A stretch of DNA of 64,000 nucleotides from Candidatus Magnetocorallium paracelense. GTDB lineage: Bacteria; Nitrospirota; Thermodesulfovibrionia; Thermodesulfovibrionales; Magnetobacteriaceae. The notes under the pieces are model-generated. The model did not search any database and had not been told where the DNA came from. It saw only the letters and a program-made list of their open reading frames with translations. Location of the stretch: the NCBI GenBank assembly GCA_029001845.1, contig JAREWP010000020.1, positions 62,001 to 126,000 on the forward strand, read 5' to 3'. Each line of letters begins with the position of its first letter. Positions within the stretch are counted from its first letter, which is position 1. Below, piece after piece: positions 1 to 64,000 of this stretch. The position numbers were made by a program, and so were the translations under genes.

Positions 1-2383
1 CTGCAGCCGCTGCAAGAGGTATCTCTCCTCCGTCACCGGTACTGATAAGCATCTCTTCCAGATAAAACAGCGACTTTCTCTCGTTTTCGGGAAGCCTTAC
101 CATCACCTTGATCTCGTCTCGTCCCCTCTGTTGCCTCAATGCCTCTGCCCCGTAAAAGGAGTGCCTTATCTTTTTTCCAATATCTTCGGATTTTAACCCC
201 AAACTTTCACCCTGTGGAGATATTTCGAAATCAAATCTTAATTTGCCCTTTGCAAATCCGTCGTCAATATCGGTTACACCCTGATACTGCCTCAACTCGG
301 AAGCAAGATCGCCGGCCGCAGCTTCCAACATGTCAGGATCGGGATGGCTGAGCTCTATATCGATGGCAGCCGAACCGCCGAGACCGATGAGATAATCAAA
401 AAACAGACTTTCCAATCCCGTCACAGCATCGACCTCCTCTCTCCAGAGAGAACTGAACTGCCGTGCGCCAACAATTCGCTTATCCGAAGAAACAAGATGA
501 AAAGAAACCTCTGCTGTGTTGGGGCCTCTTCGTCCAATATCTCTGAGCACGCCTGTAACGATGCCTTCTTCTCCAGTCCTTTTAAGCGCTCTTAAACCTC
601 CCTCCTCAATGAGACAGGCCTTTTCTCTCACCTCCTCTATCGGCGCTCCAAAGGGAAGTACGATCTCGACGTCTATCCTGTCTGTCTGAATTCTCGGTTT
701 AAATGAAAAATTTATCCATCCCCTGTCCCAATAGGCATAAACGATAACAAGTAATGCCATGGAAACTAACAACACATGATATCTCAGTAAAATCAGGCGG
801 CGCAAAAGAGGGGTAAAGAAAGACGCTGTAAAACGATCCATTCCATTGGCGCATAAGTTTGGCAAACCATTCAAAATTTGTTGAAATCGGCTATTCTCAA
901 TTGTCTTTTTTTTGTACGAAAGATGAGAGGGCAGAATAAAAAGACACTCTCCAAGGGAGATTAGAAATACAGCTATAATAACGGCAGGAAGTATAGAAAA
1001 AAACTTACCCGTAGAACCGGGGACAAAGAGCAAAGGTATAAAAGCTATAATATTCGTCATAACAGCGAACGTTACTGACGGAGCAAGCTCCACAGCCCCT
1101 TTTATTGCAGCCTGCAAAGAGTCGAGTCCTTTCTGGCGATGGTAATAGATGTTTTCTCCGATAATCACTGCGTCGTCAACGATTATACCCAATGTGACGA
1201 TAAAAGCGAAGAGCGATACAAGATTGATGCTCCCCCCAAAGAGAGGGAGTATTACAAAGGCGCCGATTATGGATATAGGTATTCCCATGGCTACCCAAAA
1301 GGCCAGCCTGGCCTCAAGAAAAAGACCAAGCGCCATAAGTACAAGGATAAGACCGATCCCCCCGTTTTTTAAAAGCAGCTCTATCCTTGCCCTGTAAATA
1401 TCCGATCTGTCGTAATAAGCATTTATCTCTATTCCCTCCGGTAAAGTTTGCGACATTTCGTCTATATAACGGTTTACGGACTCCGAGATGCCCGTAGGCG
1501 TTTCATCTCCGGTTCTGAACACATTTATGAGTACTGCCCTCTTACCATTAAAATAAGCTTCCCTGTAACTGTCTTCAAAACCATCTGTCATTTTTGCTAT
1601 ATGATCGAGAGTAACTTCCGTACCGTCCCTGCTGCTGACAAGCGTAATATCTTTGAACTCACCTGCGAAATCTCTTCTTCCTGCCGAACGTAACAACACC
1701 TCGCCGCTTTCGGCTTTCACGCCTCCGGCAGGCACATCTACTGCATTCTTCCTGATAGCACCGGCTATCTCCTCAAGTGTAAGACCATATGTTCGTAAAA
1801 TGGATTGAGAGACCTCAACGCTTATTTCAGGCTTTCTGACACCTCGAAACTCAATCTGCGATATTTCAGGCCGCGTCAACAATTCTTCTCTTATATTCCA
1901 GGCGAAATAATAGAGCGATCTTTCATCAATGTCGCCATAGACTGCCAGACGCACAACTTCCCTCTTCCTTGACTTGAGACTTATTAAAGGACGCTCGCTC
2001 TCCTCCGGCATGGAAGCGATCCTGTCTACAGCATTTTTAACTTCCTGAAGTGTCTTAGAGGAATCTTCTCCTTTTAGAAGTTCTATAGAGATCAAAGCTT
2101 TGCCTTCAGAAGCCGAAGAAGTAACCCTTTCTACATTTTCCAATAACCTCACTTTCTCCTCGATAGCCATAACGATACCCTCTTCAACCTCCACAGGGCC
2201 GGCGCCGGGGTAAATAACAGATATATCGATTATATCGAGTTCATAATCTGGAAAGACTTCCTGCTTTATATCCGTCATGACAAGAAGACCTCCGATTATC
2301 AGTGCGAGCATCAATAGATTGGCTGCAACATGATTGCCGGCCATCCAAGATACAGGATTTTTTGTAATGTAATTTTTCTCCAT
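1..2383 (-). CDS. RND efflux transporter permease (AcrB/HAE1-like), 3' end outside window
   Basis: The minus strand reads open from an ATG at 2383 to the window edge (794 codons), so the gene is cut by the window and not necessarily broken. The protein starts with a short cytoplasmic segment and a hydrophobic helix (about residues 15-32), followed by a periplasmic porter-type region. A cluster of membrane helices follows, with segments such as FWVAMGIPISIIGAFVILP and LGIIVDDAVIIGENI typical of RND pumps, and the second periplasmic half begins near the window edge. RND permeases are proton-driven inner-membrane trimers that export drugs, lipids or metals through a TolC channel. No adaptor or outer-membrane gene is visible here; they may lie beyond the left edge. 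It lacks obvious similarity to the CusA-type pump at 48-52 kb beyond the common fold, so I would not call it a metal pump. No strong Shine-Dalgarno precedes the ATG. Confidence 0.9.
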   Translation of the reverse strand, partial: MEKNYITKNPVSWMAGNHVAANLLMLALIIGGLLVMTDIKQEVFPDYELDIIDISVIYPGAGPVEVEEGIVMAIEEKVRLLENVERVTSSASEGKALISIELLKGEDSSKTLQEVKNAVDRIASMPEESERPLISLKSRKREVVRLAVYGDIDERSLYYFAWNIREELLTRPEISQIEFRGVRKPEISVEVSQSILRTYGLTLEEIAGAIRKNAVDVPAGGVKAESGEVLLRSAGRRDFAGEFKDITLVSSRDGTEVTLDHIAKMTDGFEDSYREAYFNGKRAVLINVFRTGDETPTGISESVNRYIDEMSQTLPEGIEINAYYDRSDIYRARIELLLKNGGIGLILVLMALGLFLEARLAFWVAMGIPISIIGAFVILPLFGGSINLVSLFAFIVTLGIIVDDAVIIGENIYYHRQKGLDSLQAAIKGAVELAPSVTFAVMTNIIAFIPLLFVPGSTGKFFSILPAVIIAVFLISLGECLFILPSHLSYKKKTIENSRFQQILNGLPNLCANGMDRFTASFFTPLLRRLILLRYHVLLVSMALLVIVYAYWDRGWINFSFKPRIQTDRIDVEIVLPFGAPIEEVREKACLIEEGGLRALKRTGEEGIVTGVLRDIGRRGPNTAEVSFHLVSSDKRIVGARQFSSLWREEVDAVTGLESLFFDYLIGLGGSAAIDIELSHPDPDMLEAAAGDLASELRQYQGVTDIDDGFAKGKLRFDFEISPQGESLGLKSEDIGKKIRHSFYGAEALRQQRGRDEIKVMVRLPENERKSLFYLEEMLISTGDGGEIPLAAAA

Positions 2384-2570
2384 TTATAAATTTATGCTCT
2401 CTGCCGGAAGCAGTCTGTTATGGAATCCAACTATTATAATTATACAATTTAAGCTCTTTGCGATTGTAATAAAAAAACGGATACCTGAAAGGGAGATATT
2501 TTTTCTCGTTTCCGGGGGATTGAAACTTTCAGGGCGAAAGATTAAAAAAAGCCTGCCCGCGCCAACACAA

Positions 2571-2600
2571 TTGCTGTTCTACAAACCATTCCTGTATAAT
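2571..2600 (+). promoter_or_regulatory. Possible promoter of rpn, leaderless or nearly so
   Basis: A perfect TATAAT at 2595-2600 lies 8 bp before the rpn start codon, with a weak -35 (TTGCTG, 2571-2576) at 18 bp spacing. Transcription would start at about 2606-2608, directly at the ATG at 2609. There is no Shine-Dalgarno before that ATG, which fits leaderless translation. This is inferred from motif spacing only. Confidence 0.4.
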
Positions 2601-2608
2601 GAATTCAA

Positions 2609-3673
2609 ATGAAGAATGCCCCCAACCCTCATGACAGATTTTTCAAGGAGCTGTTAAGCAGGAAGGAGAATGCTTCCGACTTTCTGAAAAACTATTTACC
2701 TGCTAAAGTATCCGCGTTGATAGATCATGAAAGCATAGAGATAGCAAAGGACACTTTTATAGAGGAGGATTTGAAGGAGTACTTTTCAGATATGCTGTAT
2801 AAGGTAAGCCTTAAAGGCAATCCCGGATATGTGTATATACTCTTTGAACATAAAAGCCATATTTATGAGTTAACGGTTTTACAGGTCTTGGGATATATGG
2901 TTGAGATTTGGAAATTGCACATCAAGCAGCAAAAGAGCACCAAGAGATTACCGATCATAATCCCTCTGGTGATTTACCACGGAGAGGAGAAGTGGAAGTC
3001 AGGAGATAGGCTGTCCGGTATATTAGAGGGGCCTGTAACGGAGTTGACAGAGTATATACCTGACTACGGATATTTGTTATATGATCTGAGCGGATATGAG
3101 GATGAAGAGATAAAGGGAAGCATAATGTTGAAAGTATGTCTTTTGATGTTAAAATATATAAAGAGAGAGGATTTGGGAGAGAGATTACGGGATATATTCA
3201 AACTGTTGGCGGAGTTGAGCGATAAGGAAAGGGGGTTGGAATATCTTGAGGTGTTGTTAAGGTATTTAAGCCAGGGAACCGAGAAGGTGGGAGAGGAGGA
3301 AATTAAAAAGGCATTAAAAGAGACTATCGGAGAAGGAGGTGAGAGTCTGATGCCCACATTAGCAGAGAAATGGTATCACGAGGGTGTGGAGAAAGGGATA
3401 GAGCAGGGAATGGAAAAAGGATTGGAAAAAGGATTGGAAAAAGGGATGGAGAAAGGATTGGAAAAAGGAATAGAGAAAGGGATGGAAAAAGGGATGGAAA
3501 AAGGGATGGAAAAAGGATTGGAAAGAGGGATGGAGAAGGGGGTGTTCAAGGCAAAAAGAGAGGATATAATTAAGTTGCACAAAAGAGCGAATATGCAGGC
3601 AGAGAATATAGCGGATGTATTGGAAGTTGAAATCGATCTTGTCAGAAGTATATTGAAAGAAGAAAGCATATGA
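2609..3673 (+). CDS. rpn: Rpn family recombination-promoting nuclease (PD-(D/E)XK, Transposase_31/RpnC-like)
   Basis: This 354-residue protein has the hallmarks of the Rpn/Transposase_31 family: the N-terminal NPHDRFFKELLS motif and a PD-(D/E)XK core with Asp61 and Glu80-His81-Lys82 (ILFEHKS). The following segment TVLQVLGYMVEIW and PLVIYHG is also characteristic. Family members are metal-dependent endonucleases that promote RecA-independent recombination; E. coli members are known as toxic anti-phage proteins held in check by an internally translated C-terminal fragment. From about residue 260 the protein carries 13 tetrapeptide repeats and then a small helical tail. The coding strand is markedly purine-rich with many AGA, ATA and GGA codons, unlike galU or lon, suggesting horizontal origin. 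The stop overlaps the next gene's start (ATGA). Family assignment is strong; the biological role here is inference. Confidence 0.92.
   Translation: MKNAPNPHDRFFKELLSRKENASDFLKNYLPAKVSALIDHESIEIAKDTFIEEDLKEYFSDMLYKVSLKGNPGYVYILFEHKSHIYELTVLQVLGYMVEIWKLHIKQQKSTKRLPIIIPLVIYHGEEKWKSGDRLSGILEGPVTELTEYIPDYGYLLYDLSGYEDEEIKGSIMLKVCLLMLKYIKREDLGERLRDIFKLLAELSDKERGLEYLEVLLRYLSQGTEKVGEEEIKKALKETIGEGGESLMPTLAEKWYHEGVEKGIEQGMEKGLEKGLEKGMEKGLEKGIEKGMEKGMEKGMEKGLERGMEKGVFKAKREDIIKLHKRANMQAENIADVLEVEIDLVRSILKEESI
3333..3352 (+). promoter_or_regulatory. Strong internal ribosome binding site and start codon inside rpn
   Basis: AAGGAGGT at 3333-3340 matches the full anti-Shine-Dalgarno sequence, with 9 nt before an ATG at 3350-3352. 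That ATG is exactly in frame with rpn (codon 248). By contrast the rpn start itself has no Shine-Dalgarno. This arrangement predicts separate and strong translation of the C-terminal portion. Confidence 0.75.
3350..3673 (+). CDS. Predicted intragenic small Rpn protein (RpnS-like antitoxin), nested in frame in rpn
   Basis: Starting from the internal ATG behind AAGGAGGT, the same reading frame gives a 107-residue product (MPTLAEKWYHEG...). It consists of a short helix, 13 EKG-type tetrapeptide repeats and a C-terminal helical tail with the IADVLEVEIDLVRSIL segment. It contains none of the nuclease core. In E. coli, Rpn nucleases are inhibited by small proteins translated from an internal start in the same gene, so by analogy this product would bind and neutralise the full-length nuclease. 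The nested start is seen in the sequence; inhibition is inferred from the family. It shares its stop with rpn and therefore also overlaps the downstream glycosyltransferase start. Confidence 0.65.
   Translation: MPTLAEKWYHEGVEKGIEQGMEKGLEKGLEKGMEKGLEKGIEKGMEKGMEKGMEKGLERGMEKGVFKAKREDIIKLHKRANMQAENIADVLEVEIDLVRSILKEESI
3386..3541 (+). repeat. Tandem 12-bp repeats encoding 13 x (M/L/I/V)-E-K-G
   Basis: Thirteen in-frame 12-bp units related to ATGGAAAAAGGG run without interruption, encoding tetrads of the form hydrophobic-Glu-Lys-Gly, with single variants IEQG and LERG. Several consecutive units are identical at the DNA level, so copy number could change by slippage or unequal recombination in steps that keep the frame. 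The repeats lie inside the C-terminal, presumptive antitoxin, part. Confidence 0.95.
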
Positions 3674-4659
3674 AGGATATGCATACTTTTTCAATCATAA
3701 TGCCTGCATATAACCAGGCTGACCATTTGGAGGAGGCTGTTTCTTCTGTAATCGGGCAGAGTTTTTCCGATTGGGAATTGATTATTGTAAATGATGGCTC
3801 CACTGACAATACCCCTGAAATCATTGAAGCATTCAGTCGTCAAGACAGCCGAATACGCGCTTTTCATCAAACCAACAGAGGAGTATCCTCTGCTCGTAAT
3901 CACGCCATTGCAATGGCTAAAGCCCCTTGGCTTTGTTATCTCGACAGCGATGATATTTGGTTTAAAGATACTTTAAAGTCTTATAATGACTATATAGAAA
4001 AAAACAACCAAGCTAAATTTATATATGGTTACAGGCACAGATTAAGAGACGGAAAGATAACCAGACAGAAGGGAAAGCATCAAAAGATTCCCGGTGGTCT
4101 GAAAGAATTGTTTCAGGAGAGTTTTCTTTCACCAATACGGGTGTGTCATTTAAGAGAATTAGTCGAAATTATCGGGGGCTTTGACGAAAATTTACCGAAT
4201 ACAGGCAGCGAGGATTACGATTTTTTTCTGCGAATGAGTCTCCATGTAAAGTTCGAACCGATCGGAGTCGCCACGGGACTTCGAAGGCGTCATGGCAAAA
4301 ACATTACTGAAGAAACAGGATATAGTAAAATGATAGAGGCGGCTGTCCTTTTGCGTTTTATCGAGCAGTACGATTGCAGGAGTCTTATTTCGGTACAAGA
4401 TGTGAACAGGAGATTAGGCAGAGCATTCTATAAAGCAGGACGGGAATATTTCAAGGGTCGCTTTTACAGGCAATGCGTGGAAGCTATCACCATGGGACAA
4501 CCCTACAAAATGACTTTTAAAGGCCAAATGTTAAAACAAATATCTCGTCTTTTATTTCCATTTTCTCTTCACGACAAGAATCCCTCCCCCTTTCCGTTGG
4601 CGCCTTATTGTACCGGTATTCAGGATTCAGAACTCAGTAATTTGGCCAAAAACAGCTAA
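3670..4659 (+). CDS. Glycosyltransferase family 2
   Basis: The 329-residue protein begins with the GT-A fold of family 2: FSIIMPAYNQADHLEEAVSS, the nucleotide-binding VNDGSTDN (Asp42) and the metal-binding LDSDD (residues 91-95), then the SARNHAI segment and a GSEDYDFFLRM acid motif near residue 183. Such enzymes transfer a sugar from a nucleotide-sugar donor, usually in the cytoplasm, during surface polysaccharide or glycoprotein synthesis. The acceptor cannot be told from sequence. The start codon overlaps the rpn stop in an ATGA, so its translation is probably coupled to rpn (or to the internal rpn product). The remaining C-terminal 120 residues are not recognisable. A nuclease and a glycosyltransferase are an odd pair, and it is more likely that rpn was placed upstream of a glycan gene than that they share a function. 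Confidence 0.88.
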   Translation: MKDMHTFSIIMPAYNQADHLEEAVSSVIGQSFSDWELIIVNDGSTDNTPEIIEAFSRQDSRIRAFHQTNRGVSSARNHAIAMAKAPWLCYLDSDDIWFKDTLKSYNDYIEKNNQAKFIYGYRHRLRDGKITRQKGKHQKIPGGLKELFQESFLSPIRVCHLRELVEIIGGFDENLPNTGSEDYDFFLRMSLHVKFEPIGVATGLRRRHGKNITEETGYSKMIEAAVLLRFIEQYDCRSLISVQDVNRRLGRAFYKAGREYFKGRFYRQCVEAITMGQPYKMTFKGQMLKQISRLLFPFSLHDKNPSPFPLAPYCTGIQDSELSNLAKNS

Positions 4660-4770
4660 AACAATCACAAGTATAAATTAACCACAAAGTTTTTAATTTT
4701 TTTTCTTATTTCTTCGTGCTTCGTGATCTTCGTGGTTACAAAAATATTTTTTTGAGTACTTTTGATTTGT

Positions 4771-4803
4771 GGCTGATGGCTGACAGCTAAATGCTTTTTT
4801 TAG
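4771..4803. repeat. End fragment of dispersed repeat family A
   Basis: A 33-bp piece containing GGCTGATGGCTGACAGCTAA and a T-run matches one terminal arm of the family A elements found complete at 17401, 53757, 55757, 59247 and 61810. Only one arm is present, so it is a remnant. The preceding AT-rich stretch (4660-4770) holds a loose inverted pair AACCACAAAG / CTTCGTGGTT and nothing else that I recognise. Confidence 0.7.
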
Positions 4804-4848
4804 TTATTTTATATGCAACTTTGCCGGGAGGGTGGTAAAAAAATTTGT

Positions 4849-7800
4849 TTATGTGCTGTTTCGTGAAAAGTCGGATAGCTCTTTTAGACTTATCTTTGAG
4901 TCAATTCCATGATCTTTGAAGTCCTCTGTCATACGAGGAAGAATTTCTACGATAGTGGTGGGGTGGAAATTAAATTGCAGAAGTATGGCGGCGACTTTTG
5001 AGAGAGCGCCCCGGCGATCCTTAAAAGTCTTATAAAAAGCACCACTGTTGTCGAGAAAGCCGAGGTCTATCACGGCATTGGGTTCCCCCGGGTCTGAACT
5101 GACCCTCCCGCGGATATATCTGTTTTTTTTTGCATAGGGTACAAGTGTTCCAAGTTGGTCGTGGAATATGGATCTCTGAGCGGCCAGAAAAAGAGAAAGT
5201 TCCCATGGATTGAAAGACTTGTTCCACGGATCATGCTCTTTCTCAGGGCTCCCATAGAGGGGATCAATTATAAACACAGGAGCATTCAGTTTAAAGAGCA
5301 TCTCACGGGGATGCCAGAGATTCCGGGCCTTTATGTCGTTAAAACGGCTCCTCAGGATTCCAAGGAGTATAGAGTTTTCTCTTACTTTGTTTTCTATCAG
5401 TTCCAGTACGCTGCCTTTGACAAAGGGAGTGATTTTTGTACTTTTAAAAAGTTCATAACCGCCTGGGCGGATATCATAAAAAATCTGAAGAATCATATGA
5501 TACCACTCAGTGAGATTTTCTTCATCTACAGCGGTCTCTCTGTCTAACAGTTCCTCGATTTCCACCTGCCGGTAGAGGCTTAAAAGGTAAAGCTCTCTAA
5601 AGGCCCTGAGTTTATGCTTTTTGTTCATCTTAACCAGAACTTCTTTATTAAGGCCCTCTTTGTTTATGAGCATTGCTTTTGTTTTTTCAAAATCATCTGT
5701 ATTGAGAAGGCCGTACATAGCTGTTTCGCCTTTTAAAGGAGCAGATGAATAAATGGCAGGACTTGAAACACTGTCAATGGCCTCAATGATCCCTTTATCG
5801 GAAGAGTAGAAAGAAACACGATTTTCTTTCAGAACCTCCACACCGAATTCACCGCCCTTTCCCAGGATTTTCATAGCACCGGGGAGCTGGATGATAGGGA
5901 TATGGAACCCTTTTTTTTCCATCTCGGAAACGACTAATACCGAGTGAGCAAAGGGCGTACAGGTTTCGAGAATGATTGCTCCCGGGGGTCTTCTCTTTAA
6001 ATATACTTCCAGATTCGGCAGATCAAGATGAGCAGCCACGACGATGGAGCCCGGCGTGAGTTCTTCCAATCCGTGCCCGGGCCTTTTATCTTTTATATTG
6101 ATAATCGTTATGGAGCCTCTTGCAGAGCCAAATGTAAAGGTAAGCAGTTTTTTATCCTTCAGCGCCTTAAGTCCTTTGAAATCATGGCTTTGAGTCTTGG
6201 CGGGGCCGGGAGTTTTAAATGATAACACTCTTGGCCGAACTTGCGTTACATATATAGCGCCGTCTCCTGCTATTGCGTATTCGATGTCAAGGGGTGAGCC
6301 CATAAAAACAGGCGTTTTTTTCAGTCTCTCTACAATCTCAAAGAGTATCCTGAGTTCCTCGTCTTTCACCTTTTGCTCTTCCCGACGGGCGGGTTCTATC
6401 TTTTTCATAACAAATTTTCTTTCATCCCTTTCCCAGTATACTCCGCTATTCTGAAGGGATACCGCTTTGTCTGTTATCATGGCATGGAGGTCAAGGGTAT
6501 ACTTGTCTGCAGCAATGTCCGACCGCGTACCGCCTTCCATTCCAAAGGAGCCGGAAACAACGATTCCGCCGCTGTCAAGAGTCATTATCACACCAGAGGC
6601 AGCTGAGTCGACAATACCCTGAATGAGTACGCCCATTCCAAGATTCTCAAAGGAGAATCTTTCCTTCATGGATGGATCCAGTTCCATAATATCGTGTCTG
6701 TATGATATGGCCTTTGGAGACCACAGTGAGGCCCAGATTTCTTTGATGGCGATTATAAAACCCTCAGGAGTCTGAATGTCGAGGATCGTCGTAAACTGAC
6801 CGGCAAAGGAGTACAACCTGCCGTCCTCTCCCTTTGCCGTGGAACGGGCTCCTATCGTGACAAAATGATCAAATTTATCAACATGCGCCTTGAACTTGAC
6901 GAACTTATCCATGAGCTCGAGCTGCATCGATTCAGGCAGAGGCGCAGCCTTGATAATATCTCCTATCTTTTCACCGCTCTTTACAATACGTTCCTCAAGG
7001 CCTTTTTTTTCATTAAAATCCAATCTCTCAACGATTGAATAAATTTTTTCGGCAAGAGAGCCATGGACAACAAAGTCGTCGTATGCCTTGGTTTTAAGAA
7101 GCAAAAATACAGGGATCCGGCACTGGCCGATTACCTCCAAAAGATGATATCCCTTGTCTCCTATATCAAAGGGATTGAATCCCAGAGTAGAAGATATAGC
7201 CGTAACATATGAGGTGTGTGAAGTGGTCTCAAAACCGCCGGGATCGATTGACTGATATTCAAGGCGTCTTTTTTTCAATGTATATAAGATATCATGTATT
7301 GCCAGTTTATGGTTTATATCGTCGGAAGAGAGTTCATTGATGAGCAGATTCATGAATCTGCTGCTGTTTTTGGAACCTTCATATCTGCTAATATGATTAC
7401 CGAGAAGAAGAAGTATTTCCCTTACAGAATCAAAAGTATGGAAATCCCCATGTCTGAGTCCGTTTAGGAGTATTCTGATTAATCCATTCATATTAGTGAG
7501 AGTTGTCCCTGAAGCGGAAGATTCGAGGAAGTTACAAAGCGCCTCAAGAATGGCCTCTCGATTGTTTCCTCCTCCGGTAAGGTATCGTGAAAAGATGGTA
7601 AGGCTTACATGGTTCCCCTTCCTGAGCCCTTCGGCTGAAAGATAGAGCATAGATGCATTATAAGAAGTCAGCCAGTTATTACTACTGCCTATAATCCGCC
7701 TGCATATTTCAATAGAGGGTGGAATGTAGTCTGAGAAGATGTCTGCACCCGCGTCCTTCCGACTGTTAAAGGCAGTTATGAATGTTGAAAGCACCTGGCT

Positions 7801-9714
7801 TTCCAGGGGATGATCTCCATAGGAGTTATTAAGGACTTCAAATCCAAGGGATAAGGCTTCGCATGTGCGGACCCTGTTTAGGAGATTATTACCAATAAGG
7901 TAATTAAAACTCTTGAAAATCTCCAGTTTAAAGATTCCGGGCATTTGTGGATTTATTGTGAAAAGGTCGAAAAGAAAGTCTGTGTTGTCCGTGTCATGTA
8001 TGTTCATGGCTTCAAGGTACTGAATACAACGATGAAACTCCTCGTCATTATGCCTTGCTATGAAAATGCAGTTAAGTTGGAGGAGCGCTTCAAGTATCTC
8101 CGCGGAATTATCAAATCGATTATCTCCTGTAACAACCGATACGATCTCGTCACGCATCCACACAGACAGGGTATCGTAGCAGTCACCCCTGAACACGGTG
8201 AGTTCCCTGCTCTGCTCAATGGTGAAATGTTCGAATATAACAGAAATAGCCGAGAGCGTATGAGGTTTGTATTTGTGGGACACGGCATTGTAGAGCCATT
8301 TAAAAAAAGCAATAACCGAGCGTTTATTTTCCACGAAATAGGAGAGCTTTTTGATGTTTTCGATAAGCTCAGGGAGTTCTTGATCGTTAATGTCGTCAAG
8401 GTTTATCATGAGGGTGTCAGAGATATAATGGAAGGCCCTGTCCATATTACGATATGAGTTTCCAAGGTAGGGGATGAATCTCTTTAGCGCGTTTGTCACC
8501 GGTTCGGGATCGTGTGTAAATTCCTCGCTCTCCGGTATCCTTGTGAGATGCGGAGTGAGTCCGAGAAGGATCGCGACATCTTTTTTCAGCTTTCGGCGGC
8601 GTTTATATTGAACAACTTCTCCTTTGAAAACATAATTGGTCTGTAGAAAACCTATTGTTTTGTTCATGATGTCTGCAAGTTTAACAACAATATATGAGGT
8701 CGTATTGGAAAGCTCTTTAAATCCGAGACGCTTTGGATTTCCTGCTGCATCGATAACCATGTCATAGCCTTTAAGATTCGCTAAATAGATCGAACTGCCA
8801 TGAATAATGGTGCTCTTTCCCTCAATAAAGGAGGAATTGAAAACAGGAGTAGGCACGCTTGATCCTTTTGTCCAAAGACCCACTGTTTTTACAGTATCTC
8901 CTGAACTCATGGAGTAGAGCCTGACAGACTCCGCATCCAGGATGTTCAGAAGATCAGGTATAAACCTGAAACGCTCTTCCACTTCGGTGGATTTCCATTT
9001 TGTCACAAGATATTCAAGAAGTTTAAAACTTTTATCGCCATAATGCCTGTCGTTGAGCTCGCAGTAAGGATCTTCGACAGCACTTAAGGTGATAAAGCTT
9101 GACAGTTCGAAAATGCTTTCAGTTACTTTCCCAAGCTCCGACAAAACAGACTGTTGTCTGTTAATAAAGTATTCTCCTCTCTCCACCCCCATAGGTATGC
9201 CCTGCTCGCTCGGTTGCCCGACAATATCTATTTCCTTTTCTATTTTGAGAAATCCTTTGGCGCGACCCTCCTCATCTTTGATCGATATAAGGATATAGCT
9301 GTTACCGGAGTCCTTAGAAGAATCCATTAGCCTGATGTGATAACCATGTTTCATGGCCAGATGCATTCTCTCGTTATGATAAATTTTCCTGGGAGGATTG
9401 AAGTAAGAGGTTACATCCTTCCCTTCAAGAATAGTTACCTCTTCGTCTTCCTTTAAAAACTCGAAAACAGCATGCAGCACTTCATCCTCCAGGGGTCTGT
9501 AATAAACCACCCTGGACATGCCGAAAATATTGATTATACTGACTCCGAGAAGTTTTACCTGTTCGTTGAAATCACTTTCAGCGATTATAGTGTTTTTAAG
9601 TCTGTTGAGCTCGACAAGAAATGATATTTTGCCTTCACTATATCCGGCTTCGTAGTTGTTTGTCATTGGCTTTAATTTAATAGGCTTTGTTTTAAAGACT
9701 TGAAAAAATAGCAA
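4849..9714 (-). CDS. Giant GAF / PPDK-N / PEP-mobile-domain protein (orphan phosphotransferase-like)
   Basis: This 1,621-residue cytoplasmic protein is modular. Residues about 30-190 resemble a GAF sensor domain. Residues about 200-930 are mostly helical and unassigned. Residues about 940-1165 match the pyruvate phosphate dikinase/PEP synthase ATP-binding domain: GARSTAKGED, SFAGQFTTIL, IWASLWSPKAISYR, VDSAASGVIMT and the closing VTQVRPR. Residues about 1215-1290 match the swivelling PEP-utiliser domain, including the phosphohistidine in TPFAHSVLVVSE (near residue 1255). The PEP/pyruvate TIM barrel that normally follows is absent; about 330 unknown residues replace it. Enzymes with ATP and His domains but another acceptor domain include rifampin phosphotransferase and glucan water dikinase, so an unknown acceptor is likely. 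The 9714 start is TTG; an ATG 16 codons later (9666) is equally possible, and neither has a good Shine-Dalgarno. It stands alone. Confidence 0.85.
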   Translation of the reverse strand: MLFFQVFKTKPIKLKPMTNNYEAGYSEGKISFLVELNRLKNTIIAESDFNEQVKLLGVSIINIFGMSRVVYYRPLEDEVLHAVFEFLKEDEEVTILEGKDVTSYFNPPRKIYHNERMHLAMKHGYHIRLMDSSKDSGNSYILISIKDEEGRAKGFLKIEKEIDIVGQPSEQGIPMGVERGEYFINRQQSVLSELGKVTESIFELSSFITLSAVEDPYCELNDRHYGDKSFKLLEYLVTKWKSTEVEERFRFIPDLLNILDAESVRLYSMSSGDTVKTVGLWTKGSSVPTPVFNSSFIEGKSTIIHGSSIYLANLKGYDMVIDAAGNPKRLGFKELSNTTSYIVVKLADIMNKTIGFLQTNYVFKGEVVQYKRRRKLKKDVAILLGLTPHLTRIPESEEFTHDPEPVTNALKRFIPYLGNSYRNMDRAFHYISDTLMINLDDINDQELPELIENIKKLSYFVENKRSVIAFFKWLYNAVSHKYKPHTLSAISVIFEHFTIEQSRELTVFRGDCYDTLSVWMRDEIVSVVTGDNRFDNSAEILEALLQLNCIFIARHNDEEFHRCIQYLEAMNIHDTDNTDFLFDLFTINPQMPGIFKLEIFKSFNYLIGNNLLNRVRTCEALSLGFEVLNNSYGDHPLESQVLSTFITAFNSRKDAGADIFSDYIPPSIEICRRIIGSSNNWLTSYNASMLYLSAEGLRKGNHVSLTIFSRYLTGGGNNREAILEALCNFLESSASGTTLTNMNGLIRILLNGLRHGDFHTFDSVREILLLLGNHISRYEGSKNSSRFMNLLINELSSDDINHKLAIHDILYTLKKRRLEYQSIDPGGFETTSHTSYVTAISSTLGFNPFDIGDKGYHLLEVIGQCRIPVFLLLKTKAYDDFVVHGSLAEKIYSIVERLDFNEKKGLEERIVKSGEKIGDIIKAAPLPESMQLELMDKFVKFKAHVDKFDHFVTIGARSTAKGEDGRLYSFAGQFTTILDIQTPEGFIIAIKEIWASLWSPKAISYRHDIMELDPSMKERFSFENLGMGVLIQGIVDSAASGVIMTLDSGGIVVSGSFGMEGGTRSDIAADKYTLDLHAMITDKAVSLQNSGVYWERDERKFVMKKIEPARREEQKVKDEELRILFEIVERLKKTPVFMGSPLDIEYAIAGDGAIYVTQVRPRVLSFKTPGPAKTQSHDFKGLKALKDKKLLTFTFGSARGSITIINIKDKRPGHGLEELTPGSIVVAAHLDLPNLEVYLKRRPPGAIILETCTPFAHSVLVVSEMEKKGFHIPIIQLPGAMKILGKGGEFGVEVLKENRVSFYSSDKGIIEAIDSVSSPAIYSSAPLKGETAMYGLLNTDDFEKTKAMLINKEGLNKEVLVKMNKKHKLRAFRELYLLSLYRQVEIEELLDRETAVDEENLTEWYHMILQIFYDIRPGGYELFKSTKITPFVKGSVLELIENKVRENSILLGILRSRFNDIKARNLWHPREMLFKLNAPVFIIDPLYGSPEKEHDPWNKSFNPWELSLFLAAQRSIFHDQLGTLVPYAKKNRYIRGRVSSDPGEPNAVIDLGFLDNSGAFYKTFKDRRGALSKVAAILLQFNFHPTTIVEILPRMTEDFKDHGIDSKISLKELSDFSRNST

Positions 9715-10480
9715 TACACAGAGAAAAAAGTCAACGAAATCCCAATCGTTGAAATAACTCTGCGTTATAAGGAGAAATAAGGAGGAATTGTTGACTGTAA
9801 TGATCCAAAATACGATTAGATCGGGATAATTTTATGATGCCGCTATAGTTGAAATGGAAAGAAATCAGTTTTAAATGGGTGGTTATTTCAAATGCAAGAA
9901 GATATTCAATTCATTTATAGTCTAATTTGGGTAGTTACAAACTGTCAACACAACTCGTGACTACCCCACGTAAGTATTGACAACATTAAAAAAAACGGTA
10001 TGATCAAAGATTTATGGATCATCAAATATTTCCTGTGCATCATCAAAGGAGACCCCATGTTTTTGTTTATTCCTGATGTTTTTCTTTTTTCACACTCAAA
10101 CTTCACAGTTATATTATATTACCATGTATTAACATTGTCAACAGGTACATGGTAATATGATTTCGTAAACTGAGCTAAACAGTGGTTGTTCGATTTAGTC
10201 ACGCATTTCCAGGTTATACCAACGGACTGTTTAGAAAACAGTCCTTATATTTTAGCGACACTCATTACAACCCTCTTTTTTTCTTGACAATTGCAGAATT
10301 TTTATTGTTTTTTAACACTAAATCGCATAATTTTTCTTTTTTTATCCTTTATATAATCGTTTTTTCTCTATAAACAGCATGAAAATTTTGTTTTACATAT
10401 TTTTATGTTGATTATTACCAGTTTTTTTAATTATAATTTCTATCCAATAACTACCAATTCAAAGCAAAACAGGTGAGTTT
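9715..10480. other. 766-bp AT-rich intergenic region upstream of galU
   Basis: I find no convincing gene here. The region is strongly AT-rich, has several T-runs, and holds one notable perfect inverted repeat (10116-10158, listed separately). It separates the divergently transcribed giant GAF protein gene and galU, so promoters for both should lie in it, but no clear -35/-10 pair stands out. Confidence 0.6.
10116..10158. repeat. Perfect 13-bp inverted repeat, possible operator
   Basis: ATATTACCATGTA (10116-10128) and TACATGGTAATAT (10146-10158) are exact inverted copies separated by 17 bp. The stem is AT-rich with no T-run after it, so it does not look like an intrinsic terminator. It lies between the giant GAF gene and galU and could bind a dimeric regulator or form a cruciform. 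Confidence 0.6.
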
Positions 10481-11347
10481 ATGATAAAAAAGGCTGTATT
10501 ACCTGCTGCCGGACTTGGAACACGTTTTTTACCGGCTACAAAGGCCTCTCCAAAAGAAATGCTTCCCATTGTCGACAAACCAATGATTCAATACGCAGTT
10601 GAGGAAGCAGAATCCTGCGGAATCAGAGAATTTGTAATTATCACCGGAAAAAACAAGAGATCCATAGAAGATCATTTTGACTCCTCCGTTGCACTCGAGG
10701 AGAATCTGAAGCAGGCAGGAAAAGAAACTCTTTTGGACGAAATTAACAGACACAGACATTTAGCCTTTGCATATATCAGGCAGGGAAGACCTTTGGGCCT
10801 TGGCCACGCCATTGAGTGTGCAAAACCTTTTGTCCAGAATGAACCATTTGTTGTAAGCCTGAGCGACGATATTATTGATCCCGACGATACGTTGCTCGCC
10901 GATATGATTGAAATATTCAATACCTACCAATCTCCCGTAGTAGCTCTTGAAGAGGTTCCCGAGAGCGAGGTTCATAAATATGGTATTATAAAAGGTATTC
11001 ATGTTAAAAGCGACCTTTATAAAATAGAAAGTCTGATAGAAAAACCGGCAAGAGAAGAATCACCAAGTAATCTGGCCGTTATTGGCAGATATATACTGAC
11101 ACCTGACATTTTCGATATACTTGAAGAAATGCCTCCCGGCAGAGCCGGTGAATACCAGCTTACCGACGCTCTGAACGGTCTTCTGGCCAAACGTGATATT
11201 TATGGTCTTATTTACAGGGGCGCAAGATATGACGCCGGAGATAAGTTCGGTTTCCTGCAGGCAACTATTAATTTGGCTTTAAAGAGACCGGACTTTTCCG
11301 ACCAGTTAAAAGAGTATATAGTATCGACGGCCGAAAAGTTAAGATAG
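10481..11347 (+). CDS. galU: UTP--glucose-1-phosphate uridylyltransferase
   Basis: GalU makes UDP-glucose from UTP and glucose-1-phosphate, the precursor of UDP-galactose, UDP-glucuronate and many surface polysaccharides. The 288-residue protein is of normal length and shows the family signature near the N-terminus, LPAAGLGTRFLPATKASPKEM, the KPMIQYAVEEA segment, the LGLGHAI motif and the conserved EKP (IEKPAREESPSN) region followed by GRYILTPDIFD. The start is supported by a weak AGGTGAG 5 nt upstream. It is monocistronic here, flanked by a long leader and a MITE-like element, but it serves the many glycosyltransferase genes in this window. Confidence 0.97.
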   Translation: MIKKAVLPAAGLGTRFLPATKASPKEMLPIVDKPMIQYAVEEAESCGIREFVIITGKNKRSIEDHFDSSVALEENLKQAGKETLLDEINRHRHLAFAYIRQGRPLGLGHAIECAKPFVQNEPFVVSLSDDIIDPDDTLLADMIEIFNTYQSPVVALEEVPESEVHKYGIIKGIHVKSDLYKIESLIEKPAREESPSNLAVIGRYILTPDIFDILEEMPPGRAGEYQLTDALNGLLAKRDIYGLIYRGARYDAGDKFGFLQATINLALKRPDFSDQLKEYIVSTAEKLR

Positions 11348-11416
11348 TTTGAATTTTAAAAATCCTATCAACTGCCGACTGCCGAATTTTTTATTTACAT
11401 GACACGAGATAACTTA

Positions 11417-11594
11417 GGGCTGACTCAAAAATAAATTTACATTATTAGCGCTCATATTTATGTTGGATTTGGTTGAAGCGATTGAGTAAAACCGCAGGAG
11501 TAGCAACGCTACATTGAGGATTTTCCGATTGAGCTTCAGACAAAGACGACGTGAAGATGAGATGATAGAATGTAAAGTTATTTTTGAGTCAGTC
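11417..11594. mobile_element. MITE-like element, family C (single copy here)
   Basis: A 178-bp non-coding segment in the galU-lon gap has long imperfect terminal inverted repeats: GGGCTGACTCAAAAATAA at the left and its near-exact reverse complement at the right (TTATTTTTGAGTCAGTC), continuing into TTTACATT / AATGTAAA. It is flanked by CTTA on both sides (11413-11416 and 11595-11598), a possible 4-bp target duplication. It carries no transposase and would need one in trans. The remaining sequence of the 284-bp galU-lon gap shows nothing else. Confidence 0.7.
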
Positions 11595-11631
11595 CTTATT
11601 ACGGACCGGATAATTATAAGGAGAATCCCCT

Positions 11632-14046
11632 ATGGATGAAAATGATAAAAAGGAAGAGAGAGATGAGAAAGAACTTGACATTCCAGATAGTTTGCCGATT
11701 CTGCCGGTGAGAGATATCGTTGTCTTTCCATATATGATACTGCCGCTTTTTGTGGGAAGAGAAAAATCGATTAAAGCGATAGATCATTCTCTGGGCTCTA
11801 ACAGAATGATACTGCTTCTGACTCAAAAGGATCTGAATGTAGAAAACCCTCAAAAAGACGATCTTTACAAAATCGGCACTGTAGGTCTTATCATGAGGAT
11901 GCTGAAACTTCCTGACGGCAGAGTAAAAGTGCTTGTACAGGGACTTGCCAAAGCAAGATGCACGAAGATATCGGAGGACGACACTTTTTATACCGGCTCT
12001 ATAGAGAAAGTGGAAGAGGAGAAAAGCGAAGATGTTTCCCTTGAAAGCGAGGCGTTGATAAGAAGCGTTAAAGAGCAGATCGACAATGTCGTATCCCTGG
12101 GTAAGACCATCTTGCCGGATATTATGGTTGTTATCGAAAATCTCGACGATCCCGGACGCCTTGCCGACCTAATTGCTTCCAATATCGGACTGAAGACCGA
12201 TCAGGCTCAGGAGGTGTTGGAAATTGTCGATTCTTTAATCAGGCTGAAAAAGGTAAGCGATATTCTCAGTAGAGAAATCGAGCTTTTAACGGTTCAGCAA
12301 AAGATACAGACAGAGGCGAGAGGAGAGATAGACAAAACACAGAAGGAGTATTTTTTAAGAGAGCAGTTGAAAGCTATTCAAAAGGAACTGGGAGACATTG
12401 ACGAGCGCATGGAGGAGGTGCGCGAGTTCAAGAAAAAAATTGAAGAAGCCAAAATGCCTGAAAAGGTCTTAAAAGAAGCTGAAAAGCAGCTTAAGAGACT
12501 TGAAAAAATGCATCCCGACAGTGCAGAAGCAGCCACGGTCAGAACATATCTCGATTGGCTTGTGGAACTTCCCTGGGCAAAATCCACGAAAGACAATCTC
12601 AATATCAAAGCCGCCAAAAAAGTACTTAATAATGACCACTATGATTTGGAAAAAATCAAGGAGAGGATTCTCGAATATCTGAGCGTCAGGAAGCTCAATC
12701 CTAAAATGAAAGGTCCGATTCTCTGTTTTATAGGTCCTCCGGGCGTAGGAAAAACCTCTTTGGGCAGATCCATTGCACGGGCTCTTGGAAGAGAATTTGT
12801 AAGAATATCCCTTGGCGGGGTAAGAGATGAAGCTGAGATCAGAGGACACAGACGAACTTACGTAGGAGCGCTTCCCGGCAGAATAATACAGGGCATGAAA
12901 CAGGCGGGCACCAATAATCCGGTTTTTATGCTCGACGAGGTCGATAAAATCGGCACCGATTTCAGGGGAGATCCCTCTTCGGCGCTGCTGGAGGTGCTCG
13001 ATCCCGAGCAGAACAGTGATTTTGTAGATCACTATCTCTCCGTTCCCTTTGATCTTACAAAAGTTATGTTTATTACTACCGGCAATATTGGCGATACGAT
13101 TCCCGCTGCATTAAGAGACAGAATGGAGCTTATCCGTCTTTCCGGTTATACAACAGAAGAGAAGATAGGAATCGCTAACGATTTTTTACTTCCAAAGCAG
13201 TTAAAGGAGCACGGATTGTCATTAAGACTCTTTAATATCTCCGACTCTGCATTAAATCTTCTGATATCGCAATACACCAGAGAAGCCGGCGTGCGAAACC
13301 TGGAAAGAGAAATTGCCAATTTATGCAGAAAAGTGGCGAAACAGATAGCAGAGGATAAAAAGAAAAAATTCCTGATAACCAATAAAAGTCTCAATAAATA
13401 CCTCGGCGCGCCCAAGTACCTTCCTGAAGAAGAGATGAAGAAAGACGAAATCGGAGTAGCCACCGGTCTTGCCTGGACAGAAACAGGCGGCGATATCATC
13501 TATGTTGAGGCTACAACGATGAAAGGAAAAGGGAATCTTACACTAACCGGTCAGCTTGGAGAGGTGATGAAAGAGTCTGCTCAGGCCGCACTCTCTTATG
13601 TCAGATCCAAATCCAGGGAGCTGTCCATCAAAGACGACATATTCTCTAAAACGGACATCCATGTTCACGTACCGGCCGGTGCGACTCCAAAGGACGGACC
13701 TTCAGCCGGAGTCACTCTGGCCACGGCCCTGGCTTCGGCCCTGACAGGAATGCCTGTGCGTAAAAGCATTGCAATGACAGGCGAAGTAACTTTAAGGGGT
13801 ACGGTACTGCCTATCGGCGGTCTTAAAGAAAAGACCCTTGCAGCCAAAAGACTGGGAATTGCGACAATTATCGTTCCAAAGAGAAATGAAAAAGATTTGG
13901 CCGATATTCCGAAGTATGTAAAAAAAGATATGGAGTTTATCTTTGCCGATATCATGGACGATATACTCAAAATTTCTCTAAAATGGCCCCAAAAAAAGAA
14001 ATCCGCCGGCACTACGGCAAGGAGTAGAAAACAAACCGCCAAATGA
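11632..14046 (+). CDS. lon: ATP-dependent Lon protease
   Basis: Lon is the hexameric cytoplasmic AAA+ serine protease that removes misfolded proteins and short-lived regulators. The 804-residue protein has the N-terminal LON substrate domain (about 20-210), the coiled helical region, the ATPase module with Walker [10 protein letters not shown] near residue 368 and Walker [12 protein letters not shown], and the protease domain with catalytic Ser691 (PKDGPSAGV) and Lys734 (second Lys of GGLKEK). Length and order are those of bacterial LonA. The AAGGAG before the ATG at 11632 supports the start. Its stop overlaps thiL by 4 bp, so the two are translationally coupled. No clear heat-shock promoter is visible; a MITE-like element lies 35 bp upstream and may influence expression. 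Confidence 0.98.
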
Positions 14047-15047
14047 AGATATCGGATTCCGGTGAGTTATCTGTCCTGAGATATATAAAGGCCGGGGCTC
14101 ATGACAGTAAAAAGGATGTACTTATCGGAATCGGAGATGACGCTGCCGCTATCCATACCTCTGGAAAAGAACTTCTTATAACCACTGATCTGATGACAGA
14201 AGGCGTTCACTTCGATCTCTCCTATTTTACTCATTTTCATCTTGGTTTTAAGCTCATTTCCATAAATGTCAGCGATATTTATGCAATGGACGGAACTCCG
14301 TCATATGCTCTTTTGAATCTCTCTTTTGGACCTCAAACAGAAGAATCCCGTTTTAAGGAGTTTATGGACGGCGTCTTTAGCGCTCTGAACAAATACGGTG
14401 TGACTCTTATAGGGGGCGACATTTCATCATCCGCCGGCGGCGTCACAGTATCTGCAACAATATTGGGATTCGCTGAACATCCAATACAAAGAAGTACTGC
14501 TCAACCGGGCGATAAGATTTATGTCACCGGTAATTTAGGCGATGCAGCCTGTGGCATGCTTCTATTAAAGAGATTTAACGAGCCGATTCATCCGGAAAAA
14601 GAGGACATTCCAAAAATGCCTTTCGATATACCTATGAATTGGTCTGACGTACGTCCTCTTGCAGAGAAACATCTCTCCCCTGTTGTCAATAAATTTAAGA
14701 AAAATGGAAAATCAATAAACGCCATGATGGATATTAGCGACGGAATATCCATTGATCTTAAGAGATTATGTACAGAGAGCGGTGTCGGCGCCCGAGTTTA
14801 TGAAGAGCTCCTTCCTGTTTCTACGGCAATGCGCAGCCTGGCGCCTCTCCTTGGAGCTGATCCGCTTACACTATGTTTATGCGGTGGAGAAGATTACGAA
14901 CTTCTCATGACTTCACATGAAGAGATAAGCAATGCCATATGTATAGGCGAGATAACCGAAAAAGAGATCATCTTTATAGACAGTAACAAAAGGGAGAAAG
15001 AGTGGCCCGATTGCGGATATGAACATTTTAAGAGTACGACAACGTAA
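14043..15047 (+). CDS. thiL: Thiamine-monophosphate kinase
   Basis: ThiL phosphorylates thiamine monophosphate to thiamine diphosphate, the last step of cofactor synthesis. The 334-residue protein has the family's order of motifs: GELSVLRYI near the N-terminus, the metal/ATP-binding [59 protein letters not shown], and the C-terminal [16 protein letters not shown] and GGEDYELL. The ATG overlaps the lon stop (ATGA). The product would supply ThDP to enzymes such as the IlvB encoded in this window. A secreted glycoside-hydrolase-like gene follows after 2 bp. Confidence 0.96.
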
Positions 15048-15049
15048 GA

Positions 15050-17398
15050 GTGAATTGTAAACCAATTATTATCGTATTCATTTCATTTTCTGCTTTATTA
15101 CACATTCTCTCCCTCTCCGTCGATGCGGCCGATATACAAGGGACATCCCTCTCAAATCCTTTTAAAATCACTATTGACATTGAGAAGATAATCTCCCCTC
15201 TGCCTGAAACTTACAAACCCGGCATTTGGATAGCCGGTATAAATAAAGATCCCTTCATGATTGAAAAATTCTTTGACGATAACATCGTCGGAGTGGTTCA
15301 GCTGACTGCCCCTCTCCCTCGATTATTGCGAGAATCGAAGGACTTTGACGACTATAAAAACCGATTGTTACAAGCCTTTATTCATGATCGCCTTACATAC
15401 AACATTTTAAACAGAATAAAACAATCGGGCGCCTATCTCTTTATAGGCCACTTTGGTCATCCCATGCCGGCCTGGCTGGCATCGGAGCGTGTTGACAAGA
15501 GATATACCGATTCATGGTGGTATGCAACGTCCGTAATGCCTCCCAAGTGTTATGATTTTCACTGTATCGATGCTCATGGTAAACGTGTAACAGGATGGGC
15601 AGGTATTATTGAGTATACATTGAGCTTTTTTTATAATCGTATAGGTATTAAAAAACTGGGGTATTTTCTGGGGCATGAACAGAATAAGGATTGGATCGGG
15701 TCGGAAGAAGATTTTTATAAACTCTATAAATATACTCACCTTGCAGCAAACAAAGTAAGTCCTTCCATATTGACCGGCGGTGTGGGGCCCATGTCATGGG
15801 ACAGTAAACGTATGCCCTGCCATCGCCATCACTATAACGATACCGGCCTTAAACTGTGTAAAAGAACGGACCTCTGGTCGATAAACGGAAAAGAGTGTAA
15901 AGACCCCCTTATTAGCAAAGCGTTTACCGGATGTAAACCTGTGCTGCAAAATTTTCTTGAATATGGAGAGAGAGAGAACCTGCCTGTCGATTTTCTGAAC
16001 TGGCATATGTTCGCCCTGCCCCCATATGAAAACGAGTTCAACACAATAATCAATGCTGTCAACAGTTGGACCGGCAATAATCAGGCAAAAAATAAAAAGA
16101 GTTTCAAGCTTTATCCCGGTGACTGGGCCTATTGGAGCTCTTCCTTCGCCTCTTCGCGACAAGATAACCGAAACCGTTGGTATCCCTTTGATCCTACAGA
16201 CACAGAAGAAAACGCTTCCTATGTTGTTGCAATGATACATGAAATGGCGCAAGCAGGGATTCAATGGCATTCCCATGACTTCAATATAAAAGATTTCGAT
16301 AAAGAGAAAGTCGTTTATAATGAACGGAGGGGCGAATTCATCGGGGACTGGCCAATCTTTACCGATTCCGGTATTATTAAACCTGTATACAACGCCTTCA
16401 GGGCGGTTTCCATCTTCGCAGGTAAAAACGAATCGGAGCTTTCCAATCGACTTTTAACGGAATATGAAAAGGATCGTTTTATTAAGGCTGCGGCGTCCCG
16501 GACTTCCGATGGTTCGGTTACCAGAGTCTTGGTGACGAATTTCATTCCTACAGGTTTCATGGCCAATCGAAATAAACTGAATATTCTCTGTAAGCGTCTT
16601 AATGATTCTGAAATAGAGGATTTAAATTGTCTGGAATTAGGAAGAACGATTGCAAAAGTATTGAAAAAGAGAGGTAAAAGGAGCAGTGAGGATATAAGCC
16701 GAGGAATAGAGAGCAAAGTTTTTAAATATCTCGGTGTAAGAGAGGAGGAGATAAAAGCTAGAGAAAAAATGACAGCCTCTATTAGAGAGGCTGAAGAGTT
16801 AATCTCTGTTGACATGAGGGCCCTTAATCTGACGCGCCAGATAGAGGTCGTCTTTAAAACAAGAGATAAGGGCGATTATGTTCTTAGAGAATACCTGATT
16901 GACGGCAGTCACTCCAACTCATGCCATGTTAATAAGAGAACCGAATCCAAGCCATCTGATACGCCATGCGGGATTAACGGCGAATTGGATATCTTTGCGA
17001 AAAGAGCTAAACAGGAGGCGTCGGGGAGTGCAATTACAAAGACTAAAAGTTACATGATCGAGACAGGCTTTAGTGAAAACGAAGCAGAGGAAATTATTGA
17101 GAGGTACAAAGTGTGTATGAGAAAGAACAAAGGCCCTGCCCAATGCTTTAAAGGGTATTTAGAAGGAGAGAGAGGAGATGCTCTCATAGAGGTTAACAGA
17201 ATGCATAAATATTATTTCAAAAAGGAATTGTTTAAGAAGATGGAAACTATAAATAACAGGAAAAATGTGGCCTTGGAGATGGTGAGTGAAAAGGTGCTTT
17301 CCTTTAAAGGCGATACACTCTCCGTTGCATTGGAGATAAAACCTTTTTCGACTGTGTTGATAGAATTGTCAAAATCCGAGACTCCCAATCTCCAATGA
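15050..17398 (+). CDS. Secreted glycoside-hydrolase-like protein (clan GH-A / GH39-like), uncertain function
   Basis: This 782-residue protein starts with GTG 2 bp after thiL and has a signal peptide (residues 1-27, hydrophobic core then SVDAAD), so it is exported. The N-terminal 430 residues read like a TIM-barrel glycosidase: YFLGHEQNKDW near residue 206 sits where clan GH-A enzymes have the acid/base Glu, LPVDFLNWHMFALPPYENEF near 313 and GIQWHSHDF near 405 resemble later barrel strands, and there are many Trp and Tyr residues. The second half (about 430-782) is helical, charged, unlike any domain I recognise, and contains four closely spaced Cys near 623-645. The true substrate and even catalysis are unproven; a structural search would decide. 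It shares an apparent operon with lon and thiL, which explains nothing about its role. Confidence 0.6.
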   Translation: MNCKPIIIVFISFSALLHILSLSVDAADIQGTSLSNPFKITIDIEKIISPLPETYKPGIWIAGINKDPFMIEKFFDDNIVGVVQLTAPLPRLLRESKDFDDYKNRLLQAFIHDRLTYNILNRIKQSGAYLFIGHFGHPMPAWLASERVDKRYTDSWWYATSVMPPKCYDFHCIDAHGKRVTGWAGIIEYTLSFFYNRIGIKKLGYFLGHEQNKDWIGSEEDFYKLYKYTHLAANKVSPSILTGGVGPMSWDSKRMPCHRHHYNDTGLKLCKRTDLWSINGKECKDPLISKAFTGCKPVLQNFLEYGERENLPVDFLNWHMFALPPYENEFNTIINAVNSWTGNNQAKNKKSFKLYPGDWAYWSSSFASSRQDNRNRWYPFDPTDTEENASYVVAMIHEMAQAGIQWHSHDFNIKDFDKEKVVYNERRGEFIGDWPIFTDSGIIKPVYNAFRAVSIFAGKNESELSNRLLTEYEKDRFIKAAASRTSDGSVTRVLVTNFIPTGFMANRNKLNILCKRLNDSEIEDLNCLELGRTIAKVLKKRGKRSSEDISRGIESKVFKYLGVREEEIKAREKMTASIREAEELISVDMRALNLTRQIEVVFKTRDKGDYVLREYLIDGSHSNSCHVNKRTESKPSDTPCGINGELDIFAKRAKQEASGSAITKTKSYMIETGFSENEAEEIIERYKVCMRKNKGPAQCFKGYLEGERGDALIEVNRMHKYYFKKELFKKMETINNRKNVALEMVSEKVLSFKGDTLSVALEIKPFSTVLIELSKSETPNLQ

Positions 17399-17400
17399 TC

Positions 17401-17555
17401 CTAAAAAAGCAGTCAGCTATCAGCGGTCAGCCTTCAGCTAAGGAAAGAATTGATGTTATGCCAATAAGGAGCCTCACCTTATGGGTGAAAATGTTTTGAA
17501 CCATAAAGTGCTGCAATTAAAAAGCTGATGGCTGACCGCTGACTGCTGTTTTTAG
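17401..17555. mobile_element. Dispersed inverted-repeat element, family A, copy 1
   Basis: A 155-bp non-coding element begins CTAAAAAAGCAGTCAGC and ends GACTGCTGTTTTTAG, with long imperfect inverted arms built from AGCTGATGGCTGAC-type words. The interior contains AAGAATTGATGTTATGCC, shared with copies at 55757 and 61810. It lies directly after the glycoside-hydrolase-like stop codon and could act as a transcription terminator as well. No transposase and no clear target duplication. Confidence 0.75.
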
Positions 17556-17573
17556 TTATAAAGTGAAAGCAAT

Positions 17574-17615
17574 CTTCCGTCGGAAGGTGCTTCACCCCTT
17601 AAGTTAATGGTATTG
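17574..17615. repeat. End fragment of MITE family B
   Basis: These 42 bp match one terminus (the end with CACCCCTTAAGTTAATGG followed by TATTG) of the complete 134-bp family B elements at 42581, 55439 and 57301. The other end is missing. It sits 19 bp after a family A element and 26 bp before the small gene at 17642. Confidence 0.75.
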
Positions 17616-17641
17616 TATTCAGATTTTCAAGGAGATTTTTT

Positions 17642-17875
17642 ATGAAAAACAGACCGGAATGGCTTGGGGAGAAGTTTTTATATATCCTTTACAGCTTATA
17701 TAAAAACCCGGCAGCTACGGTCAGAAAAATAATTGAACGTTTAAAAAAACATCTGCCCGAAATATTCTTGGATATAAACAAAACGCAACGTAATAGTTCA
17801 CAGGGGTTGGAGATCAGAGGCCGGTTTTATATAACAGAGCCTTTCTCTAATCAAAATAACCGCATTTATGAGTAA
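17642..17875 (+). CDS. Small hypothetical protein, 77 aa
   Basis: I do not recognise this protein. It is basic, starts MKNRPEWLGEKFLYILYSLYKNP and has amphipathic helical stretches (KIIERLKKHLPEIF) but no signal peptide or membrane helix. A good AAGGAG lies 7 nt before the ATG, which favours a real gene. It is isolated between repeat fragments and a strong terminator hairpin at 17961. Alternatively it is the surviving start of a longer gene interrupted by repeats. Confidence 0.5.
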   Translation: MKNRPEWLGEKFLYILYSLYKNPAATVRKIIERLKKHLPEIFLDINKTQRNSSQGLEIRGRFYITEPFSNQNNRIYE

Positions 17876-17960
17876 AAATAGCCTGTCAGACAAGGGATGA
17901 AGACGTTATAACAGCAACTGACCTCTGATCCCTGCCCCCGTGAACTGTTACAACGTAACT

Positions 17961-17987
17961 ACCAAACCCGGCTATGCCGGGTTTGGT
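17961..17987. terminator. Strong bidirectional-type terminator hairpin
   Basis: ACCAAACCCGGC (17961-17972) and GCCGGGTTTGGT (17976-17987) form a perfect 12-bp stem with a 3-nt loop, followed on the plus strand by TATAGTGTTTTT. It lies between convergent genes (the 77-aa gene on plus and the methyltransferase on minus) and probably stops both. Confidence 0.85.
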
Positions 17988-18007
17988 TATAGTGTTTTTA
18001 AATTCAC

Positions 18008-18952
18008 TTATTTTGGAACTCCATATACATCGAGCCCATAGCCGTGACCTGCCATCCTTGCCAAGAGACCAAGAAAAATCCTGATTCTTTTAAGGAATTC
18101 TTTTTTACCGCCAAAAACCTCTCCAATCGAAGTGTAATTGATATTCCTGATTTCAATAACTTCGAAACCTGTCATTTCAAAAGCCTGACGAATAGATTTC
18201 GTGGAAAATCCAATCATGTGATAAGGGGAGAAAGTAGGAGAAAGAAAAGGAGTAAAGGGAGATAATCTGAATTTAAAATAGTAATGGCCAACGTGGTTCA
18301 TAAAACAACTCTCATTGGGAACGCCACAGAAAACAACTCCCCGGGGCTTGAGTATCCGTCGTACGGTTTTAAGAAATTTCAATGGTTCCTGTGTGTGCTC
18401 AAGTACTTGGTTGAAATATACAGCGTCAAAGCTTTCCTTCCAGGAGTGCTCAAAATCCTCTAACATGCCTGTAACAACAGGGACTTTGTTTACCTCACGT
18501 GCAAAATGTGCGCTTTCACGATTTACTTCCAGTCCTGTGGCGTCCCATCCGGAACGAATAGACTGTACCAGCAAGTTACCGGGACCGCACCCGATATCCA
18601 GCAGACGCCCCCTATGACCAATGATACTCTCCATACGCTCTAAACGCAAACGGCCCTCGAAGACGTCAATGTCCCTTTCCGAGAGTTGATCAAAGGGGAT
18701 CGATTTTGACAACATTTCAGTATACTCTTCATTGTAAATATCGGAAGAGTCCAAACGACCGGGAAAGGGCATTGGGTTAACATATATCAAAGAACAGGAC
18801 AGGCAGCTGACAATTCTCGCAGGAACGGCGGTAGAGTCGGACCTCGAAAAAAAACCGCCCTCTTTCTCGCCCAGAACCCTGAACTTATCTTGACCGCACA
18901 AAGGGCAGGGTATTATTTTAAATATAAATTTCTTTTCAGAATAAACGTCCAT
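18008..18952 (-). CDS. Class I SAM-dependent methyltransferase with N-terminal zinc ribbon
   Basis: The protein (314 residues from the ATG at 18952) opens with a four-Cys zinc ribbon, CPLC (16/19) and CLSC (50/53), then a Rossmann methyltransferase with the SAM motif LLDIGCGPGN (about 117-126), followed by VYFNQVLEHTQEPLKFLKTVRRILKPRG, the typical acidic/peptide continuation. Proteins with this layout methylate sugars or lipids in surface glycan pathways. A longer reading with a TTG start at 18970 is possible, but the ATG has GGAAGG close before it. It faces the polysaccharide operon starting at 19316, divergently oriented, so a role in the same glycan is plausible. Substrate unknown. Confidence 0.85.
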   Translation of the reverse strand: MDVYSEKKFIFKIIPCPLCGQDKFRVLGEKEGGFFSRSDSTAVPARIVSCLSCSLIYVNPMPFPGRLDSSDIYNEEYTEMLSKSIPFDQLSERDIDVFEGRLRLERMESIIGHRGRLLDIGCGPGNLLVQSIRSGWDATGLEVNRESAHFAREVNKVPVVTGMLEDFEHSWKESFDAVYFNQVLEHTQEPLKFLKTVRRILKPRGVVFCGVPNESCFMNHVGHYYFKFRLSPFTPFLSPTFSPYHMIGFSTKSIRQAFEMTGFEVIEIRNINYTSIGEVFGGKKEFLKRIRIFLGLLARMAGHGYGLDVYGVPK

Positions 18953-18970
18953 GACCTTCCAGGTCACCAA

Positions 18971-19315
18971 AAAGCATGAAAATTATACATGATGAAATAA
19001 TGATTCGTAAGGGCGAACCTGCATGTTCGTCTCGGCCGCGCACCGGTAATCCGGTGCGTTTGTTCGTTCGCCACCGCCGGAGGAGTCACGCAGGTCTGAC
19101 CCTGCATTTTTATGGTTGCCTGTTTTCGGAGAAACAGTTTTGCATATTACCATATTAGTACTCTATCTTGCTACTTTTTCAGTAATCGCAACTGTTTGTT
19201 ATATGAATTGACATCCACGATTTGGTACACTATAGAGTTAATTTGTTTTATTACTTAAGCCCTCTGGTTTTTATACTAAATCATATCTAAATTTTATTTA
19301 TCTGATCAAACGGTA
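18971..19315. other. Divergent intergenic region with GC-rich palindromic island
   Basis: No gene is seen. A GC-rich patch (about 19000-19100) stands out in AT-rich surroundings. It contains the perfect 8-bp stem CGCACCGG / CCGGTGCG (19039-19046 and 19051-19058) and partial copies of the GGGCGAAC ... GTTCG motif often found in dispersed intergenic repeats. A similar GTTCGCCCGCC piece is at 33360. The rest must hold promoters for both flanking genes, but I cannot assign them. Confidence 0.5.
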
Positions 19316-20818
19316 ATGGCGGATATTAGAGAATATAAAACTTTATTTTTTAACCGGATAAGGTTCGAAAATATCTTTTTCATTATATTCGCAGGAGGTC
19401 TTATCGGGGTATTGACCGCCTTTAACCCGCTATTGGAAAATATATTTCACAGGAGTGTTCGCCTTACATTATTCGATCACAATGTTTTTACTATTATTCC
19501 TTATGAGCTGACCATTCTTTTTTGTTTTTTTATCTCCTTTTTACTCTTCTTAATTGTCATATTTAAGCATATAAAAGCATGGCTTAATGAGATTTTGCTT
19601 ATTCTTTTTATCCTGGGCATACACATCACGTCACTGACAAGATTTGTTAAAATCGATCTAAGTGAAATGGCGCTTCTTGCTTTAGGCGCCTTACTGATTA
19701 TCAGGTCGATGGTTCAAAAAGAAAAAATCATTATCTCATTGCTTGATATTCTAAACATTCTCTTTATCATAATAATGCTTTTATCGTTTACCAATACCAA
19801 AATGTCTACTTTACTCTTTTATTCTCTGACTTTGGTGAAGTTCGTATTGATTTTACTTGTCATCCATAACTACATAAACTCAATGGATAAGATGCTGTTT
19901 TTCATTAAAATTATTGTAACATTAACTGTTTTATCAGCTCTTCTGGGTTATTTTCAGGAGGTCGTGTTTCTTAAGTACCATTTCACTTTCACCGGAATGA
20001 TTGAAAGAAAAACATTATGGATGATACTGGAGTACACCAGTTACGGACCGATGCTCAGAGTACCCGGTTTTTTCGAGACCTACAAACCCTACAGCTTCTA
20101 CATGAATACATCGATATTAATATTATTTAACTACTATATTTATAATAATGACCTCACAATAAAGAAGAAGATATTGCTTATCGTATTGATATGTATAATG
20201 CTCGGTGCTTTAATGCTGACTTTCTCAAAGGACGCCTTTCTCGCTTTGTTTATCGCAATATCGTTATCGATCCTGGTAAGGTGGAGATATACGTTCATAT
20301 ATATGGTGTTGTTTGTTTTATTTCTCTTAACAATCATTACCATTACTCAAAAATGGGATAATCTATATAGCGAGTTTTACGATACTATACATTTTGGAGA
20401 GCCCAGGATCAGATTGCAGCTTGCCAGAGATGGTATTCACGGCTTTTTTAACAGACATCCATTAATAGGCATAGGGCTGGACAGCACCCACTTATACACG
20501 CGCAACTATAACGGTTGGGCTGCACACAATGTATTTATCGAAGCTGCAAACGCCGTAGGAGTTGTCGGGCTGTCAATTTTTATGTTGTTATTATTCTATT
20601 CTCTGTTTCAGTTCATCAAAGCCTGTATTACAGCTGAGAGTAAAACTGAGAAGTGGATTTCAATGGGGCTGTTTACCGCCTTTTTGTCCTATCTTATTGC
20701 CATACAATTTCACCCCTTTTTCTATGAAAAGCTTACATGGATTTTTATGGCCTTAATAAACTCCTATATGATGATCAAAAGTAAAAGCACCATCCCACAA
20801 AAAGATATCATTATGTGA
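19316..20818 (+). CDS. O-antigen ligase / Wzy-type polymerase family membrane protein
   Basis: This 500-residue protein is almost entirely hydrophobic with about 11-12 membrane helices. A large periplasmic loop region (about residues 360-430) holds the Wzy_C/ligase signature RHPLIGIGLDSTHLY followed by AAHNVFIEAANAVGVVGLSIF. Members either polymerise undecaprenyl-linked oligosaccharide repeats or ligate them to lipid A core or protein. The gene is followed by two chain-length regulators, which favours the polymerase role in a Wzx/Wzy-type pathway; no flippase is present in the window. It opens a co-directional run to 25752 (126 bp to the next gene). The start lacks a clear Shine-Dalgarno. Confidence 0.88.
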   Translation: MADIREYKTLFFNRIRFENIFFIIFAGGLIGVLTAFNPLLENIFHRSVRLTLFDHNVFTIIPYELTILFCFFISFLLFLIVIFKHIKAWLNEILLILFILGIHITSLTRFVKIDLSEMALLALGALLIIRSMVQKEKIIISLLDILNILFIIIMLLSFTNTKMSTLLFYSLTLVKFVLILLVIHNYINSMDKMLFFIKIIVTLTVLSALLGYFQEVVFLKYHFTFTGMIERKTLWMILEYTSYGPMLRVPGFFETYKPYSFYMNTSILILFNYYIYNNDLTIKKKILLIVLICIMLGALMLTFSKDAFLALFIAISLSILVRWRYTFIYMVLFVLFLLTIITITQKWDNLYSEFYDTIHFGEPRIRLQLARDGIHGFFNRHPLIGIGLDSTHLYTRNYNGWAAHNVFIEAANAVGVVGLSIFMLLLFYSLFQFIKACITAESKTEKWISMGLFTAFLSYLIAIQFHPFFYEKLTWIFMALINSYMMIKSKSTIPQKDIIM

Positions 20819-20943
20819 GTGTCGTCTCTAAGATGATAATGGAAATAAATCTCCTTATTTTGATATTATTTCTCTTTGAAACGACAAATCTCGATTATTT
20901 GAGTTAATCGCCCTACTCTCTCAATCGGGAAGGCCGACAATTA

Positions 20944-22329
20944 TTGAATGTAAAAGAAATGACCTGGAAAAGATCGATAAACTACTGGATTATACTTCAC
21001 AGGAAAAAGCACGTTATAATTCTCACAGCGCTGATATCAGCGCTGTCTGCCATTGTAATGAGTCTTTTGATCACCCCTGTGTACGAATCGAAAGCAACGT
21101 TTTATGTGCCGGAAGCATCGAGTTCCCTCTCTTACTTATCGGACGACTCCCTCTTTGACCTGCAAAAGGAGATACTTTCGCCTGTGCCTAAAGAAAGTTC
21201 TGCAACTCCTTTTTTTGGAATTTTACAAAGCAGAAAGATTGCAGAATATGTGAATAAAGAGTTTCCAGAAAAAAGCATAAAAAAACTTCTCTTTTCAGAT
21301 ATAGATTTCGAGATTTCCGACGGCTTTATGATTGCTTTGTACTCAAGGGATAAAGATCCTGTACTGGCTTCGAAAATTGCAGACTCATATGTAAAAAACC
21401 TGAATTTATTACTGCAGGAAACATCGATAGACAACCTTGAACGCGATAACAGCGCCTTAAAAGAAAAGTTGGAAGAAACAATATCCCTAATACGCAAAGC
21501 AGAGGATAAAATCAAAACAATTAAGGAAGAAAACGATATAGCCTCCATTGAAGATGAAATGACGTGGCTTACGGACCAACGAATTTCTTTTATTGGTGAG
21601 ATGGAAAACAAACAGGTTTATCTTGGTGAAGTGAAGAAGAAACTAAAAGAGCTCTCCCTTGAGCTGGAAAAAGAGGGATCAACCCTTGCCAGCCAGCATG
21701 TTGCCTTGAGTAATCCGAAAATAGAGCATCTTCAGGTTAAGCTTTCCGATATTGCCGCTGAAGTTTCAGGTATGCTCGTTCGTTATACAAAAGATCATCC
21801 TGAAATTCTGAACCTGAAGGCTCAGTATAATGAATTATCAAAGGAATTGAAAAATGAAGCCGATAAGCTTATTGCATCTCAAATTAAGCCTGAAAATACA
21901 TTTTATGAGAAACTGAGACAGGATCTGGTAAATCTGATAATTGAAGAGAGTACTGTATCATCGTCCATCAAGGGCTACAAAGAAGCTATACAAAGGGCTG
22001 ACGAGAGACTGGAAAAACTGCCTGCCATATTAACCGAAACAGGGAGGATGACTGACAGTATCGAGCGACATAAAAAAATATATGAGCAGCTCGAACTGGC
22101 ATATCAGGAGTCTTTAATGCAAATGGGCAGAGACGTTCAATTTCTTGTAACTCTGGACAAAGCGAATGTCCCTGAAAATCCTTCTTTTCCGATAGTCTGG
22201 TTAAACGGCATTATAGCTCTCTTTGGAGGTCTTTTTACAGGCATCGCGTACGCCTTTTTCCTGAATTATGCGGAATCTGTGAACAAAGCAAGTGTAAGAA
22301 GGATTGTGAAATCGATTTTAGGTGATTGA
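20944..22329 (+). CDS. Wzz/GumC-type polysaccharide chain-length determinant, paralogue 1
   Basis: The 461-residue protein has the Wzz architecture: a short cytoplasmic start, a membrane helix (about 22-44), a large periplasmic part with long coiled coils (about 155-205 and 290-400) and a second helix (about 418-440) preceded by the Pro-rich VPENPSFP. There is no Walker A, so it is not fused to a tyrosine autokinase. Wzz proteins oligomerise in the inner membrane and set polymer length with the Wzy polymerase. The start is TTG at 20944 behind GGAAGG; an ATG five codons later is an alternative. It is clearly homologous to the next gene over its full length, indicating tandem duplication. Confidence 0.88.
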   Translation: MNVKEMTWKRSINYWIILHRKKHVIILTALISALSAIVMSLLITPVYESKATFYVPEASSSLSYLSDDSLFDLQKEILSPVPKESSATPFFGILQSRKIAEYVNKEFPEKSIKKLLFSDIDFEISDGFMIALYSRDKDPVLASKIADSYVKNLNLLLQETSIDNLERDNSALKEKLEETISLIRKAEDKIKTIKEENDIASIEDEMTWLTDQRISFIGEMENKQVYLGEVKKKLKELSLELEKEGSTLASQHVALSNPKIEHLQVKLSDIAAEVSGMLVRYTKDHPEILNLKAQYNELSKELKNEADKLIASQIKPENTFYEKLRQDLVNLIIEESTVSSSIKGYKEAIQRADERLEKLPAILTETGRMTDSIERHKKIYEQLELAYQESLMQMGRDVQFLVTLDKANVPENPSFPIVWLNGIIALFGGLFTGIAYAFFLNYAESVNKASVRRIVKSILGD

Positions 22330-22347
22330 GATAGGAACAAACTCTTT

Positions 22348-23721
22348 ATGCATGAAAAGTCTTTATATAGTTGCTGGCTGGTTTTATATAAGAGACGATT
22401 TTTTATCTTCTTTACAACCCTCTTATCACTTGCCGTCGGAGCGGTTGCGAGTTTTGTGTTGGTCCCTGTTTATGAGGCAAAGATTCTCTTTTATGTGCCT
22501 GACGGTCTTGCCGGAAGGAGCTATCTCTCCCATGGCGCTCTCAACCAGATGAAGCGGGATTATTTGATTCCTACTACAAAGACAGAGATGGCTGCGCCTT
22601 TCATGGAGATGCTCAAAAGCAGGACAATGGCGAAACTTGTGCAAGCTGAATTTCCTCAAAAGAGTATAAAAAGACTCCTGAAAAACGATATCGATTTCGA
22701 ATTAACCGATTACGGTACAATTGAGCTGAACAGCAGAGACAAAGACCCTGTAACGGCATCGAATATCGCTAACTCCTATATAATGAATTTAAACCATTTC
22801 TTACAAACAGCGACAATGGAAAATCTGGAATATGACAGCACTGTTTTGAGAGATAAGCTGCAAGATGTATCAAGAATAATCGAAAATCTCGAGGATCGTA
22901 AAAGAGGTATTTATGAAGATAATAATGTCGTGTTTATCGAAGAAGAGGTGAAAAAACTCACCGAGATGCGCATCGATTTCATCGACGCTATCGAGGATAA
23001 GCAGATATACAAGGCGGAAATAGGGGAGAAAATCGCTGAGATATCGTTAGAACTGACGAAAGAAGGTCTGACCCTTGCAGCTCATGATGTGGCGATGACA
23101 AATCCAATGATAGAATACCTGCAAATAAAGCTCTCTGACATAGCTGCCGAGAAATCCGCTCTGTTAGTGGACCATACTGAAGTACATCCCGACATTATTA
23201 ATCTGGACGAACAATACGCAGAGGTTTCAAAACAACTGAAAAGGGAAGTCTCAAAAATGTTATCGTCTCGCATAAAGACATCGAATACCTTTTATGAAAA
23301 ATTGAGGCAGGATTTAATCGAAATGTTAATCGAAAAGAGCACTGTCGATGCATCGATTTCAGGAATAGAAAAGTCTATTCAGAGCATGGATTCACGACTC
23401 GACAAATTACCTTCCATTTTAGTTGATATAGGCAGAGTGGAACATTCTATTTACAGGTACAAAAGCATGCTTGAAACTCTGGAGCTGGCCTATATAGAGT
23501 CTTTAATGCAGATGGAGAGAGATGTCGAGTTTATTTCTGTGCTCGATCGGGCAGAAGTTCCTGAGAAACCCGATTTTCCCCTTCTCTGGCTCAATTTGCT
23601 GGTTGGATTGTTAATCGGACTTTTATTGGGTGTCTTTTATGCCTATATCGTCGATTATATAAATAACACAAAAAGAATAAGAATACGGAAGATTGCAAAA
23701 GCGTTGATAAGGAGGGGGTAA
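22348..23721 (+). CDS. Wzz/GumC-type polysaccharide chain-length determinant, paralogue 2
   Basis: The 457-residue protein repeats the organisation of its upstream neighbour: first membrane helix at about 15-37, long periplasmic coiled coil, VPEKPDFPLLWLN before the second helix (about 412-434) and a basic tail. Shared segments include FYVP, KSIKRLL / KSIKKLL, DKDPV.AS, NTFYEKLRQDL and ESLMQM.RDV, so both arose by duplication. It again lacks a kinase domain. The 18-bp gap implies one transcript. Two paralogues may form mixed oligomers or give two length classes; this is inference. Confidence 0.88.
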   Translation: MHEKSLYSCWLVLYKRRFFIFFTTLLSLAVGAVASFVLVPVYEAKILFYVPDGLAGRSYLSHGALNQMKRDYLIPTTKTEMAAPFMEMLKSRTMAKLVQAEFPQKSIKRLLKNDIDFELTDYGTIELNSRDKDPVTASNIANSYIMNLNHFLQTATMENLEYDSTVLRDKLQDVSRIIENLEDRKRGIYEDNNVVFIEEEVKKLTEMRIDFIDAIEDKQIYKAEIGEKIAEISLELTKEGLTLAAHDVAMTNPMIEYLQIKLSDIAAEKSALLVDHTEVHPDIINLDEQYAEVSKQLKREVSKMLSSRIKTSNTFYEKLRQDLIEMLIEKSTVDASISGIEKSIQSMDSRLDKLPSILVDIGRVEHSIYRYKSMLETLELAYIESLMQMERDVEFISVLDRAEVPEKPDFPLLWLNLLVGLLIGLLLGVFYAYIVDYINNTKRIRIRKIAKALIRRG

Positions 23722-23762
23722 AAGAAAGGTCACAGCTTATACAACTTACCCTGACATTCATT

Positions 23763-24029
23763 ATGAATCATATCAGCAAAGATGAGATAAGAGAACTGAT
23801 CGAAACTCTTGAACTTGAAAGAGCCGAGAAAGATATCGCTTTTCTTGAGGAGAGAGAGGGATTTTACGGCGACTCCCTGGGTAAAGTGAAGAGACTTCGT
23901 TTTATCAAGAGTTTTACAGGTAAATATCTGAAACTGCTTGGTCTTCTTTCTCTGGGATTCGGCTCAGGCGTGTTTACCGTTATTTTAAGCTATTTCATTT
24001 TTGTCTGGCTTTTGCATCTCTCTTTTTAA
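23763..24029 (+). CDS. Small membrane protein with N-terminal charged helix, 88 aa
   Basis: I do not recognise this family. The first 60 residues are highly charged and helical (ELIETLELERAEKDIAFLEEREGF), and residues about 62-86 form one membrane helix ending at the C-terminus. It would sit in the inner membrane with a cytoplasmic coiled region. It lies 41 bp after the second wzz gene and has the same layout as the next gene, so the pair may be accessory factors of the polysaccharide machinery. Confidence 0.65.
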   Translation: MNHISKDEIRELIETLELERAEKDIAFLEEREGFYGDSLGKVKRLRFIKSFTGKYLKLLGLLSLGFGSGVFTVILSYFIFVWLLHLSF

Positions 24030-24110
24030 AGGGTAGCTTTTTGTAATCGACTTACGCTGCCTCTGGCAGTGACTTTTCCTATCAATTCAACTCTGACAAG
24101 GAGGTATTAA

Positions 24111-24401
24111 ATGGAGACCATTGAGGATGAAAAAACGCTGCTCAATGAAATAGAGAGTCAAAAAAAGAGTATCGCCGAAACACTATACAACGATCTGTCA
24201 GAGGAAAGAGAAAAACAACATGCCGATAACAAGGTCTTATTTTACGGCGCCTGGACGCCAAAAGAAAAACTGAACCAAATAATAAGAAAGCTTCTGACAA
24301 GAGAGTTTATAATCTTTTTTGAAACCAACATTATTATTTTCTCTGTTACAATTATAATTTATATTATCTGGATTCTCTTTGTAAAACTATTTATGCCCTG
24401 A
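24111..24401 (+). CDS. Small membrane protein with N-terminal charged helix, 96 aa
   Basis: Also unrecognised. It has an acidic coiled start (METIEDEKTLLNEIESQKKSIAETLYNDLSEEREKQ), a linker with FYGAWTPKEKLNQIIRKLL and a C-terminal membrane helix (about 68-92). AAGGAGG 8 nt before the ATG strongly supports the start. The layout mirrors the preceding 88-aa gene. It sits between wzz and a glycosyltransferase in the same direction. Confidence 0.7.
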   Translation: METIEDEKTLLNEIESQKKSIAETLYNDLSEEREKQHADNKVLFYGAWTPKEKLNQIIRKLLTREFIIFFETNIIIFSVTIIIYIIWILFVKLFMP

Positions 24402-24456
24402 ATCCGGAACTGAGGCGGCAAATGATATTCACTGGGTTTACTTTTGGAAATAGAAG

Positions 24457-25752
24457 TTGAAAAAGAGACTGAAAATTACTTATATCGCTCCTTTATACTG
24501 GCCGGTAATAGGCGGGTGTGAGCTTCATACCCATGAACTCGTAAAAAGGATGAGCCAGAAACATGACGTAAACGTCATTACTCTGATAAGCAGGCAGAAA
24601 GACAAGGAGAGAGGCGGAGATTTCTGGTTTGCCTGTATACTCTCATCGCCTCCAAGGCCTGAGTTTTACAAAGATAACAAAGCAGCCGTAACAAAACTTG
24701 CCTTGAATAACATGGAAAAGCTGTTTCTCTTTCCTCTGCTTCGAATTCAAAGCCCGAAAGTTCCGACAGTTCTCAGAAACAGAGCGCTTAGTATAATAAT
24801 CGATTATTACGTTAAAAAACTACACTCCCTGATTGGAGAGTGCGATCTAATCCACGGTATACACGGTAATGTTTCGTGGCTGGGACATGCCGCCTTTTTA
24901 ACAGCAAAGCAGAGGAACATTCCATTTATCTATACTCCCGTATCTCACCTGTTTACAAAAGAGAGCATAAATAAACAGAGTAAGATCATAGGAGTAGACG
25001 ACCTTGTCATGAGCACACGGGGGCCTGTAAACGAAACATGGCTTGAAACATGTAAAATGGCTGATTCTCTTATCGCTCTTACAAACTATGAGAGAGAGTT
25101 TTTTATTCATAATAAAATTAACTTACATACTTTTACGACAGGTGTAGGCCCGATAATAAGGGAAACACAGTCACTTGATTTTAGAAAAAAATATAATCTT
25201 GGCGCCGGGAAAATAGTTCTTTTTCTCGGCAGAGTGAACAGAGACAAGGGCATTGAAGATATTTTGCAATCTGCCGACCTTGTCTGGAAGGAATTTCCTG
25301 ATACGAATTTTTTGTTCCTCGGTCCAATGGAGTGGGGAGCAGAGGCTCTTTTTGAGAGATACAAAGACAATAGAATTATTGCAACAGGGCATGTAGAGGT
25401 TGATGAGAAATCTGCTGCATTAAAAGCCTGTGACATTTTATGTGTTCCATCAATTCTGGAAAGCCTTGGAGGTATCTATCTGGAAGCATGGTATTTTGAG
25501 AAACCGGTTATCTGCGCCGATATTCCGCCAACAAGAGAACTCATCGGTAACGACCTTGGAGGGACATTAATTAAACCGAGCCCCAAAGAAACAGCAAAAG
25601 CGATTTTAGAGCTCTTCAAGAATCCCGACAAAATGAAAAAAGCAGGGCAATGGGGAAAGAAAAAAGTAGGAGAGAAATACGAATGGAATCATCTGGTCAG
25701 CAAAACAGAGGAGATATATTTTAGGGGATTAGGTATAAAGCATAAGGCATAA
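24457..25752 (+). CDS. Glycosyltransferase family 4 (GT-B)
   Basis: The 431-residue protein has the GT-B two-domain fold of family 4: N-terminal YIAPLYWPVIGGCELHTHELVKRM, a middle linker, and a donor-binding domain with FLGRVNRDKGIEDIL, and the acidic SILESLGGIYLEAWYFEKPVICADIPPTRELI. It retains the donor (NDP-sugar) binding pattern of retaining transferases such as those that build exopolysaccharide repeats. The start is TTG at 24457. It closes the polysaccharide operon that begins with the Wzy-like gene. Confidence 0.9.
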   Translation: MKKRLKITYIAPLYWPVIGGCELHTHELVKRMSQKHDVNVITLISRQKDKERGGDFWFACILSSPPRPEFYKDNKAAVTKLALNNMEKLFLFPLLRIQSPKVPTVLRNRALSIIIDYYVKKLHSLIGECDLIHGIHGNVSWLGHAAFLTAKQRNIPFIYTPVSHLFTKESINKQSKIIGVDDLVMSTRGPVNETWLETCKMADSLIALTNYEREFFIHNKINLHTFTTGVGPIIRETQSLDFRKKYNLGAGKIVLFLGRVNRDKGIEDILQSADLVWKEFPDTNFLFLGPMEWGAEALFERYKDNRIIATGHVEVDEKSAALKACDILCVPSILESLGGIYLEAWYFEKPVICADIPPTRELIGNDLGGTLIKPSPKETAKAILELFKNPDKMKKAGQWGKKKVGEKYEWNHLVSKTEEIYFRGLGIKHKA

Positions 25753-25795
25753 GGAAGGGTGGATAAATTGTTATACTCAACCGTTCCGCTATCTT

Positions 25796-25999
25796 TTAGG
25801 GATAAACTCTTACTGCCTGCATCAAAAGTTTATCGGGGATATCTATATCCATCATGTTTGCAGTCTCCCTGTTTATAATAATCTTGAAGCTCTTTGGAGG
25901 AGATGGTGTGACACCGTCTGCCGCACCGCGGGAGATTACTTTTTTCGTAAGACAGGCAATCAATGGGAACAATGGTTTTCCATGGAAACTAAATATCAT
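25796..25999 (-). pseudogene. C-terminal remnant of an ABC_sub_bind-type substrate-binding protein
   Basis: The 67 residues end in FKIIINRETANMMDIDIP followed by DKLLMQA, which matches the C-terminal end of the ABC_sub_bind family (usual form: INLKTAKALGLTIP followed by SLL). Such proteins are normally about 320 residues, or act as sensor domains of hybrid kinases, so only the last fifth remains. It overlaps the 3' end of the response regulator gene by 11 bp in another frame. I read it as a decayed gene, possibly a former kinase sensor of that regulator. Confidence 0.55.
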
Positions 26000-26384
26000 T
26001 TAGTATTCTTTCTCTCTCTAAACACTTAATCATAGAGTGTAAAAGCTCCTTTGTGATAAAAGGTTTAATAATGGTTACGCATACATTCTTATGTCTGTGC
26101 TCCTCATCGTCGTAAGCCGTTGTAACTATTACGGGAGGAATTTTTTTTCTGCTTTCCATAATCTTGTCGATCATCTCAAGACCACTCATCTCAGGCATTT
26201 CAATATCCGTAACAACGATATGGGGATTGATTTTATTATACAGTTCTAAACCTTCCAGGCCGTTTTCAGCTTCATGAACCTCCTTGCACCGCCTGGCCAA
26301 AAATCTGCCGACCTCTTGTTTAACAATCAGGTCGTCCTCAACATACAAAACGACTACTTCATTTAAAAATTTTTCATAATCCAT
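25989..26384 (-). CDS. Single-domain response regulator (CheY-like receiver)
   Basis: The 131-residue protein is a receiver domain only: acidic pair in YVEDD (16-18), phosphoacceptor Asp60 in IVVTDIEMPEMSG, Thr at TTAYDD (about 88-93) and Lys107 in IIKPF. There is no output domain, so it must act by protein contact or belong to a phosphorelay. An AGGAGGTT stands right before the ATG. The expected partner kinase is not adjacent; a degraded sensor-like fragment overlaps its end. Confidence 0.9.
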   Translation of the reverse strand: MDYEKFLNEVVVLYVEDDLIVKQEVGRFLARRCKEVHEAENGLEGLELYNKINPHIVVTDIEMPEMSGLEMIDKIMESRKKIPPVIVTTAYDDEEHRHKNVCVTIIKPFITKELLHSMIKCLERERILNDI

Positions 26385-26786
26385 TAGAACCTCCTAAGAT
26401 ATTTTGTAACCACTTAAGAATTAAGGCTGAAGCAAAAAATTTGATGGCTTGGGTGTGAATGTAACAAACCCTCTGTTTATATTGACATGTCATTCCAATA
26501 AGTTGAAAAAGCACGCCGCATCAATAAGATTATACACTATTTACAAATACTGCATATAGATTTACAGCAATTTAACTTCTTTTAAGATTATAATAATTAC
26601 TATTCAATCATCTTTTTTGTTTTAATATAACTATTCATAACTCATACTACCCCGTTTAAACTGCTTCTTTTTTAATTCAGATTCATCAGGACAGGAGGTG
26701 TATTACTATGACTTAAAGAAAAACAATAATAATGAACTTTAAAGTTACACAGTTATTTATTAATCTTATCGATAAGGAGATATTTT
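26385..26786. other. 402-bp leader/intergenic region before the cytochrome gene
   Basis: The region is AT-rich. It contains a perfect 10-bp palindrome TGACATGTCA at 26483-26492, a possible operator half of a CRP/FNR-like site although it does not match that consensus well, and a two-codon ORF with strong Shine-Dalgarno (separate entry). I see no larger gene. Confidence 0.45.
26693..26716 (+). promoter_or_regulatory. Minimal leader ORF (ATG-ACT-TAA) behind a perfect Shine-Dalgarno
   Basis: AGGAGGT at 26693-26699 stands 8 nt before ATG ACT TAA (26708-26716). The ORF encodes just Met-Thr. It lies 70 bp upstream of the HAO-like cytochrome start, which has its own AAGGAG. A ribosome stalling or recycling at such an ORF could regulate or protect the mRNA. 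Chance occurrence cannot be excluded. Confidence 0.4.
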
Positions 26787-28241
26787 ATGTGTAAAAAAAC
26801 ATTATTATTCACTCTGTTTTTTCTGCTTGTCATGGCTTCAGCCGGTTTCGCCATAACCACAAGCGGTCTTCCCTCAGAACTATCTGATACCAGTAAGATG
26901 TGTGTAGAATGTCACAGCAGCACAACGGTAAATATTTATCAACAATGGGGCAACAGCAAGCATTACCGCGCCAATGTGGGCTGTTATGAATGTCACGAAG
27001 CACAGAAAGGCGACAAGGACGCCATTGAGCATAATGGAGAGTTAATTTCTATCATCGTATCGCCAAAGGATTGTTCAAAATGTCATGAAAAAGAGGTTGA
27101 CGAGTTCGTTAATTCCCACCATGCCAAAGCAGGCAGGATTATGGGCTCTTTGGATAACATTCTCGCCGAGTCGGCGGAAGGCAGCCTTCACTTCAAAACA
27201 GAAGCATTTCCAAACGGCATTTCAGCCGCCGCAGTAAACGGTTGTTGGCAATGTCACGGTTCGGTAGTGAAAGTCAATAAAGACGGTTCCCTTGACGCGG
27301 CTACCTGGCCCAATACGGGAATGGGAAGAGTAAATCCCGACGGATCGGAGGGAAGTTGTTCCGCCTGTCATTACAGACATGAGTTTTCCGTAGAGCAGGT
27401 GCGTAATCCCGAAAACTGCGGTAAGTGCCATATGGGTCCCGATCATCCTCAGATAGAGATCTATAACGAATCAAAACACGGGATTTTATTTCATGCAAAT
27501 AAAGATAAAATGAATCTGGATTCGCCTAAATGGGTGGTTGGTGAGGACTATTTCGCAGCCCCCACATGTGCAACCTGTCATATGTCGGCAACTAAAGATT
27601 TGCCGGTAACCCATAATGTGGGACTCAGGATTAAGTGGAACAACCGTCCTCCCCTGATTAAGCAGGCCCATGAAACAGATAAGAAATGGGGATTGGATTC
27701 TGCTAAAGTGACCGGTGACATGAGAAAGAAAAACATGGAGAAGGTTTGCCATTCCTGCCATAACGGGAATTTTGTATCCAATTTTTACAAACAATACGAA
27801 GCGCAATTAACTCTATACAACGAGAAATGGGCAAAGCCGGGATCAAAGCTTTATAAAAAAGCGACCGAAGTTCTGAAAGCAGTAAAAGGAGATTCCTACG
27901 CCAAATTTTCTCAAATGATCGATTACACCTGGTTTGAGCTGTGGCATCATGAGGGACGGAGAGTTCGCCACGGTGCTTCCATGATGGCGCCTGATTATAC
28001 GCAATGGCACGGCAATTATGATCTTGCCAAACATTGGTACGGTAAGTATGTACCGGAATTAAAGGAAGTCATTCATATGGGAAAGGAGAAAGGCGGTAAA
28101 GCCAAGAAGCTTGCAGGAGAACTGGAGAAGATGCTTACATCGGTGATGAATGACGAAAACCACAAGTGGTCGATAGGTAAAGATCCGGCATCTGAAGAAC
28201 GTATGAAGAGACGCAAGGAATTTCTGGATCGTTATAAATAA
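26787..28241 (+). CDS. Octaheme c-type cytochrome, hydroxylamine oxidoreductase-like
   Basis: The 484-residue protein has a signal peptide (residues 1-22, ending SAGFA) and eight CXXCH haem c motifs at residues 39, 66, 96, 153, 191, 211, 261 and 321. This spacing, and the C-terminal helical block with VRHGASMMAPDYTQWHGNY (394-411), are those of the HAO family of periplasmic octahaem enzymes. Members oxidise hydroxylamine or hydrazine, or run in reverse as nitrite or hydroxylamine reductases. The tyrosine that cross-links the P460 haem in oxidising HAOs would fall in this C-terminal block; Tyr404 or Tyr411 are candidates, but alignment is needed to say which direction applies. No quinone-linked partner cytochrome is next to it, and the gene is monocistronic with a strong hairpin after it. 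Confidence 0.9.
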   Translation: MCKKTLLFTLFFLLVMASAGFAITTSGLPSELSDTSKMCVECHSSTTVNIYQQWGNSKHYRANVGCYECHEAQKGDKDAIEHNGELISIIVSPKDCSKCHEKEVDEFVNSHHAKAGRIMGSLDNILAESAEGSLHFKTEAFPNGISAAAVNGCWQCHGSVVKVNKDGSLDAATWPNTGMGRVNPDGSEGSCSACHYRHEFSVEQVRNPENCGKCHMGPDHPQIEIYNESKHGILFHANKDKMNLDSPKWVVGEDYFAAPTCATCHMSATKDLPVTHNVGLRIKWNNRPPLIKQAHETDKKWGLDSAKVTGDMRKKNMEKVCHSCHNGNFVSNFYKQYEAQLTLYNEKWAKPGSKLYKKATEVLKAVKGDSYAKFSQMIDYTWFELWHHEGRRVRHGASMMAPDYTQWHGNYDLAKHWYGKYVPELKEVIHMGKEKGGKAKKLAGELEKMLTSVMNDENHKWSIGKDPASEERMKRRKEFLDRYK

Positions 28242-28271
28242 AATCAATTATATCAAATCGATTATATCTTC

Positions 28272-28301
28272 ATCCCTCCCCGCAAATTATTGGGGAGGGA
28301 T
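28272..28301. terminator. Hairpin between convergent cytochrome and GT39-like genes
   Basis: ATCCCTCCCC (28272-28281) and GGGGAGGGAT (28292-28301) form a perfect 10-bp stem with a 10-nt loop, 31 bp after the cytochrome stop. There is no good T-run on either side, so it may be a Rho-dependent pause or mRNA-end stabiliser instead of a classic terminator. Confidence 0.6.
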
Positions 28302-28336
28302 AAAAATAAAAAGAGCAACTAAAAAACTCTATCCCC

Positions 28337-29947
28337 CTACCCTCTTTTATAAATCATTACTTCCATGGCATTTTCGGTACTGTTTCCGATAAAGCCATGT
28401 CGAGTTAGTTCAGGCCTGGCTGCATCTCCTGTTTTTCTGTAAAAGAGTCGTGTTGTTTTCGTAAATCCGGGCGGAATTTTAAGAGCTCTTTCACCAAAAA
28501 CAATTATCCATTTTAAATCTCGATAGATTCGATTATACGATTCCTGCCCGATATTCTCAATGACTGCTCTTTCACAATTCGTATCCGGTATAACCTGAGG
28601 ATCTATAAAGTATTTGTCTCCCAGATAGTATATGAACACTTCGTTCATATAAGATGGTATAACAAGAATGGTTTTCTCAGACGATCCGGATTCATCGCCG
28701 GCGATTAAGTCAATTAAGCTTTTCATACCATCGGGCTTTGGATCGATAATTTCCAAGTATACAGGAATCCACCATGAAAAATACCCCTGTCTGTGAGGAA
28801 GAAAAGGATTATGGAATGAGAGTGTGAACAGATTTGTCGCTAAAACGGAAACTATTATAAATGGCAATACAAATCTTTTGATATTTGTTTTTTTAAAAAA
28901 AGAGATGATTACTTTTTCCATTGCCAGTACAAGAGCTATTGTTGAGCCAAGAACAAGATGGGGCATATATCTTAAAGGCGAATAATAATGAGATTCAAAT
29001 CCAATCAATGCTGCATTTAGCAGCAATTGTGTTACCAAATTAATAAAAGCTATACCTACAAAAGGAATGGATAAAAACTCTTTGATTCTTAACTTGACAA
29101 TGAAAAAGCTCAGGACTCCCCATGCCAATAAAGGAAGGCTGTTAATGTAATCAAAATCCAAAACACCGGCTTTTATGCCAGAAAAAAAGTAATATAGCCA
29201 TTTTAGGGGGTCTTCCGTAATGTAATTCAAAATAAGATATTCCCCCTCCGATGCATTGTCCATAGAGAGAAAAAATACAAACCACGAAAGAAAACCGGCA
29301 ATAAAAGACAGCAGATAGATTTTCAAATCTCTTTTCATAAATAAATAACAGTATACTGTCAATGAAAGAAAAGAGCAGAGTGCAGCGAGCTGATGAGTAT
29401 GAAAAAAAAGCACAGAGGTGACAATGGAAGCTGTAAATTTAAATCGAAAACCAGTTTTTTCATTGTGAAAAATCCATAAAATAAACGAATAGAGAAAGAT
29501 TATTATAGAGTAATAGAGGGCATTTCTTTGAAATAAAACGATCTGAGGAGATAAAAGCGCTGTACATACGATGAAAAGAGGAAAAGATGAGAATTTTCTT
29601 ACAGTGAAGTAGAGAGGCAGGAAAGAACAGAGACCGATGAAAGCATAAAGAAGCCTGACTCCTGCCGTGCTTTCACCAAATAAATAAATCGATGCGGCGC
29701 CCGTATAAAACTGAATCCAGGGGATTTTGTTGGACTTTAGAGAATCGCTTATCGATTGACAATTTGCATAGACAAGTAGATTTCTCCCGTTAAAACTGTA
29801 TGGCGTTCCCGTTAAAAGCGTGTTAGCTGAATAAACGGCATTATTTGCTTCATCTCCCCAGAAGTAGGGAGAGTTAAGATTAATTGTGTAAATGAAGAGG
29901 ATTACTGTAAAAGATATATAGAGTCGGTAGCGGGAAAAAAAACTCAT
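28337..29947 (-). CDS. GT39/PMT_2-type integral membrane glycosyltransferase (ArnT-like)
   Basis: The protein (536 residues from ATG 29947) is a polytopic membrane enzyme with about 11-12 helices. After the first helix comes the acidic SPYFWGDEANNAVYSANTL loop, the hallmark of dolichyl/undecaprenyl-phosphate sugar transferases of the GT39/GT83 clan. The pattern of RLLYAFIGLCSFLPLYFTVRKF also fits PMT_2. A C-terminal periplasmic part (about 390-536) follows. Such enzymes move a sugar from a polyprenyl-phosphate carrier to a protein or lipid acceptor in the periplasm. A TTG start five codons earlier (29962) is possible. It sits directly downstream of ruvB and is probably cotranscribed, but that link is likely positional only. 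Confidence 0.82.
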   Translation of the reverse strand: MSFFSRYRLYISFTVILFIYTINLNSPYFWGDEANNAVYSANTLLTGTPYSFNGRNLLVYANCQSISDSLKSNKIPWIQFYTGAASIYLFGESTAGVRLLYAFIGLCSFLPLYFTVRKFSSFPLFIVCTALLSPQIVLFQRNALYYSIIIFLYSFILWIFHNEKTGFRFKFTASIVTSVLFFHTHQLAALCSFLSLTVYCYLFMKRDLKIYLLSFIAGFLSWFVFFLSMDNASEGEYLILNYITEDPLKWLYYFFSGIKAGVLDFDYINSLPLLAWGVLSFFIVKLRIKEFLSIPFVGIAFINLVTQLLLNAALIGFESHYYSPLRYMPHLVLGSTIALVLAMEKVIISFFKKTNIKRFVLPFIIVSVLATNLFTLSFHNPFLPHRQGYFSWWIPVYLEIIDPKPDGMKSLIDLIAGDESGSSEKTILVIPSYMNEVFIYYLGDKYFIDPQVIPDTNCERAVIENIGQESYNRIYRDLKWIIVFGERALKIPPGFTKTTRLFYRKTGDAARPELTRHGFIGNSTENAMEVMIYKRG

Positions 29948-29965
29948 AAGAGATAATAACAAACT

Positions 29966-30976
29966 CTAAAACAATCGATTTGCATAATGTTTCCCAAGAT
30001 GCTCATAAGCCGATCTGGTCGCCACCCTGCCCCTTGGAGTTCTCTCTATAAGCCCTTCCTGCAGTAAAAAGGGTTCATACACATCCTCTATCGTATCCTT
30101 CTCCTCGGCGACAGAGGCTGACAGTGTATCGAGTCCGACCGGGCCTCCCTCGAATTTCTCGATTATTGTATATAAAACCTTCCTGTCCATTTCATCCAGT
30201 CCTCGCTCGTCGACATTCAAAGATTCCAGTGATGACCTTGTTATGTCAATATCGATGAGACCATTATTTTTTACTTGTGCGAAATCTCTTACACGCTTTA
30301 AAAGTCTGTTTGCAATACGGGGAGTGCCTCTTGCTCTGCATGATATCTCTAAAGAAGCCTCTTTGGTCACTTCGACACCTAGAATTGTAGCGGAACGTCC
30401 CACTATGGAAACAAGTTCCTGTGGCGTATAATACTCAAGCCTGTTTATAACTCCAAACCTGTCCCGTAAGGGAGAGGTTAAGAGACCTGTCCGTGTTGTG
30501 GCGCCGACAAGAGTAAATTTCGGCAAATTGAGCTTTAATGTTCTTGCATTCGGCCCCTCTCCAATCAGTATATCCAGATTGAAATCTTCCATTGCAGGGT
30601 ACATAATCTCTTCCACAACTCTGGGAAGCCTGTGTATTTCGTCGATAAAAAGAATGTCGTGGTCAGACAGGTTCGTGAGTATGGCGGCCAGGTCTCCTCC
30701 ACGTTCAAGAACAGGACCTGATGTGGATTTAATATTTACTTCCAACTCGTTGGCAAGAATATTGGATAAAGTCGTCTTTCCCAGACCGGGAGGGCCGGAA
30801 AATAAAACATGATCCAAAGCATCTCCCCTCTGTTTGGCTGCCTGAATAAATACAGAGAGATTCTCCTTAATTCTCTCCTGGCCTATAAACTCTCCAAATC
30901 CCTTTGGTCTGAGAGTATAATCGATCGGGATGTCATTCTCAGCGCTCCCGTTCTCCACAACACGCTCTCTTTTCAT
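29966..30976 (-). CDS. ruvB: Holliday junction branch migration ATPase RuvB
   Basis: RuvB is the hexameric AAA+ motor that drives branch migration at Holliday junctions together with RuvA. The 336-residue protein shows the full set: [19 protein letters not shown], Walker [12 protein letters not shown], Walker [12 protein letters not shown], sensor [19 protein letters not shown], and the C-terminal winged helix ending [21 protein letters not shown]. It starts 2 bp after ruvA. ruvC is not in the window. Confidence 0.98.
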
Positions 30977-30978
30977 AT

Positions 30979-31557
30979 TTACCCGGATAAACCCTTTGTC
31001 AAAATTTTTAGAGATTCTTTTAAAAGAGTCTCTATGTCTCTTACGTCCTTATTATAGACAATATCCAAAGCCTTACCGGCGTCGTTCTTTTTGTATCCCA
31101 GATTGGAAAGGGCAGAGAGTACATCGTCATATTCTCTCTCGTTACTTGTCTCTGACATGGGCAGTTTTTCTTTAAGCTCAAAAATTAATCTTTGCGCTGT
31201 CTTTTTGCCAAGCCCCGGTATTCTTGTTAGTTGAGATATATCTTCCTTTTCCAGGGCGATTTTAAATTTATCGGCTGAAATACCGGAAAGTATGCTCAAT
31301 GCAATCCTCGGCCCGATTCCCGATACTCCCAACACCGTAGTAAACAGGCGCTTCTCTTCTTCACTCTTAAAACCAAATAACTGAAGGGAATCCTCTCTCA
31401 CATGGGTATAAATATAGAGAAACGTACTCTCTCCTTCATTGGGAAGAGAAGAAAGCACCGAGAGCGGCACACTCACTTCGTACCCTACCCCCTTTGTTTC
31501 AATAATTACAATATCCGGTCTCTTTAATAAGAGTGTTCCTCGCAGGGATGCTATCAT
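30979..31557 (-). CDS. ruvA: Holliday junction DNA helicase subunit RuvA
   Basis: RuvA tetramers hold the four-way junction and load RuvB. The 192-residue protein has the N-terminal OB fold ([32 protein letters not shown]), the helix-hairpin-helix pair ([19 protein letters not shown] and [23 protein letters not shown]) and the small C-terminal RuvB-contacting domain with [16 protein letters not shown]. It is the first gene of a ruvA-ruvB-GT39-like run. Confidence 0.97.
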
Positions 31558-32072
31558 AACCGGGACTCCTTACATAAGACTCTTTTACTTTCTGGTTATC
31601 ATCTTCTATTTTTCTATCTGGTGTTGAATTATAGCTTGTAATATAGAACTCGTATTATAGAACTTCATCCAATTATTTTCAAATAAATTCAAAATAAATT
31701 AGCAGACAGAGAGAGAAACGAAACGAAGTCCCTAAGAACATAGGAATTATCGGTCGAGGGGACGTATGATGGCCACATCGTATGAACTGCATTATACATA
31801 AAAATAGTAAGTTCTCAAAAAGTTAAGGTAAGCAAGCTTTCTACTCTGCCTACAGGGGTTAAGTTACAGAATCGATAGTCTCAAAAACCTATGGCATTAA
31901 GAAAGAGAAATCGTCATTCCCGCAATCTTTTAGGCGGAAATCCAGGGGTTTGAACAGGTTTTTTTATAGTCCGACGCTTACAAAGCATTTGATTTTTTTG
32001 CTTTAGCCTTCAGTCTTCAGCCTTGTAGTTATAAAAAAAATAATATAAAAACATTTTTTTTCGATTTTTCCC
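31558..32072. other. Intergenic region between ruvA and the flagellar promoter, with REP-like fragment
   Basis: No gene is seen. At 31912-31953 there is a CGTCATTCCCGC ... GGCGGAAATCCAGGGG segment resembling the common intergenic palindromic repeat in which the two arms read GTCATTCCCGC and GCGGGAATCC, here imperfect. A short CTTCAGTCTTCAGCC piece near 32007 resembles an arm of family A. The ruvA promoter should lie near 31560-31650 but is not obvious. Confidence 0.5.
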
Positions 32073-32099
32073 TAAAGTTCTGCAAAAAGCAGCCGATAT
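32073..32099 (+). promoter_or_regulatory. Sigma-28 (FliA) flagellar promoter
   Basis: TAAAGTTC (32073-32080) and GCCGATAT (32092-32099), separated by exactly 11 bp, match the enterobacterial-type FliA consensus TAAAGTTT-N11-GCCGATAA with one mismatch in each half. Transcription would begin near 32106 and read into the 109-aa gene and flaG. This ties these genes to late flagellar expression. Confidence 0.85.
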
Positions 32100-32111
32100 A
32101 AGTATAGACAA

Positions 32112-32137
32112 CTCTCAATCCCCTGAGAGATTTTTTT
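32112..32137 (+). promoter_or_regulatory. Hairpin plus T-run at the very start of the flagellar transcript
   Basis: CTCTCA (32112-32117) pairs with TGAGAG (32124-32129) over a 6-nt loop and is followed within two bases by seven T residues (32131-32137). With a start near 32106 this stem lies at the 5' end of the RNA. It could be an attenuator or a 5' stabilising stem. A second small stem (CAGGCT GAA AGCCTG) is at about 32175-32189. Confidence 0.45.
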
Positions 32138-32352
32138 CCTTTCATTTTGTTATATTTAAGTAATACTTATTAAGACAGGCTGAAAGCCTGATAGCATCGG
32201 GTAATAGGGCAGTTTATTAAAATTTTTCTACTTTCTTACGTCTTTTATCTGCCCATATACCTGAAAAACATCTTTTTTTATTGCTTTCATGCCTGAGTGA
32301 TTACAAAACTGAACAGAAACTGCATTCACTGTAAAAGAGGAGGTAAGGTAAT

Positions 32353-32682
32353 ATGGTAGGTGGAATCGAAAATAATCAAAGCCCTGCAATAAATCAGCAG
32401 GTAACTCCCCAAACCGGCGCCGGGCAGGCAGAGAGAACCGGTTTAAACTCCAATGATGCCTCACAGGCAAGAGGTTTGGGTAATGAGGACAATGGTAGCG
32501 GTGTTGTTGTAAATATTTCTCAAGGCGGCAGAAACGCCCTTGCAGTAGAAAATAACGGCGTTCAGCGTCCTGAAGCGTTTGGTGCAGGAAACGAAGATCA
32601 GAATCAAAACCAGACCAGAAACACAACAGGAACTCAGGCAGCTGAAAGAGTCGCTCAAAGCAGCATTGATATTACAGCATAA
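32353..32682 (+). CDS. Hypothetical Asn/Gln-rich protein, 109 aa, in the sigma-28 transcript
   Basis: I do not recognise the family. The protein is polar and low in complexity (rich in Asn, Gln, Gly, Ala), without signal peptide or membrane helix. The only ordered-looking part is about residues 45-62, SGVVVNISQGGRNALAVE. GGAGG 11 nt before the ATG supports the start. It is the first gene after a sigma-28 promoter and precedes flaG, so it is likely a flagellar or chemotaxis-associated protein, perhaps secreted or a small chaperone/antisigma-like partner. That is inference. Confidence 0.7.
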   Translation: MVGGIENNQSPAINQQVTPQTGAGQAERTGLNSNDASQARGLGNEDNGSGVVVNISQGGRNALAVENNGVQRPEAFGAGNEDQNQNQTRNTTGTQAAERVAQSSIDITA

Positions 32683-32844
32683 AACACAGGACTACAAATA
32701 ACTGTTTACAAAATCAGTAAACACACTATACTTGTGTTTACCATTTTACTAAGCAGGGGATGTGTCAGATGTACTTCATTACATCTGTTCAAAGAAGTTA
32801 TGTTATAACCTTTAACTACGACAAAGAGGTTTGTTTATAATAAG

Positions 32845-33234
32845 ATGGAAATAAACAGATTAGGAATTGAATTACAGGGCTTGGCGACACCTCAAAAAGG
32901 CAGTCAAACCTCCGTCAAACCAACAGCCGGAAACATAGAAATGCAACAGGCCGTTGGAGAAAATGCCAGTAAGAACCTGATCAATGAGGGCGTAAAATCG
33001 GAGGATTTCAGGTCAAGAAACGCCGAGAGAGAAAAGGCCTCAAGCGAGCAAGCGGACACGATAAACAGCAAACCCCAAAAAGCCCACTTCGCTGTTGTCG
33101 GTGATGACGATGTGGTAATTCGTATAGTAGATTCCGACGGGAATGTAGTAAGACAGATCCCCCCTGACGAATACATAAGAATGATGGATACGATCGAATC
33201 ACAATCTGAAAGTCTGTTTCATACTGTGGCGTAA
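32845..33234 (+). CDS. flaG: FlaG family flagellar protein
   Basis: The 129-residue protein has a disordered N-terminal two thirds and the conserved FlaG C-terminus: VVGDDDVVIRIVDSDGNVVRQIPPDEYIRMMDTI. FlaG proteins are small factors affecting flagellar filament length and are normally encoded next to flagellin or fliD. Here no flagellin, fliD or fliS gene is adjacent, only the 109-aa gene under the same sigma-28 promoter. Between them (32717-32741) a GTAAACAC / GTGTTTAC stem with a 9-nt loop may modulate read-through. The start at 32845 has no strong Shine-Dalgarno. Confidence 0.85.
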   Translation: MEINRLGIELQGLATPQKGSQTSVKPTAGNIEMQQAVGENASKNLINEGVKSEDFRSRNAEREKASSEQADTINSKPQKAHFAVVGDDDVVIRIVDSDGNVVRQIPPDEYIRMMDTIESQSESLFHTVA

Positions 33235-33441
33235 GATCAACAAACTCGCTTGTAACCTTTTTTGGTTTTTTTGACTAACTCTGCCTATAAAAGGTAAAAC
33301 CTCGCTTAAATAAGTTCATTTTATATTTTACCAACACCATGCGAATGGAGACCCCTATGTTCGCCCGCCACTCCTAACTCAAATTAAGTAGTTGAAATAA
33401 ATCCTATTGTTTTGTAAAAACATTGTCAGCCCCGAATTCGA

Positions 33442-34002
33442 ATGACAAAAAAGCGATTAAGGCTATTCCGGATTTTTTTTACCTCTTCCTACCTGCTTGC
33501 TACCTATTGCACCCTTGGAATTATGCCTGAACTTTGGTATAAACTGAATTCCATTATGAGCGGTAAGGGTGTTTATCTTTTTTATCTGCTCTATTCGATT
33601 GCTTTTTTGGGTGTGCTTTATTTCATGGTATTTGTCAGGAAAGAGACTTCGTTAAGTAACTATCTTCTTCTCTCACTCTTTGTTGCTGTTTTTTTTATTT
33701 TAAACGAAATGGAAAACAATCCCGGAGAAAAAATACATATGGCTCAATACGGGATATTCGGGGTATTGCTTTATAAAACGCTCACAGTGGATTTTAAAAA
33801 CAGAAGCAGAATGTTTTATAATCTTGCTTTTACCATTTGCTTTACAGCAGGAGCGGTAGATGAGATCATTCAGGGATTTCTGCCAAACAGAGCGTTCACA
33901 TGGCACGATATTTTCGTTAACGGCGTGAGTGGGGTAGTATCGGTTTTAATTATAAGGTTTAACATTTCACCGGAAAGAGTATTTCCGGATAAAAGCTTAT
34001 AA
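33442..34002 (+). CDS. VanZ-like family membrane protein
   Basis: The 186-residue protein has about five membrane helices and the VanZ signature: EKIHMAQYGIFGVLLYK in the middle and GAVDEIIQGFLPNRAFTWHDIFVNGVSG near the C-terminus. VanZ was named for low-level teicoplanin resistance, but most homologues in non-resistant bacteria have unknown function, and this is one of them. It stands alone between flaG and the tRNA gene. No good Shine-Dalgarno is visible before the ATG. Confidence 0.85.
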   Translation: MTKKRLRLFRIFFTSSYLLATYCTLGIMPELWYKLNSIMSGKGVYLFYLLYSIAFLGVLYFMVFVRKETSLSNYLLLSLFVAVFFILNEMENNPGEKIHMAQYGIFGVLLYKTLTVDFKNRSRMFYNLAFTICFTAGAVDEIIQGFLPNRAFTWHDIFVNGVSGVVSVLIIRFNISPERVFPDKSL

Positions 34003-34070
34003 TGTTCCCTTTGGTTACTTAAAATCTTATTTTTTCTGATTTACTATGGGATTAAATTAGGAAGGATTTA

Positions 34071-34146
34071 TGGTGAGCCGCCTGGGGCTCGAACCCAGGA
34101 CACCCGCCTTAAAAGGGCGATGCTCTACCTGCTGAGCTAGCGGCTC
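34071..34146 (-). tRNA. tRNA-Lys (UUU anticodon)
   Basis: The 76-nt minus-strand gene folds into a standard cloverleaf: 7-bp acceptor stem GAGCCGC / GCGGCTC, D-arm GCTCAGCAGGTAGAGC, anticodon loop CTTTTAA with anticodon TTT, T-arm with GGTTCGAGCC, and an encoded CCA (34071-34073). It has its own promoter just upstream. Confidence 0.97.
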
Positions 34147-34154
34147 TGGTGACT

Positions 34155-34184
34155 ATTTTACATCAGAAGCACATCCCATGTCAA
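34155..34184 (-). promoter_or_regulatory. Sigma-70-type promoter of tRNA-Lys
   Basis: On the minus strand TTGACA (34184-34179) and TAAAAT (34160-34155) are separated by 18 bp, 8 bp before the mature 5' end of the tRNA. Five of six -10 bases and all -35 bases match. It lies in the 40-bp gap after the ClpX-like gene. Confidence 0.75.
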
Positions 34185-34186
34185 TA

Positions 34187-35812
34187 TTATCTCTCTACTC
34201 TAACCTCTTCGTACCATTTAGCAAAGAGGTTATCGAAGTACTTTTCGTCTTCGACCATTTCTCTGGTTATTTTATAGGGTCCGGAGATGTTCATGTAGTT
34301 TAATGCAGAAGCGCCGAACAGCAGTTTTCTTAAGGTTTCAGATATTTGCAGGTTATTCTTTTCGGCGAAACTCAGGACATATTCCTGCACTTCTTCATCA
34401 AGTTCCAGTTCGATGTCGTACTCATTTTTAAAATTCTCGATGAAATCAACAAAAGGAGATTTTTCTAACATTTTCAAGAGCTCGTCTTTAGGCTTTTCGC
34501 ATAACTCCCTGTTAACATAGAGTTTTTTGAAATTCGTCCCCGGCAACTCAAACTGAAAATCCGTGAGTATAGACTCCCACACGCTTATCAACGCTCTGGC
34601 GCCGGTCTTTTTATTTTCTGCTTTTTCAGCTACATATTCGATGGCGTCGTTACTTATCTCGCAGTTGATTCCAAAAAGGTTAAACTCCAATTCGTACTGG
34701 TTAAGGATAGAATCCTCGGTGAATTTCATAATCCTGACAAGGTCATTTTTTGACAATGGGTTGACAAATGTCCTGATAGGCGATCTCCCGACAAGCTCGG
34801 GAAGGAGGCCGAATTTAATGAAATCATCGGCATCGGCCTCTTTCAGATAATTTTTATAACTTTTTTTTCCGGTCTGAGACTTATTAACCGATGTAAAACC
34901 TTCGACGATCACGGCGTCGTCTTCAGAGAGTCTGCTTTTACTTGTAATGCGCTTTTTTATTATACTTTCGAGACCGCTGCCTGTTCGCTCAAAAGAACCG
35001 CCCAGAATAAAGAGAATATTCTCAGTACTTACCATATTGCCTTTGTTGTCGGAAGAACTGTTTTTATGCCTGTCGATGGCTTCATGAATCTGATGCATGG
35101 GAGAGTACGGATTATCAATGGGCACCATCTTTCTCTCGATAAGTTTTAAAACAGAGCGTTGAAAACCTTCTCTCGATATATCATGGCCAATAAGATTGAA
35201 ATCTTTCGCTTTTTTATCGAACTCGTCTATAAAAATAAGGCCGCCGTATTTTGAAATAAAATTGGCCTGGTCCTTACGATTATTTCCCGGGGCCAGATCG
35301 ATGAGTTCTCTGATCATATCGTCAGCGTTTTTCCCCACATAACCTGCTTCCGTGTAATCCGTGGCATCTATGATCAGGGCAGGCACCTGCAGAAGGTCTC
35401 CAAGTACTTCAACACAGTACGTCTTACCACTGCCCGAAGGTCCGGCTGTGATTGTGTTTTTTTTTCTGAACCTTTTAACACTTGTCTGGGAAGAATTGTC
35501 GTGCAGATGTTTAATCATTGAGAAGTGGTAAGAAGAGGCGATTGCAAGCCTTCTTTTGTACTCTTCCTGACCGATAACGAACTTGTCCATATACTCTTTA
35601 ATCTCTCTTGGAGTGTATATGTTTACGTTGAACGAGGAAGTGTCGCTCTTTGAGCTTCCTAGTTGTCTGGTAAGTGTATCATTAAATGCTTCGTTGGCCC
35701 TGTCCTGAGCGTCAAGATAGGCTTTAATCGCCTGATCTTCAGAGCAGCCGTAATCCTCTATTATCTTATTGACTGCTTCTTTAGGTATGGAAATCTTCAC
35801 CTCATGCCTCAC
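34187..35812 (-). CDS. Divergent ClpX-like AAA+ unfoldase lacking zinc and ClpP-docking elements
   Basis: The 541-residue protein aligns by eye with the ClpX AAA+ core: IYTPREIKEYMDKFVIGQEEYKRRLA, Walker A GPSGSGKT (124-131), the pore-1 loop GYVG (157-160), Walker B LIFIDEFDK (D196/E197), GLLPELVGRSP (ClpX: GLIPELIGRLP-like) and sensor 2 TGARALISVWESIL. The N-terminal four-Cys zinc domain is replaced by about 60 helical residues. The stretch where ClpX has the IGF loop that docks ClpP (after GGSF...) has no IGF, and the RKH pore motif is not seen. It therefore probably unfolds or remodels substrates without ClpP. The C-terminal about 110 residues are extra. It follows, with an 11-bp overlap, a small partner gene. 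ilvH-ilvB lie upstream. Confidence 0.8.
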   Translation of the reverse strand: MRHEVKISIPKEAVNKIIEDYGCSEDQAIKAYLDAQDRANEAFNDTLTRQLGSSKSDTSSFNVNIYTPREIKEYMDKFVIGQEEYKRRLAIASSYHFSMIKHLHDNSSQTSVKRFRKKNTITAGPSGSGKTYCVEVLGDLLQVPALIIDATDYTEAGYVGKNADDMIRELIDLAPGNNRKDQANFISKYGGLIFIDEFDKKAKDFNLIGHDISREGFQRSVLKLIERKMVPIDNPYSPMHQIHEAIDRHKNSSSDNKGNMVSTENILFILGGSFERTGSGLESIIKKRITSKSRLSEDDAVIVEGFTSVNKSQTGKKSYKNYLKEADADDFIKFGLLPELVGRSPIRTFVNPLSKNDLVRIMKFTEDSILNQYELEFNLFGINCEISNDAIEYVAEKAENKKTGARALISVWESILTDFQFELPGTNFKKLYVNRELCEKPKDELLKMLEKSPFVDFIENFKNEYDIELELDEEVQEYVLSFAEKNNLQISETLRKLLFGASALNYMNISGPYKITREMVEDEKYFDNLFAKWYEEVRVER

Positions 35813-36146
35813 CCTTGCTCAATTGTCTGTGATACTCAGCCTTTGCAGTTGCTTCAATTTCGGCAACCATTTCTCTGTGAGTATCCATGACACGGTTGAG
35901 AGGCACTGAGAGTTTGTTCGCCACCTGTTCCATCGTTTTGCCCTGCTCATAATGAAGCTCTGCTATACAAATCTTCAGGAAATCAACAAGAATAAAATCC
36001 TTTAGCTCACTGTCAGGCAGTTTAACCATTTTACAGGCGTCATCAAAATTATTTGTCTCCTTAATGGCGCTCCTCAGTTTCTCTACAGCCCAGTCGTATA
36101 TTTGTGCTTCCTCTTTAGAGAACTCCTTGAATTTAAAATCATCCAT
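35802..36146 (-). CDS. Hypothetical helical protein, 114 aa, partner of the ClpX-like protein
   Basis: No family is recognised. The protein is helical and acidic, with a possible helix-turn-helix-like stretch YEQGKTMEQVANKLSVPLNRVMDTHREMV (about 68-95). Its 3' end overlaps the ClpX-like gene by 11 bp, and its ATG lies directly after the ilvH stop, so it is translationally tied to both. The overlap suggests a functional partner such as a substrate adaptor. A DNA-binding role is the alternative. Confidence 0.7.
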   Translation of the reverse strand: MDDFKFKEFSKEEAQIYDWAVEKLRSAIKETNNFDDACKMVKLPDSELKDFILVDFLKICIAELHYEQGKTMEQVANKLSVPLNRVMDTHREMVAEIEATAKAEYHRQLSKGEA

Positions 36147-36638
36147 TTATTTTCCCTTTGTTCCCTCTCTGGCTAAGGCTATTTTCCCGGATCTGACAAT
36201 GTCTTTAACACCGATGGGTTTCATTAACTCAATGAAGGCTTCTACTTTTTTCTCATCGCCGGTAATCTGTATGGTATACGTTTTCTGGCTGGAATCGACG
36301 ATCCTTCCTCTGAATATCTCGGTAATTCTGAGAGCTTCCGCTTTGTCCGCCTGCTTGGGAGCAATCTTTATAAGAATCATCTCCCTTTCTACATGATCGG
36401 TCTCATAAAGATCTTGAACCTTGATCACGTCTATGAGCTTATTTAACTGTTTTGTAATTTGCTCGATTATAAAATCGTCTCCTCTGGTAACAATAGTCAT
36501 AATCGCCACATTCGGCTCTAATGTTTCGCCCACTGACAGGCTTTCAATATTGTAACCTCTTCCGCTAAAAAGTCCGGCCACTCTTGACAGTACACCGAAT
36601 TTATTCTCAACAAGCACTGAAATCGTATGTCGTGTCAT
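36147..36638 (-). CDS. ilvH: Acetolactate synthase regulatory (small) subunit
   Basis: The 163-residue protein is the standard length for IlvH/IlvN of the long type. The N-terminal ACT domain reads HTISVLVENKFGVLSRVAGLFSGRGYNIESLSVG, followed by the second conserved block (EREMILIKI) and the C-terminal IQITGDEKKVEAFIELMKPIGVKDIVRSGKIAL. It binds valine and activates/feedback-controls the large subunit IlvB, encoded 10 bp upstream. Both catalyse the first step of branched-chain amino acid synthesis. Confidence 0.97.
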   Translation of the reverse strand: MTRHTISVLVENKFGVLSRVAGLFSGRGYNIESLSVGETLEPNVAIMTIVTRGDDFIIEQITKQLNKLIDVIKVQDLYETDHVEREMILIKIAPKQADKAEALRITEIFRGRIVDSSQKTYTIQITGDEKKVEAFIELMKPIGVKDIVRSGKIALAREGTKGK

Positions 36639-36648
36639 ATTATCCCCT

Positions 36649-38391
36649 CTATGATACTACTATCTTGTCTTTTTTTAGTTTTTTGTCTTTTTTCTCGGTC
36701 TCATCAAAGAGCATCTCATTAATAGGTGCTCCGGCAGGGACCATTGGATAAACTTTTTCCTTCCAGTCTACAACAAAATCCATAAATACAGGTTTGTCTG
36801 TACTCAAAGCCTCTTTTATCACATCGTCTACTTCGGAAGGCTTCGTCGCCCTCAAGCCAACAGCTCCGTATGCTTCGGCCAGTTTGATGAAATCAGGGAC
36901 CACATCTAGGTTGGTGTGCGAGTAACGTTCATTGTAAAAAAGCTCCTGCCACTGCCTTACCATACCGAGGTAACGGTTATTGAGTATGGCGACTTTAACG
37001 GGCAGCTTATAAATAACTGCTGTGGCAAGTTCCTGGATGTTCATCTGTATGCTTCCGTCTCCTGCTATATCTATAACTGTCTTACCGGGGTTCGCCAGTT
37101 GTGCGCCTATTGCTGCAGGAAATCCGTAGCCCATTGTTCCCAAGCCGCCAGAGGAAAGAAATGTCCTTGGTTTGTCGTATTTGAAAAACTGGGCAGCCCA
37201 CATTTGATTCTGACCCACTTCAGTCGTTATGATGGCGTCCCCTCCCGTTATTTCGTACAATCTCTCAATAACATACTGAGGTTTGATTATATTTTCTTCG
37301 AATTGATAGGAAAGAGGTCTCAGACGTTTCCATTCATCGATCGTTTTCAACCACGCCTCCCTGATCTTGGTCCATTGTGGTCTGACTTTCTCCTTCAGGG
37401 TGCTTAACAACTCAGTTAAAACAACCTTCGAGTCACCTACTATAGGAATATCCACATCTACGTTTTTTCTTATCGATGTCGGATCGATATCTATATGTAT
37501 AATCTTTGCATGAGGAGCAAAGGCGTCTGTTTTGCCTGTGACTCTGTCATCAAATCGCATGCCTATAGCAAACAGCAGATCAGATTCCTGAATAGCCATA
37601 TTTGCGTAATATGTGCCGTGCATACCGGGCATACCGAGAGACAGATGGTGGGAAACAGGGAATGCGCCAAGCCCCATAAGAGTCGTTGTAACAGGAACGC
37701 TTGTAATTTCGGCAAGTTCTCTTATTTCGTCGGAAGCGCCGGATAGTATGACTCCTCCTCCGGCCACGATTACAGGTTTTTTAGATTTGCCCAACTCTTC
37801 GGCAGCCTTGTTTATCATCCATTTGTTACCTTCTATCGTAGGCTTGTAACTCCTGAGCTCAGCGTTTTCAGGCCATACGAATTTTGCAGTAGCAGATGTT
37901 ACATCCTTTGGCAGATCGATAACAACAGGGCCGGGCCTGCCAGATGAGGCTATGTAGAAAGCTTCTTTTATAGTAGAGGCCAGATCTTTGATATCCTTAA
38001 CAAGATAGTTGTATTTACTGCAAGGTCTGGTAATACCCACAACGTCCGCTTCCTGAAAGGCGTCATTTCCAATAAGCATTGTAGGCACCTGGCCTGTAAT
38101 CACGACAATAGGAATGGAGTCCATTGCTGCAGTTGCTATGCCGGTAATTGTATTGGTAGCTCCAGGTCCGGATGTAACCAAAGCGACACCGACTTTTCCT
38201 GTAGATCGTGCATACCCGTCAGCTGCATGTACGGCTCCCTGCTCATGTCTTGTAAGAATAAGCTGAATATCTTTATCGTCATAAAGAACGTCAAAAATAT
38301 TCAATACGACTCCGCCAGGGTAGCCGAAGATATGACGTACTCCTTCCCTTTTTAAAGACTCAACGGCTATTTCAGCTCCGTTTTTCTTCAT
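36649..38391 (-). CDS. ilvB: Acetolactate synthase catalytic (large) subunit
   Basis: IlvB condenses two pyruvates (or pyruvate with 2-oxobutyrate) using ThDP and FAD. The 580-residue protein has the expected order: [23 protein letters not shown] with the catalytic Glu in [19 protein letters not shown], the FAD-binding middle domain ([11 protein letters not shown]), and the ThDP motif [16 protein letters not shown] followed by [16 protein letters not shown]. It starts 108 bp after ilvD, which precedes it in the same direction. No leader-peptide attenuator is visible in that gap. Confidence 0.98.
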
Positions 38392-38461
38392 GTTCTCTCC
38401 TTAAATATTTTAAAATTATTAATTAATGTATTAATGAATCGAGGATTTAAGGAATCCCCCA

Positions 38462-38496
38462 TCAATAGTCAATCGTCAATCATCAATCGTCAATTG
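38462..38496. repeat. Five imperfect 7-bp tandem repeats
   Basis: TCAATAG, TCAATCG, TCAATCA, TCAATCG and TCAATTG follow one another in the ilvD-ilvB gap, just after the ilvD stop. They may be slippage products; no function is suggested. Confidence 0.8.
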
Positions 38497-38498
38497 AA

Positions 38499-40172
38499 TC
38501 ACCTCATAATAGCGCCCGTACTTGCAGAGGTGACATTTCTTGAATACCTCTCAAGGTAACCGCCCTTTATTTTCGGCTCAAGAGGTGTCCACTTATTTAG
38601 ACGATCGTTTATCTCTTCATCGGATAACAAAAGAGATATACTTCGACCCGGGATATCTATCTTTATCTTATCACCGTTTTTTATTATCCCGATTTTACCG
38701 CCTTCCATTGCTTCCGGTGAAACATGTCCTATACAGGGTCCTCTGGTGCCCCCGGAAAATCTCCCGTCTGTTATAAGAGCCACAGACTCGCTCAAACCCA
38801 TTCCGGCGATCGTGGCAGTGGGAGAGAGCATCTCCCTCATACCGGGACCGCCTTTTGGCCCCTCATATCTGATTACTACGACATCACCGGGTTTTATCTC
38901 TTCGTTAAGTATAGACTTCATTGCATCGTCCTCAGAATCAAATACTTTGGCGAATCCTTCGAATTTCATCATTCCTTCTTTTACCGCTGACTGCTTCACC
39001 ACCGCTCCTTCCGGTGCAATATTGCCTTTCAGTATGGCGATTCCCCCTTCTTTGTGATGAGGATTATCAAGTGGTCTGATTATTTCGCTGTCAACGATCT
39101 TTGCACCTTTGGCGATATCTTTTAATTTTGCTCCGCTGACAGTGATGTTATCTTTAAGAACGTCATGGAATCTGTTTAATACAGCCGGGATTCCTCCTGC
39201 GAAATGGAGATCTTCGAGGTAGTGCTCACCTCCCGGCAGCATATTGGCGATATGAGGCGTCTTTCCGCTCAACTCGTCGAATCTTTCAAGAGGAAGTTTA
39301 ACTCCTGCGTCGTGAGCGATTGCAGGTATATGGAGAACCGTATTGGTGGAGCCCCCAAGGGCCATATCTATGATAATGGCGTTTTCAAAGGCGCTTTCCG
39401 TCATAATATCTACAGGTTTTATATCATTCTTTACGAGATCGTTAATTCTTTTTCCGCTCTCAAAGGCAATTCTCCTCTTTTCGGATGAAACTGCCAGCGA
39501 AGTGGCGCAATAGGGAAGGCTCATACCCAACGATTCGGTTACACAGGCCATTGTATTGGCGGTATACATTCCCTGGCACGAACCGGCTCCGGGACAGGCG
39601 CACATTTCAAGCGACTCTAACTCGTTATCATCTATGAGACCTTTCTTATATTTACCAACTGCTTCAAATGTATCATTTACAAGAGAAAGCCTCCTGCCGT
39701 TTAAGTGACCTGAGTACATCGGGCCGGCAGTAACTATAATGGTTGGAATATTAATTCTGCCGGCAGCCATAAGCATTCCCGGCGTAATTTTATCGCAGTT
39801 TGTCAGAAGCACCAGGCCGTCAAAACGATGAGCGTTTGCAACGGTTTCCACCATATCGGAAATTAATTCACGTGAAGGAAGGGAATAATGCATACCACTG
39901 TGTCCCATTGCGATACCGTCGCAAATACCTGGAACACCGAAAAAGAATGGATAGCCTCCCCCTGTGTGTACGCCCTTTTCTATAAACCTCTCAAGATCAC
40001 GCATTCCTGCATGGCCGGGAATAATATCAGTAAAACTTGTGGCCACACCTATAAAGGGTTTATTCATTTCGGATTTAGGGATACCTGTGGCGTACAAAAG
40101 AGTTCTGTGGGGGACTCTTTCGATCCCCTTCTTAATAACGTCGCTTCTCAATTCTACCTCCTCTGAGAACAA
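38499..40172 (-). CDS. ilvD: Dihydroxy-acid dehydratase
   Basis: IlvD dehydrates dihydroxy-isovalerate and dihydroxy-methylvalerate, the third step of valine and isoleucine synthesis. The 557-residue protein has the iron-sulfur cysteines in [11 protein letters not shown] and [20 protein letters not shown], plus the C-terminal [22 protein letters not shown]. The order ilvD-ilvB-ilvH is common. ilvC is not in the window. The DUF465-like gene ends 3 bp upstream, so all may share a transcript. Confidence 0.98.
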
Positions 40173-40175
40173 TTG

Positions 40176-40400
40176 CTAATTGGAAGATGTCTTATAATCT
40201 CTTATCATATCGGCGAGTCTGTCTTTTTTTATGAGCTTTGTCTTTTTTAGTTTATTCTTCTCCAGCTCCTCTTCGGCAGTTAAAAACTTCTGCCTGCTCA
40301 TCTCTTCAAGCTTGTCATCAAGAGTTTTATGTTCCTCTTTCAATTTTCTGAAGTCGTCATTATTGGCGCTCAATATCTCGATAATCTCTTTTTCATTCAT
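40176..40400 (-). CDS. YdcH/DUF465-like small coiled-coil protein
   Basis: The 74-residue protein is a single charged helical hairpin: NNDDFRKLKEEHKTLDDKLEEMSRQKFLTAEEELEKNKLKKTKLIKKDRLADMIRDY, the DUF465/YdcH pattern with the conserved HK..LD..L and L..LKK.KL.LKD.I. Its function is unknown. I chose the ATG at 40400 since GGGAGGT lies 7 nt before it; a GTG three codons earlier overlaps that Shine-Dalgarno. It is tight upstream of ilvD. Confidence 0.85.
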   Translation of the reverse strand: MNEKEIIEILSANNDDFRKLKEEHKTLDDKLEEMSRQKFLTAEEELEKNKLKKTKLIKKDRLADMIRDYKTSSN

Positions 40401-40520
40401 GGTTACCACCTCCCTGCGTTATGTTTATGATTAGTTACGATACCTTACAAAAAATAACACAATAATCACCAAAATCACAAGTTTTCCTAATGAAACCACC
40501 GCCGGTGGTTAATCTGATTG

Positions 40521-40670
40521 TCAACAGCTGTGGAAAACAAATACATGGGAAAACAGTTCGGCCGGGTTTGGAAATCTCTGGCCACAATAGGGGCAGTCCG
40601 TTTTGTTTTTGAGATCCGAATCGATTTCACTGTCCTGTTTAATTCCACAACCACAGTTTTCCTGTTCCAT
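40521..40670 (-). CDS. Small zinc-finger-like protein, 49 aa
   Basis: On the minus strand an ATG at 40670, 9 nt after a clear GGAGG, opens a 49-residue ORF ending at 40521. The protein has an N-terminal CGC pair (Cys6, Cys8) and a C-terminal C2H2-like finger, CPYCGQRFPNPAELFSHV with a final HSC, spaced C-X2-C-X12-H-X4-H. In several deltaproteobacterial-type genomes small zinc proteins lie near lspA, which is the gene 57 bp upstream. It could bind nucleic acid or another protein; function unknown. Confidence 0.7.
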   Translation of the reverse strand: MEQENCGCGIKQDSEIDSDLKNKTDCPYCGQRFPNPAELFSHVFVFHSC

Positions 40671-40726
40671 ATTTCAATTCCTCCATTTTAAGATTCTAAA
40701 TCGGCCCGGTTGAAAACAAATAAGAT

Positions 40727-41182
40727 TCAGGCTTCCGGTTTCTTTGATGTGTCCCTTATCTGGCTTATAATTAATAAAAAAACCCCTGTTGTAAGGGCGG
40801 AATCGGCCACATTAAAAGCAGGCCAGTGGTACTTGCCTGCATAAACATCGATAAAGTCAACAACGGAACCTCTTAAAAATCTGTCTGTTAAATTCCCGGC
40901 GGCGCCCCCCAAAAGAAGTGAAAACGCAATGAAATCTCCGGCGCCTTTAATTATAAAAATCACCATTACGATGACAGCTGCCAGAGAGATAATTATAAAT
41001 ACAGTATTCCCGAGATTTTGAAACATCCCGAAAGCGGCGCCTCTGTTTCTGACATTGACAATATTCAACATAGGCAGAACTTCTACATAGCCCAGGGGCG
41101 GGATAAACTTGATTATAAGATATTTCGTTAACTGGTCGAGCAGTAAAATCGACGCTGATATAAGAAAGTATAAGATTCTCAA
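40727..41182 (-). CDS. lspA: Lipoprotein signal peptidase (signal peptidase II)
   Basis: LspA cleaves the signal peptides of lipid-modified prolipoproteins in the inner membrane. The 151-residue protein has four membrane helices and the conserved aspartate motifs GNLTDRFLRGSVVDFIDVY and FNVADSAL. NVRNRGAAFGMF is the usual substrate-pocket motif. Length is typical. Likely substrates include the oligopeptide-binding lipoprotein at 44186. Confidence 0.97.
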   Translation of the reverse strand: MRILYFLISASILLLDQLTKYLIIKFIPPLGYVEVLPMLNIVNVRNRGAAFGMFQNLGNTVFIIISLAAVIVMVIFIIKGAGDFIAFSLLLGGAAGNLTDRFLRGSVVDFIDVYAGKYHWPAFNVADSALTTGVFLLIISQIRDTSKKPEA

Positions 41183-41232
41183 TTTTTACAGAATATTATG
41201 GCAACAGCCTTTTTGTTGAATGTTCAGACAGT

Positions 41233-42522
41233 TTACTGATTTTGTTCAAAAAAGAATTTTTCCACGCCAAAGGCCGGCTTTAGTCCTTCCAGCCACAGAG
41301 CGTCTTCGTTGTATTCGGCGAAAAAGGGCCGCATAACCCATTCCGGATTTCTTGCCTGAATCATTTGCAATGACAATAGCTTTCTGTCTCCTATCTCACT
41401 GACTCCCAAAACATGAATCTTTCCATACGTTGTAGACATACTGGGACCGCGAATAGTTCTGGCCAGTCCCGGCAATCTCATATACATCTCTCTGAAAATC
41501 TCCCATGCTCTTACCAGAGGAATACCGAAAAAACGCTGTGCTCCCGTGTCTCTGACTACAAACATATAATAAGGAACAATACCTAATCTTACCTGCTCTT
41601 TAAGCATGCGCACCCAAATCTCAAAATCATCGTTAATGCGTCTCAGAAGAGGGGCCTGAGCTCTTATCTGCGCGCCTGTTTCACGTACTTTCGATATGGC
41701 CTCTTTTACTTCATTTGTTGTCAGCTCTACGGGATGATTAAAATGCGCCATAAAAGCAAGCTGTTTGCCGGATCTCACGATTTTGCGGAAAAGATGGAGC
41801 AGTTGCCCGGAATCATTATCCGTAAGAAATCTGTAAGGCCAGTGAGCAAGAACTTTGGTGCCGATTCTTATATTGATTACATGGTCCAAACCGGCTTTAA
41901 GGACAGGTTCTATGTAGCCTTCCAGCCTGTTCGCCGTCATTGTTAATGGATCTCCCCCTGTAATCAGTAAATCGGTAACTTCTTTATTTCTCCTTAAATA
42001 CTCGATCAGTGGAGCTGTCTCGTTTGAAGCGATTTTCAGTTCATTGATACCTACAAATTGAGGCCATCTGAAGCAGAAAGTACAAAAGGCGTTACATAGC
42101 TGGCCTTGAGAAGGAAAAAAAAGAACTGTCTCTTTATATTTGTGCTGAATGCCTTTAAGCCTGGCGCCGTCCAGGGTGGGAGTGTTATATTCCATCTGAC
42201 CGGCGGGATGGGGATTCAACTGCATTCTTATTCTGTTGGATGTTTCAACGATCCTCTCCTTTGTTACATCTGCTCTGTTCAACAGATCTGCTATTTCTTC
42301 ATAATGCTCTTCACTGAGCATCTCTCTTTGGGGGAAATTCAGAAGAAAAACAGGATCGTCAGAGAAATTGTCCCAGTCAATCAGATTATCTACAATGTAG
42401 TTATTGGTTCTGAAGGGGAATACATTGGTTACAACTTCAATATCGCGTATCTGACTCTCTGAAAGTCTCGATATTGGTGGCAGATCTTTATAATTATTCA
42501 GTGTATAGGGTTTGTACTTCAC
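41233..42522 (-). CDS. KamA family radical SAM aminomutase (lysine 2,3-aminomutase-like)
   Basis: The 429-residue protein carries the radical SAM cluster motif C143-X3-C147-X2-C150 (CNAFCTFC), preceded by YKETVLFFPSQGQ, and the PLP-linked TIM-barrel pattern of the KamA family (LLITGGDPLTM, HWPYRFLTDND, FMAHFNHPVELT, QAPLLRRIND). KamA enzymes interconvert lysine and beta-lysine; relatives act on glutamate or on EF-P pathway lysine. The very C-terminus differs from classical KamA, so the substrate is open. The start is GTG at 42522. A complete family B MITE lies 58 bp upstream, so its promoter may be partly MITE-derived. Confidence 0.87.
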   Translation of the reverse strand: MKYKPYTLNNYKDLPPISRLSESQIRDIEVVTNVFPFRTNNYIVDNLIDWDNFSDDPVFLLNFPQREMLSEEHYEEIADLLNRADVTKERIVETSNRIRMQLNPHPAGQMEYNTPTLDGARLKGIQHKYKETVLFFPSQGQLCNAFCTFCFRWPQFVGINELKIASNETAPLIEYLRRNKEVTDLLITGGDPLTMTANRLEGYIEPVLKAGLDHVINIRIGTKVLAHWPYRFLTDNDSGQLLHLFRKIVRSGKQLAFMAHFNHPVELTTNEVKEAISKVRETGAQIRAQAPLLRRINDDFEIWVRMLKEQVRLGIVPYYMFVVRDTGAQRFFGIPLVRAWEIFREMYMRLPGLARTIRGPSMSTTYGKIHVLGVSEIGDRKLLSLQMIQARNPEWVMRPFFAEYNEDALWLEGLKPAFGVEKFFFEQNQ

Positions 42523-42580
42523 AATAATGAGAAAGCTGATTTCTATGCAACAACAATCTTAAGTATAATCGTTATTTATT

Positions 42581-42714
42581 CAATGTCATTCACTTAAGGA
42601 GTAAAGCAACTTCCGCCTTCAGCGGCTAAACTCGAAGGCTCCGCTTCGCTGCGCCTTCTCAAACATGACCCGCTTCCGTCGGAAGGTCCTTCACCCCTTA
42701 AGTGAATGGTATTG
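42581..42714. mobile_element. MITE family B, copy 1, with perfect 10-bp target duplication
   Basis: A 134-bp non-coding element runs from CAATGTCATTCACTTAAGG to its near reverse complement CCTTAAGTGAATGGTATTG. It is flanked by GTTATTTATT on both sides (42571-42580 and 42715-42724). The interior holds the palindromic TCGAAGGCTCCGCTTCGC region shared with the copies at 55439 and 57301; this copy is in opposite orientation. No protein is encoded. Confidence 0.88.
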
Positions 42715-42807
42715 GTTATTTATTAATGAGTTTTGATTCTTGTGGGGTTTTGGTGAATTATATAAGTATATTTATATTAATAAATTGTTGATGTAAAATA
42801 CAAGTTA

Positions 42808-43965
42808 TCAGGTTCCGTCATAAAACTTAACGCCCGAAGGAGCATAGTTCTTGTAATTCTCATATTTGTCGATCGACGCGAAGCATTCCACTTCATCGTC
42901 AGTCTCAATTAATGCGATTTCTTCCTGCATAACAGGGCAGTTTTTGTTGTCGTCATAAAAAACCTGTACCCTTGGTTTTGTAATATGCAGTTCCGAACCT
43001 CTCTCAATTACCTTGGCGACTCTTTTGCTCTTCAGAAGCACCAGAGAACCGACAGGAAAAACGCCTATAGTATTTAAGAAGTACGATAATAAACGGGGGT
43101 TAAAGTGAGTACCGGCGCCGGACTTGATTATTTGTAACGCCTTAAAAGTCGACATACCCTTTTTATAGCACCTGTCGGCAGTCAGGGCGTCATAAACATC
43201 AAGATAGGCGGCGATCTGCGCATAAATACTGATTGCATCACCTTTAAGACCTCTCGGGTAACCGGAGCCGTCAAACTTCTCATGATGTTGAGACGCGACA
43301 AGAACCTCTATGGAATCAATTAACAATCCAGGTATTTGTTCCATAATCTTTCTGCTGTCAATGGCATGGGTTTTCATGATTTCAAATTCGTCGTTTGTAA
43401 AACCACCCGGTTTGTGAAGTATTTCCGGTGGTGTTCTGATTTTTCCGCTGTCATGCAGTATTGAACCAACAGCCATTTTATGTATTTCATCCTCCGACAT
43501 CCCCATTTCCCTGCCGAACGTTATTGACATTGTACTGACATTGACACAGTGCAAATAAAGATATTCGTCCACGCTTCTCACCTCGTTACATACTGAAATC
43601 ATCGCATCTTCATTTCTGAGCAGTGAAGAATTTATCTCCCTTGTAACGCTGTTTATAGCATCCATGTCAATCGCTTTACCGTCGACAATATTATTCATCG
43701 TTTCAGTAACGGTGTCTTTGGCATGACCAAGGAACTCCTTCGCCTTTTCTCTCTCCTCAGATACAGAGACTCTCATATCCAGTCCCCTATCGGTATCGAT
43801 CGTTACAGAGCCGAGATTAAAGCTTGTCATGCGGTTCAGCATTTGCCTGTCTTTGATTTTTAGTCGACTGCCAATTTTTACATCCTTAAACCACTGTCGC
43901 CATTCTTCGGTAAAAACCAGGCACATGCCTGTCCTCAAATCGTTTATAGAAATTTTTTTAATCAT
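42808..43965 (-). CDS. HD-GYP domain protein, probable cyclic di-GMP phosphodiesterase
   Basis: The 385-residue protein has an N-terminal DUF3391-like region (ISINDLRTGMCLVF, about 1-70) and a C-terminal HD-GYP domain: HD in AVGSILHDSGK, MKTHAIDSRKIME, VLVASQHHEKFDGSGYPRGLKG and ISIYAQIAAYLDVYDALTADRCYK. The GYP signature is present (FDGSGYP), so hydrolysis of c-di-GMP is likely. There is no receiver domain. c-di-GMP typically controls exopolysaccharide and motility, both represented in this window. No neighbour shares its operon. Confidence 0.93.
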   Translation of the reverse strand: MIKKISINDLRTGMCLVFTEEWRQWFKDVKIGSRLKIKDRQMLNRMTSFNLGSVTIDTDRGLDMRVSVSEEREKAKEFLGHAKDTVTETMNNIVDGKAIDMDAINSVTREINSSLLRNEDAMISVCNEVRSVDEYLYLHCVNVSTMSITFGREMGMSEDEIHKMAVGSILHDSGKIRTPPEILHKPGGFTNDEFEIMKTHAIDSRKIMEQIPGLLIDSIEVLVASQHHEKFDGSGYPRGLKGDAISIYAQIAAYLDVYDALTADRCYKKGMSTFKALQIIKSGAGTHFNPRLLSYFLNTIGVFPVGSLVLLKSKRVAKVIERGSELHITKPRVQVFYDDNKNCPVMQEEIALIETDDEVECFASIDKYENYKNYAPSGVKFYDGT

Positions 43966-44185
43966 TCCCTACACTTACTCGTACTTATAATAGTCATTTC
44001 ACCATAATTTTAAACAACAGAAATTATATCATAACTAAGTGTAACAAAGAAAACCCAAACCTGAGCCGGAAGAGTTCAAGGGTGGTAGTTGCAACTTATT
44101 ACAGTAATCTTTAAACTCTTTGTGTTAGAATTTAATTTTAAGCTGTTATCCTGTTAAGAATTACACAACCAAGCCAATACACTTT

Positions 44186-45793
44186 ATGCTTATTACAGGA
44201 AATCAAAAACAAATACGCCTCTTTTTACTCATATTATCCATAACGCTCTTATTTTCCTGCACACAAAAACAAGAGAGGTCATACGACTACGTCCGTTACA
44301 GAATTAAAGCGAATCCGACCTCTCTCGATCCTGCTTATATTGTCGATGTAACGGGCGGGACCATTGCAGCCAAGATATTTAACGGCCTTGTAAAGCTGGA
44401 TGGCAATATGAATGTTACACCGGATATTGCAAAGGAGTGGGAAGTAAGTAAAGACGGAAGAACATACAGATTCTTTTTAAGAGATGACGTCTTTTTCCAT
44501 AACAAACGGAAAGTCAGGGCTGAGGATATAAAACACTCTTTCACAAGGATACTCTCTCCCGGGACAGGCTCTCCCAACACCTGGGTTTTAAACATAATCA
44601 AAGGCGCCAACGAGTACTTAAATAATGAGACAGACGAAATCGAGGGAATAAAAATTATTGACCACAGGACTGTCGAACTGGAACTGAAAACACCGTTTTC
44701 TCCTTTTTTAAAACTCCTGACAATGCCTGCCGCATACATCATACCGGAAGATGAAGCAAGAACGCATGGAAAGGATTTCGGCAGCCAACCCACAGGTACA
44801 GGCCCTTTTTATCTTGATCGCTGGGATCACAACAACCGTCTGAAACTGTCAAAAAACGAAAAATACTTTGGGGCTTCTCCTAAAGTAGAAGGAGTTGTGT
44901 ACAGAATTATCCCGGAAGATATTACTGCTGTTACCGAATTTCTTCTGGGTAATATAGATATTTTAGAAATACCAATGTCAGCGTACTCGATGTTTGTCAA
45001 AGATGAGGAGTATTCGAATTTTATCGAAAGCGCAACCGGATTGAACACTTATTACCTCGGTTTTAATACATTGAAACCGCCTTTAAACAATAGTAAAGTA
45101 AGAAAAGCCATTGCATTCGCCATAGACAGAGATAGAATTCTCGACGCCTTTTATCAAGGCAGGGGAAGACCGGCGGCAGGACCCGTTCCCGATGCTTTGC
45201 GATCTTATAGTGTCTTTGATATAAACACATATGATCCTGCCAAGGCAAAGGCTTTACTGCTTGAATCCGGTTATACCGGTGATATAACCTTGAATTTCTA
45301 CATCACCGCTACTCAAGAGGCCATAGATATGGCCGAGGTGATCGAATCGTACCTGAAAAAGGCGGGAATCAATGTAAATATCAGATCAATAGAGTGGAGT
45401 GCATATAAAGTCGCTCTCAATGAGGGAGAGGCCCATCTTTTTTGGTTAAGCTGGTGGGCTGATTATCCTGATGAAGAAAATTTTCTTTTCCCCCTTTTTC
45501 ACTCTTCTAATTTCGGGCCCGGAGGTAACAGAATGAGATATAAAAACGAGACAGTCGATAATTTGATAAACAGAGCCCGCGTCTCGACAGACGACTCGGA
45601 AAGAAGTCAATTGTTTAAGAAAGCGGAAAATATTATAATAAATGAACTGCCATGTCTCTTTTTTTGGCACAAAAATGATTATATAGTCAAACAACCATGG
45701 ATAAGAGATTACAAAATTTATCCTGTTTATAGTATAGATAAGGGAGAATATCTTAGTATTGATATAAATAATTTTTTACAGCAGCTTGACTAA
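44186..45793 (+). CDS. Oligopeptide/nickel-type ABC transporter substrate-binding lipoprotein
   Basis: The 535-residue protein is a family 5 solute-binding protein (OppA/DppA type). It has a lipoprotein signal with lipobox LLFSC (Cys25), the family signature near the N-terminus (IKANPTSLDPAYIVDVTGGTIAAKIFNGLV) and the long two-lobe body including YRFFLRDDVFFHNKRKVRAEDIKHSF and KVRKAIAFAIDRDRIL. It would be anchored in the periplasm and deliver peptides or similar to an ABC permease. No permease or ATPase gene is near, so it is an orphan or acts with a complex encoded elsewhere. Its 3' end overlaps the convergent DUF1640-like gene by 18 bp. Confidence 0.93.
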   Translation: MLITGNQKQIRLFLLILSITLLFSCTQKQERSYDYVRYRIKANPTSLDPAYIVDVTGGTIAAKIFNGLVKLDGNMNVTPDIAKEWEVSKDGRTYRFFLRDDVFFHNKRKVRAEDIKHSFTRILSPGTGSPNTWVLNIIKGANEYLNNETDEIEGIKIIDHRTVELELKTPFSPFLKLLTMPAAYIIPEDEARTHGKDFGSQPTGTGPFYLDRWDHNNRLKLSKNEKYFGASPKVEGVVYRIIPEDITAVTEFLLGNIDILEIPMSAYSMFVKDEEYSNFIESATGLNTYYLGFNTLKPPLNNSKVRKAIAFAIDRDRILDAFYQGRGRPAAGPVPDALRSYSVFDINTYDPAKAKALLLESGYTGDITLNFYITATQEAIDMAEVIESYLKKAGINVNIRSIEWSAYKVALNEGEAHLFWLSWWADYPDEENFLFPLFHSSNFGPGGNRMRYKNETVDNLINRARVSTDDSERSQLFKKAENIIINELPCLFFWHKNDYIVKQPWIRDYKIYPVYSIDKGEYLSIDINNFLQQLD

Positions 45794-46045
45794 AGTAGCT
45801 ACGATGGCGATACCAATAGCAACGATAGTGCCCAGCTTAATAGTGAGGCGAAGTTCAAGAGTATCTATTTTATTTTCGATCCTTGAAATTTCCAACCTTA
45901 AATCATTTTTAGTAGCAAATTCCTTAATGCTTGTTTCGTGCGCTTCCTTTACTGCGTCAGATATCGCTTCAGCCTGCTTATCGGAAATTCCGGATTCTAT
46001 TAAACGCTTAATAAATGCATATGTATCAAAAGTTACTGCTGCCAT
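45776..46045 (-). CDS. DUF1640/CCDC90-like coiled-coil membrane protein, 89 aa
   Basis: The 89-residue protein starts with a helical MAAVTFDTYAFIKRLIESGISDKQAEAISDAV motif, then a coiled coil (KEFATKNDLRLEISRIENKIDTLELRL) and a single C-terminal membrane helix. This is the layout of DUF1640 proteins, small bacterial homologues of the mitochondrial CCDC90 family; function unknown. It is convergent with and overlaps the oligopeptide-binding protein gene by 18 bp. Confidence 0.8.
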   Translation of the reverse strand: MAAVTFDTYAFIKRLIESGISDKQAEAISDAVKEAHETSIKEFATKNDLRLEISRIENKIDTLELRLTIKLGTIVAIGIAIVATLVKLL

Positions 46046-46415
46046 CTATTTATTATATATAGCTTATTATCCGAAAAACAAGGTTTTTATTTTCAATAGA
46101 AAAAGGGGTAAATAAACGGCAAACTTAAACTTAATTTAAAGCTTTTCGTTGTTTTCCATATAGTGCCCCACGCAGCTTTATATATAACTCGCAACTTGAG
46201 CCCCCACTCAATTTAACTTCCCTGCCCCTATATAAGGATATCATTTACAAATCGCTAAAATTATACACAGGTCGTAGCTTCACGTCCACTTGGTAGTTCA
46301 TACAGTGCCTGAATTGTGATAGAACTGTTAATCTGATTTATCAATCAATGGATACCCATTGCCTAATGAAAGCTGCCTGCTCTGTTTTCTTTGTCAATAG
46401 TCAAATGAATATTAA
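46046..46415. other. Non-coding stretch between DUF1640-like gene and flavin reductase remnant
   Basis: 370 bp without a gene. No repeat family member or clear promoter is seen. It may include decayed sequence of the missing 5' half of the flavin-reductase-like gene, but no residual reading frame is recognisable. Confidence 0.5.
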
Positions 46416-46745
46416 ATGCTCTTGCCTGCTTATATAAATTTTAAAGATAAACTCCGGAAGGTGTACTATGGCTGTAAAAGAAGCTATAATAATCATAACT
46501 ACTTAGGTAATGAGTTTCCTATGGTACTGGAATGTAAACTGCTCCATATCTTTGAGATCGGTCTTCATACTCAATTCATAGGAGAAATTCTCGATGTTAA
46601 GGCTGATGAATCTGTATTAAACGATAAGGGGCAGCCCGATATAGATAAAGTTAAGCCTATTATTTTTGCGCCTTTCCTAAGAACCTATCATAGTATCGGC
46701 AATAAGTTAGGGGATGCCTTTTCCATTGGCAAGGGTATAAAATAA
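46416..46745 (+). pseudogene. Remnant of a flavin reductase-like (FMN-binding split barrel) gene
   Basis: From about 46500 the frame reads EFPMVLECKLLHIFEIGLHTQFIGEI followed by VDVKADESVL-like residues and PDIDKVKPIIFAPFLRTYHSIGNKLGDAFSIGKG. This matches the C-terminal half of the flavin reductase-like domain family (about 190 residues in full). The N-terminal half with the FMN site is absent and replaced by about 28 unrelated residues, so I call it truncated. The ATG at 46416 is not supported by a Shine-Dalgarno. Confidence 0.7.
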
Positions 46746-46811
46746 AGTGCTGAAGAATTCTTTCCAACACATGCCGGGTATTGGTGCAACAACTGAGAAA
46801 CAAATATTGTT

Positions 46812-47234
46812 ATGGTTATGACAAAATTCACATCAAAGAACAGACCTTTTGTCGGAGTTGCGGTTATCATCAAAAAAAATGAAAAAGTTCTCCTTGGTAA
46901 ACGCAAAAACGCACATGGCGCCGGCACGTGGGCGTTGCCTGGCGGACACCTTGAGTTCAACGAGACTATCGAAAATTGTGCAGAGCGTGAAGTGTACGAA
47001 GAAACAGGGCTTTATATCAAGAATATTCGTTATGGTGCATACACAAATGACATTTTTACCGAGGAGCAAAAGCATTATATAACACTTTTCGTTACAGCAG
47101 AATACAGTCATGGCGATTGCAAAGTAAAAGAACCTCATAAATGTGAACAATGGGAGTGGTTCCCTTGGAATGACCTACCAAAACCGAGATTCCTGCCTTT
47201 GGAAAATCTTTTAAAACAAGGATTTAATATATAG
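46812..47234 (+). CDS. Nudix hydrolase
   Basis: The 140-residue protein has a perfect Nudix box at residues 45-67 (GX5EX7REXXEEXGL, with Glu51, Arg59, Glu60, Glu63 and Glu64). Context such as PFVGVAVIIKKNEKVLLGKR before the box and the ending CEQWEWFPWNDLPKP are like NUDT15/MTH1-type nucleotide pyrophosphatases. It likely hydrolyses a modified or excess nucleoside triphosphate; the exact substrate cannot be told. It stands alone. Start options are M1 or M3. Confidence 0.9.
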   Translation: MVMTKFTSKNRPFVGVAVIIKKNEKVLLGKRKNAHGAGTWALPGGHLEFNETIENCAEREVYEETGLYIKNIRYGAYTNDIFTEEQKHYITLFVTAEYSHGDCKVKEPHKCEQWEWFPWNDLPKPRFLPLENLLKQGFNI

Positions 47235-47275
47235 ATTTTGTAACAACGATTAAATGAAAATAAAATCATAAAAAC

Positions 47276-48400
47276 TTAAATATCGTCATTGTCTAAGGCA
47301 GGCCATCGGTTTATGGCATCAATAATTAAGCGAAAAGTGGCAAAATCAACGGGGCGGAAGTTAGTGCTTAGATAATAAAAATCTTTATACTCTGAATTAT
47401 CACGATCAAACCCGGGTTGTTTCACAATCTTAAGCTTCTGTTCAGCGGTATGTCCGGCGTCCCTTAAAATGGCATTGAGATCCTTTAGTTGTATTTCTGT
47501 GGGCTCTTGTTTAATCCGGAAGAGCAGGTGATTGTTACTCCAAAAGCGAGAAGAGTGATAGACTTTATAAAAATCTAAAAGATGCTGAACGGCTTCGTCT
47601 GCTGAATGCACAATACGATATAAATGGATATCATTGGGACTGATGTATTGATGTTTCAGCATAACCTTGATATATTCATCAAATTTATACCAATACTCAT
47701 CCTCTTCCGGACTGATGAGCAAGACAGGAACTATTGGTGTTTTTCCTGTTTGGATGAGGGTAAGTACTTCAAACAATTCGTCATTGGTTCCTACGCCACC
47801 CGGGAAAGCAGCGATTGCTTTAGCGTGCATCAAAAACATCAGTTTCCGTGTTAAAAAGAGGGCGAATTCCATGGCGAATGGACTATCTTTTACGTATTTA
47901 TTCAGTTCCGGTTCAAAGGGGAGCTTGATTCCCAATCCAATACTATATTGGCCGGATCCTTTATTGGCTGCCTCCATGATGCCTGGAGCCCCGCCGGTAA
48001 TAGAGATAATTCCTTTTTCTGTGGCCAGTCGGGCAAAGTCTTCGCAAAGATCATAACCGGGATGCCCGGGTTTTGGGCGAGTTGAGCCAAAAACATCCAT
48101 TAGAAAATCTTTACGATGTTCACTAAAAAGCTGTAGTGCATTAAATATGTCGACATTAGTTTTTTCTAAGACATTAAGTTCTAACTCCATGATTTTGGGA
48201 TTTTCTACAAGTTTAACCAGATTGGATAGGATGTGCAGAAGCTGGGCTTTACGGAATTCCGGAGCATCTAACGTATTATAAAGATCGGTATAAAGTTGAT
48301 ATAATTTATTAGTGGTAAGCTGTATGCCTGTGGCGGCTTGTATGATTTTTTGTTTTCTTGGGGCTTTAGGTGCTGAGATAGTGATTTGTTTTTTTAACAT
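47276..48400 (-). CDS. LOG family protein (putative nucleoside-monophosphate phosphoribohydrolase)
   Basis: The 374-residue protein holds the LOG/lysine-decarboxylase-like Rossmann fold in its second half: ITGGAPGIMEAANKGS, SIGLGIKLPFEPELN, and the catalytic AFPGGVGTNDELFEVLTLIQTGK. Members cleave AMP or cytokinin monophosphates to base and ribose phosphate. The N-terminal about 110 residues are an extra helical domain, making it longer than LonelyGuy proteins (about 190) and shorter than PpnN (about 454). AAGGAG stands 6 nt before the ATG. A short repeat arm lies between it and cusA. Confidence 0.87.
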   Translation of the reverse strand: MLKKQITISAPKAPRKQKIIQAATGIQLTTNKLYQLYTDLYNTLDAPEFRKAQLLHILSNLVKLVENPKIMELELNVLEKTNVDIFNALQLFSEHRKDFLMDVFGSTRPKPGHPGYDLCEDFARLATEKGIISITGGAPGIMEAANKGSGQYSIGLGIKLPFEPELNKYVKDSPFAMEFALFLTRKLMFLMHAKAIAAFPGGVGTNDELFEVLTLIQTGKTPIVPVLLISPEEDEYWYKFDEYIKVMLKHQYISPNDIHLYRIVHSADEAVQHLLDFYKVYHSSRFWSNNHLLFRIKQEPTEIQLKDLNAILRDAGHTAEQKLKIVKQPGFDRDNSEYKDFYYLSTNFRPVDFATFRLIIDAINRWPALDNDDI

Positions 48401-48421
48401 GGTTACTCCTTTAACTGACTG

Positions 48422-51400
48422 CTAAACGCTTTTTTTTAGTTTAATCCCCAATCCCTTCCATACGGCGTAAATCGCAGGAATCACGATCAGTGTCAGTACG
48501 GTCGAGGACAGCATGCCGCCGATCATGGGAGCGGCAATTCTCCTCATTGTGTCCGCTCCCGCCCCCTGTCCCCAAAAGAGAGGAAGAAGACCGGCCATAA
48601 TCGCCACTACAGTCATCATCTTTGGCCTCACTCTCTCCACAGCGCCAACCATTATGCTGTCTAAAAGATCTTTGTGAGTCAATGCCCCGTCTTTCTCTCT
48701 TCTCTTTTCTTCAAGGGCCTGATCGAGATATATGAGCATGATCACGCCTGTTTCCGCTGCCACGCCGGCAAGGGCTATAAAACCGACGGCCACTGCGATA
48801 CTCATGTTATATCCCAGGAGATAAATGAACCATACGCCCCCTACGATGGCAAAGGGCAAAGACAGCATGACGATCATCGATTCCGTAATACTTTTGAAGT
48901 TTAAATAGAGCAGAAGGAAGATCACAATGAGAGTGAGAGGCACGACCAAAGCAAGTCGCTTGTTGGCCCTCTCCATATATTCGTACTGGCCGGACCATAG
49001 GATATTGTAACCGGTGGGGAGCTTCAACTCCTTTGAAAGCACCTCTTTGGCGTTCTCTACATAGGTGGCCACATCTATATTGGCGAGGTCTACATATATC
49101 CATGCGCTTAAGCGGGAGTTTTCGCTCTTAATCACGGGCGGCCCCTGATGTATCTTTATCTCCGCCACCTGTGCAATGGGAATCTGAGCGCCTGCCGGAG
49201 TTGGTATGAGTACGCGTTTCAGCTTTGCAATGGAATTTCTCAATTCCCTGCCATATCTGAGATTAACGGGATAACGTTCCAGACCCTCAACCGTTTCGGT
49301 TACATTCATTCCCCCAATGGCTGACTGTATCACATCCTGTACATCCCCTGTTGTGAGACCAAATCGGGAGGCGGCCTTTCTGTTAATTTCATAATCGAGA
49401 TAGTATCCACCTGTGACACGCTCCGAGTATACGGACAGGGTTCCGGGAATCTGTCTGACAATAGCCTCTATCTCTTTACCCAACTTGGAGAGTATATCGA
49501 GATCGTCGCCCATCACTTTAATACCCACAGGCGTTTTAATACCGGTTGCAAGCATGTCTATCCGAGTCTTAATGGGCATTGTCCATGCATTGGTAAGACC
49601 GGGAAACTGTATGGCTCTGTTTAATTCGTTTGTCAGCTCTTTTGGCGTAATAGTACGTTTAGGAGGCCAAAACCTGTACAAAAGAGAACTGATCGATTCG
49701 GGCCACTCCGAGAAAAATCTCTCTACAGGAATCTTGCGCCACTCCTCTTCCGGTTTCAGCATGATCGTCGTCTCAAGCATCGCCAGAGGCGCGGGGTCCG
49801 TTGCCGTATCGGCGCGACCGGCTTTTCCGAATACACGTTCTATCTCAGGGAAAGATTTAATAATTTTGTCAGTCTGCTGGAGGAGTTCACGCGCCTTGGT
49901 TATGGATATGCCCGGTAGTGTTGTAGGCATATAGAGGAGGTCGCCTTCATAAAGGGGCGGCATAAACTCTCCTCCTATTTTTTCAAAGGGGAACAGGAAT
50001 TCGATCTTTTCTGCAATACTTTTAACAGCCCCGTCAGACAGTTTATCGAGCACTATAGACCGATAGGGCATGAGTGTGAGCCCGATAAAAACCGCCAATA
50101 AAATCGTTATCATCTTAAAACGTAAAACCAGTTTAATAACGGGCCTGTATATCCATATAAGAAACCGATTAAGGGGATTCCTCTCTTCCGGGCTTACGGA
50201 CTGAGGCCAGAGAAGAAGCAGGGTTATGGTTGCAATTATAATTGCAAATGGCAGGCCGAAAGATTCAAATAGAGTAAAGGGAGTCGTCATATTCGAAGCT
50301 GACCATATACATAAAAATACAACTGCCGATAACAAAATAGAAACAATTCGCTGTTTACCTCTGCTCCAATGCGCCGGAAGTATGGTTGTCTTTATAAAAT
50401 ACCCCATCATAACAGGCACTAAGGTTATGGAGATGAGCGCCGCTGCCGCCATGGAGTAAGTCTTTGTATAGGCAAGGGGTTTAAATAACCTTCCCTCCTG
50501 GGCCTGGAGCGTGAATATGGGCAGAAAGGAAAAGGTGATGATCAGGAGAGAGAAAAAGAGAGCAGGCCCAACCTGTTTTGCTGCATTTGCTATAATCACC
50601 CAGTGATCTCTCTTTCCTTCATCGCTTTCCAGATGCTTGTGAGCGTTTTCTATCATCACGATCGCCGCATCTATCATTGCTCCGATCGCAATGGCGATAC
50701 CTCCCAAAGACATAATATTGGCGTTTAGTCCCTGGGCGTGCATTATTATAAAGGCCATAAGAATTCCTACAGGCAGAGTGATAATCGCAACAAAGGCCGA
50801 TTTAAAATGGAGCAGAAAAATAATGCATACCAGGGCTACGACAATCGATTCTTCTATAAGTTTCTCCTTTAATGTATCCACTGCCCGTTCGATAAGTCCG
50901 GAGCGATCATATACGGGAACAATCTCCACTCCCTGCGGCAGACCGGCCTTCAGGTCATGGAGCTTTTCCTTTACTCTCTCTATAGTAGCGAGTGCGTTTT
51001 CCCCGTAACGCATGATCACCACTCCGCCTGCCACTTCTCCCTCGCCGTCCAGTTCCACGAGCCCCCTTCGCAGTTCCGGACCTAAATGAACATTGGCCAC
51101 ATCGCGTATCAATATGGGTGTACCGGAACGATCCACGCCGAGGGGTATATTCCTGATATCGTGAATACCCTTTATATAACCCAGTCCCCTGACCATATAT
51201 TCGGTTTCCGACATCTCGATAAGCCTGCCGCCAACGTCCCTGTTCGACCGTTTTATGGCGGTCTTTATTTTAGACAGGGGGATATTATAGGCAATGAGCT
51301 TGTTCGGGTCCACTGCTATCTGGTATTGCTTTACAAAACCTCCGACCGATGCAACTTCCGATACGCCTTCTACTGACACCAATTCATACCTCAGAAACCA

Positions 51401-51883
51401 ATCCTGGACAGACCGGAGTTCGGCGAGATCATGCTTCCCTGTCTTATCCACCAGTGCATATTCATATATCCATCCCACGCCGGTGGCGTCTGGTCCGAGA
51501 GTGGGAGTGACGCCGGAAGGGAGACGTCCCGATACATAGTTTAGATATTCCAACACTCTGCTCCTTGCCCAGTAAATATCCGTACCGTCATCGAATATGA
51601 TGTATACAAAGGAAAAACCGAAAAAGGAATACCCCCTTACTACTTTGGCGCCGGGCACTGCCAGCATGGCCGTTGTGAGTGGATATGTCACCTGATCCTC
51701 TACCAGTTGCGGGGCCTGCCCCGGATATTTGGTAAATACAATGACCTGGACATCAGAGAGATCCGGGATCGCATCGAGTGGGGTTGTAGCCAGGGAGTAA
51801 ATACCCCAAAGAAGAATAATCGACGTACAGAGCAATATGAGAAATCTGTTCTTAATCGAATAATCGATTATCCTCTCCAGCAT
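48422..51883 (-). CDS. cusA: CusA/CzcA family heavy-metal efflux RND permease
   Basis: The 1,153-residue protein is a full-length RND pump of the heavy-metal type: IIDYSIKNRFLILL, TTPLDAIPDLSDVQVIVFTKYPGQAPQLVEDQVTYPL and the long porter and membrane domains with AIGAMIDAAIVMIENAHK. The pair GVAAETGVIMLIYLDQAL is characteristic of CusA. It exports Cu(I)/Ag(I) (or another soft metal) using proton flux through the CusCBA tripartite channel. ATG 51883 shares one base with the cusB stop (TGATG), so the genes are coupled. The last codons lie in a fragment of repeat family A (ACTGACTGCTAAACGC, about 48412-48440). Confidence 0.93.
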   Translation of the reverse strand: MLERIIDYSIKNRFLILLCTSIILLWGIYSLATTPLDAIPDLSDVQVIVFTKYPGQAPQLVEDQVTYPLTTAMLAVPGAKVVRGYSFFGFSFVYIIFDDGTDIYWARSRVLEYLNYVSGRLPSGVTPTLGPDATGVGWIYEYALVDKTGKHDLAELRSVQDWFLRYELVSVEGVSEVASVGGFVKQYQIAVDPNKLIAYNIPLSKIKTAIKRSNRDVGGRLIEMSETEYMVRGLGYIKGIHDIRNIPLGVDRSGTPILIRDVANVHLGPELRRGLVELDGEGEVAGGVVIMRYGENALATIERVKEKLHDLKAGLPQGVEIVPVYDRSGLIERAVDTLKEKLIEESIVVALVCIIFLLHFKSAFVAIITLPVGILMAFIIMHAQGLNANIMSLGGIAIAIGAMIDAAIVMIENAHKHLESDEGKRDHWVIIANAAKQVGPALFFSLLIITFSFLPIFTLQAQEGRLFKPLAYTKTYSMAAAALISITLVPVMMGYFIKTTILPAHWSRGKQRIVSILLSAVVFLCIWSASNMTTPFTLFESFGLPFAIIIATITLLLLWPQSVSPEERNPLNRFLIWIYRPVIKLVLRFKMITILLAVFIGLTLMPYRSIVLDKLSDGAVKSIAEKIEFLFPFEKIGGEFMPPLYEGDLLYMPTTLPGISITKARELLQQTDKIIKSFPEIERVFGKAGRADTATDPAPLAMLETTIMLKPEEEWRKIPVERFFSEWPESISSLLYRFWPPKRTITPKELTNELNRAIQFPGLTNAWTMPIKTRIDMLATGIKTPVGIKVMGDDLDILSKLGKEIEAIVRQIPGTLSVYSERVTGGYYLDYEINRKAASRFGLTTGDVQDVIQSAIGGMNVTETVEGLERYPVNLRYGRELRNSIAKLKRVLIPTPAGAQIPIAQVAEIKIHQGPPVIKSENSRLSAWIYVDLANIDVATYVENAKEVLSKELKLPTGYNILWSGQYEYMERANKRLALVVPLTLIVIFLLLYLNFKSITESMIVMLSLPFAIVGGVWFIYLLGYNMSIAVAVGFIALAGVAAETGVIMLIYLDQALEEKRREKDGALTHKDLLDSIMVGAVERVRPKMMTVVAIMAGLLPLFWGQGAGADTMRRIAAPMIGGMLSSTVLTLIVIPAIYAVWKGLGIKLKKSV

Positions 51884-53721
51884 CAATCAGCCTCCTCAAT
51901 ACCGCAATTGAGCATCTCCCTGCCGAAAAAGGGATTTTTAATGGCAGCCCCTGTCTGAAGCCAGCTTTCCTCCTTCATAGGGCAGAAGTAGATATACAAT
52001 CCCTTTAAAGGCAAATCATTTTTCATCACCTCTTTTGCATACTTCACAACAGGTCTGCTTAAAAGCACATGTCCCTCTCTCGCCTCATCAAGGTTATCGG
52101 ATGATAGCTTTGTTAATGACGTTTCCATGGCTTTTACGATTTTTTTTATCTGTCCTTCAGGAGAGGTGTTCTTTAACTGCTGAATCATATGGAATATCTC
52201 CTTTGCATGAATATCCACGCCTGCCGTGGTGTCATAAATCAGGAGGTGATGTATATGGATATAATGATCGATCAATTCCGACATCAGCGCCTTCTGTTTA
52301 TCCGTAACTGCCATGACATGACCTCGATGCCGATCATTCCTGTCGTCTTTCTTCTTTTTTTCATGATCCTTTTTAGCAGTGCTGCCGGCTCTGCGGTCTT
52401 TCTGATCAGGGATTTCCCTTTTTGCAGCTCTTTTGGCTTCGAGCATCTTGTTAATGGCTTCTCTCAGGTTACTCTCTGAATCAATGAGAAACTGTCCCGA
52501 GGTCACGATGATTTCCCCTTCATCGAGACCGGAAACAATCTGCACCAGCTCTTCGCTTTCAGCACCGACCTCAACCTCTTTCGGGAGAAATTTACCATCT
52601 CCCAATGAAGTGATGACTACATTTCTTGTCCCTGTTCTTATAAGCGACTCAGGCGGGATCACAACGGAATCCTTGCCGATTTCCGCCTTTATCATGATAT
52701 CTGTGTACATATCGGGCTTAAGTTTCATATCGGGGTTGTCGAACTCGATTCGTACCTGAACGGTTCTTGTTTTACTGGAAAGATAGGGATATATGAATGT
52801 TACACGACCGTGATATTTTGCCCCCGGATCATAGGAGAGAGTCATTTCCGCCTCCTGTCCGGTTTTTAAGAACGGCAGTTCATACTCATAAACGGAAGCC
52901 ATTACCCACACACGAGAGAGATCGGCCAGTGTATAGAGCTCCATGCCGGGATTCACTTTCATGCCCTCCATCACATGCTTCTTAATTACAATACCGCTTG
53001 CCTGTGAAGGAAGGATCATATTCCTTTGAATCTTCCCCTTTTCTTCCAGCGCCTTGATCTGATCGTGATCAATATCCATTAAGAGCAGGCGCCTTCTTGT
53101 GGAGTCAATGAGTGAATCAGCGCCTCCTGCGATCTCGCTAAACCCCGATTTACCGGTCATTTCCCTGTATTTCAGAGCCTGAATATACTCCTCCTGAGTT
53201 GCAACGAGCTCCGGCGAGTATATGGAAAGCAGAGGCTGTCCCTTTTTCACTCCCTCTCCCGTAGTATCGACATAAAGTTTCTCTACCCAACCGGAAATTT
53301 TGGTATGGATATGTTCGACTCTTTCTTCGTCATAAGTAACATGCCCTACCGTTCTGATCGTGGTGTTCACAGAGCCCCTTTCAGCCTTTTGCGTCCTGAC
53401 GCCGATGTTCTGTATGGTTGAAGGATCGATTCTAATGGCGCCTTCCGTTGTCTGCTCTTCATCGTCCTCGTAGACTGGGATGAGATCCATGCCCATAGGC
53501 GACTTCCCGGGCTCATCTCTTATATAAGTCGGGTCCATGGGAGCGACCCAATACTTTATTTTTCTCTCTTTTTCGGATTTTGAATCTCCCCCCCCCTCTT
53601 CTGCATATGCATGGTAGTCAATCTCCAAAGTTTCCACCCCCCAGTCATGAAACAGGAGAAAAAGCATCGATACCATGAAAAACACCGGCAATACAACTCT
53701 CGATTTATTAACATTTATCAT
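51883..53721 (-). CDS. cusB: CusB-type efflux RND periplasmic adaptor with DUF3347 C-terminus
   Basis: The 612-residue protein has a signal-anchor, a heavy-metal-binding segment (KYWVAPMDPTYIRDEPG then SPMGMDLIPVYED, the CusB-type Met form) and the membrane-fusion body with barrel-sandwich and long hairpin (TIRTVGHVTYDEERVEHIHTK, LYTLADLSRVWVMASVYEYE). After a Lys/Arg-rich linker (about 440-465) comes a DUF3347 domain ending YIYFCPMKEESWLQTG, with Met/Cys residues suitable for metal delivery. The domain is often found as a separate protein. AGGAGGT precedes the ATG. Order cusC-cusB-cusA. Confidence 0.93.
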   Translation of the reverse strand: MINVNKSRVVLPVFFMVSMLFLLFHDWGVETLEIDYHAYAEEGGGDSKSEKERKIKYWVAPMDPTYIRDEPGKSPMGMDLIPVYEDDEEQTTEGAIRIDPSTIQNIGVRTQKAERGSVNTTIRTVGHVTYDEERVEHIHTKISGWVEKLYVDTTGEGVKKGQPLLSIYSPELVATQEEYIQALKYREMTGKSGFSEIAGGADSLIDSTRRRLLLMDIDHDQIKALEEKGKIQRNMILPSQASGIVIKKHVMEGMKVNPGMELYTLADLSRVWVMASVYEYELPFLKTGQEAEMTLSYDPGAKYHGRVTFIYPYLSSKTRTVQVRIEFDNPDMKLKPDMYTDIMIKAEIGKDSVVIPPESLIRTGTRNVVITSLGDGKFLPKEVEVGAESEELVQIVSGLDEGEIIVTSGQFLIDSESNLREAINKMLEAKRAAKREIPDQKDRRAGSTAKKDHEKKKKDDRNDRHRGHVMAVTDKQKALMSELIDHYIHIHHLLIYDTTAGVDIHAKEIFHMIQQLKNTSPEGQIKKIVKAMETSLTKLSSDNLDEAREGHVLLSRPVVKYAKEVMKNDLPLKGLYIYFCPMKEESWLQTGAAIKNPFFGREMLNCGIEEAD

Positions 53722-53756
53722 ATATACCTCCTATTCTCTTTTACTCCCTCTCCTAA

Positions 53757-53899
53757 TAAAAGCATTTAGCAATCAGCTATCAGCTTTTTAATTTCAAGAA
53801 TGTACAGCTTAACTACATAATTTTTATATTCACCTGCAAGATGAAAACGAAAATTTCCTTAGCTGAATCCTGATTGCTGACAGTTGACTGCCGTTTTTA
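53757..53899. mobile_element. Dispersed inverted-repeat element, family A, diverged copy
   Basis: 143 bp between cusC and cusB start with AAAAGCATTTAGCAATCAGC and end with GACTGCCGTTTTTAG. The terminal arms match family A, but the interior is unlike the other copies. It splits the cus operon, so it may act as a partial terminator between cusC and cusB. Confidence 0.65.
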
Positions 53900-53910
53900 G
53901 CTCACTCCTC

Positions 53911-55167
53911 TCAAAACAACCTTGCCCCCACAGCCGCCTCTAACTCTGCCAGATTGTTCTCATAATCCGCCAACACCCTGTGGTACTGTATCTCATAATT
54001 GAACAATGTAATCTGATTATTTACAAGGGTTATGAAGTCCACTTTATTGACTTTATAACCTGATATCGCCGATTCAAGAGACATGGTAGCCTGTGGTATG
54101 ATTCCTGTTTCCAACAGCTCCAGCTGACGTTTGCTCATTTCGACCTTAGCCATGATATCGCTGATTTTAAATGAAATATCGTTTACTATGGCGTCATACT
54201 GCTCCTCTGCTCTCCTGACATTCGCCCTTTCCTCACTGACTTTCATTCCTTCCCTGTTTTTATGCCATAAAGGTATCTTCATGGTAACCGAGGCGGAGAC
54301 AAAATCCGTCCTCTCATCACGCTGCCCGTATCCGAAACTGACGTCAAAGTCCGGGTAATAATCCCTTTGCGCCAAAGTAACTCTCAATCTGTTTTGTTCG
54401 ACGATACTCTTTACCCTCTGTAATAAGGGATGGCTGTGAACAGCCTTTTGCCAAAGCCCTTTAAAGGTGTAATCAAAGGAAGTCATTTTTAGCTTTATAT
54501 CAACATCAAAGGAATCTTCCGAAGAACGATTCAGAAGTGTATTCAAACCGGCGACAGTACTCTTACGTTTTTGTTGTAATGTGATTAATTTATCGATCAT
54601 CTTGGAAATCTCCACCCGGGCCTTTAATACATCCTGCTGAAGTCCCTTGCCTACAGAATATTTTGTCTCTGCAATTTTTACAAATTGACCTAACAGCTCT
54701 TTATTTCCCTCTGTTATCTCTATGGCCCTGTCAAAAAAAAGGATATTCATAAATGATGTCTTAAGTTTCATTACGATTTCCAGTTTCTTGTTGTCATACT
54801 CATTACGAGCCAACTCTGTGTCCATCCTTGCAATTTCACCTTTCAGGGGCAATTTCCCGGGATAGGGAAACTTTTGCATTAAAATGATCTGTTTCTGCGT
54901 CATGGGCTCCTGATCGAATTCACGGGTGTCAGTGGGAAGGTTATTTATTGCAAATTTTACTCTCGGATTATCGAAAGAAGCGACTTGAGGCGGTTTTGTT
55001 TTATAAATATTTATCAACTCCTCATAATATTTCAGTTCAGGATTATTGATAAGGGCCTCTTCGATAAGAGCGGTCAGAACGTTTTCACTGCTTTGTCCGC
55101 CCGGTTCTGGAAATGAAATATCGGAGACGGACAACAGGATTAAAATAATCAGAACTGCTCTTTTCAT
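53911..55167 (-). CDS. TolC-family outer membrane efflux protein (CusC-like)
   Basis: The 418-residue protein has a signal peptide (about 1-20) and the repeated alpha-helical barrel/loop pattern of outer membrane factors, with NNPELKYYEELINIYKTKPPQ and YPDFDVSFGYGQRDERTDFVSASVTMKIPLWHKNREG. TolC-type trimers form the outer channel for RND pumps. There is no N-terminal lipobox Cys as in E. coli CusC. GGAGG precedes the ATG. First gene of the cus operon; no CusRS or MerR-type regulator is adjacent. Confidence 0.9.
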   Translation of the reverse strand: MKRAVLIILILLSVSDISFPEPGGQSSENVLTALIEEALINNPELKYYEELINIYKTKPPQVASFDNPRVKFAINNLPTDTREFDQEPMTQKQIILMQKFPYPGKLPLKGEIARMDTELARNEYDNKKLEIVMKLKTSFMNILFFDRAIEITEGNKELLGQFVKIAETKYSVGKGLQQDVLKARVEISKMIDKLITLQQKRKSTVAGLNTLLNRSSEDSFDVDIKLKMTSFDYTFKGLWQKAVHSHPLLQRVKSIVEQNRLRVTLAQRDYYPDFDVSFGYGQRDERTDFVSASVTMKIPLWHKNREGMKVSEERANVRRAEEQYDAIVNDISFKISDIMAKVEMSKRQLELLETGIIPQATMSLESAISGYKVNKVDFITLVNNQITLFNYEIQYHRVLADYENNLAELEAAVGARLF

Positions 55168-55438
55168 ATTGTATAAGCCTCCTTCCGGGACATGGTTAGT
55201 TTGCCTTTATTAAAAAACATCTATTTTACACTACAAATATGAAGGAATTTTGAAGAAAGCATTTTTTGTTAAAAAATGTAACTGCTCAGGTTGAGTTGAT
55301 AAAGCAGCAACTTCTCTCTTGCATCCCGCATCATGGATCAAAATCTCATATAAAACACACACTCTTATGGTATATTATAACGGTTTCGCTAACTGCTCGG
55401 ACTGAATAAATAAAGTCATATGATTGTAGAAATCTTAG

Positions 55439-55571
55439 CAAAACCATTAACATAAGGGGTGAAGCACCTTCCGACTGAAGCGGGCATGTTTGAGAAGGCG
55501 CAGCGAAGCGGAGCCTTCGAGTTTAGCCGCTGAAGGCGGATGGTGCTTTACTCCTTAGGTTAATGACAGTG
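55439..55571. mobile_element. MITE family B, copy 2, with 10-bp target duplication (one mismatch)
   Basis: A 133-bp non-coding element starts CAAAACCATTAACATAAGG and ends TTAGGTTAATGACAGTG. It is flanked by GAAATCTTAG (55429-55438) and GATATCTTAG (55572-55581). The interior is the same palindromic sequence as the other copies. Its right end supplies the ATG of the following small ORF. The remaining cusC-to-element gap (55168-55438) holds no gene. Confidence 0.85.
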
Positions 55572-55814
55572 GATATCTTAGTGGAAGCAATTGCATGGAT
55601 GATTTATAGACTTGGAGCATCGCTCTTTTGGCTGTTCAAAGGCTGCAAGACTAAATTAATCGACGAAATAGAAAATTACAAGATAAGGAATGCTATTGCA
55701 AGCAGCATAATATTTGCCTTAATTGTGATTGTTGTCATCCAAATGAATAATCATAGAAAACAGCAGTCAGCTGTCAGCCATCAGCTAAGGAAAGAATTGA
55801 TGTTATGCCAATAA
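55563..55814 (+). CDS. Hypothetical small membrane protein, 83 aa, with both ends in repeat elements
   Basis: No family is recognised. The body (residues about 4-65) has an amphipathic start (EAIAWMIYRLGASLFWLFKG) and one membrane helix (AIASSIIFALIVIVVIQM). The ATG lies inside the right end of a family B MITE, and the last about 19 residues (RKQQSAVSHQLRKELMLCQ) are read from a family A element. The gene may be a natural one trimmed by insertions; the native start may be a downstream Met (MIYRLGA). Translation is unproven. Confidence 0.35.
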   Translation: MTVDILVEAIAWMIYRLGASLFWLFKGCKTKLIDEIENYKIRNAIASSIIFALIVIVVIQMNNHRKQQSAVSHQLRKELMLCQ

Positions 55815-55910
55815 TAAGCTTCACCTTATGGGGGAATCTGTTTTGAACCGTAAAGTGTTGCAATGAAAGAGCTGACAGCTGATGGCTGACAGCTAAATGC
55901 TGTTTTTTTA
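55757..55910. mobile_element. Dispersed inverted-repeat element, family A, copy 2
   Basis: A 154-bp element with arms AACAGCAGTCAGCTGTCAGC and GGCTGACAGCTAAATGCTG plus a T-run. The interior (AAGAATTGATGTTATGCC, AATAAGCTTCACCTTATGG) is shared with copies at 17401 and 61810. It lies between the 83-aa ORF and the Wzt-like gene and would read as a hairpin followed by Ts on the plus strand. Confidence 0.75.
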
Positions 55911-55961
55911 TTAGCAGAACCTTGATAATAAAAAACAAAAGGCGTCATTCGTTCTTTTTTT

Positions 55962-57149
55962 ATGAATGCAATTGAAGTTATAAATGTAACCAAGTCATAT
56001 CGCATATATAAACATCCTGCAGACCGTCTCAAAGAGATATTGCTTCGTAAGAGATATCATCAGCTTTTCGAAGCATTGCAACATATCTCCCTAACAGTAC
56101 CTCAAGGCGGGATACTTGGCGTTGTCGGAGATAACGGCGCCGGCAAAAGTACTCTTCTGAAGCTTCTGGCAGGCACACTCTCTCCTTCGTCGGGAAAAGT
56201 CACGGTAAATGGCAGAACTGCCGCACTGCTGGAGCTTGGCGCCGGTTTTCACCCCGAATTCACAGGAAGAGAAAACATAAAGCTTAACGCAGCCCTTATG
56301 GGACTCACGCCTGGAGAGATCGGAGAAAGGGAGCAGGAAATTATCGATTTTTCCGAGCTTCATGACTTTATCGATCGTATTGTCAAGACATACTCAACAG
56401 GAATGTATATGCGTCTGGGATTTTCAATAGCTGCAACAGTAGACCCCGATGTTTTGATCGTAGATGAAGCATTAAGCGTCGGAGACGCCCATTTTCAAAA
56501 CAAATGCATCGAACGTATGATTGAGTTTAAAAACAGAGGCAAAACGATCCTTTTTTGCAGCCATAGTATGCATTTGATACGTCTTTTGTGCAATTCTGCG
56601 ATGTGGCTCCATGAGGGAAGCATTAAGGCCATGGGAGAAGTGAATATGGTAGTGGATGGATATCTGAACCATGTAAGGGGAAAAAACACAGAAAAGATTA
56701 CAATAAAAGATATCCATCATTTCTCAAATGAACGTCACAGCCCGGTGTGGGTTGAAAAAGTAACGATTAAAAACTTCCACGGTGAGGAGCTTGAAACCAT
56801 CGAAAGCGGCAGTGACATCGCCTTACACATAGAAATCGGCGCAACGGACGGAATCGAGCGTCTCTGTTGTATAGGCGTGGCAATCAACAAAGCCGATAAA
56901 CTCCCTGTCTTTGGTGCGACAAGTATTCGGGACGGTCTGAATCCGGTAACTCTGTACAATGGCAAAGAAATCGTATTTCACTTTCCTGATTTCAGTTTAC
57001 TCGGCGGCGGGTATAACTTCTTAGTGGCCCTGCTGGACGATCACTGTCTGCACATTTATGACCAATATCATTCGCAAAAGATAGAAGTAACCTGCCATAC
57101 GGGAGAATCGGGAATTGTATCCTTTCACAGAGAGTGGTCCGTTATCTGA
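55962..57149 (+). CDS. Wzt-like polysaccharide ABC transporter ATPase
   Basis: The 395-residue protein is an ABC ATPase of the O-antigen/teichoic acid export class: Walker A GDNGAGKST (56-64), AALLELGAGFHPEFTGREN, signature TYSTGMYMRLGF and Walker B DVLIVDEALSVGD. The additional C-terminal beta-domain (about 250-395) corresponds to Wzt_C, which binds the non-reducing end of the finished glycan. The partner permease Wzm is expected next to it, but the window has none; upstream there are only repeats and the 83-aa ORF. It either works with a distant permease or the permease gene was lost. Confidence 0.9.
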   Translation: MNAIEVINVTKSYRIYKHPADRLKEILLRKRYHQLFEALQHISLTVPQGGILGVVGDNGAGKSTLLKLLAGTLSPSSGKVTVNGRTAALLELGAGFHPEFTGRENIKLNAALMGLTPGEIGEREQEIIDFSELHDFIDRIVKTYSTGMYMRLGFSIAATVDPDVLIVDEALSVGDAHFQNKCIERMIEFKNRGKTILFCSHSMHLIRLLCNSAMWLHEGSIKAMGEVNMVVDGYLNHVRGKNTEKITIKDIHHFSNERHSPVWVEKVTIKNFHGEELETIESGSDIALHIEIGATDGIERLCCIGVAINKADKLPVFGATSIRDGLNPVTLYNGKEIVFHFPDFSLLGGGYNFLVALLDDHCLHIYDQYHSQKIEVTCHTGESGIVSFHREWSVI

Positions 57150-57300
57150 AATTACTGTCTGATTTCTTTCAGCCCCTTTCTTTTTCACTCTTTATCTCGA
57201 TTCGCAGATAGACAAACACCTTTACGAAACCCTGCCATTACAGCAAATATCGATCCCGATTCAGCCACTCGCAATCGCCTGTGTTCGCCATTAAAGACAC

Positions 57301-57434
57301 CAATACCATTAACTTAAGGCGTGAAGCACCTTCCGACTGAAGCGGGTCATGTTTAAGAAGGCGCAGCGAAGCGGAGCCTTCGAGTTTAGCCGTTGAAGGC
57401 GAAAGGTGCTTTGCTCCTTAAGTTAATGACATTG
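57301..57434. mobile_element. MITE family B, copy 3, with perfect 11-bp target duplication
   Basis: A 134-bp element runs from CAATACCATTAACTTAAGG to CTTAAGTTAATGACATTG. The flanks are ATTAAAGACAC at 57290-57300 and again at 57435-57445, an exact 11-bp target duplication, so the insertion is recent. It lies 20 bp before the AAA/nuclease start. The rest of the 57150-57454 gap has no gene. Confidence 0.92.
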
Positions 57435-57454
57435 ATTAAAGACACTATGCTATA

Positions 57455-59221
57455 ATGACAAAAAGAAAACCGAATATGAAGCATTATTTAAAAGAGAGAA
57501 TCGGCAATCCCGATTTATTTACCGGAAGAAAAGGGGAACTCATCTTTTTTCTGAAATGGATAGAGGAAATAAAAGAGGAAAAATCCAAGAGCACAGCCAT
57601 CATGGCTCGGCGTAAGATGGGGAAAACCACTCTCTTGGAGAGACTTTTTAATATTACCTTTGCAAAAAACAACGGAATCATTCCTTTTTACTTTGAAGTA
57701 AGGGAAGGGAAAAAGTGGGCAATCGATTTCTGCAGGGACTTTTTCCTCACATTTATTTATCAATACATCGCCTTTCAATCAAGAAAAGAGAAATATTTGT
57801 CTCCTGCAAATAAAGAGAATTTCGACATAGCTAAAAAAGCAGCTCTTGAAGAGGGTTTGGATTATCTCGTCGAGTTCATAGAGGGCGTAGAGGATTCCGT
57901 TAAAAACGAGAGTATCGATATGACTTGGGAGATGGCGAGAACCGCTCCCAAGTCGATTGCAGAAAGAAGAGAGGAGTTCGTTTTACAGATTATAGACGAA
58001 TTTCAATTTATGAATAGCGAGGTATACAGAGATAAAGAGTGTACCAATATTATGAATGACCTTGCCGGAGGATATCTGAGTACAGCCGAAAGCAAGGTGG
58101 CGCCCTTACTGGTTTCCGGGAGTTGGGTGGGATGGCTGATGAACGAGCTTATTATGATGCTGCCTGCGCGATTTAAGTTTAAGTTTCTGAGAAACCTGCC
58201 TGAAGACGAGGCATTTGAGATGATTTTCAGATATTCCCGATTTTTCGATGTGCCTGTAAGCGATGGTGTCGCCTATTTAATATATGAATTAACTGAAGGT
58301 AGTCCTTTTTATATAAGCTCCATCATCAGGTCGAATTATGACGACAAGGATCTCACAACAGATGAAGGACTTTTGAGAATAATGGAGTACGAGACGTTGA
58401 GTTATGAAGGGGAGATCAAGTCTACCTGGATGGAGTATGTGACAACGGCCTTTTACAGGGTGAACGACAGGAATGCAAAAAATATAGTGTTCTATTTATG
58501 TAAGAACAGAGAGAGGGAGGTAACGAGAAAGGAGTTGACGGAAAAGCTGAACCTCGATATGACGGATACAGAACTGGAAAAGAAACTGAAGGCCCTTGTA
58601 AGGGCCGATATCATAGAGCAGGGAAGATCGAATTTTAGTTATAAAGGAGTGGAAGACAATATATTCGACAAGGTATTCAGAGGAGTGTATCAGGAGGAGA
58701 TAGAGCTTTTCGATATTCGGGAACTGACAAATGAGTATAAAGAGATGTTTTTGGAGATGAGGAAGAGGTACAACACCCTCCTTGGAGAGTATAACTACCG
58801 CAAGGGCTTGTTTGCAGAGTACTTAATAATAGACAAGTTGAGGCTTGAGGCATGCAGGGAGAACAAAAAATTCATGGAGATAACAGAGAATCTGCCGGGA
58901 GATTTTGAGTTTAGCGAGTATCGGAGGGTATGGAAATACAGAATAACGCCTGATGCATCAAAGGAACTGAATATAGATATATTCGCTCGGGCGGACGCCG
59001 GTTATTCCATAATCGGAGAGGTAAAGAACCGGACGACAAAGAGGTTTTCAAAAGAGGAGGCAGAGGAGTTTCTGAGAAAGGCCGATCAGTTGAGAGAGAC
59101 AGAGAGAGTAGAAAAATCCATTTGCTTTGTCTTTTCAAGGGCGGGATTTACAGAAGAGACGCTGACGTTTTTAAACGTAAGAGGAATCGCCTACAGTTCC
59201 GATGAAAGATGGCTGGATTGA
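57455..59221 (+). CDS. AAA ATPase with C-terminal PD-(D/E)XK nuclease domain (archaeal-ATPase/DUF234-like)
   Basis: The 588-residue protein has an N-terminal STAND-type ATPase: a degenerate Walker A ARRKMGKTTL (51-60, first Gly replaced by Ala as in archaeal-ATPase relatives), Walker B LQIIDEFQF (D181/E182) and a sensor region LLVSGSWVGW (219-227). A winged-helix region (about 350-400) follows, then a C-terminal nuclease-like fold with Asp508 in NIDIF and Glu522-Val-Lys524 in IGEVKN, the D...E-X-K pattern. Proteins of this kind occur near mobile elements and in defence islands, but function is unknown. The coding strand is purine-rich like rpn. A TATAAT overlaps the ATG at 57455; if that is the -10, translation begins at Met8 (57476). 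No Shine-Dalgarno. Confidence 0.85.
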   Translation: MTKRKPNMKHYLKERIGNPDLFTGRKGELIFFLKWIEEIKEEKSKSTAIMARRKMGKTTLLERLFNITFAKNNGIIPFYFEVREGKKWAIDFCRDFFLTFIYQYIAFQSRKEKYLSPANKENFDIAKKAALEEGLDYLVEFIEGVEDSVKNESIDMTWEMARTAPKSIAERREEFVLQIIDEFQFMNSEVYRDKECTNIMNDLAGGYLSTAESKVAPLLVSGSWVGWLMNELIMMLPARFKFKFLRNLPEDEAFEMIFRYSRFFDVPVSDGVAYLIYELTEGSPFYISSIIRSNYDDKDLTTDEGLLRIMEYETLSYEGEIKSTWMEYVTTAFYRVNDRNAKNIVFYLCKNREREVTRKELTEKLNLDMTDTELEKKLKALVRADIIEQGRSNFSYKGVEDNIFDKVFRGVYQEEIELFDIRELTNEYKEMFLEMRKRYNTLLGEYNYRKGLFAEYLIIDKLRLEACRENKKFMEITENLPGDFEFSEYRRVWKYRITPDASKELNIDIFARADAGYSIIGEVKNRTTKRFSKEEAEEFLRKADQLRETERVEKSICFVFSRAGFTEETLTFLNVRGIAYSSDERWLD

Positions 59222-59246
59222 CAGACGATTCCTCTTTATCTCAGTC

Positions 59247-59395
59247 TAAAAAAAGCATTTAGCTGTCAGCTCTTTAATCACAACACTTTATGGTTCAAAA
59301 CAGATTCAGCTATAAAATGAAGCTTTATTATCGACATAACATCAATACTTTCTTTAGCTGAAGGCTGACCGCTGATAGCTGACTGCTGTTTTTAG
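59247..59395. mobile_element. Dispersed inverted-repeat element, family A, copy 3 (opposite orientation)
   Basis: 149 bp starting TAAAAAAAGCATTTAGCTGT and ending GACTGCTGTTTTTAG. Relative to copies 1, 2 and 4 its interior is reversed. It follows the AAA/nuclease gene by 26 bp and may serve as its terminator. Confidence 0.72.
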
Positions 59396-59450
59396 TTTAA
59401 ATTACTCATAACTCGGTACTCATAAGTTAACGCCTTCGGAGGATGTCTTT

Positions 59451-59478
59451 AAAACACACTCTTATTGGTATATTATAG
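59451..59478 (+). promoter_or_regulatory. Promoter-like sequence duplicated at 55352-55382
   Basis: AAAACACACTCTTATTGG followed by TATATTATA precedes the methyltransferase gene at 59484 and recurs almost unchanged (one or two indels) at 55352-55382, upstream of the family B/83-aa ORF region. TATATT or TATTAT could be a -10; no good -35 is seen. The duplication itself is evident; its role is inferred. Confidence 0.35.
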
Positions 59479-59483
59479 CAGCC

Positions 59484-60683
59484 ATGATGAAAATGAAATC
59501 TTTACATGCCCTGACAACGATTACACCGGCATATGAGTATTCTCCCGAGCTTTCCCTATCTCTCTCCTTTTTAAAAAAAGAGCTTCCCTGTGACGTACAC
59601 TCTGTTTTCCTGAACAGAGGTGATGAGAATCCGGAAAAAATCCTGAGTCGGGAGTTGAGAAAAAGGCTGCACGAAGCAGAAAGACCTGAGTATTTTCTGA
59701 TCATAGCCGATCCCTGGATATTTCCGGGCCATAAATTTGTATACCATATGCTTGAAGTTCTGCTGCGTTTTCAGGAAATAGATTGTGTCATACCATCGGA
59801 TTTCAAATCCCACAGATACGGATCGGCAGCACAATACAGAACATTGAGAGGTTTTGAATCCTTTGTGGAATCATTACAAAAAAATGACTTATCGGCCTTA
59901 GTCGAACCCTATGACAACAGAGAGAGTCCTGTTTTTTTAGCCCGTTCCTCTGCTCTCAGAGCTGTCGGCGTACCTGACAATCCATTCGATGTAATTAAAA
60001 TATTTGCAGATAGATGCGCCGTTTCTCTTAATGCTTATGTTCATAAACCTGTTGACTGGGACGGTGATACAAGGCAGGATTTGCTGGAACTGATCCCTGA
60101 TGAAGCGATATCTTTTTTAGATATAGGATGCAGTTCCGGAAAATTCGGAGAAACGCTAAAAAATTATAAAACCTGCACCATAACCGGCATAGAAATGAAT
60201 CAGGAAAGCGCAAAGATTGCAAAAAAACGGCTTGATATGGTTATCGAGGGGAATGCATTACACGTAGATGTGCCCGGTATACCATTTGACTGTGTATGCT
60301 GCCTCGACAGTTTAGAACATTTCGCAGAGCCTGACAAGTTGCTTGTAAGAATAAAAAAGGAATTTCTTAAACCTGGCGGCTTTTTGCTTCTCAGCATACC
60401 GAATGCAGGCAATATAAGTATTGTGGAAGATTTACTGGCAGGCAGATGGGACTATGTCCCAACAGGTACGATGTGTACTACCCATCTCAGATTTTTCACG
60501 TTAAACACAATAAAAAGAACGCTCTCTGAGCATGGTTTTTCATTCCTGCGCCATACGACCCCTGAAAAGAGTATTCTCCTGCCCGATATCAGGGGAACAC
60601 TCGATATTTTAAAACCGGTTATCGCAGATATTGATATTGACAGCCTGGAGGCAGTAAAATACAACATTCTGGCGCAAATATGA
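59484..60683 (+). CDS. SAM-dependent methyltransferase with unassigned N-terminal domain
   Basis: The 399-residue protein has a C-terminal class I methyltransferase: SFLDIGCSSGKFGETLK (about 206-222), ITGIEMNQESAKIAKKR and CVCCLDSLEHFAEPDKLLVRIKKEFLKPGG. The N-terminal 195 residues look like a separate alpha/beta domain (HALTTITPAYEYSPELSLSLSFL, PEYFLIIADPWIFPGHKF) that I cannot assign; it may be a degenerate glycosyltransferase fold. The gene overlaps the next GT2 gene (ATGA), so both probably act on the same glycan. Confidence 0.85.
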   Translation: MMKMKSLHALTTITPAYEYSPELSLSLSFLKKELPCDVHSVFLNRGDENPEKILSRELRKRLHEAERPEYFLIIADPWIFPGHKFVYHMLEVLLRFQEIDCVIPSDFKSHRYGSAAQYRTLRGFESFVESLQKNDLSALVEPYDNRESPVFLARSSALRAVGVPDNPFDVIKIFADRCAVSLNAYVHKPVDWDGDTRQDLLELIPDEAISFLDIGCSSGKFGETLKNYKTCTITGIEMNQESAKIAKKRLDMVIEGNALHVDVPGIPFDCVCCLDSLEHFAEPDKLLVRIKKEFLKPGGFLLLSIPNAGNISIVEDLLAGRWDYVPTGTMCTTHLRFFTLNTIKRTLSEHGFSFLRHTTPEKSILLPDIRGTLDILKPVIADIDIDSLEAVKYNILAQI

Positions 60684-61798
60684 TAGACGTAATTATTGTG
60701 AATTATTTTTCCGCCTCTAAAACCATTGAAACCATAAAATTGCTGCTACGAGAAAAAATTGCAAAAAAGCTCGATATATGGGTCGTAGACAACAGTGCGT
60801 CAGAAGAGGAGCGGGAATTATTGACTGCAGGAACAGGAGGCAGGGCGAAGATGATTATGAATTCGGAAAATGTCGGTTTCGGCCGAGCCTGCAATCAGGT
60901 TTACGATAAAACGGACAACGAATATGTTCTCCTTCTGAATCCTGACGCCTATTTGCTGCCGAGCGCACTTGAATCTTTGCAAATTTTTTTGAGAGATAAT
61001 AAAAGAGCGGCTGCCGCAGGGCCGACAATATTTTGGGACAGGGCATGCCGTTGTTATCTGCCGGCAAGCATTTTACCTTCACATTGGGACGTTTTTTTAA
61101 GTAATGATATTGGAGGCATATTGGGGGCCTTGGTTGACAGCTATGCAATGAGTAAAAGAGAGAGGGCAATGAAATACTGGCTCAGCAGGAAACCTCAAAA
61201 ACAGAAAAGTCTTTCAGGGGGATCGGTGCTGCTGCGACGCGCTGCTGTGAACAGGGTCGGAGGTCTTTTTGATCCGCAATTTTTTTTATATTTCGAGGAC
61301 ACTGATCTTTTTGTCCGCCTCAGGCAGCAAGGTTATGAACTCTATAACCTGCCCGATGCAAAAGCAGTACACGCTTTTAACTACTGCGCAAAGGAAGAAA
61401 CCGTATGGAAATCGGAACATTTCGAAAGCTCACGAAAAAAATTTATTAATAAGCACCACAGGAAAAGTAAGTTCCGTGACTATCTCTACAAAGGAGCCTC
61501 TTTTTTCGGAAGGAAACCTTACAACCCCGACATAACGGATCTGGGACTCCTGAATGAGCCGCCTGACTTTGAAGTACCCCAAAAATGGAGGAAACGCTGG
61601 CTCCTTGAATTTTCCTTAAACAGTCGATTCATTCCATCGGCAGGCATGTTCGGTACCGGTGAGACAGCAACTTATCCTACGGAGGCAAAGGAGATTATGA
61701 CTCCGGGCAGACAATTTGTAAGAGTGGGGCCCGACAGGGGAAAATGTTTTGAGCCCGTGCTTTGGACGTGGACATATAATGGTAATCAGGATTTTTGA
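60680..61798 (+). CDS. Glycosyltransferase family 2 (rhamnosyltransferase-like)
   Basis: The 372-residue protein opens with MIDVIIVNYFSASKTIETIKLL, has IWVVDNSASEEERELL, NSENVGFGRACNQ and the metal-binding LLLNPDAYLLPSALESL, then SGGSVLLRRAAVNRVGGLFDPQFFLYFEDTDLFVRLRQQGY: the standard order of WbbL-type GT2 enzymes that often transfer rhamnose. The last about 90 residues are unusual and include a Pro-rich tail. Translationally coupled to the methyltransferase gene before it. Confidence 0.9.
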   Translation: MIDVIIVNYFSASKTIETIKLLLREKIAKKLDIWVVDNSASEEERELLTAGTGGRAKMIMNSENVGFGRACNQVYDKTDNEYVLLLNPDAYLLPSALESLQIFLRDNKRAAAAGPTIFWDRACRCYLPASILPSHWDVFLSNDIGGILGALVDSYAMSKRERAMKYWLSRKPQKQKSLSGGSVLLRRAAVNRVGGLFDPQFFLYFEDTDLFVRLRQQGYELYNLPDAKAVHAFNYCAKEETVWKSEHFESSRKKFINKHHRKSKFRDYLYKGASFFGRKPYNPDITDLGLLNEPPDFEVPQKWRKRWLLEFSLNSRFIPSAGMFGTGETATYPTEAKEIMTPGRQFVRVGPDRGKCFEPVLWTWTYNGNQDF

Positions 61799-61809
61799 AT
61801 CTATGAACC

Positions 61810-61968
61810 AAAAAACAGCAGTCAGCTATCAGCGGTTAGCCTTCAGCTATGGTAAGTATTGATGTGATGCCAATAATAAGCTTCACCTTACAGGTGAAAG
61901 CATGTTTAACAATAAAGTGTTGCAATTAAATAGCTGACAGATGATGGCTGACAGCTAAATGTTTTTTT
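61810..61968. mobile_element. Dispersed inverted-repeat element, family A, copy 4
   Basis: 159 bp with left arm AACAGCAGTCAGCTATCAGC, interior GATGCCAATAATAAGCTTCACC and right arm GGCTGACAGCTAAATG plus T-run. It starts 12 bp after the GT2 stop, in a 313-bp gap that holds no gene otherwise, and is placed where a terminator would be expected. Confidence 0.75.
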
Positions 61969-62111
61969 GGATAAAACCTGTGATATAAACCTTAATTAGT
62001 CGCTTATAAATGAAATCATGCGCAAAAAAGCAACAATATTTTTTAACTTACCCCTTATGCCTGTTGCCTTGAGCCTTATAACCTGTTTGGTTCAGGAAAT
62101 GCCGGGTTAGG

Positions 62112-63851
62112 ATGATGGACAATAAAAGAGCTCAAGATTTTTCGGGACTTCCGGAGCCATATCATATTCTGGCAATGTCTCAGCATGCCAAATATGGTGC
62201 TGTCGAGTATTTTCACAGCGGATTGTTTGATGATGGTGACAGCCTTGCAAAACTGCCTGAAGCCAGGCAGCGTATGTTTGCACATATCATCTCCTCTTTG
62301 CCTGCAGCAGGGAGGATTCTTGTTGCAGGAAAAATTACGAACCAAATGGCGGATGCGCTGCAAAAACGAGGTCTTAACGTAACCGCGGCCTCTCATAGTG
62401 AAAAATGGTTCACCATACTTGACGATGCTTACAGCGGTTTTGAAAAACTTCAATTTTACGAATACTCCGATATTAAAGGTGAGTACGATATTATTCTCGT
62501 GATGGAGCATGCATGCTCTTTTCATTACATAACATTTTTTAACACGTGCCATGATTTGCTGACAGACAAAGGAATGCTTCTTGTTCTTGACAGCTTTGCA
62601 TTATGCCGTACTCTCCTTGATAAAAAAGACACCCTTCCTTTGTGGGAAATCGTTCTGTCCCAGGCTGAAAGATGCGGATTTAAATTAATCGGCATGGAGG
62701 ATTTAACGGAAAATGTAAAACAGACCCCTCTCTCTTATATGGACACTCTGAAAGAGTATTACAATACATCCGGTTCCGTTGAAACCGACGTAGCCGAAAC
62801 AACAATAAACGCTCTTGCGGAAATGGCGGAAAAATATGCAGACCGCAGTTATGGTTATCTCTTTGCAAAATTTCAAAAAGACGAATCACCCAGGTGGAAA
62901 CCTGTACTGACCGGCAGACAAGACAGCGACAGAATCAGGAGACTTTTTGAAGAGGTATTTGCGCCTAATAAAATGAGCGACTCTCTATGGGAGTGGAAAT
63001 ACGGAGCCGGCAGAGGTACAGGGGTTGCCGCGTGGACAGAGGGAGAGATGGTGGCCCATTATGGCGGGATGGAGAGGAGAATATCTTATTTCGGTCGGAC
63101 GGAATCGGCAGTTCAAATAGCCGATGTCATGGTTTCCGACAAAGAGAGGGGTGTTTTAACAAGAAAGGGGGCGTTCTTTGTGGCGGCCTCTACTTTCCCG
63201 GAGTGTTTTGTAGGATATGGCGCCAGGTTTTTGATAGGCTTCGGTTTTCCCAACAGACGAGCCATGCTTGTTGCGGAAAGGATGAAACTCTATGGAGAAG
63301 TAGATCGCATGAAGGGCGTCAGATGGCAGGCCGGCGGACAAAGGCCCCGCCTTACAACAGGAATCAAAGAGATAGAAGATGCGCCATTGAAGTGGGAAAG
63401 CGTCATTAACTCGTTGTGGAGTAAAATGAGTGAGGAGCTTACCGATGCAATTGTCGGAATCAGGGACTGGGAATATATCAGGCATCGCTACCTGATTCAT
63501 CCGGAGCACGACTATCATGTGTTACTGGTTCACAGCAGAATGACAGGTGCGGGAAGAGGTCTCTTTGTGCTTCGCCACCATGAACATGAAAGCAATCTTC
63601 TTGACATAGTAGCGCCAATGTCCGAAATCCCTTTTATTATAGGAGAGGCCAAAAGGGTTTGCGCCCTCCGTGGAACTCCGTCTCTATTTACATGGATCAC
63701 AGAGACCTTTGCAGAAAAATTCTTATGCCACGATTCCGAGATAACGGATATCGATGTGAGAATACCTACCAGTATATGGACTCCTGGCCCCGATAAGAAA
63801 GAATTGAAAGACAAATGGTGGCTGATGAGCGGTGACACTGATTTTCTATAA
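62112..63851 (+). CDS. Methyltransferase-like plus GNAT acyltransferase fusion
   Basis: The 579-residue protein seems bipartite. Residues about 30-180 form a degenerate Rossmann methyltransferase-like domain (AAGRILVAGKITNQMADALQKRG, YDIILVMEHACSFHYITFFNTCHDLLTDKGMLLVLD), with the glycine-rich SAM loop poorly kept. Residues about 280-570 match the large GNAT/acetyltransferase fold (IRRLFEEVFAPNKMSDSLWEWKYG, VADVMVSDKERGVLTRKGAFF, GFGFPNRRAMLVAERMKLY). This fold is known from proteins that acylate amino-sugars in surface glycans. It probably modifies the glycan made by adjacent genes. Catalysis by the first domain is doubtful. Confidence 0.75.
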   Translation: MMDNKRAQDFSGLPEPYHILAMSQHAKYGAVEYFHSGLFDDGDSLAKLPEARQRMFAHIISSLPAAGRILVAGKITNQMADALQKRGLNVTAASHSEKWFTILDDAYSGFEKLQFYEYSDIKGEYDIILVMEHACSFHYITFFNTCHDLLTDKGMLLVLDSFALCRTLLDKKDTLPLWEIVLSQAERCGFKLIGMEDLTENVKQTPLSYMDTLKEYYNTSGSVETDVAETTINALAEMAEKYADRSYGYLFAKFQKDESPRWKPVLTGRQDSDRIRRLFEEVFAPNKMSDSLWEWKYGAGRGTGVAAWTEGEMVAHYGGMERRISYFGRTESAVQIADVMVSDKERGVLTRKGAFFVAASTFPECFVGYGARFLIGFGFPNRRAMLVAERMKLYGEVDRMKGVRWQAGGQRPRLTTGIKEIEDAPLKWESVINSLWSKMSEELTDAIVGIRDWEYIRHRYLIHPEHDYHVLLVHSRMTGAGRGLFVLRHHEHESNLLDIVAPMSEIPFIIGEAKRVCALRGTPSLFTWITETFAEKFLCHDSEITDIDVRIPTSIWTPGPDKKELKDKWWLMSGDTDFL

Positions 63852-63888
63852 GCTCTGCCTGAATGCATCATCAGGTAACGAGCAGGAC

Positions 63889-64000
63889 ATGGAAAAAACT
63901 ACTTTAAGAACAGGTTTTACAACCGGTGCATGCGCCGCAGTCGCAGCGAAAGCGGCGATGCAATTACTGACCACCGGAATCGTGTCCGACAATGTAGAGA
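63889..64000 (+). CDS. cbiD: Cobalt-precorrin-5B C1-methyltransferase, N-terminus only (cut by window)
   Basis: The reading frame MEKTTLRTGFTTGACAAVAA continues to the window end. LRTGFTTGACAAAAAKAA is the invariant start of CbiD, which methylates C1 of cobalt-precorrin-5B in the anaerobic cobalamin pathway. An AGCAGG stretch precedes the ATG. Only the first 37 residues are present; the pathway genes presumably continue to the right. No cobalamin riboswitch is visible upstream, and the gap to the preceding gene is only 37 bp. Confidence 0.9.
   Translation, partial: MEKTTLRTGFTTGACAAVAAKAAMQLLTTGIVSDNVE

Follow-up and report, generated by a model that had tools for sequence, protein, structure and literature searches.

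The window, i.e. the whole analysed stretch of 64,000 nucleotides from Candidatus Magnetocorallium paracelense, carries an rpn gene with the features listed in Table 1. The product of the entire reading frame, the long form RpnL, is matched by the PF04754 profile over residues 6-209 (E=2e-62, 210.8 bits at a cut-off of 21) and by the TIGR01784 model (82.2 bits, cut-off 52.1); the NCBIfam RpnA model was matched as well. In alignment A3, the residues D9, D61, E80 and K82 of the window protein correspond to D11, D63, E82 and Q84 of E. coli RpnA, and the full catalytic set is present. Mutation of these RpnA residues leads to loss of function (PMC5350276). In the structure model of RpnL (pLDDT 86), residues 1-162 resemble the PD-(D/E)XK nucleases EndoMS, SdaI and PaqCI with Z values of about 6, middling values that support the family assignment only. 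A Foldseek search with the RpnL model returned nothing significant, and a PDB sequence search with the window proteins gave only low-complexity matches to repeats or to a designed helical protein. A weak match of the A3 profile to PDB 7TH0 was discarded as circular, because RpnA itself is part of A3.

Table 1. Features of the rpn locus in the window (positions are those of the window)
Feature	Position	Strand	Basis or remark
TATAAT -10 element, candidate promoter of a leaderless mRNA	2595..2600	+	8 nt before the rpn start
rpn gene, long form RpnL, predicted PD-(D/E)XK DNase toxin	2609..3673	+	354 aa; PF04754 match
Catalytic residues D9 (2633), D61 (2789), E80 (2846), K82 (2852)	2633..2854	+	alignment with RpnA
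Internal Shine-Dalgarno (SD) sequence AAGGAGGT	3333..3340	+	strongest of 340 internal ATG contexts
Predicted short form RpnS (putative antitoxin), 107 aa, ATG 3350	3350..3673	+	M248 aligned with RpnA M244
12-nt tandem array, four-residue repeats (M/L/I)EKG, about 12-13 units	3387..3534	+	TRF
C-terminal helix-turn-helix-like tail, common to other nuclease families in the genome	3536..3670	+	tail identity and fold

The neighbours of rpn encode an RND transporter, a glycosyltransferase and a PPDK-like protein, and no defence island is evident among them. The rpn stop codon overlaps the start of the glycosyltransferase gene as ATGA (3670-3673), and the two may be translationally coupled. Elsewhere in the window, PADLOC matches were obtained at 18011-18982 (-), 25992-26393 (-) and 46797-47231 (+), the systems matched being mads_2, SduA (weak) and PDC-S07.

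The predicted internal start at 3350

The internal SD and ATG 3350 are separated by a spacer of 9 nt (3341-3349), and the distance from the main start, (3350-2609)/3 = 247, makes this ATG codon 248, in frame, with the stop codon of the short product at 3671-3673. The sequence-only reading of this DNA had claimed the same arrangement, including a product of 107 aa, and the coordinates were confirmed. Because a single helix of the RpnL model covers residues 247-327, the internal start falls where the repeat helix begins. SD energies were calculated for the duplex with the standard 16S tail, an anti-SD which is assumed because no 16S gene was found in the assembly, and the background rate was taken from the window alone (340 internal ATGs in ORFs of 150 aa or more). 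Within this set ATG 3350 has the lowest energy, -13.0 kcal/mol, the next being -10.8.

A motif of this kind could be a by-product of a Glu/Gly/Lys-rich protein written in purine-rich codons, with no start at 3350. Synonymous codon shuffling within the window gene leaves some room for such an origin: the internal SD obtains p = 0.027, a modest value because the local protein (GEGGE) favours purines anyway, and the shuffled versions already average -11.3 at the internal start. The weight is carried by comparative tests on related sequences rather than by this single-gene p value.

A candidate internal promoter at 3128-3155 (TTGAAA-16-TAAAAT with TG) was rejected, as the number of such hits is in line with shuffles; in the paralogue L057 its -10 hexamer becomes TGAAAT and the match is lost.

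Conservation of the internal start

The shuffle test was extended to PF04754 homologues of many phyla. In each gene, all in-frame ATGs lying between the nuclease domain and the repeats were scored, and the best SD energy among them was compared with the same quantity after the gene's synonymous codons had been shuffled. For the 50 homologues from outside the Bacteroidota, the mean energy at the pre-repeat Met is -9.0 versus -6.7 after shuffling, the latter being what the protein alone predicts (Wilcoxon p 4e-10; the p values of this test are optimistic because the sequences are related), and 41 of them reach -7 or lower. No such shift is seen for control Mets of the nuclease domain (-1.57 versus -1.65 shuffled, p 0.29). 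Among the 11 Bacteroidota homologues the mean is -2.8 versus -3.9 shuffled, and none reaches -7; Bacteroidota make little use of SD sequences. The absence of the motif in this phylum argues against a by-product of protein composition. The single match obtained in viral contigs is distant and without an internal SD.

Synonymous substitution was followed in two further sets of genes. The first consists of nine copies, from the same genome, of a second nuclease type, named DYDSGWKE after its N-terminus. Before the internal ATG of these copies, the codons AAA TAT GAG GAG GAG show a synonymous difference of 0; of 226 nine-codon windows, the one that ends with the ATG ranks third lowest (0.10 versus 0.376 overall). 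The second set is of a third type (KEV) and comprises 20 genes, spread over several genera within the same taxonomic family; their codons -5, -4 and -3 (AAG GAG GTA) have synonymous rates of 0.13, 0.00 and 0.05, with most neighbours at 0.4-0.7; AAGGAGGT, AGGAGGT or a near variant lies 7-8 nt before the ATG in about 20 of 22 KEV genes. The SD is spelled GAA GGA GGT (E-G-G) in the window type, GAG GAG GAG (E-E-E) in DYDSGWKE and AAG GAG GTN (K-E-V) in KEV genes, so that its nucleotides stand in three codon registers across the nuclease families. Between the window gene and L078, a homologue from the same-class genome G209, the SD has moved one codon nearer to the ATG and still reads AAGGAGGT. 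Protein-level constraint alone is insufficient to account for a motif that is kept across three registers and shifted in L078. For the PF04754 copies together with the G209 gene, a sliding-window test of synonymous change was uninformative, since their SDs differ by one codon in distance to the ATG.

The sequence-only reading had suggested that homologues be aligned for an SD/ATG pair that is kept while flanking codons drift, and the shuffle and synonymous tests both returned this pattern. With the SD codons synonymously frozen amid drifting neighbours, and with the same nucleotides encoding E-G-G, E-E-E and K-E-V, an origin of the motif as a mere by-product appears highly improbable. As judged from these comparisons, selection acts on the nucleotides of the internal SD/ATG start in distant bacteria and in several nuclease families.

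Selection on the motif could also reflect slowing of elongating ribosomes without initiation, e.g. to let the nuclease fold before the repeat helix is made, and the location of the SD where the nuclease part meets the long helix would suit such a role. In most homologues, however, the SD is paired with an in-frame ATG at a distance suited to initiation, and E. coli rpn genes do initiate at the homologous place (PMC10327210); slowing alone is an extremely improbable explanation.

The genome (6.0 Mb, 103 contigs) contains about 24 Rpn-type genes. An internal SD with ATG is found in 18 of 18 copies belonging to five nuclease types: PF04754 (4/4), DYDSGWKE (9/9), DUF2887 (2/2), KEV-type remnants (2/2) and a further type at locus L055 (1/1), again in three codon registers. 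None of the six PDDEXK_2 copies of the same genome has an internal SD, and four of these six bear the same tail. Four copies without a nuclease part (L038, L052, L054 and L056) retain the SD, the ATG and the repeats, which is a further point against the by-product explanation.

Several other loci deserve description. Two more PF04754 copies are broken by contig ends inside the gene (L003, L004, L035 and L036, on contigs C46, C82, C38 and C61); these are two 5' halves and two 3' halves that probably belong together, and their pairing is not possible. The PDDEXK_2 gene L037 (C102, near locus position 1600) has no internal SD, and its repeats, (ATGGAGAAGGGA)n, put GGAG 6 nt before the repeat ATGs, which could yield a ladder of short products. 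At L055 (C89:1000-9500), two near-identical PDDEXK_2 rpn genes lie about 5.7 kb apart; between them stands an HDRLFKW-type gene with an internal AAGGAGGT, followed by an ORF resembling a DDE transposase.

The start of the long form

The main ATG at 2609 has an SD energy of +0.4 kcal/mol against the assumed 16S tail, i.e. no SD. TGTATAATGAATTCAA stands directly before the ATG or GTG, identical in all four PF04754 copies of the genome, and L078 (52% identical) has TATATT, likewise 8 nt before its start. A -35-like TTGCTG at 2571-2576 is weak. A -10 box only 8 nt upstream would place the start of transcription at or beside the start codon, and a leaderless RpnL message fits these sequences. The sequence-only reading had described the gene's own ATG as lacking an SD and perhaps leaderless: the missing SD holds, the -10 box kept in five copies adds to it, and the leaderless message is still a prediction from the position of the box.

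The two starts differ in strength beyond the window gene. No strong SD was found at any of the 15 full-length Rpn starts checked in the genome (best -5.8), whereas window-type internal starts reach -13. In 37 of 47 non-Bacteroidota homologues the internal SD exceeds the best SD candidate at the main start in strength, and in 8 the order is reversed; the mean energies of the internal and main-start SDs are -9.1 and -4.3, respectively (p 1e-6).

The short form and the toxin-antitoxin reading

Zhong et al. (2023) demonstrated an internal start in E. coli Rpn genes, from which a short C-terminal protein, RpnS, is translated; in RpnA this start is abolished by K240R+E241D+M244L. They also demonstrated that RpnL, a toxic DNase, is blocked by RpnS: in SOS assays the short forms of RpnA and RpnB act in this way on their long forms, and the RpnA short form prevents the RpnA long form from cleaving DNA (PMC10327210). 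M248 of the window protein and M244 of RpnA occupy one invariant column in alignment A3. The E. coli DNA at the internal start is cacAAGGAGagtttaATG in rpnA and AAAAGGAGaaactgATG in rpnB, both with AAGGAG-6-ATG. RpnA (YhgA; 7TH0) resembles the window protein in its PF04754 nuclease, in the D/D/E-x-K(Q) set and in the start at the homologous codon, and both short forms begin with (M)T(I/L)AE. The fold of RpnS in 7TH0 is a three-helix unit whose first helix is long; for the window one long helix and two short ones are predicted, at residues 247-327, 331-338 and 342-353 of the RpnL model. A separate model of RpnS places its helices at 4-62, 70-79 and 85-106 (pLDDT 67.7) and had no Foldseek match. 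There are also differences. Overall identity between the two Rpn proteins is 27% and the tails differ; in A3, K-12 RpnA has no repeats at the place of the window array, and in contrast to RpnA the window long form has a leaderless-looking start.

The four-residue repeats of RpnS proteins, variable in number, begin 8-20 residues after the RpnS Met (PMC10327210), and the onset in the window, about 12 residues past M248, lies inside this range. The four PF04754 genes of the genome have about 13, 3, 4 and 5 units. The tails behind the repeats are 56-73% identical among four nuclease types, whose N-terminal nuclease parts are barely alignable. L078 combines a PF04754 nuclease with an LKFG-type tail that also occurs on KEV-type Rpn genes in the window's relatives, a combination which suggests that lineages have exchanged tails and nucleases.

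Other systems offer parallels. The RpnS seen from a C. difficile gene, assayed by Zhong et al. in E. coli, provides an internal ribosome-binding site and start from outside E. coli together with four-residue repeats, and is likened here by description; rpn genes occur in 34 bacterial phyla (PMC10327210). The nuclease-less copies L038, L052, L054 and L056 recall E. coli ypaA (rpnES), a separate rpnS gene, and L038, at a distance of 3.7 kb from a full-length relative, does not follow it directly. Synechocystis Cas10d/Cas11d, likened by layout, likewise makes a second protein from an internal in-frame start; its short product assists the long one, unlike the antitoxin RpnS (PMC10327210).

The window rpn is very probably an RpnL/RpnS toxin-antitoxin gene-within-a-gene, with a putative antitoxin made from 3350. 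The whole ORF would give RpnL, a PD-(D/E)XK DNase made sparingly from a weak, probably leaderless start, and the strong internal SD with ATG 3350 would give abundant RpnS, composed of the repeat helix and the helix-turn-helix-like tail. By pairing with the identical tail of RpnL, RpnS would silence the DNase in the way demonstrated for RpnA, up to the moment when a phage, for instance, disturbs the complex. From the sequences and the E. coli precedent we infer translation from 3350, an excess of RpnS over RpnL, binding, neutralisation and phage defence.

Alternatively, the short protein may be made from 3350 and serve as a structural or activating partner of RpnL, or as a DNA-binding regulator. 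Conservation speaks for selection on the start and not for the role of the product, some genes-within-genes encode complex subunits, as with Cas11d inside Cas10d (PMC10327210), and residues 310-354 of the model resemble the DNA-binding helix-turn-helix of DeoR (Z 7.4, likewise a middling value, rmsd 1.8 over 46 residues). In E. coli, the corresponding short forms of both RpnA and RpnB inhibit the long forms (PMC10327210), and a role other than antitoxin is therefore considered unlikely.

The sequence-only reading had proposed that the one-gene toxin-antitoxin layout of E. coli exists here in a distant lineage, and the correspondence of M248 with RpnA M244 and the kept SD/ATG pair support it. 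The layout in distant lineages is already known in kind, from the C. difficile RpnS and the spread of rpn genes, and the window gene is therefore a further member of the RpnL/RpnS system. What appears new from these sequences is the breadth, the asymmetry between a weak toxin start and a strong antitoxin start, and a putatively exchangeable tail common to many nucleases. Literature on DUF2887 (PF11103), covered by a partial search, yielded no test of an internal start.

A wider reading is offered tentatively and is itself rather doubtful as a whole. The antitoxin start would be a DNA-level element under selection of its own, independent of protein sequence, in five or more nuclease types, DUF2887 among them; one exchangeable tail would serve many of the about 24 Rpn-type genes, with the repeat number as the private address of each pair; PDDEXK_2 nucleases would be held by tails made elsewhere; and toxin messages would be leaderless and antitoxin starts SD-driven.

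For the rpn family, the comparative evidence suggests that selection on the nucleotides themselves maintains the antitoxin-inside-toxin layout known from E. coli across phyla and nuclease families, including, as far as the literature search reached, families beyond earlier tests of the layout. The contrast between a weak or leaderless toxin start and a strong SD-driven antitoxin start predicts a bias in the ratio of the two products. With many nucleases bearing closely related tails in one genome, the avoidance of cross-talk between RpnL/RpnS pairs becomes directly testable.
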